A stretch of DNA of 16,818 bases from the NCBI GenBank assembly GCA_018432565.1, contig JAHDSS010000125.1, positions 1-16,818 of the forward strand, read 5' to 3'. Positions 1 to 16,818 of this stretch are shown here, in pieces (position 1 is the stretch's first letter; each line of letters starts with the position of its first letter). This DNA comes from Kiritimatiellia bacterium (lineage in GTDB: Bacteria > Verrucomicrobiota > Kiritimatiellia > CAIQIC01 > Lenti-01). A program made the position numbers and the translations under genes. The notes below the pieces were generated by a model. The model searched no databases, was not told the origin of the DNA, and saw nothing but the letters and a program-made list of their open reading frames with translations.

Positions 1-1
1 C

Positions 2-187
2 GCCGGGCGCAAGTGCCTGTGCAACGCCTTGGTCGCCAATATCGGCCTGCCCGGCCTGCAGCCGGACGGCTCCCCCGAGCTGCCGCTCGTCACCCTGGGC
101 GACGACCTCGCAGGCGTCGGCCGCTTCTGCGCCGACGGACAGACGGACTATACCGCCGCCGACGTCATCCAAGCCATGGTGGGCTGA
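2..187 (+). CDS. Nitronate monooxygenase-like flavoprotein, C-terminal fragment
   Basis: The window opens inside a gene; its last 61 codons are read in frame from base 2 to the TGA at 185-187. The visible peptide contains GRKCLCNALVANIGLPG, then PLVTLGDDLAGVGRF and ends with YTAADVIQAMVG. A (K/R)CLCN-(A/G)-L-A-x-(I/V)-G block followed by a 'LVT-GDD' block and a terminal 'YTA-DV' is characteristic, from memory, of the C-terminus of bacterial nitronate monooxygenase / 2-nitropropane dioxygenase-type FMN proteins. These oxidise alkyl nitronates such as propionate 3-nitronate. The FMN-binding TIM barrel lies upstream of the window, so activity cannot be judged. The stop is followed by a repeat-rich spacer, so this gene probably ends its own transcription unit. 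The family call is fairly confident, the substrate not. Confidence 0.66.
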   Translation, partial: AGRKCLCNALVANIGLPGLQPDGSPELPLVTLGDDLAGVGRFCADGQTDYTAADVIQAMVG

Positions 188-218
188 CGGCCGGCAGTAC
201 TCCCGCGCCCTGCACCCC

Positions 219-243
219 CGTAGCACGCGGCTCTGTCGCGTGC
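219..243 (+). repeat. Hairpin unit A (CGTAGC + GCACGCG/CGCGTGC stem)
   Basis: A perfect 7-bp stem, GCACGCG (223-229) with CGCGTGC (237-243), closes a 7-base loop containing GCTCT. It is preceded by CGTAGC. The same layout, CGTAGC-stem-CTCTG-stem, recurs on the opposite strand at 309-332, so this looks like one member of a dispersed hairpin family and not a gene-specific terminator. Confidence 0.55.
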
Positions 244-258
244 AGGCTGTTCACCTAC

Positions 259-290
259 TTGGATATTCCTTGTTGGACATTGGACATTCT
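259..290 (+). repeat. AT-rich 32-base dispersed repeat, copy 1
   Basis: This copy begins TTGGATATTCCTTGTTGG and ends ACATTGGACATTCT. It aligns without gaps to 7726-7757, 9252-9283 and the complement of 8820-8851. The consensus is roughly TTGRATATTYCTTGTTGR followed by AYATTGRWYATTGA. It is strikingly AT-rich in a GC-rich genome. It is the most divergent of the four copies and has no four-helix-bundle gene beside it. Confidence 0.6.
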
Positions 291-308
291 CCTTCTCTTC
301 CCGATCCT

Positions 309-332
309 CGCGGGGCAGAGCCCCGCGCTACG
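309..332 (-). repeat. Hairpin unit B, inverted relative to unit A
   Basis: A perfect 8-bp stem, CGCGGGGC (309-316) with GCCCCGCG (320-327), closes an AGA loop and is followed by CTACG (328-332). On the minus strand it reads CGTAGC, then a GC stem, CTCTG-type loop and stem, matching unit A at 219-243. The two units bracket the AT-rich repeat. There is no T-run, so a Rho-independent terminator role is weak. Confidence 0.55.
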
Positions 333-430
333 CCAAACCCGGCGCCCCCCCGCTCCTCCTCTCTCCGCCCCCCCGGAAGCCATTCTCGCCTTGCTCCGTC
401 CGCATGCGGCGCTTATGCTCCGGATCCACC

Positions 431-1717
431 ATGAAATGTCCCCGCCATCTCGGCATGTCGGTCCTGGCCGGGACCGTTCTGGCCGGCGTTTCTGCCGCGG
501 CCCCTCCCCCGGCGCTGCTGACGATTGGCCAGGGATGGGCGCAGGTGCGGGAGTTCTTTCCGCCGTCCGGAGAAACGGAAATTTCCACGGTTCACTGGAC
601 CAATCCCCCGCCGGAAATCGATCTCGACACGCTGCAGGTCTGGAGCGTCGGCCGCCTCTGGCCGGCCCGGGAATGGCGCTGGCGCGACACCCCCGAACCC
701 GGCGCCGGTCCGGAGGACTCCCCTCCGCCGGTCTGGACGCCGCGCGACGGCATCGCCGTGCGCCGGCCGGCGCGCGACGTGCTGGACATCGAACTGGAGC
801 GTCCCATGTCCCACCGCATGGGACACTCGCTGACCTACCGCCTGCCGGGCCTCGGCTGGCAGGCGTTCTATCGCGTGGTTGTCCGCGGCATCGGTCCGGA
901 ATCCATCCAATCCGTCCAGGTGGATCTCTCCGCCCATGTCCGCATCCGCAACGAGACGCCCGCCGCGTTCCCCGATGCCCGGCTGTCCCTGACGGGCAGT
1001 GACGCCACCCTCCTGCCGCCGCCGAAGCCGTTCGGCCTGCTGGCGGTCAACCCCGATACGCCGCTCTCCGATCTCTGGCTGTTCCATCCCGATCCGCCGG
1101 CGGAACTGCCCCGCCACTATCCCCTGGATGCCCCGGCGGACATTCCGGCGCGCAATGAAACGGAAATCCTGTTTGCGCGTGTGGTCCGCAAGCCCGCGCA
1201 GATCGTCCACCTGTGCCATTCCGACGAAATCCCCGCGCCCACCCGGTCCGGTGGGCTGCCCCTGCGGCGGCTGCTGCTGATTCCAAACAGCGCCTCCCAT
1301 GGACTCGGCTTTCCCCTGCCCCCCGGCGAGGCCGACCTGTTCCTGGGAGCCGCCCGCGGCGCGCCTCTCCAGACGGGCCATGTGGCCCATACTCCCCATC
1401 CCGGCACCCTCCAGGTGGACATGGGGCTGACCGATACCGTCCGCGCCACCCGGCAGACGCGTGAAGAAATCCCCCTGCCCGAGGGCGCCTGGCAGTCCGA
1501 CCATTCCATCCTGCTGGAAAACCGCCTGGATACCCCGGTGCAGGTCACGGCCATTGAAAAACCCGATACGCCCATGGAGTGGAATCTGGTCCGTTCGTCA
1601 ATCCCCTCCACGGCCGCCGGCCGCGAGCTGCGCTTCGAAACCACCGTGCCGCCGAAATCAACCCGGACCATCACCTACCGCCTGCGCCTGACCGCACGCA
1701 ATCCGCAGCTGCCATGA
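431..1717 (+). CDS. Exported DUF4139-like protein
   Basis: The product is 428 aa and starts with a probable Sec signal peptide (MKCPRHLG, then a hydrophobic stretch SVLAGTVLAGVSAAA, likely cleaved near residue 22-25). I chose the ATG at 431 over one at 404 because only 431 puts the signal peptide at the N-terminus. The body fits the DUF4139 family: a GLGWQAFY block at about residues 140-147, a conserved P-x-x-I-P-A-x-x-E-T block near 230-245, LGFPLPPGEADLF near 292-304, HTPHPGTLQVDMG near 320-332, and a C-terminal beta-rich segment ending TRTITYRLRLTARN. DUF4139 proteins are mostly secreted beta-sandwich proteins without a settled biochemical role; the MucoidY-inhibitor A group belongs here. 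No C-terminal membrane anchor is seen. Its stop overlaps an ATG, and the phosphofructokinase start lies 36 nt downstream, so the two are probably co-transcribed. The assignment rests on remembered motifs. Confidence 0.55.
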   Translation: MKCPRHLGMSVLAGTVLAGVSAAAPPPALLTIGQGWAQVREFFPPSGETEISTVHWTNPPPEIDLDTLQVWSVGRLWPAREWRWRDTPEPGAGPEDSPPPVWTPRDGIAVRRPARDVLDIELERPMSHRMGHSLTYRLPGLGWQAFYRVVVRGIGPESIQSVQVDLSAHVRIRNETPAAFPDARLSLTGSDATLLPPPKPFGLLAVNPDTPLSDLWLFHPDPPAELPRHYPLDAPADIPARNETEILFARVVRKPAQIVHLCHSDEIPAPTRSGGLPLRRLLLIPNSASHGLGFPLPPGEADLFLGAARGAPLQTGHVAHTPHPGTLQVDMGLTDTVRATRQTREEIPLPEGAWQSDHSILLENRLDTPVQVTAIEKPDTPMEWNLVRSSIPSTAAGRELRFETTVPPKSTRTITYRLRLTARNPQLP

Positions 1718-1752
1718 ACCATCCGTCCACGACACCCCCAGGAGCCGCCCCC

Positions 1753-3048
1753 ATGCTCGATACCCGCATCCCCGTCCTTGGCCCCGTCCGCCAGCCCTCC
1801 CCGCTCGCCTTCAATACGGTTCAGGGCGACGCCATCAGCAACTTTGTCGCGGACGGGATTCGCGTCCGCCATCAGGTCGTCATCGGCCCGGGGGAGCCCG
1901 AAGACAGTGCTGCGTTCTTTGAAAAAGCCGGCCCCCGCCAGCACCTCTTCTTCGATCCCGCGCAAACCCGCGCCGCCATCGTCACCTGCGGCGGCCTCTG
2001 CCCCGGCATCAACAACGTCATTCGCTCCGCCTTCCTCGAACTGCACTTCAACTACGGCGTCCGGGAGGTCCTGGGCCTCCGCCACGGGTTCCGCGGACTC
2101 ACGGAAAAGGGCGAGCCCCCGCTGGTGCTTACGCCGGAACGGGTGGATCATATCCACCGCGACGGCGGCTCTATCCTGTCCTCGTCCCGCGGACGGCAGG
2201 ACACGGCGGAAATGGTGGACTTCCTCGTCCGCCACCAGATCAACATCCTGATCTGCGTGGGGGGCGACGGCACCCAGCGCGGCACCCACGAAATCGCCCA
2301 GGAAGTCATCCGGCGCGGACTGCCTATCGCCGTGGTCGGCGTTCCCAAGACCATTGACAACGACATCCAGTTCGTGGACATGACCTTCGGCTATTTCAGC
2401 GCCATCGAATCGGCCCGCGCCGTGCTCGACGGCGCCCATTGCGAATCCAAGGGCGCGCCCAACGGCATCGGACTTGTCAAGGTCATGGGCCGCGATTCCG
2501 GATTCATCGCCGCGGGGGCTGCCGCCGCCTCCCAGGAGGTCAATTTCGCGCTGATTCCTGAAATTCCCCTTGTGCTGGACGGTCCGACGGGCTTTCTGGC
2601 CGCCCTGCACCGGCGAATGATGCAGCGCCACCATGCGGTCATCGTCGTCGCCGAGGGTGCCGGCCAGGACTTGATGGAGCAGCTGGAGGAAACCGACATA
2701 TCCGGCAACCGGAAAAAGGCTGACATCGGCCTGTTTGTTCGCGACCGGATCCTGGCCTATTTCAAGGAGCGGGACACCGAGGTCAATCTCAAGTATATCG
2801 ATCCGTCCTATATTGTGCGTTCCGTGCCCGCCAATTCGCAGGACGCGCAGCTCTGCGACGGCTTTGCCCGCCACGCCGTCCATGCCGCCATGGCCGGCAA
2901 GACCGATCTCATCATCGGCCTGTGGCACAGGGTCTATGTCCATGTCCCCATCCCTCTCGCCACCGCCAGCCGGAAGAAAGTGGACCCCGAAGGCGAACTC
3001 TGGCGTTCGGTCATCGCCGCCACCGGCCAGCCCGCCCTATGGCAATAA
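1753..3048 (+). CDS. 6-phosphofructokinase (group with GGDGT/PKTIDND active site)
   Basis: This 431-aa enzyme phosphorylates fructose 6-phosphate to fructose 1,6-bisphosphate in glycolysis, in the cytoplasm. Visible PFK motifs are GGLCPGINNVIR (80-91), the phosphoryl-donor loop GGDGT (170-174), the catalytic PKTIDND (198-204, Asp202 as base) and the substrate-binding MGRDSG (245-250). The N-terminal extension (~70 aa before the Rossmann strand) and total length match the long 'TP0108/plant/trypanosome' PFK clade, which is often auto-annotated as diphosphate-dependent. Gly173 (E. coli Gly104 position) with Lys199 (E. coli 124 position) is the combination seen in ATP-using members of that clade; PPi enzymes usually carry Asp at the first position. 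I chose the ATG at 1753 because AGGAG at 1740-1744 sits 8 nt upstream. An in-frame ATG at 1714 overlaps the previous stop but lacks such a site. Confidence 0.87.
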   Translation: MLDTRIPVLGPVRQPSPLAFNTVQGDAISNFVADGIRVRHQVVIGPGEPEDSAAFFEKAGPRQHLFFDPAQTRAAIVTCGGLCPGINNVIRSAFLELHFNYGVREVLGLRHGFRGLTEKGEPPLVLTPERVDHIHRDGGSILSSSRGRQDTAEMVDFLVRHQINILICVGGDGTQRGTHEIAQEVIRRGLPIAVVGVPKTIDNDIQFVDMTFGYFSAIESARAVLDGAHCESKGAPNGIGLVKVMGRDSGFIAAGAAAASQEVNFALIPEIPLVLDGPTGFLAALHRRMMQRHHAVIVVAEGAGQDLMEQLEETDISGNRKKADIGLFVRDRILAYFKERDTEVNLKYIDPSYIVRSVPANSQDAQLCDGFARHAVHAAMAGKTDLIIGLWHRVYVHVPIPLATASRKKVDPEGELWRSVIAATGQPALWQ

Positions 3049-3248
3049 AGCCGCCGGCATCGGACGGCTGACCGTTCCGCCCCTCCTCTCTGGACGTTTT
3101 CCGCCTCCCGGCGCACCCCATGGATACAGGTTCGCCAGGGTCAAGCGCTTTACCCCCTCGGCAAGAATTGGCGACAAGTGCATTTTACGCTGGCCAAGGC
3201 GATTTGGCTCTGGCAATCTCTTGGCGATTTTTCACGGATTGGACTAAT
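3049..3248. promoter_or_regulatory. Spacer upstream of the hydrogenase operon (promoter expected here)
   Basis: This 200-nt gap separates pfk from the 14-gene operon and is the only sizeable upstream gap, so the operon promoter should lie here. The second half is less GC-rich and contains TTGGCGA twice (3168, 3221) and TTGGC/GCCAA inverted pieces (3168-3172, 3193-3197). A weak sigma54-like pattern (TGGCA, then GGC, with GG-N10-GC spacing at 3212-3225) would start transcription just ahead of the ATG at 3249. No good sigma70 -35/-10 pair was found. There is no Shine-Dalgarno of note before 3249. Confidence 0.35.
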
Positions 3249-3779
3249 ATGGCCTCTTTTATTGCCACGGGTTGTTTTTCATTTGTTGTCTATCTTTTGT
3301 TGACGGCCGGATCCGGCCGCCTGCTGGGCCTGTGGTCGGGCGCCGACCTGCTGGCCGGCGTGATGATTGCCGCCGTTGTCGGCTGGGTCGCCCGGGGATT
3401 CTTCTGCGATCCCCGCCGCCGGGCTGCGCTCCAACCCATGCGCTGGGTCCGCGCCATCGGCTATGCCTGCGGCCCGTTTTTCCTGGAAATGGCCAAGGCG
3501 AACGTGGATGTCGCCTACCGGGTCATCACCGGCCGCATCCGCCCGGGCATCGTCCGTGTCCGCTCCGGCATGCAAACCGACCTCGGCGTCCTGATGCTTG
3601 CCAACTCCATCACCCTCACCCCCGGCACGCTGACCGTCGGGATCGACGAAGACACCAACGACCTGTTCGTCCACATGATCAACGTCCCCGAAGGCATCGA
3701 AACCCGCGAGTCGCTGGAGGCGCGCGAGGTCTTCTCGACATTTGACTGCCCCAGCTGGATCCGGAGGATCGCCGAATGA
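3249..3779 (+). CDS. mbhA: Membrane-bound hydrogenase subunit MbhA (MnhE-like)
   Basis: This 176-aa membrane protein of the Na+/H+ antiporter subunit E family is the first gene of the Mrp-like module. It has two to three N-terminal transmembrane stretches (SFIATGCFSFVVYLLLTAG; DLLAGVMIAAVVGWVARG) and the family segment PFFLEMAKANVDVAYRVITG. The soluble C-terminal domain reads RVRSGMQTDLGVLMLANSITLTPGT... in the manner of MnhE. Upstream in-frame codons extend to 3120, but they encode non-membrane sequence and are unlikely to be translated, so the ATG at 3249 is chosen. The stop overlaps the next ATG (ATGA, 3776-3779), indicating translational coupling. In P. furiosus Mbh, MbhA-C with MbhD-G form the sodium-translocating part of the complex. 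Confidence 0.87.
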   Translation: MASFIATGCFSFVVYLLLTAGSGRLLGLWSGADLLAGVMIAAVVGWVARGFFCDPRRRAALQPMRWVRAIGYACGPFFLEMAKANVDVAYRVITGRIRPGIVRVRSGMQTDLGVLMLANSITLTPGTLTVGIDEDTNDLFVHMINVPEGIETRESLEAREVFSTFDCPSWIRRIAE

Positions 3780-4030
3780 GCATCTGGTTGTTCACCGTCA
3801 CGGTGCTGGCCGCGCTGATGCTGCTGGCGATGGTGCGGCTCTTCAAGGGCCCCACCTCCGCCGACCGCGTCGTCGCGCTCGACGCCATCAACACCCTCGT
3901 CGTCGCCTCGATGATCGTGCTGGCGGCCGCCTTCCGGCAGATCCTCTTCGTGGATGTCGCCATCGTCTATGCCTTGCTCTCGTTCGTGGGCACGCTCTAC
4001 ATCGCCAAGTATCTCGGAGGCGAACTGTGA
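3776..4030 (+). CDS. mbhB: Membrane-bound hydrogenase subunit MbhB (MnhF-like)
   Basis: The product is an 84-aa protein with three transmembrane helices: SIWLFTVTVLAALMLLAMV, then residues ~38-56 and ~58-78. Between the first two is the MnhF/MrpF signature, here KGPTSADRVVALDAINTL. It is a small integral subunit of Mrp antiporters and of Mbh, thought to contribute to the ion pathway. It overlaps mbhA by the ATGA motif and is followed by mbhC, whose GTG start overlaps its own TGA (GTGA, 4027-4030). Length and motif are standard for the family. Confidence 0.88.
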   Translation: MSIWLFTVTVLAALMLLAMVRLFKGPTSADRVVALDAINTLVVASMIVLAAAFRQILFVDVAIVYALLSFVGTLYIAKYLGGEL

Positions 4031-4383
4031 TCCTCAACCTGCTCATCGGCGCCGCCATCGCGATCGGCCTGTTCTTCAACGCCCTGGGCGTCTTCGGCAT
4101 CCTGCGCTTCCCCGACGTCTATACCCGGCTGCACGCCGACACCAAGGCCACCACCTTCGGTTCCATTTTCACGTCGCTGGCCGTGGCGCTCTACGCCCTC
4201 GGCCGCCTGTTCGAAACCGCCGACGGCCAGTACGCCACGCTCCTGCTGCACACGCTGGTGGCCGTCGTCGTCCTGGCCATCACCAACGCCACCGGCGCGC
4301 ATGCCATTGCCCGCGCCGCCCGCCGCCGCGGCCATTCGCCCGCGCAGGCCGTGGTGGACAAGCTGGAGGAACCCGCCCCATGA
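4027..4383 (+). CDS. mbhC: Membrane-bound hydrogenase subunit MbhC (MnhG-like)
   Basis: This 118-aa protein of the MnhG/PhaG family has three predicted transmembrane helices and the diagnostic block GILRFPDVYTRLHADTKATT (residues ~26-45). The start is the GTG at 4027, which overlaps the previous stop; earlier in-frame codons belong to the mbhB coding region read in another phase. The C-terminal ~25 residues (ARAARRRGHSPAQAV...) are cationic and probably cytoplasmic. With MbhA, MbhB and MbhD it forms the antiporter-like block that couples electron flow to sodium export. The stop overlaps the next start (ATGA, 4380-4383). Confidence 0.88.
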   Translation: MILNLLIGAAIAIGLFFNALGVFGILRFPDVYTRLHADTKATTFGSIFTSLAVALYALGRLFETADGQYATLLLHTLVAVVVLAITNATGAHAIARAARRRGHSPAQAVVDKLEEPAP

Positions 4384-4634
4384 CCCCGCTGCTGCTGCTG
4401 CAAGCCCTCCTGCTGCTCGGCCTGATCGTCACCGCCGTGCTGGTGATCGCATTCAAGGACCTGCTTTCCTCCGCCATCGCCTTCGCGGCCTTCAGCCTGC
4501 TGCTGGCACTGGAGTTCTATCTCCTCCAGGCCCCCGATGTCGCCATCGCCGAGGCCGGCATCGGCGCCGGCCTCACCACCGCCATCTTCATCATCGCCAT
4601 CCGCGGTACCAAGCGTTACGAGGAGAAGGACTGA
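4380..4634 (+). CDS. mbhD: Membrane-bound hydrogenase subunit MbhD (DUF4040)
   Basis: This 84-aa, three-helix membrane protein corresponds to the N-terminal part of the MrpA C-terminal region, which exists as a separate gene in mbh operons (MbhD/DUF4040). Visible features are AFKDLLSSAIAFAAFSL (Lys26 and Asp27 in a membrane context), EFYLLQAPDVAIAEAGIGAG (conserved Glu58 and acidic Asp53) and a charged tail KRYEEKD. The presence of separate mbhD and mbhE genes separates this locus from a plain Mrp antiporter operon, where these domains are fused to MrpA. The ATG at 4380 overlaps the mbhC stop, and its TGA overlaps the mbhE ATG by one base. Confidence 0.87.
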   Translation: MTPLLLLQALLLLGLIVTAVLVIAFKDLLSSAIAFAAFSLLLALEFYLLQAPDVAIAEAGIGAGLTTAIFIIAIRGTKRYEEKD

Positions 4635-4918
4635 TGCGCACCGCCCTCTTTACCGCCATTCTGCTGATTCTGCTGGCCGGCTTTCTCCAGGTCGCCGTCG
4701 GCCTGCCCTTCGGAAAGCCCGCCCGCACCGACATGGACGACTACTTCCTGGCCCACGCCCAGGACCAGGCCGCCGCCAACAACGTCGTCACCTCCGTCGT
4801 CTTTGACTTCCGCGGCTTCGATACCCTCGGCGAAGCCACCGTCCTCTTCACCGCCGTCCTCGGCGTCGGCATGATGTTCCGCAAGCTCAAGCCCGGAGAA
4901 GAATATGAACATGACTAA
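4634..4918 (+). CDS. mbhE: Membrane-bound hydrogenase subunit MbhE
   Basis: The 94-aa product has an N-terminal membrane helix (ALFTAILLILLAGFLQVAVG), a hydrophilic segment, the conserved VVFDFRGFDTLGE (residues 55-67) and a second helix ending with GMMFRKLK. That block is the hallmark of the MbhE / MrpA-C-terminal (MnhB-proximal) family; Glu67 is a conserved membrane carboxylate. The ATG at 4634 is preceded by AGGAGAAGGA (4621-4630), a good Shine-Dalgarno, and overlaps the mbhD stop as TGATG. The end overlaps the mbhF start by 14 nt. The combination of mbhD, mbhE and the NuoL/MnhD-type mbhH is the Mbh arrangement. Confidence 0.86.
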   Translation: MRTALFTAILLILLAGFLQVAVGLPFGKPARTDMDDYFLAHAQDQAAANNVVTSVVFDFRGFDTLGEATVLFTAVLGVGMMFRKLKPGEEYEHD

Positions 4919-5372
4919 AATCGTGCGGACCACCGCCGACCTGTTCTATCCCTTTTGCCTCGTCTTCGGGCTCTATGTCGTCCTCCACGGCCACCTCACC
5001 CCCGGCGGCGGGTTCCAGGGCGGCGCCGTCATGGCCACCGGCGCAGCCCTCCTGCTTGTCTCCCGCCGCTACGAAGACATCACCCGGAGCCTGCGCCAGA
5101 ACACCATGAAGCTCTGCGAAGCCGTCGGCCTGCTGATGTTCATCACCGCCGGTCTTGCCGGCCTGTTCGCCGGCGGCGCCTTCCTTTACAACGGACTCGC
5201 GGGCGCGGGCGGGCTCTTCGGCGAACCCGTCGCCTTCGGCGCCAACCCCGGCGGCCTCAACACCGCCGGCCTCATCCCGCTCTTGAACATCGCCGTCGGC
5301 ATTGAAGTCCTCGGCGGCCTCACCGTCATCCTGCTCTACATGCTCTCCGGCGTGAAGGAAACCGAACCATGA
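4905..5372 (+). CDS. mbhF: Membrane-bound hydrogenase subunit MbhF (MnhB-like)
   Basis: This 155-aa protein of the MnhB/MrpB family has four transmembrane helices and the signature YVVLHGHLTPGGGFQGG near residues 24-40. The start at 4905 is preferred over the ATG two codons later because GGAG at 4895-4898 is 6 nt upstream. The coding region overlaps the end of mbhE by 14 nt and the start of mbhG by the ATGA motif (5369-5372). In Mbh, MbhF and MbhG pack next to the NuoL/M/N-like MbhH in the ion-translocation module. The loop after helix 2 contains an unusually Gly/Ala-rich stretch (GLAGAGGLFGEPVAFGANPG) typical of this subunit. Confidence 0.89.
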   Translation: MNMTKIVRTTADLFYPFCLVFGLYVVLHGHLTPGGGFQGGAVMATGAALLLVSRRYEDITRSLRQNTMKLCEAVGLLMFITAGLAGLFAGGAFLYNGLAGAGGLFGEPVAFGANPGGLNTAGLIPLLNIAVGIEVLGGLTVILLYMLSGVKETEP

Positions 5373-5725
5373 TCACCCGCCTGCTGCTGGCCATGCCCTT
5401 CCTGACCGTCGCCGTCCTGCTCCTGCTGGCCCTCGGCGCCCTCCTCTTTAAGCGCAACCTCATCAAGATGCTGATGGGGCTCTCCCTGATGGAATCCGCT
5501 GTCAACCTGTTCCTGGTCGCCATCGGCTACCGCCAGGACGGCGTCGCCCCCATCTTTACCAACGTCCCCCAGACCCTCATGGTCCTGCCCACCGTGCAGG
5601 CCCTCACCCTGACCGCCATCGTCATCGGCGTGGCCACCTCCGCCATGATGCTGTCGTTCGCCATGGTGATCTACAAGAAGTACGGAACCGTGGATGTCCG
5701 CAACATCAGAAAGCTCAACGGATGA
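5369..5725 (+). CDS. mbhG: Membrane-bound hydrogenase subunit MbhG (MnhC/NuoK-like)
   Basis: This 118-aa, three-helix protein is homologous to MrpC and the NuoK subunit of complex I. The family block FKRNLIKMLMGLSLMESAVN (residues 27-46) carries Glu42 in the membrane, the position conserved for proton/ion transfer in NuoK-like subunits. A second conserved part is PTVQALTLTAIVIGVATSA (~72-90). It follows mbhF with an ATGA overlap, and its stop TGA overlaps the mbhH ATG (5722-5725). Length and motifs are normal. Confidence 0.9.
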   Translation: MITRLLLAMPFLTVAVLLLLALGALLFKRNLIKMLMGLSLMESAVNLFLVAIGYRQDGVAPIFTNVPQTLMVLPTVQALTLTAIVIGVATSAMMLSFAMVIYKKYGTVDVRNIRKLNG

Positions 5726-7299
5726 TGGACTCGCTCGCCCTCCATTTGCCGGCCCTGCTGGTCGCCATTCCCCTCTTCACCGCCTTTCTCATCCCCCTCG
5801 CCGGGCGCGCCGGCGACACCGCCCGCTCCGCCCTCGTGCTCCTCGGAGCGGCCCTGACCTCCCTCGCCGGCCTCGCCCTCGCCGCCCGCGTCTTCGCCCG
5901 CGGAACCGTCCTCTATGTCTTCGGCGCCGCCGCCCCCCATGCCGCCATTCCCATGGACTCCGGCGGCATCCCCATCCGCATCATCTTCCAGGTGGATGCG
6001 CTCGGCGCCCTGATGGTCGTCATCGCCTCGCTTTCCTCCCTGGCCATCGCCCTGTATTCCCTCGCCGCCGAGTCCCGCCAGTCCGGCAAGGACGGCTTCT
6101 ATTCGATGCTCTTCCTGCTGGTCACCGGCGTCCTCGGCATGGTCTCCACCGGCGACCTCTTCAACTTCTTCGTCTTCCTCGAAATCTCCTCGCTGGCCGG
6201 CGCCGCCCTCGTCGCCTACCGGATTGACAAGGGCGAAGCCGTCGAAGGCGGCCTCAAGTACGCCCTCCTCAGCACCGTGGGCGCCCTCAGCGTCCTGATG
6301 GCCATCGGCATCCTCTTCGCCCAGTACAACGCGCTGAACATCGCCACCGTCGCCTCCCGGCTCCGGTTCGGCTCCCTCGACATGATCGCCCTGGTCCTGC
6401 TGGCGGTGCCGCTGGCCATGAAGTGCGGCGCCGTGCCCATGCATTTCTGGACGCCCGACACCTATACCACCGCCCCGTCTTCCATCACCGCCCTGCTCGT
6501 CGTTTCCAGCCAGGCCAGCCTCTACGGCCTCTTCCGGATCCTCTTCACGCTCTACGGCGATCTGCTGCGCTTTAACTGGGCCGTCTTCGGCTGGTTCCTC
6601 GTCATCCTCGGCGCCCTCTCCGCCTTCGTCGGCGTCACCATGGCCATCCCCCAGAAGGACGTCAAGCGCCTCATGGCCTATCACGCCGTCTCGCAGACCG
6701 GCTACATGCTGCTCGGCGTCGGCGTCGGCCTCGCCGTCTTCGCCGATGCCGGGGCGCTGGCCGCCTACGGCAAGACCGCCATGGCCGGCGGCCTCTTCCA
6801 CATCATCAACCACGCCATGTACAAGGGCCTCCTCTTCCTGACCGCCGGCGCCGTGTTCTACCGCACCGGCACCCGCAACCTCAACCGGCTCGGCGGCCTC
6901 GGCCATGCCATGCCCTGGACCATGGTCTTCTTCATGATCGGCGCGCTCGCCATCGCCGGCATCCCCCCCTTCAACGGCTTCGCCTCCAAGCTGCTCATCT
7001 ACGAATCCGTCTTCCGCTTCTCCCCCTTCCTCGCCATCCTCGCCATGGTCGTCAGCATCCTCACCCTGGCCTCCTTCGTGAAGGTCTTCCACTCCATGTT
7101 CATGGGCCCGCCCCGTGCCGAGTTCGCCGGCGTCCGCGAAGTCCCCGCCCCCATGATCGCCGGCATGGCCATCCTCGCCGCCTTCGTCATCCTCGCCGGC
7201 CTCGTCCCGCAGGTGTTCGTGGACCGCATGATCGCCCCCGCCGTCAACGCCCTGGTGGACCGCGCCGGCTACATCGCCGCCATTCTCGGAGGACATTGA
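5722..7299 (+). CDS. mbhH: Membrane-bound hydrogenase antiporter-like subunit MbhH (MnhD/NuoN-like)
   Basis: This 525-aa polytopic protein of the Proton_antipo_M family has about 14 transmembrane helices and is the core cation/proton channel of the Mbh membrane arm. Key residues of NuoL/M/N proteins are visible. Glu154 lies in the TM5 block NFFVFLEISSLAG. Lys234 lies in TM7 (VPLAMKCGAVPMHFWTPD), with His241 just after. The discontinuous-helix segment GGLFHIINHAMYKGLLF has His360, His364 and Lys368. A PPFNGFASK block follows in the C-terminal part. All expected charged residues appear present, so the pump should be functional. It overlaps mbhG by 4 nt and is followed after one base by mbhI. 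The reverse strand is also open for most of the gene because of codon bias and is not coding. Confidence 0.92.
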   Translation: MMDSLALHLPALLVAIPLFTAFLIPLAGRAGDTARSALVLLGAALTSLAGLALAARVFARGTVLYVFGAAAPHAAIPMDSGGIPIRIIFQVDALGALMVVIASLSSLAIALYSLAAESRQSGKDGFYSMLFLLVTGVLGMVSTGDLFNFFVFLEISSLAGAALVAYRIDKGEAVEGGLKYALLSTVGALSVLMAIGILFAQYNALNIATVASRLRFGSLDMIALVLLAVPLAMKCGAVPMHFWTPDTYTTAPSSITALLVVSSQASLYGLFRILFTLYGDLLRFNWAVFGWFLVILGALSAFVGVTMAIPQKDVKRLMAYHAVSQTGYMLLGVGVGLAVFADAGALAAYGKTAMAGGLFHIINHAMYKGLLFLTAGAVFYRTGTRNLNRLGGLGHAMPWTMVFFMIGALAIAGIPPFNGFASKLLIYESVFRFSPFLAILAMVVSILTLASFVKVFHSMFMGPPRAEFAGVREVPAPMIAGMAILAAFVILAGLVPQVFVDRMIAPAVNALVDRAGYIAAILGGH

Positions 7300-7300
7300 G

Positions 7301-7642
7301 ATGGATATCCCCTGGACCCTGCAAACCGGCGCCGGCGCCTGGAATCCCCTCCTCTGGCTCGTCGGCTTCGCCGTCGCGTTCGGCGTCGCCTGGCTTGTCC
7401 GCTCCCGCGGTCGCCCCGATAATCGCAGCGGCGACGCCCTCAAGCCCTTTATCTCCGGCAACGAAGAACCCGAAAACGCCGGCGGCCACATCCCCGCCTC
7501 CAACCTCTACTGGGGCTTCACCGAGGCCATGAAGACCTACTACAGCCGGCTCGTCCCCTTTCACACCGGCATCCCCTCCGACTACGTCGCCTGGCTCCTC
7601 GGCGTCATGGCCCTCATGCTCGTCATCGCCCTCACGGTCTAA
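7301..7642 (+). CDS. mbhI: Membrane-bound hydrogenase subunit MbhI
   Basis: This 113-aa protein has an N-terminal helix (WNPLLWLVGFAVAFGVAWLVR), a polar linker with the conserved FISGNEEPE, and a C-terminal block TEAMKTYYSRLVPFHTGIPSDYVAWLLG leading into a last helix. This pattern is that of MbhI, which links the antiporter-like arm to the hydrogenase arm via a lateral/amphipathic helix. GGAGG at 7288-7292 gives an 8-nt spaced Shine-Dalgarno for the ATG at 7301. It is the last gene of the ion-translocating module, and a 127-nt repeat-filled spacer follows, the first real gap in the operon. Confidence 0.85.
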   Translation: MDIPWTLQTGAGAWNPLLWLVGFAVAFGVAWLVRSRGRPDNRSGDALKPFISGNEEPENAGGHIPASNLYWGFTEAMKTYYSRLVPFHTGIPSDYVAWLLGVMALMLVIALTV

Positions 7643-7769
7643 GGAGTCAGGATTCAGAAGTCAGAATGAAATCCGGTCACTTATCTCTGCGTTCTCTGCG
7701 GCAAACCTGGCTGTTCAGTCTTCCCTTGGATATTGGTTATTGGACATTGAATATTGAGATTTGAATAAA
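7643..7769. repeat. Repeat-filled spacer between the antiporter and hydrogenase modules
   Basis: No gene lies here. The spacer contains three repeat-like pieces: GTCAGGATTCAGAAGTCAGA (from 7647; internally a GTCAG/GATTCAG-type duplication), a tandem CTCTGCG pair (7686-7701) and the AT-rich 32-base repeat (7726-7757). It looks like accreted dispersed repeats, not a designed leader. The AT-rich part could supply an internal promoter for mbhJ-N, but I see no strong -35/-10 pair. Confidence 0.5.
7726..7757 (+). repeat. AT-rich 32-base dispersed repeat, copy 2
   Basis: It reads TTGGATATTGGTTATTGG, then ACATTGAATATTGA, aligning gap-free to the copies at 259-290 and 9252-9283. It ends 12 nt before the mbhJ ATG, so any ribosome-binding function for mbhJ must come from this repeat or its edge (a weak GAG at 7756-7758). 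Confidence 0.6.
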
Positions 7770-8204
7770 ATGAAACTCTCCCAAACCCTCGGCAAATCCC
7801 TCTGGGCCTTTCTGTTCAATTCGGGCTCGTGCAACGGCTGCGAAATCGAATCCGTGGCCTGTGTCACCCCCCGCTACGACCTCGAGCGATTCGGCATCAA
7901 GGTCGTCGGCTCCCCGCGTCACGCCGATCTCCTGCTGATCAGCGGTCCCGTCACCCGTAAGATGGCCCCCCGCCTCCGCCGCGTGTACGACCAGATGCCC
8001 GACCCCAAACTGGTTGTCTGCATCGGCGCCTGCGGCACCACCGGCGGCGCTTTCTACGATTCCTATACCCTCGTCGGCCCCGTGGACCAGGTCATCCCCG
8101 TGGATATGTACGTTCCCGGATGCCCCCCCCGGCCCGAAGCCATCATTGACGGCGTCGTCAAGGCCCTCGCCCGTCTCGAAGCCAAGGAGAATGCCGCGTC
8201 ATGA
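7770..8204 (+). CDS. mbhJ: Membrane-bound [NiFe] hydrogenase small subunit MbhJ
   Basis: The product is 144 aa and belongs to the NuoB/PSST-like hydrogenase small-subunit family, which carries the [4Fe-4S] cluster nearest the NiFe centre. The four expected ligands are present: Cys21 and Cys24 in SGSCNGCEIE, Cys88 in IGACGTTGG and Cys118 in VPGCPPRPE. The short length and absence of extra cluster domains match group 4 energy-converting hydrogenases. The ATG at 7770 is preferred; a TTG at 7761 is in frame but adds only three residues. The stop overlaps the mbhK start (ATGA, 8201-8204). Together with MbhL it forms the catalytic dimer that reduces protons with electrons from ferredoxin via MbhN. 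Confidence 0.93.
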   Translation: MKLSQTLGKSLWAFLFNSGSCNGCEIESVACVTPRYDLERFGIKVVGSPRHADLLLISGPVTRKMAPRLRRVYDQMPDPKLVVCIGACGTTGGAFYDSYTLVGPVDQVIPVDMYVPGCPPRPEAIIDGVVKALARLEAKENAAS

Positions 8205-8815
8205 ATCTGCTGACTCCCCAGGAAATCGCTGAAGCTATCCAGGCCGCCGCCGGCGCCGGCTTCCTCGAAGCCCGCACCACCGAATGGGCCGAAGGCCTCA
8301 AGGGCCGCAAAAGCCACCAGGTCTGGGTTCGCCTGAACCGCGATGCCCTCATCCCCGCCCTGAAGCGCCTCGTGGATATCCAGTACCCCCATGTGTCCGT
8401 CATCGCCTCCGCCGATATCGGCCCCGCCGTCGAACTCATGTACCACTTCTATGTGTACTGGGGCATCCCCGGCGAGGAAATCCTCGTCACCTTCACCATC
8501 CCCCTCGACAAAGCCGATCTGCGCGTGCCCTCCATCTGCGGCATCATCCCCGGCGCCCTCACCAGCGAACGCGAAAAACAGGAGATGGTCGGCATCGAAG
8601 TCGTGGACATCCCCGACGGCCGACGCCTCTTCCTGCCCGAAGACTTCCCCGAAGGCGTCTATCCCTGGCGCAAGGACGAAACCGGCATCCCCGCCGACAT
8701 GATCAAGGACCTCTGGGCCACCGGCCGCGACTCCTGCCAGTTCAAAGACTTCCCCCCTCCCCCCGAAAAACCCGCCGCCGCCGCGCCTGCGGCTCCCGCC
8801 ACGCCCGCCCAGTAA
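8201..8815 (+). CDS. mbhK: Membrane-bound hydrogenase subunit MbhK (NuoC-like, 30-kDa family)
   Basis: This 204-aa soluble protein is homologous to the complex I 30-kDa subunit (NuoC). The family signature E-R-E-x(2)-(D/E)-M-x-G-I is visible as SEREKQEMVGIEVVDIPDGRRLFLPEDFP-type sequence (about residues 123-151), followed by YPWRKDE. It supports assembly of the small and large subunits at the peripheral arm. The C-terminus ends in a low-complexity Pro/Ala tail (PPPPEKPAAAAPAAPATPAQ), probably disordered. It overlaps mbhJ by 4 nt. In the canonical order mbhL should follow directly; here a 477-nt insertion separates them, beginning four bases after the stop. Confidence 0.88.
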   Translation: MNLLTPQEIAEAIQAAAGAGFLEARTTEWAEGLKGRKSHQVWVRLNRDALIPALKRLVDIQYPHVSVIASADIGPAVELMYHFYVYWGIPGEEILVTFTIPLDKADLRVPSICGIIPGALTSEREKQEMVGIEVVDIPDGRRLFLPEDFPEGVYPWRKDETGIPADMIKDLWATGRDSCQFKDFPPPPEKPAAAAPAAPATPAQ

Positions 8816-8819
8816 GAGT

Positions 8820-8851
8820 TCAATATTCAATATTCAACAAGAAATATTCAA
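8820..8851 (-). repeat. AT-rich 32-base repeat, copy 3 (left arm)
   Basis: On the minus strand this reads TTGAATATTTCTTGTTGA, then ATATTGAATATTGA. It differs from the right arm (9252-9283) at one position of 32 and from copies 1 and 2 at several. It forms the left arm of the inverted repeat. Confidence 0.75.
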
Positions 8852-8860
8852 TAATCAACA

Positions 8861-9238
8861 ATGGCTGCCGAACGCGCATTTGACTTGGAAGAACGACTGA
8901 TCAACTACTCGGTCCGGATCATTCGTCTTTCCGAGGCTTTGCCGGACACCAAAGCCGGCCGCCATGTGGCGTCTCAAATTCTCCGCAGCGGCACGTCGCC
9001 CGCCCCCAACTATGGCGAGGCCCAGAGTGCGGAATCCAAGGCCGACTTCGTTCATAAGGTCAAAATCGCACTGAAGGAGCTGAAAGAGACCCGCATCTGG
9101 CTCAAGGTGATCTCCAAGGCCAAAATGGTCAAATCTGTCACCGCCCTCGATTCCCTCCTTCAGGAAACCGAAGAACTCATCGCCATCCTTTTCACCTCCG
9201 CACAAACCGCCCGCCGCCGCAACCCGGATTCAAACTGA
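8861..9238 (+). CDS. Four-helix-bundle protein (23S rRNA intervening-sequence protein family)
   Basis: This 125-aa protein of the S23/IVP-like four-helix-bundle family (TIGR02436 type) matches along its full length. It has FDLEERLINYSVRIIRLSEA (residues 7-26), the hallmark GRHVASQILRSGTSPAPNYGE (about 33-53, with S-x-P-A-x-N-Y-x-E), then the DFVHKVKIALKELKETRIWL helix block (about 62-81) and a last helix LDSLLQETEELIAILF. Relatives occur as ORFs inside 23S rRNA intervening sequences and as the Avd accessory protein of diversity-generating retroelements; most are basic and thought to bind nucleic acid, with no settled function. It is on the same strand as the hydrogenase genes and sits between mbhK and mbhL, inside a long inverted repeat. 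It has no role in known hydrogenases, so I infer an inserted passenger. The ATG at 8861 lacks a Shine-Dalgarno sequence. Confidence 0.9.
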   Translation: MAAERAFDLEERLINYSVRIIRLSEALPDTKAGRHVASQILRSGTSPAPNYGEAQSAESKADFVHKVKIALKELKETRIWLKVISKAKMVKSVTALDSLLQETEELIAILFTSAQTARRRNPDSN

Positions 9239-9251
9239 CCTTCCTTGAACG

Positions 9252-9283
9252 TTGAATATTTCTTGTTGAATATTGATTATTGA
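9252..9283 (+). repeat. AT-rich 32-base repeat, copy 4 (right arm)
   Basis: It reads TTGAATATTTCTTGTTGA, then ATATTGATTATTGA. It is the mirror of 8820-8851 with one mismatch (9277). It ends 9 nt before the mbhL ATG, so mbhL is translated from a site supplied by, or next to, the repeat (a weak CGAG at 9286-9289). Confidence 0.75.
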
Positions 9284-9292
9284 ATCGAGCTT

Positions 9293-10543
9293 ATGAAAAC
9301 CATCGAAGTCAAAAAGCCCTCCGGCTACACCACCCAGATCGGCCCGGCGCACCCCGCGCTGAAGGAACCCGTCATGTTCACCCTCGATATCGAGGGCGAA
9401 CGGATCCAAAAGGCGGATTTCGCTCCCGGCATGTCTCACCGCGGCATCGAATGGATGGGCATGCGCCGCAACTGCATCCAGGTCATGTACCTCGCCGAGC
9501 GCATCTGCGGCATCTGCGGCATCACCCACTCCATTTCCTTCGTCCGCGCCGTCGAGCAGATCGCCCAGATCCAGGTGCCCAACCGCGCCCACTACATCCG
9601 CTCCGTCGTCGGCGAACTCGAACGCATCCACTCCCACCTCCTGTGGGCCGGCGTCGCCGCCCATGAACTCGGCTTCGATTCCGCTTTCTACATGGCCTGG
9701 CGCGTCCGCGAAAACGTCATGGACCTCCTCGAATACCTCACCGGCAACCGCGTCCACTACGCCATGATCCAGATCGGCGGCGTCCGTCGCGACATTGTCC
9801 CCGATCAGTTCCCCCGCATCGAGGAATCCATGAAGTTCTTCGAGGAGGCCTACGGCAAGCTCGCCGCCGTCTTCCTCGATGACACCACCGTCCAGATGCG
9901 CTGCCGCGACTGCGGCGTGCTCACCTATGACCAGGCCCGCGAACTCTGTCCCGTCGGTCCCACCGCCCGCGCCTCCGGCATCAAAAAGGATGTCCGCGTG
10001 GACCACCCCTACGCCGCTTACGCCGATCTCGACATCGACTACATCACCCCCGACCTGCTCACCGGGGAAGTCCGCGGCGACGTCTATGACCGCATCGTCA
10101 CCCGCCTCCTCGAGGTCAGGCAGTCCATCGACATTGTCCGCCAGCTTCTGGCCCGAATGCCCGACGGCCCCCTGCTCGCCATCCCCAAGCCCGCCGTCCT
10201 CCTCGCCAAGCTCAAGGGCGCCGCCGGGGAAGCCGTCGGCCGCCACGAAGCCCCCCGCGGCGAAGTCATGCACTACGTCCGCCTCGAAGCCGGCAGGGAT
10301 GAGCCCGTCGCCTGGAAGGTCAAAGCCTCCTCTTACTCCAACTACATGGCCTGGATTCCCATGATGGAAGGCGAACAGATCGCCGACATCCCCATCATCG
10401 CCGCCTCCATCGATCCGTGCATCTCCTGCACCGACCGCGTCGCTCTCCTCAAGGACGGCGACCGCCGCATCCTGACCAAGGACGACCTCCACCGCCTGTC
10501 CGTCGAGAAAACCCGCCGCATCCAGGCCTCCCTGGCCCGATAG
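9293..10543 (+). CDS. mbhL: Membrane-bound [NiFe] hydrogenase large (catalytic) subunit MbhL
   Basis: This 416-aa catalytic subunit contains the NiFe(CN)2CO site. Both ligand pairs are intact: Cys72 and Cys75 in AERICGICGITHS, and Cys376 and Cys379 in DPCISCTDR. That supports a true hydrogenase and argues against a complex I NuoD homologue or an MBX/MBS-type sulfur reductase, in which the sites are altered. Other family blocks include GPAHPALKEPV near the N-terminus, MSHRGIEWM (47-55) and GELERIHSHLLW. A 34-residue tail follows Arg382, aligning in position with the C-terminal peptide removed from E. coli HycE, so maturation by a HycI-type endopeptidase is likely. No such protease or hyp gene is in the window. 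It lies downstream of the four-helix-bundle insertion, which separates it from mbhK. Relationship to group 4d (ferredoxin-dependent, Mrp-linked) is inferred from the whole operon. Confidence 0.94.
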   Translation: MKTIEVKKPSGYTTQIGPAHPALKEPVMFTLDIEGERIQKADFAPGMSHRGIEWMGMRRNCIQVMYLAERICGICGITHSISFVRAVEQIAQIQVPNRAHYIRSVVGELERIHSHLLWAGVAAHELGFDSAFYMAWRVRENVMDLLEYLTGNRVHYAMIQIGGVRRDIVPDQFPRIEESMKFFEEAYGKLAAVFLDDTTVQMRCRDCGVLTYDQARELCPVGPTARASGIKKDVRVDHPYAAYADLDIDYITPDLLTGEVRGDVYDRIVTRLLEVRQSIDIVRQLLARMPDGPLLAIPKPAVLLAKLKGAAGEAVGRHEAPRGEVMHYVRLEAGRDEPVAWKVKASSYSNYMAWIPMMEGEQIADIPIIAASIDPCISCTDRVALLKDGDRRILTKDDLHRLSVEKTRRIQASLAR

Positions 10544-10552
10544 GATCCGCCC

Positions 10553-11560
10553 ATGAACATCACCCCCATTCTTCTGGCCATCGGCGGCGCCGCCGCCATG
10601 AGCGTCTTCGGCATCCTCGCCGGACTCTGGGTCGCCGGCCTCGACCGCGTCGTCGCCGCCCGCATGCAGGCGCGCATCGGCCCTCCCGTCCGCCAGCCGT
10701 TCATTGACATCGCCAAGCTCCTGACCAAGCAGAATATCGTCCCCGCCAACGCCATTCCGTGGCTGTTCAACGGCGCGCCCCTGGTCGCCCTTGCCGGCTC
10801 CATCACCCTCCTGCTCTACATCCCCCTGTCTTCCTTCGGATTCCTCCCCGTCCTCGGCGCCTACGGCGACCTCGTCCTCATCCTCTATCTCCTCGCCATC
10901 CCCGCCCTCGCCATGGTCGTCGGCGGCCTGTCCTCCGGCTCTCCCTACGCCACCATCGGCGCCCAGCGCGAAATGGTCACCATGATCGCCTATGAACTGC
11001 CCCTGGCCGCCACCATCATCGCCTTCGCCTGGAAACTCGTCCAAACCGGCTCCGCCGCCCCCTTCTCCCTGGCCACTCTCGCCGCCACGCCCATCTGGTC
11101 CCTGGTCGGCCCCCTCGGCGCCGTCGGCGTCTTCCTCCTGCTGGCCACCATGGTCCTCGTCGTCCCCGGCGAACTCGGCCGCATCCCCTTCGACGCCCCC
11201 GAGGCCGAAACCGAAATCGCCGGCGGTCTCATCGTCGAGTACTCCGGCCGCAACCTCGCCCTCTTCACCCTCTCCTTCGCCGTCAAAACCGTCGTCGTCG
11301 TCTCCCTGCTCGTCGCCCTCTTCTTCCCCTGGAACCTGTCCCGCTGGATCGCGTTTTCCTCCCCCCTGACGGCCAGCGCCGCGGATGCCGCCTTCTTCGT
11401 CGTCAAGGCCCTCCTCGTCCTGTTCTTCTCCGTCTCCCTCGTCCGGGTCTCCGTGGCCCGCTTCCGCATCAACCAGGTGGTTGACATTTACTGGAAAGCC
11501 CTGGGCTCCCTCGCCCTCCTGGGCCTTCTCCTCGTCATCGCCGACGCCCGCATCCATTAA
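10553..11560 (+). CDS. mbhM: Membrane-bound hydrogenase membrane anchor MbhM (NuoH-like)
   Basis: This 335-aa protein with about eight transmembrane helices is homologous to complex I NuoH and Ech/Hyc anchor subunits. It joins the catalytic arm to the ion-pumping arm. Signatures seen are LDRVVAARMQARIGPPV (residues 30-46), GAQREMVTMIAYELPL (136-151, the conserved AQRE...YE block) and IPFDAPEAETEIAGG (211-225), which is the NuoH loop lined with acidic residues. The ATG at 10553 has AGGA at 10542-10545, 7 nt upstream, and follows the mbhL stop by 9 nt. The order L-M-N is canonical. Confidence 0.92.
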   Translation: MNITPILLAIGGAAAMSVFGILAGLWVAGLDRVVAARMQARIGPPVRQPFIDIAKLLTKQNIVPANAIPWLFNGAPLVALAGSITLLLYIPLSSFGFLPVLGAYGDLVLILYLLAIPALAMVVGGLSSGSPYATIGAQREMVTMIAYELPLAATIIAFAWKLVQTGSAAPFSLATLAATPIWSLVGPLGAVGVFLLLATMVLVVPGELGRIPFDAPEAETEIAGGLIVEYSGRNLALFTLSFAVKTVVVVSLLVALFFPWNLSRWIAFSSPLTASAADAAFFVVKALLVLFFSVSLVRVSVARFRINQVVDIYWKALGSLALLGLLLVIADARIH

Positions 11561-11570
11561 AGGAGCCGAC

Positions 11571-11975
11571 ATGCCCTTCCCCATGGTCAACGAAGTCCTC
11601 GGACAGCTTCTCCGCAAACCCAACACCAACCCCTTCCCCGCCGCCCACCTGCCCCCCACCGTCACCGGCCTGCTCGAAAAAGTCGGCAAAGGCAAAGCCC
11701 GGCTGAATCCCACCGTCCCCGTCCCCGACAAACTGCGCGGCAAGATGACCTACAACCGCGAAACCTGCATCGGCTGCAACCTCTGCATCAAAGTCTGCCC
11801 CGCCCACGCCATCGACTTCATCGAAGAAACCAAAAAGATCCGGATCTTCGTCTCCCAGTGCATCCAGTGCGGGCAGTGCACCGAAATCTGCCCCAAGCAG
11901 TGCCTCGCCCTCTCCGGCGAATTTCTCAACGCCTCCCACGACCGCTACGCCCCCGAACTCGTCGTCGAAGACTGA
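11571..11975 (+). CDS. mbhN: Membrane-bound hydrogenase 2x[4Fe-4S] ferredoxin-like subunit MbhN
   Basis: This 134-aa protein of the NuoI-like family carries two [4Fe-4S] clusters: CIGCNLCIKVCP (Cys66, 69, 72, 76) and CIQCGQCTEICP (Cys97, 100, 103, 107). It is the docking and entry point for electrons from reduced ferredoxin, passing them through MbhJ to MbhL. The N-terminal ~55 residues are polar and Pro-rich (NPFPAAHLPPTVTGL...), as in MbhN, and probably contact the membrane arm. AGGAG at 11561-11565 is 5 nt ahead of the ATG. It is the last gene of the operon; a hairpin lies 43 nt downstream of the stop. Confidence 0.92.
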   Translation: MPFPMVNEVLGQLLRKPNTNPFPAAHLPPTVTGLLEKVGKGKARLNPTVPVPDKLRGKMTYNRETCIGCNLCIKVCPAHAIDFIEETKKIRIFVSQCIQCGQCTEICPKQCLALSGEFLNASHDRYAPELVVED

Positions 11976-11977
11976 CG

Positions 11978-12137
11978 CCTCGACTCCGCTCGACCCCGCG
12001 AGTTTGCCCTCTTGGGCCCCCACGGGCTTGTCCCGTGGGTGAACCAGTTCCGTAAGCCCCCGCTCGACTCCCATCGACTCCGCTCGCCCCCCCCTCAAAG
12101 CTCTCGCCCGTCGTCGCCGAAGTCGCCTGCGGTCGTC
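11978..12137. repeat. ~10-bp periodic TCG(A/C)C array, left copy
   Basis: After the mbhN stop, TCG trinucleotides in CTCGACTC/ATCGACTC/AGTCGCC contexts recur at 11980, 11990, then 12064, 12074, 12084, 12104, 12114, 12123 and 12133, that is about every 10 bases, with one slot missing near 12094. A hairpin (12018-12044) is embedded in the middle. The array ends at the 3' end of the minus-strand four-helix-suffix gene (stop at 12144). No ORF of interest was recognised in it. Confidence 0.5.
12018..12044 (+). repeat. Hairpin direct repeat, left copy; possible terminator for the hydrogenase operon
   Basis: A perfect 8-bp stem, CCCACGGG (12019-12026) with CCCGTGGG (12032-12039), closes a CTTGT loop 43 nt after the mbhN stop. 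There is no T-run on either side, so it is not a classic Rho-independent terminator. The 27-base unit recurs at 15934-15960 with 24 identical positions, so it is a dispersed or island-flanking repeat that may also slow transcription. Confidence 0.5.
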
Positions 12138-12143
12138 TCGGTT

Positions 12144-12896
12144 TCAGTTCTCGATTTCCCGCGTTCCCTTGCACTCCGGGAACGCTGTGCAACCCCAGAA
12201 CGGCTTGCCGGCTTTCTTGCCGCTTTTCGCCGTGCGCTTGCGCATCGGCTGACCGCAGTCCGGACAGGCCGGAACGCCCGCCGTCACATCCTGCTTCTCC
12301 CGTTCTTCGAGGCGAACCGCTGTCATCCGCTCGTGGAATCCACCCTCCTGACGGAACGTCTCGCCCTGCGCATCCAACTGCCGGTTCAGCATGTTCAACA
12401 CCCGGTGCAACAGGATCAACATGGCGTTGGCCATCAAATCCGGATCGTCCCCCTCCAGCCACTTTGCAAACTTGGCCTGCTGCGCCAAGAGGTAGTTCCC
12501 CGACTCGTGCAACCCGTCCCCTTCCTTCAGCGGATTCGGATCCAGCCGTACGTCGAAAACCGCCTGCGCTTCCGGCGAGGGAACCTTCCACGGCGCCCGT
12601 TTCCGCTTCAGCAGCCAGAATTCATAGTCCCCCTTCAACTCCGCCAAGCTCGCACGCGCCACGTCCGTCAGCCGCATCTCCGTGCCCTTGGAAGTTCCCG
12701 CCCGCTCGGAGCCCTCAACGATGTTCGCCCGGCCCGACCGCGCCGCCTGCGTCATCTGGTCGAACTGCCGCCCGCACGGATCGTTCTTCCGGTCCAGAAA
12801 CCGCTCGCAAAACCGCCACGTCCCCAACTGGATCACCGTTGCCAGTGTGAACGAATCCAGCTTCCGATAGCCCCCATGCTTGTCGAAGAGATTCAC
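12144..12896 (-). CDS. Four-helix-bundle protein with suffix domain and C-terminal C4 zinc finger
   Basis: The product is 250 aa. The N-terminal two-thirds match the longer class of four-helix-bundle proteins, the 'four helix bundle suffix domain' group. It has GGYRKLDSFTLATVIQLGTW (8-27), MTQAARSGRANIVEGSERAG (48-67; the A-x-S-G-x-x-N-I-x-E-G equivalent of the S23-family motif), then TSKGTEMRLTDVARASLAEL and GDYEFWLLKRKRAPW. The C-terminus carries a topoisomerase-type zinc ribbon: CPDC (Cys211, Cys214), a basic linker, then CTAFPEC (Cys236, Cys242). This suggests binding to single-stranded or structured DNA. I chose the GTG at 12896 because AGGAG lies 6 nt upstream (12903-12907 on the plus strand). 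An in-frame ATG at 13022 would add 42 residues encoded mostly by the AGTCG repeat array. It is divergent from the AEP-helicase-nuclease gene, which suggests a shared module; this functional link is inference. Confidence 0.82.
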   Translation of the reverse strand: MNLFDKHGGYRKLDSFTLATVIQLGTWRFCERFLDRKNDPCGRQFDQMTQAARSGRANIVEGSERAGTSKGTEMRLTDVARASLAELKGDYEFWLLKRKRAPWKVPSPEAQAVFDVRLDPNPLKEGDGLHESGNYLLAQQAKFAKWLEGDDPDLMANAMLILLHRVLNMLNRQLDAQGETFRQEGGFHERMTAVRLEEREKQDVTAGVPACPDCGQPMRKRTAKSGKKAGKPFWGCTAFPECKGTREIEN

Positions 12897-12923
12897 GACT
12901 TGCTCCTTTTGGTTTTCGACCCC

Positions 12924-13011
12924 AGTCAACTTCAGTCGACTCGCATCGACTGCTCCCCATAGTAGTCGCCCGTAGTCGCCAAAGTCGACACCAGAGTCGA
13001 CAGAAGTCGCT
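12924..13011. repeat. ~10-bp phased AGTCG(A/C)C array between divergent genes
   Basis: Heptamers AGTCAAC, AGTCGAC, (AT)CGAC, AGTCGCC, AGTCGCC, AGTCGAC, AGTCGAC and AGTCGCT begin at 12924, 12934, 12944, 12964, 12974, 12983, 12995 and 13005. Spacings are therefore 9-12 bases, with one empty slot at about 12954. The motif core GTCGAC is palindromic. The array fills the intergenic space between the two divergent starts (12896 and 13050), where promoters and any operator must lie. Confidence 0.65.
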
Positions 13012-13049
13012 CTGGGTGTCATCTTGTGCCTGCAACGATTGATCCCGCC

Positions 13050-15836
13050 ATGCTCACCGCCAGCGATAAGATTGCCCTCTTCCGGTCGCTGTTTCGCGGC
13101 CGCGTAGAGGTCTATCCCCGCCGATTCCAGAACAAGACCACCGGCCGGGCCGGCTATGCCCCGGCCTGCGCCAACGAATGGGTCCGGGATCTCTGCAACA
13201 AACGCAAAACCAAATGCGCCGAGTGCCCGAACCGCCGATTTCTGCCCGTCACCGACGACGTGATCCGCTGGCATCTCACGGGCGCGGGGCCGAGCGGCAA
13301 AGAGTTCGTCGCCGGGGTCTATCCGATGCTGTTGGATGAAACCTGTCACTTCCTCGCCGCCGACTTTGATAAGGAAGGCTGGAAGGCAGATGTGCAGGCC
13401 GTCGCCGCCACCTGCCGGGAATGGGAATTGCCTTATGCTCTGGAACGCTCGCGCTCCGGAAACGGGGCGCATCTTTGGCTGTTCTTTGATGAACCTGTGC
13501 CCGCCAGTCTGGCCCGCAAGCTGGGCGCTTCCCTCCTGACCGCCACCATGGAACGCCGCCCGGAACTGGGACTGGATTCCTATGATCGTCTCTTCCCCAA
13601 TCAGGACACCCTCCCCCAAGGCGGCTTCGGCAATCTGATCGCCCTCCCGCTCCAGGGCACGCCCCGGAAATCGGGCAACAGTGTTTTCCTGGACGATTCC
13701 CTGAACGCCTATGCCGATCCATGGGAGTTTCTGACCGCCGTGACCAAAATCAAGCGCTCACGAGTCGAATCGCTTGTGGCCGAAGCCGAATCCCGGGGAA
13801 ATGTCACCGGCGTGCGCTTCGTGCTGGATGATGAGAATGATGCCGCCCCCTGGCAACAACCGCCCTCACGCCGGAAGGGTTCTTCCACATTGACGGGCTC
13901 CCTGCCATCCTCGCTGGAGGTTGTCCTGGCCAATGAAATTTATATTACAAAAGAGAACCTGCCCCCCTCCCTGCGCAATGCCCTGATTCGACTGGCGGCA
14001 TTCCAGAACCCCGAATTCTACCGCCAGCAGGCCATGCGTCTGCCGACATTCGGCATGCCCCGAATTATCGGCTGTGCGGAAGATCACGGCCAGTACATCG
14101 GACTTCCCCGGGGCTGTTTGGAAGACCTTCAATCCCTGCTGGCGGCCAACCGGATCGCTCTGAAGCTCCAAGACAAGCGCAACGAGGGCTCCCCCCTGAG
14201 CGTCACCTTCCAGGGTCAACTTCGCCCCGAACAGCAACTCGCGGCCGATACGCTGGCCCGCCATGACACCGGCGTGCTGTCCGCCACCACGGCATTCGGA
14301 AAAACCGTCGTCGCCGCGTGGATGATAGCGCGGCGTGGCGTCAATACCCTGATCCTTGTCCACCGCCGGCAACTCCTGGAGCAGTGGATCGAACGGCTGT
14401 CCACGTTCCTGGGCCTGCCGGCCAAATCCATCGGCCGCGCCGGCGGCGGACGCAAGAAATTCACGGGGGTGATCGACGTCGCCCTGATTCAAAGCATGGT
14501 GCGCAAGGGCGTCGTAAATGACCATATTGGCGAATACGGACACCTGGTGGTAGACGAATGCCATCATGTCCCGGCCGTCAGTTTCGAGCAGGTGGCGCGG
14601 AGAGCCAACGCCAAATATGTCTTGGGACTATCCGCAACGGTTTCACGGAAAGACGGCCATCATCCCATCCTGTTCATGCAATGCGGCCCCGTGCGATACC
14701 GGGTGGACGCCCGGAGACAGGCGGAAACCCGATCTTTTTCCCATACCGTTTGGGTGCGCCCCACCTCCTTTCACATGCCGGAGTCCACCCGGGACGACGC
14801 ACGCATCCCCTTTCACGACCTCTATGGCGCGCTGGTGTCTGATCCCCGGCGCAACGACTTGATCTGTGAAGACATCCTGAATGCCCTGCGTGAAAACCGG
14901 AAACCCGTAGTGCTGACGGAACGTCGCGAACACCTGGAGCAGTTGGCCGCCAACCTGAGACCGCTCGTAAAACATTTGGTCATTTTGCAGGGCGGCATGG
15001 GCAAAAAACAACTGGGCCGAGCCATGGCGCAATTGGCGGAAATACCTGAGAACGAAGACCGGGTTTTGCTGGCCACCGGCCGATATCTCGGAGAAGGATT
15101 CGACGATGCCCGGCTGGATACGCTGTTCCTGACCCTGCCGGTCTCCTGGCGCGGCACGATAGCCCAATATGTGGGGCGCCTCCACCGCCGCCATGACCTT
15201 AAGCGTGAGGTTCGGGTCTATGATTATGCCGACCTCAACGTCCCCATGCTGGCCAAGATGTTCGACCGCCGTTGCAAAGGGTACGAATCCGTCGGCTATT
15301 CCATTCTGCTCCCGGCCAGTGCCGTACCCGGCTGGCCCCCCGACGTGCCCCTCCCGGTGGACCCGCAGTGGAAGCGCGACTATTCCGCCAGCGTTCAGCG
15401 CCTCATCCGCGACGGCGTGGATGCGCCGCTGGGCAACCTGTTCGTTCATGCCGCCAAAACCTCGGATGTGGGCCGGAACAACATCGAACACGCCCGCAGC
15501 GCGACGGAAGCCTTCCTCTTCAAGCGCCTGGAAACACTGGAAGCCACGCGCGGACGCTTTCACCTCAACGTCCCCCTGCCCATTTTCTTCGGCGGGCAAA
15601 GCACCATGGAGGTGGACCTGCTGTGTCCCGACTCACGGCTGGCCATCGAATTGGATGGTCCGCAACACCTGAACAATCCAGAACCCTACCGCCGGGACCG
15701 CCAGAAGGATGCGCTTTTACAGGAAAACGGCTACTTCGTCCTGCGCTTCCTGGCCGAGGATGTCAGCAAGCGCCTCGACCACATCCTCGACACCATTCTC
15801 CGTACCCTGCAGACTCAGCGCCGCCCCTCCCCGTAG
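13050..15836 (+). CDS. AEP (TOTE-type) primase - SF2 helicase - DUF559-like nuclease fusion
   Basis: This ~928-aa multidomain protein has three parts. Residues ~1-260 form an archaeo-eukaryotic primase domain of the TOTE conflict-system type: a Cys cluster (Cys40, 49, 56, 59), the metal motif ADFDK (Asp105, Asp107), SGNGAHLW (His141), DSYDRLFPNQD (176-186) and GGFGNLIALPLQ. Residues ~390-750 form an SF2 helicase: Walker A ATTAFGKT (Lys418), HRRQLLEQW, Walker B DECHH (502-506), SAT (528-530) and motif VI QYVGRLHRR (706-714). Residues ~820-928 are a PD-(D/E)XK/DUF559-like nuclease: VDLL with Asp856, then IELDGPQH (Glu867, Asp869), and YRRDRQKDALL...GYFVLRFLAEDV. All catalytic motifs look intact. 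Such proteins are predicted to act in conflict with invading nucleic acid. The ATG at 13050 is chosen; a GTG at 13026 is in frame and adds 8 residues. Codon use is less C-biased in places (about 13930-13970) than in the hydrogenase genes, consistent with acquisition. Confidence 0.88.
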   Translation: MLTASDKIALFRSLFRGRVEVYPRRFQNKTTGRAGYAPACANEWVRDLCNKRKTKCAECPNRRFLPVTDDVIRWHLTGAGPSGKEFVAGVYPMLLDETCHFLAADFDKEGWKADVQAVAATCREWELPYALERSRSGNGAHLWLFFDEPVPASLARKLGASLLTATMERRPELGLDSYDRLFPNQDTLPQGGFGNLIALPLQGTPRKSGNSVFLDDSLNAYADPWEFLTAVTKIKRSRVESLVAEAESRGNVTGVRFVLDDENDAAPWQQPPSRRKGSSTLTGSLPSSLEVVLANEIYITKENLPPSLRNALIRLAAFQNPEFYRQQAMRLPTFGMPRIIGCAEDHGQYIGLPRGCLEDLQSLLAANRIALKLQDKRNEGSPLSVTFQGQLRPEQQLAADTLARHDTGVLSATTAFGKTVVAAWMIARRGVNTLILVHRRQLLEQWIERLSTFLGLPAKSIGRAGGGRKKFTGVIDVALIQSMVRKGVVNDHIGEYGHLVVDECHHVPAVSFEQVARRANAKYVLGLSATVSRKDGHHPILFMQCGPVRYRVDARRQAETRSFSHTVWVRPTSFHMPESTRDDARIPFHDLYGALVSDPRRNDLICEDILNALRENRKPVVLTERREHLEQLAANLRPLVKHLVILQGGMGKKQLGRAMAQLAEIPENEDRVLLATGRYLGEGFDDARLDTLFLTLPVSWRGTIAQYVGRLHRRHDLKREVRVYDYADLNVPMLAKMFDRRCKGYESVGYSILLPASAVPGWPPDVPLPVDPQWKRDYSASVQRLIRDGVDAPLGNLFVHAAKTSDVGRNNIEHARSATEAFLFKRLETLEATRGRFHLNVPLPIFFGGQSTMEVDLLCPDSRLAIELDGPQHLNNPEPYRRDRQKDALLQENGYFVLRFLAEDVSKRLDHILDTILRTLQTQRRPSP

Positions 15837-15868
15837 TCGCCCGGCGGCGAAGAAGTCGGGTGTCGTCG
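15834..15868. repeat. AGTCG-type array remnant at the right edge of the island
   Basis: TAGTCGCC overlaps the helicase stop codon, and TCG recurs at 15837, 15856, 15863 and 15866 around AGTCGGG and TCGTCGCG. GTAGTCGCCC here is identical to a stretch at 12972-12981 apart from its last base. This is a short, degraded version of the arrays at 11978-12137 and 12924-13011. Confidence 0.4.
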
Positions 15869-15933
15869 CGCTCTTTCCCCTGGTTCCTGCTCGAATCTCT
15901 TCCCCCCCCAGCAGGTTTGCTCCTTCCCCCCCC

Positions 15934-15960
15934 CCCCACGGGCTCGTCCCGTCGGTGAAT
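15934..15960 (+). repeat. Hairpin direct repeat, right copy
   Basis: It matches 12018-12044 at 24 of 27 positions in the same orientation. The stem is weaker than in the left copy because one G-C pair is lost (CCCGTCGG instead of CCCGTGGG). It directly follows a 12-base C run (15926-15937). With the left copy it brackets the two accessory genes. Confidence 0.55.
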
Positions 15961-16024
15961 ATGATCTGCACAGGACCTATCCCGAACAGCGGTACCGCCG
16001 CCTCACTCCGCATCCATTCATTTT

Positions 16025-16050
16025 GTCTCGCTTATAATTATAACCGAGAC
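16025..16050. promoter_or_regulatory. 26-bp AT-centred palindrome, candidate operator
   Basis: GTCTCG (16025-16030) and CGAGAC (16045-16050) form a perfect inverted repeat around a perfectly palindromic 12-mer TTATAATTATAA (16032-16043). Only one symmetric pair in the 26 bp (16031/16044, C opposite C) breaks the dyad. The core contains TATAAT on both strands. It lies ~100 bp upstream of the ileS promoter candidate. The shape fits a dimeric regulator site or overlapping bidirectional -10 boxes; which one is unknown. Confidence 0.4.
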
Positions 16051-16148
16051 ACTCGGCCCCCGGCTTCCTATGGCTTTTTCCCGCCCGTTTCATCTGCCCG
16101 GACTCTCTGGGTAAGGACAAGCGTTGGATTTTTCAGTCTGCGGCAACC

Positions 16149-16177
16149 TTGACAAAATCAAGCGCCGGCTCTTGAAT
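16149..16177 (+). promoter_or_regulatory. Sigma70-like promoter for ileS
   Basis: A perfect -35 TTGACA (16149-16154) is followed after 17 bases by TTGAAT (16172-16177), which matches the -10 consensus at four of six positions including the final AAT. Transcription would start near 16184, leaving a short ~38-nt leader that contains the AGGAAG ribosome-binding site. No T-box or other long leader fits in that space. Confidence 0.5.
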
Positions 16178-16221
16178 GACCGGCTGATTCGGGTCCGGTG
16201 CGGCCCGAGAAGGAAGTTTCC

Positions 16222-16818
16222 ATGTTCAAGCCCGTTTCCAGCAAAATGTCGTTTCCCGAAATGGAGGAGGACGTCCTCCGCTTCTGGGCCGAGCACGACA
16301 CGTTCAAGAAGTCCATCGCCCACCGCCGGGGCGCCAGGGAATACGTCTTCTACGACGGCCCTCCTTTCGCCACCGGCGCCCCCCACTACGGCCATCTCCT
16401 CGCCGGCACCATCAAAGACATCCTGCCGCGCTACCAGACCATGCGCGGACACCTGGTCGAACGGCGTTTCGGCTGGGACTGCCACGGCCTGCCCATCGAG
16501 GCCCTCGCCCAGGAGAAGCTCGGGCTCTCCGGCGCCGCCGACATCGCCGCCCGGGGCGTGGATGTCTTCAACGAAACCTGCCGCTCCATGGTGCTCACCT
16601 ACGTCGAGGAATGGCGCAAAACCGTCACCCGCATGGGCCGATGGGTGGACTTCGACAACGATTACAAAACGATGGACCCCTCCTTCATGGAGACCATCTG
16701 GTGGGTGTTCAAGCAGCTCTGGGAGCAGGGCCGCGTGTACAAGTCCCACCGCATCATGCCCTATTCCTGGAAGCTCAACACCCCCCTCTCCAACTTCGAG
16801 GCCGGCAGCAACTACCAG
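16222..16818 (+). CDS. ileS: Isoleucyl-tRNA synthetase, N-terminal part (runs off the window)
   Basis: The first 199 codons of a class I synthetase that charges tRNA-Ile with isoleucine are present; the gene continues past the end. Residues visible include FYDGPPFATGAPHYGHLLAG with the HIGH-type signature His55-Tyr-Gly-His58, RFGWDCHGLPIE, GRWVDFDNDYKTMD, WWVFKQLWEQGRVYKS and TPLSNFEAGSNYQ. These blocks are those of the eukaryotic/archaeal-like IleRS class (often called IleRS2), not of the common bacterial class, which has a DGPPYANG-x-x-HIGH-type motif. AGGAAG at 16211-16216 sits 5 nt ahead of the ATG at 16222. The editing domain and KMSKS loop are beyond the window. Confidence 0.95.
   Translation, partial: MFKPVSSKMSFPEMEEDVLRFWAEHDTFKKSIAHRRGAREYVFYDGPPFATGAPHYGHLLAGTIKDILPRYQTMRGHLVERRFGWDCHGLPIEALAQEKLGLSGAADIAARGVDVFNETCRSMVLTYVEEWRKTVTRMGRWVDFDNDYKTMDPSFMETIWWVFKQLWEQGRVYKSHRIMPYSWKLNTPLSNFEAGSNYQ

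Follow-up and report, generated by a model that had tools for sequence, protein, structure and literature searches.

TOTE conflict systems are named, in the account of PMC12458937, for their TPR, OB, TBP and Effector components. The CAPP-Helicase type, as set out in PMC8211822, has a Prim-Pol domain followed by a helicase domain, and the family PF05635 is described in PMC10053308 as resembling Avd. Searches of the open-licence PMC literature for TOTE conflict, PrimPol-helicase-DUF559 defence, four-helix-suffix proteins, IVS or four-helix mobility, and four-helix proteins with type I restriction-modification found no papers, which does not establish absence from print. The window (the whole 16,818-nucleotide stretch of DNA analysed here) carries two divergent genes, P1 and P2. 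We consider it likely that the two are independent accessory genes and neighbours by chance, P1 being a stand-alone AEP-TOTE member and P2 a repeat-bordered cassette gene of an IVS/Avd-like family. The features on which the argument turns are as follows.

13050..15836, forward strand: P1, a fusion of AEP-TOTE primase, SF2 helicase and DUF559 nuclease, 928 aa
13065..13772, forward strand: AEP (Prim-Pol) domain of P1, from Pfam, conserved motifs and PDB relatives
14217..15305, forward strand: SF2 (XPB/ResIII-like) helicase core of P1, right-hand limit approximate
15612..15812, forward strand: DUF559 (Vsr-like, PD-(D/E)XK) nuclease domain at the P1 C-terminus, from Pfam and the model
12897..13049: gap between the P1 and P2 starts, with several AGTCG/GTCGA units about 9-12 nt apart at 12925-13010
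12144..12896, reverse strand: P2, a zinc-ribbon four-helix-suffix protein of 250 aa that starts at the GTG at 12896
12345..12857, reverse strand: helical part of P2, its modelled helices falling within residues 14-184
12300-12437, reverse strand: TIGR04258 motif of P2
12171..12266, reverse strand: C4 zinc ribbon of P2 (C211, C214, C236 and C242 in the 250-aa numbering)
12080..12143: downstream flank of P2; a degenerate direct repeat (score 29, z 4.8) is common to it and the upstream flank
8861-9238: smaller four-helix relative of P2, in an electron-transport (Nuo-type) operon
8819-9286: candidate IVS-like cassette, with heptamer arms folding into a long stem

The starts of the two genes lie 153 bp apart. 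P1 probably begins at the ATG at 13050, because its closest homologues are 928 aa long; the upstream GTG at 13026 would give 936 aa, and the Pfam residue ranges for P1 follow the numbering from that GTG. The P2 frame stays open well past the true start, to 13619 or more, and the resulting 491-aa ORF is not the protein; we place the start at 12896 because homologues are about 250 aa long and an AGGAG lies 6 nt 5' of a GTG there. The window contains no tRNA and no Rfam match at the gathering score.

P1 matches the Pfam family AEP-TOTE (PF22548) over residues 14-249 (E 1.9e-95; 319.3 bits, cut-off 27), ResIII over residues 398-541 (E 2.4e-19) and DUF559 over residues 863-929 (E 4.6e-12). In the AEP part the DxD, SGxGxH and SYD motifs are intact, and D113, D115, H149 and D187 are kept in at least 96% of 48 homologues. 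This part also holds four N-terminal cysteines (C48, C57, C64 and C67 in the 936-aa numbering), of which C64 is conserved, yet under the 90% list. The helicase core carries Walker A, DECH, SAT and QYxGRxHR motifs, with G425-K426-T427, D510-E511-C512-H513 and R718/R721 at least 92% identical across the same homologues. Among the best PDB fold matches of a whole-protein AlphaFold model (mean pLDDT 81.2) are helicases of the XPB family and 7nqe, the CAPP Prim-Pol domain (TMt 0.82); by sequence the AEP part has the PDB relatives 7nqd and 7nqf. The nuclease region is much less conserved than the AEP and helicase motifs in the 48 homologues; we assign it because the Pfam match is joined by a weak PDB sequence match (3hrl, E 7e-4) and by a strand-helix pattern modelled for residues 818-922 in the whole-protein fold.

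P2 exceeds the cut-offs of both TIGR04258 (62.3 bits, cut-off 40) and the topoisomerase-type ribbon Zn_ribbon_Top1 (PF01396; 34.1 bits, cut-off 32), and its four ribbon cysteines are nearly invariant (A4). Two members of the intervening-sequence protein family, 2gsc, which the title of a reference calls a pentamer, and 2rld, match its model best among PDB structures, and the DGR Avd structure 8ub7 comes at rank 38; the Foldseek E-values are weak throughout, the best being 0.015 and none below 0.001. P2 has no PADLOC, PHROG or PDB sequence match. Zinc-ribbon four-helix-suffix proteins are widespread, with 4,867 homologues, and no description of their function was found in the open-licence PMC literature. 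The first-pass annotation had placed both genes at these coordinates, divergent and about 150 bp apart, and had read P1 as an AEP-TOTE family protein that joins a primase with intact motifs, an SF2 helicase and a C-terminal DUF559/PD-(D/E)XK-like nuclease, and P2 as a four-helix-suffix protein ending in a topoisomerase-type C4 zinc ribbon; all of this agrees with the profile matches, conserved residues and models described here.

P1-type genes occur in 57 of 387 genomes of the phylum and in 5 of the 17 genomes of the family f1. We collected neighbourhoods from 50 of the 60 other places listed, leaving out fragments and a single second copy whose contig was short; 48 of them passed the phmmer cut, and since many contigs are short their flanks are cut. 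At these loci 87 neighbouring genes matched 109 PADLOC families (E 1e-8), led by PDC-S01, Fic and AbiEii models, while 115 control genes matched 17, so that the conflict or defence context predicted for the family is indeed visible as a defence-rich setting. No conserved third partner emerged: across 49 P1 loci each neighbour family is seen at 4 at most, with ORF picking that was crude (longest first) and gave some downstream genes the wrong sign. A TBP over cut-off was found in none of 25 P1-bearing genomes, among them the window genome (82.9% complete), with one below cut-off in G169, and full membership of P1 in a TOTE system is rejected on that absence. The identified window neighbours include no TPR-OB (cold-shock) gene; the Pfam table of P1-locus neighbours lists 25 of 112 families. 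With so little recurrence among its neighbours, P1 has the look of an effector that stands alone in variable regions rich in defence genes and does without the TBP of TOTE systems; its family, known and widespread, is probably defensive.

The same occurrence data bear on whether P1 is instead a DNA-repair enzyme, in which an XPB-type motor and a nuclease would be combined with a gap-filling Prim-Pol. Archaeal XPB works with the Bax1 nuclease, and the best fold matches of P1 are XPB-family structures, XPB-Bax1 complexes included, alongside an XPB profile match at E 5.7e-19. However, the XPB equivalog score is 68 against a cut-off of 610, the occurrence in phylum and family is patchy, and the neighbours are rich in toxin-antitoxin and restriction genes; we therefore regard the repair reading as unlikely. 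For P1 as a stand-alone defence effector we infer a different course of events, in which invading nucleic acid would be engaged and remodelled by the XPB-like SF2 motor, the strand so exposed would serve the Prim-Pol domain as a template or be sensed by it, and the Vsr-like nuclease would do the cutting. All of these activities would reside in one chain, with no obligatory partner gene.

Is P2 nevertheless a partner? The first-pass annotation had cast the zinc-finger protein in that role, and the genomes surveyed do not bear this out. The same-genus genome G393 has a P1 orthologue, 65% identical along 921 residues, at the corresponding locus, and P2's place is taken there by an unrelated ORF: the Nuo...ferredoxin operon (ferredoxin at L352:2307-2708) is followed by a 507-aa ORF, membrane-protein-like by eye, and then by P1 (L352:4558-7218). 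G393 has six P2-like matches, all on contigs other than that of P1, and in G068, also of the genus, P1 and P2 genes lie on different contigs. Across family f1, P2-like genes occur in 12 of the 17 genomes and adjoin P1 only in the window genome; in G090 the two share a contig about 15 kb apart. All five f1 genomes with P1 also carry P2-like genes, which is compatible with a looser, unlinked association. Seen from P2, none of the 80 relatives in named genomes has a P1 relative in its fetched flanks (tblastn E 1e-8); these are the best 80 of 567, of which 77 align through the ribbon and L268, L276 and L293 do not. When 15 ferredoxin loci of other genomes are compared with the window, nucleotide similarity extends no further than 11979, the ferredoxin end, in 14, and stops at 12072 in G396; the block that holds P2 and P1 is therefore a variable insert there. 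A conserved P1-P2 module is thus rejected from both sides, by the synteny of G393 and G068, by family f1 and by the 80 P2 loci.

Counting neighbours of both homologue sets shows co-occurrence that is not conserved, yet two further P1 loci exceed uniform chance. A four-helix-suffix gene lies within 1.3 kb of P1 in 2 of 48 other neighbourhoods, as scanned with a profile of 31 domain pieces of which one (L026) was in the wrong orientation; in G314 the gene is convergent with P1 and 33 bp from it, and in G004 it is 1.2 kb away. The expectation under a uniform model with rounded genome sizes is 0.036 P1 loci with such a gene at up to 500 bp and 0.142 at up to 2 kb (P(>=2) 0.009). This excess, the divergent starts 153 bp apart, a ribbon and four-helix fold suited to nucleic-acid binding, and the association of P2-type genes with defence operons would all fit a functional divergent defence module in which P2 attaches to the promoter common to both genes, or to the target nucleic acid, and either controls P1 or gives protection from it. 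However, both additional neighbours lack the ribbon and are arranged differently, convergent in one case and tandem in the other; together with the G393 and G068 arrangements and the absence of P1 near all 80 P2 relatives, this leaves such a module very unlikely. A common preference for variable, defence-rich regions may explain the two extra neighbours.

P2-type genes have associations of their own. Of 80 loci in one set and 60 in another, 14 and 10 have a type I restriction-modification gene no more than 400 bp away (24 of 140), the labels having been assigned by eye and motif from sequence clusters; the association agrees with PADLOC/Pfam counts, from scans of 105 of the 149 neighbour genes, those of L230-L286. 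Type I genes are found nowhere in 50 P1 loci or 20 control regions. These numbers, the co-orientation of 109 of 149 neighbours, and the JGI automatic name 'restriction system protein' on several P2 homologues could also mean that P2 and its relatives are true auxiliary restriction subunits, the repeats being regulatory or recombination sites inside operons and not cassette borders. We doubt this, given that 66 of 80 and 50 of 60 loci are without a type I gene within 400 bp, that genes for isocitrate dehydrogenase, electron-transfer flavoprotein, sulfatase and further metabolic functions are among the other neighbours, and that the related four-helix gene at 8861-9238 is part of an electron-transport operon.

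The flanks of P2-type genes give the other half of the picture. An inverted flank match is found at 15 of 59 P2-type loci versus 1 of 85 control genes. Repeat-matched flanks belong to a minority of P2-type genes, 44 of the 59 loci being without significance in the inverted test and 48 of 76 in a second set in either test; P2 of the window passes the direct test only (inverted p 0.08). The strongest repeat signal at these loci is GTC at exactly 9-nt spacing, top of 64 trinucleotides x 13 spacings, but it had first been noticed by eye among loci of each set, and neither can count as a blind test. As a marker of P2 loci, the exact five-unit GTCN6 array is rejected: of 387 phylum genomes 173 carry it, its reversed control is common too, and in the window genome the counts are zero for the array and six for the control. 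By title, no paper among the matches listed from the open-licence PMC literature concerns repeats of this kind.

Given how often P2-type genes have matching short repeats at their borders and type I restriction-modification operons as their setting, we read P2 as a repeat-bordered cassette gene. In other words, we infer that P2 may bind its own repeats, as DNA or RNA, with the zinc ribbon added for nucleic acid, and that the cassette would be small, repeat-bordered and mobile. More tentatively, and with somewhat less than even confidence, we suggest that zinc-ribbon four-helix-suffix genes make up an undescribed class of IVS-like cassettes, in which a protein of Avd/S23 fold with a ribbon lies between matching arrays of fixed GTC at about 9 nt, spreads between genes with a preference for type I R-M operons, and recognises these arrays either in DNA or as hairpins in RNA. 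The window would then hold one such cassette beside a stand-alone AEP-TOTE effector, and a smaller, heptamer-armed relative at 8819-9286.

The analysis removes a false defence pair, and P1 is left as an ordinary, putative defence member of a large primase-helicase-nuclease family. The zinc-ribbon four-helix-suffix family, a by-product of the analysis, may matter more than the P1-P2 question, as the type I and GTC-nonamer associations make the hypothesis of P2 binding and mobility directly testable.

Compared with the described systems, P1 resembles the AEP-TOTE proteins of PF22548, with its AEP-TOTE domain fused to an SF2 helicase and a nuclease as in the listed homologues. It differs from TOTE conflict systems in having the effector domain and not the TOTE operon, with no TBP over cut-off in 25 genomes and no conserved neighbour across 49 loci. 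P1 shares the Prim-Pol fold of CAPP (7nqe), but its CAPP equivalog score is 67.4 bits against a cut-off of 200 and it has an additional nuclease domain; no cas genes are present among the identified window genes. The SF2 core is like that of XPB/Rad25, the best fold matches being of the XPB family, whereas the fused primase and DUF559 nuclease and an XPB equivalog score of 68.1 bits (cut-off 610) set P1 apart.

The helical part of P2 is like 23S-rRNA intervening-sequence proteins and DGR Avd, matching 2gsc and 2rld best and 8ub7 lower. Unlike intervening-sequence proteins, P2 stays below cut-off for both PF05635 (22.1 of 33.8 bits) and TIGR02436 (23.1 of 24), carries the TIGR04258 suffix and a zinc ribbon, and lies outside rRNA. 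The candidate cassette at 8819-9286, although it sits in a protein-coding operon and not in rRNA, is like the 23S rRNA IVS as presented in PMC4990558 in having an S23-type ORF between complementary, stem-forming ends.

The fusion protein P1 and the zinc-ribbon protein P2, encoded divergently from it, are not a pair. The genes concerned are these:

11568-11975: ferredoxin gene, the last of a Nuo/Mrp-type operon upstream of P2
12144-12896, reverse strand: P2, a TIGR04258 four-helix-suffix protein with a topoisomerase-type zinc ribbon
13050-15836, forward strand: P1, with an AEP-TOTE primase domain, a ResIII/XPB-type SF2 helicase and a DUF559 nuclease

Domain matches, motifs and models confirm what the first-pass annotation had described, a primase-helicase-nuclease fusion with an adjoining zinc-ribbon four-helix protein. 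Its further inference, that the zinc-ribbon protein is a partner of P1, is not supported by the genomes compared. In G393, of the same genus, a 507-aa ORF (membrane-protein-like by eye) comes after the same ferredoxin, and next to it the orthologue of P1, 65% identical over 921 residues; P2 is missing from this locus, and the six P2-like matches of G393 all lie on other contigs. In G068, also of the genus, P1 is on contig 73 and a zinc-ribbon four-helix gene on contig 38. Among 17 genomes of the family, P1 occurs in 5 and a P2-like gene in 12, with the two adjacent in the window genome only; in G090 they share a contig at a distance of about 15 kb. For P2 relatives taken from named genomes across many phyla (the best 80 of 567), the flanks (up to 8 kb) contained a P1 relative in 0 of 80 cases. 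At 14 of 15 ferredoxin loci in further genomes of this order, the nucleotide match with the window stops at or before 11979; in G396 it extends to 12072.

However, two of 48 other P1 neighbourhoods contain a four-helix-suffix gene without the ribbon, 33 bp from P1 and convergent in G314 (whose genome carries 14 of them), and at 1.2 kb, tandem and partial, in G004. Because the number expected under a uniform model is 0.036 for a distance of 500 bp and 0.142 for 2 kb, these cases exceed chance, and such co-localisation counts against the no-pair reading. The excess may stem from a shared location in variable regions. Downstream of the P1 orthologue of G393 (L352:7833-10919) are ORFs resembling, by eye, a Fic protein and a transposase, which fits a variable region.

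Similar CCCACGGGCTTGTCCCGTGGG-like palindromes flank the P2-P1 block at 12014-12043 and 15934-15959, and the former recurs after the ferredoxin in G396; possibly they are REP-like elements, or an insertion route by recombination. At 16222-16818 (forward strand) a gene start runs off the contig, its translation resembling isoleucyl-tRNA synthetase by eye, and no match to it lies next to the ferredoxin in the fetched loci of relatives.

P1 is a further member of an already known protein family, with at least 7,998 proteins scored and genes of its type in 57 of 387 phylum genomes. Across 48 homologues, its primase and helicase catalytic motifs are at least 92% conserved and its nuclease region much less so; the predicted model (mean pLDDT 81.2) has structural matches to XPB-family helicases as well as to the CAPP Prim-Pol domain. 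Many genes around P1 loci are AbiEii, Fic, DUF4143-AAA, restriction and similar genes, with no family recurring in more than 4 of 49 loci. The conflict setting proposed for P1 has support from context only, 87 neighbour genes matching 109 PADLOC families (E 1e-8) versus 17 for 115 control genes. TOTE systems comprise TPR, OB, TBP and Effector, with TBP a defining part according to the available text of PMC12458937, and TBP exceeded the cut-off in 0 of 25 P1-bearing genomes. P1 thus shares the effector domain of TOTE systems while the known operon is absent around it; its best reading is that of a stand-alone effector. We propose that its XPB-like motor would open, or track along, invading nucleic acid, that the Prim-Pol domain would act on the strand so exposed, and that the Vsr-like nuclease would cut. 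Such an anti-invader role has roughly even chances; DNA repair is an unlikely role for P1, and other roles in mobile elements take up the rest.

P2 has 4,867 homologues at E 0.001, and 207 of 387 phylum genomes contain a TIGR04258 match. Its predicted model (mean pLDDT 88.0) has no PDB fold match at E 0.001; the best matches, 2gsc (E 0.015) and 2rld (E 0.27), both belong to the family of intervening-sequence proteins, and 8ub7, the Avd chain from a DGR complex, ranks 38th (E 1.4).

A minority of genes of this type are bordered by matching repeats. When the 220 nt before and after each gene were compared (p <= 0.05, with other segments of each locus as background), flanks matched in inverted orientation at 15 of 59 TIGR04258 genes versus 1 of 85 control genes, and directly at 10 of 59 versus 3 of 85; among P2 relatives (the best 80 of 567) the figures were 16/76 and 23/76. 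Over 64 trinucleotides and 13 spacings, the strongest flank enrichment was that of GTC/GAC spaced by exactly 9 nt, whose pairs per kb numbered 3.03 and 2.60 in two flank sets but 0.53 and 0.39 in two control sets. At least three GTC in 8-10 nt steps occupied both flanks in 12/60 and 11/80 cases, versus 0/92 and 1/362 controls. P2 of the window has three-unit GTC chains on both flanks, which also share a direct repeat (score 29, z 4.8), with no significant match in the inverted-flank test. Five-unit GTCN6 arrays also occur away from four-helix-suffix genes, in 173 of 387 genomes, the reversed control pattern being itself common; the window genome has none. Flanks of TIGR04258 genes such as those at L230, L233, L272, L127 and L130 carry tandem arrays of short units in which GTC returns every 9 nt. 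These units often form hairpins or are copied on both sides, and their sequence varies by genome.

Type I restriction-modification genes are frequent neighbours. At E 1e-15, the 115 immediate neighbours of 60 TIGR04258 genes matched PADLOC type I methyltransferase models 7 times and specificity models 6 times; for 57 of the P2 relatives (best 80 of 567), 105 neighbours gave restriction 7, specificity 6 and methyltransferase 4, and 115 control genes gave no match to these models. At 10/60 TIGR04258 loci and 14/80 P2 relatives (best 80 of 567), 24/140 together, a type I gene is no more than 400 bp away, versus none anywhere in 50 P1 loci and 20 control regions. The association is a preference and no rule, because the remaining loci have mixed neighbours, including metabolic genes. 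In L114 and L116 (also L165, L230 and L250) a long direct duplication is shared by the two flanks of the four-helix-suffix gene (scores 46-83); in L114 the duplicated piece is, by eye, a methylase gene 3' end, as if the insert had copied its own target.

Another four-helix gene lies within the Nuo-type operon:

8819-8858 and 9251-9285: heptamer arrays (TTCAATA/TTGAATA) on either side of the gene
8861-9238: TIGR02436 four-helix gene between NuoC- and NuoD-like genes

The arrays are mutual inverted copies (score 32, z 10.7), and in the folded transcript they form a single long closing stem (-163.7 kcal/mol; z -6.9 against shuffles, equally good in 0/100). The state of this junction differs among relatives, the cassette being present, emptied, refilled or absent: G068 has both the same gene and the arms, G264 the arms without the gene, and G393 arms enclosing a different small ORF, which may encode a DUF2283-like protein (L199, some 350 nt upstream of the NuoD-like gene). 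In G396 and G225 there are three AATCCTGTC-like units; for G095, G392 and G394 the stretch read contains neither gene nor arms. Another heptamer array (TTGAATA/TTGGATA) stands at 7726-7767, directly before the NuoB-like gene.

Given the intervening-sequence layout of this TIGR02436 cassette, the P2 family may also be read as cassette genes. The step is one of analogy, and this boldest surviving reading of P2 would be a tentative one, somewhat short of an even chance. In 23S-rRNA intervening sequences, as far as the available text of PMC4990558 describes them, an S23-type ORF sits in the loop of complementary ends. The cassette at 8819-9286 shares that layout but, unlike them, belongs to an operon of protein-coding genes; it has the look of an intervening sequence carried by an mRNA operon.
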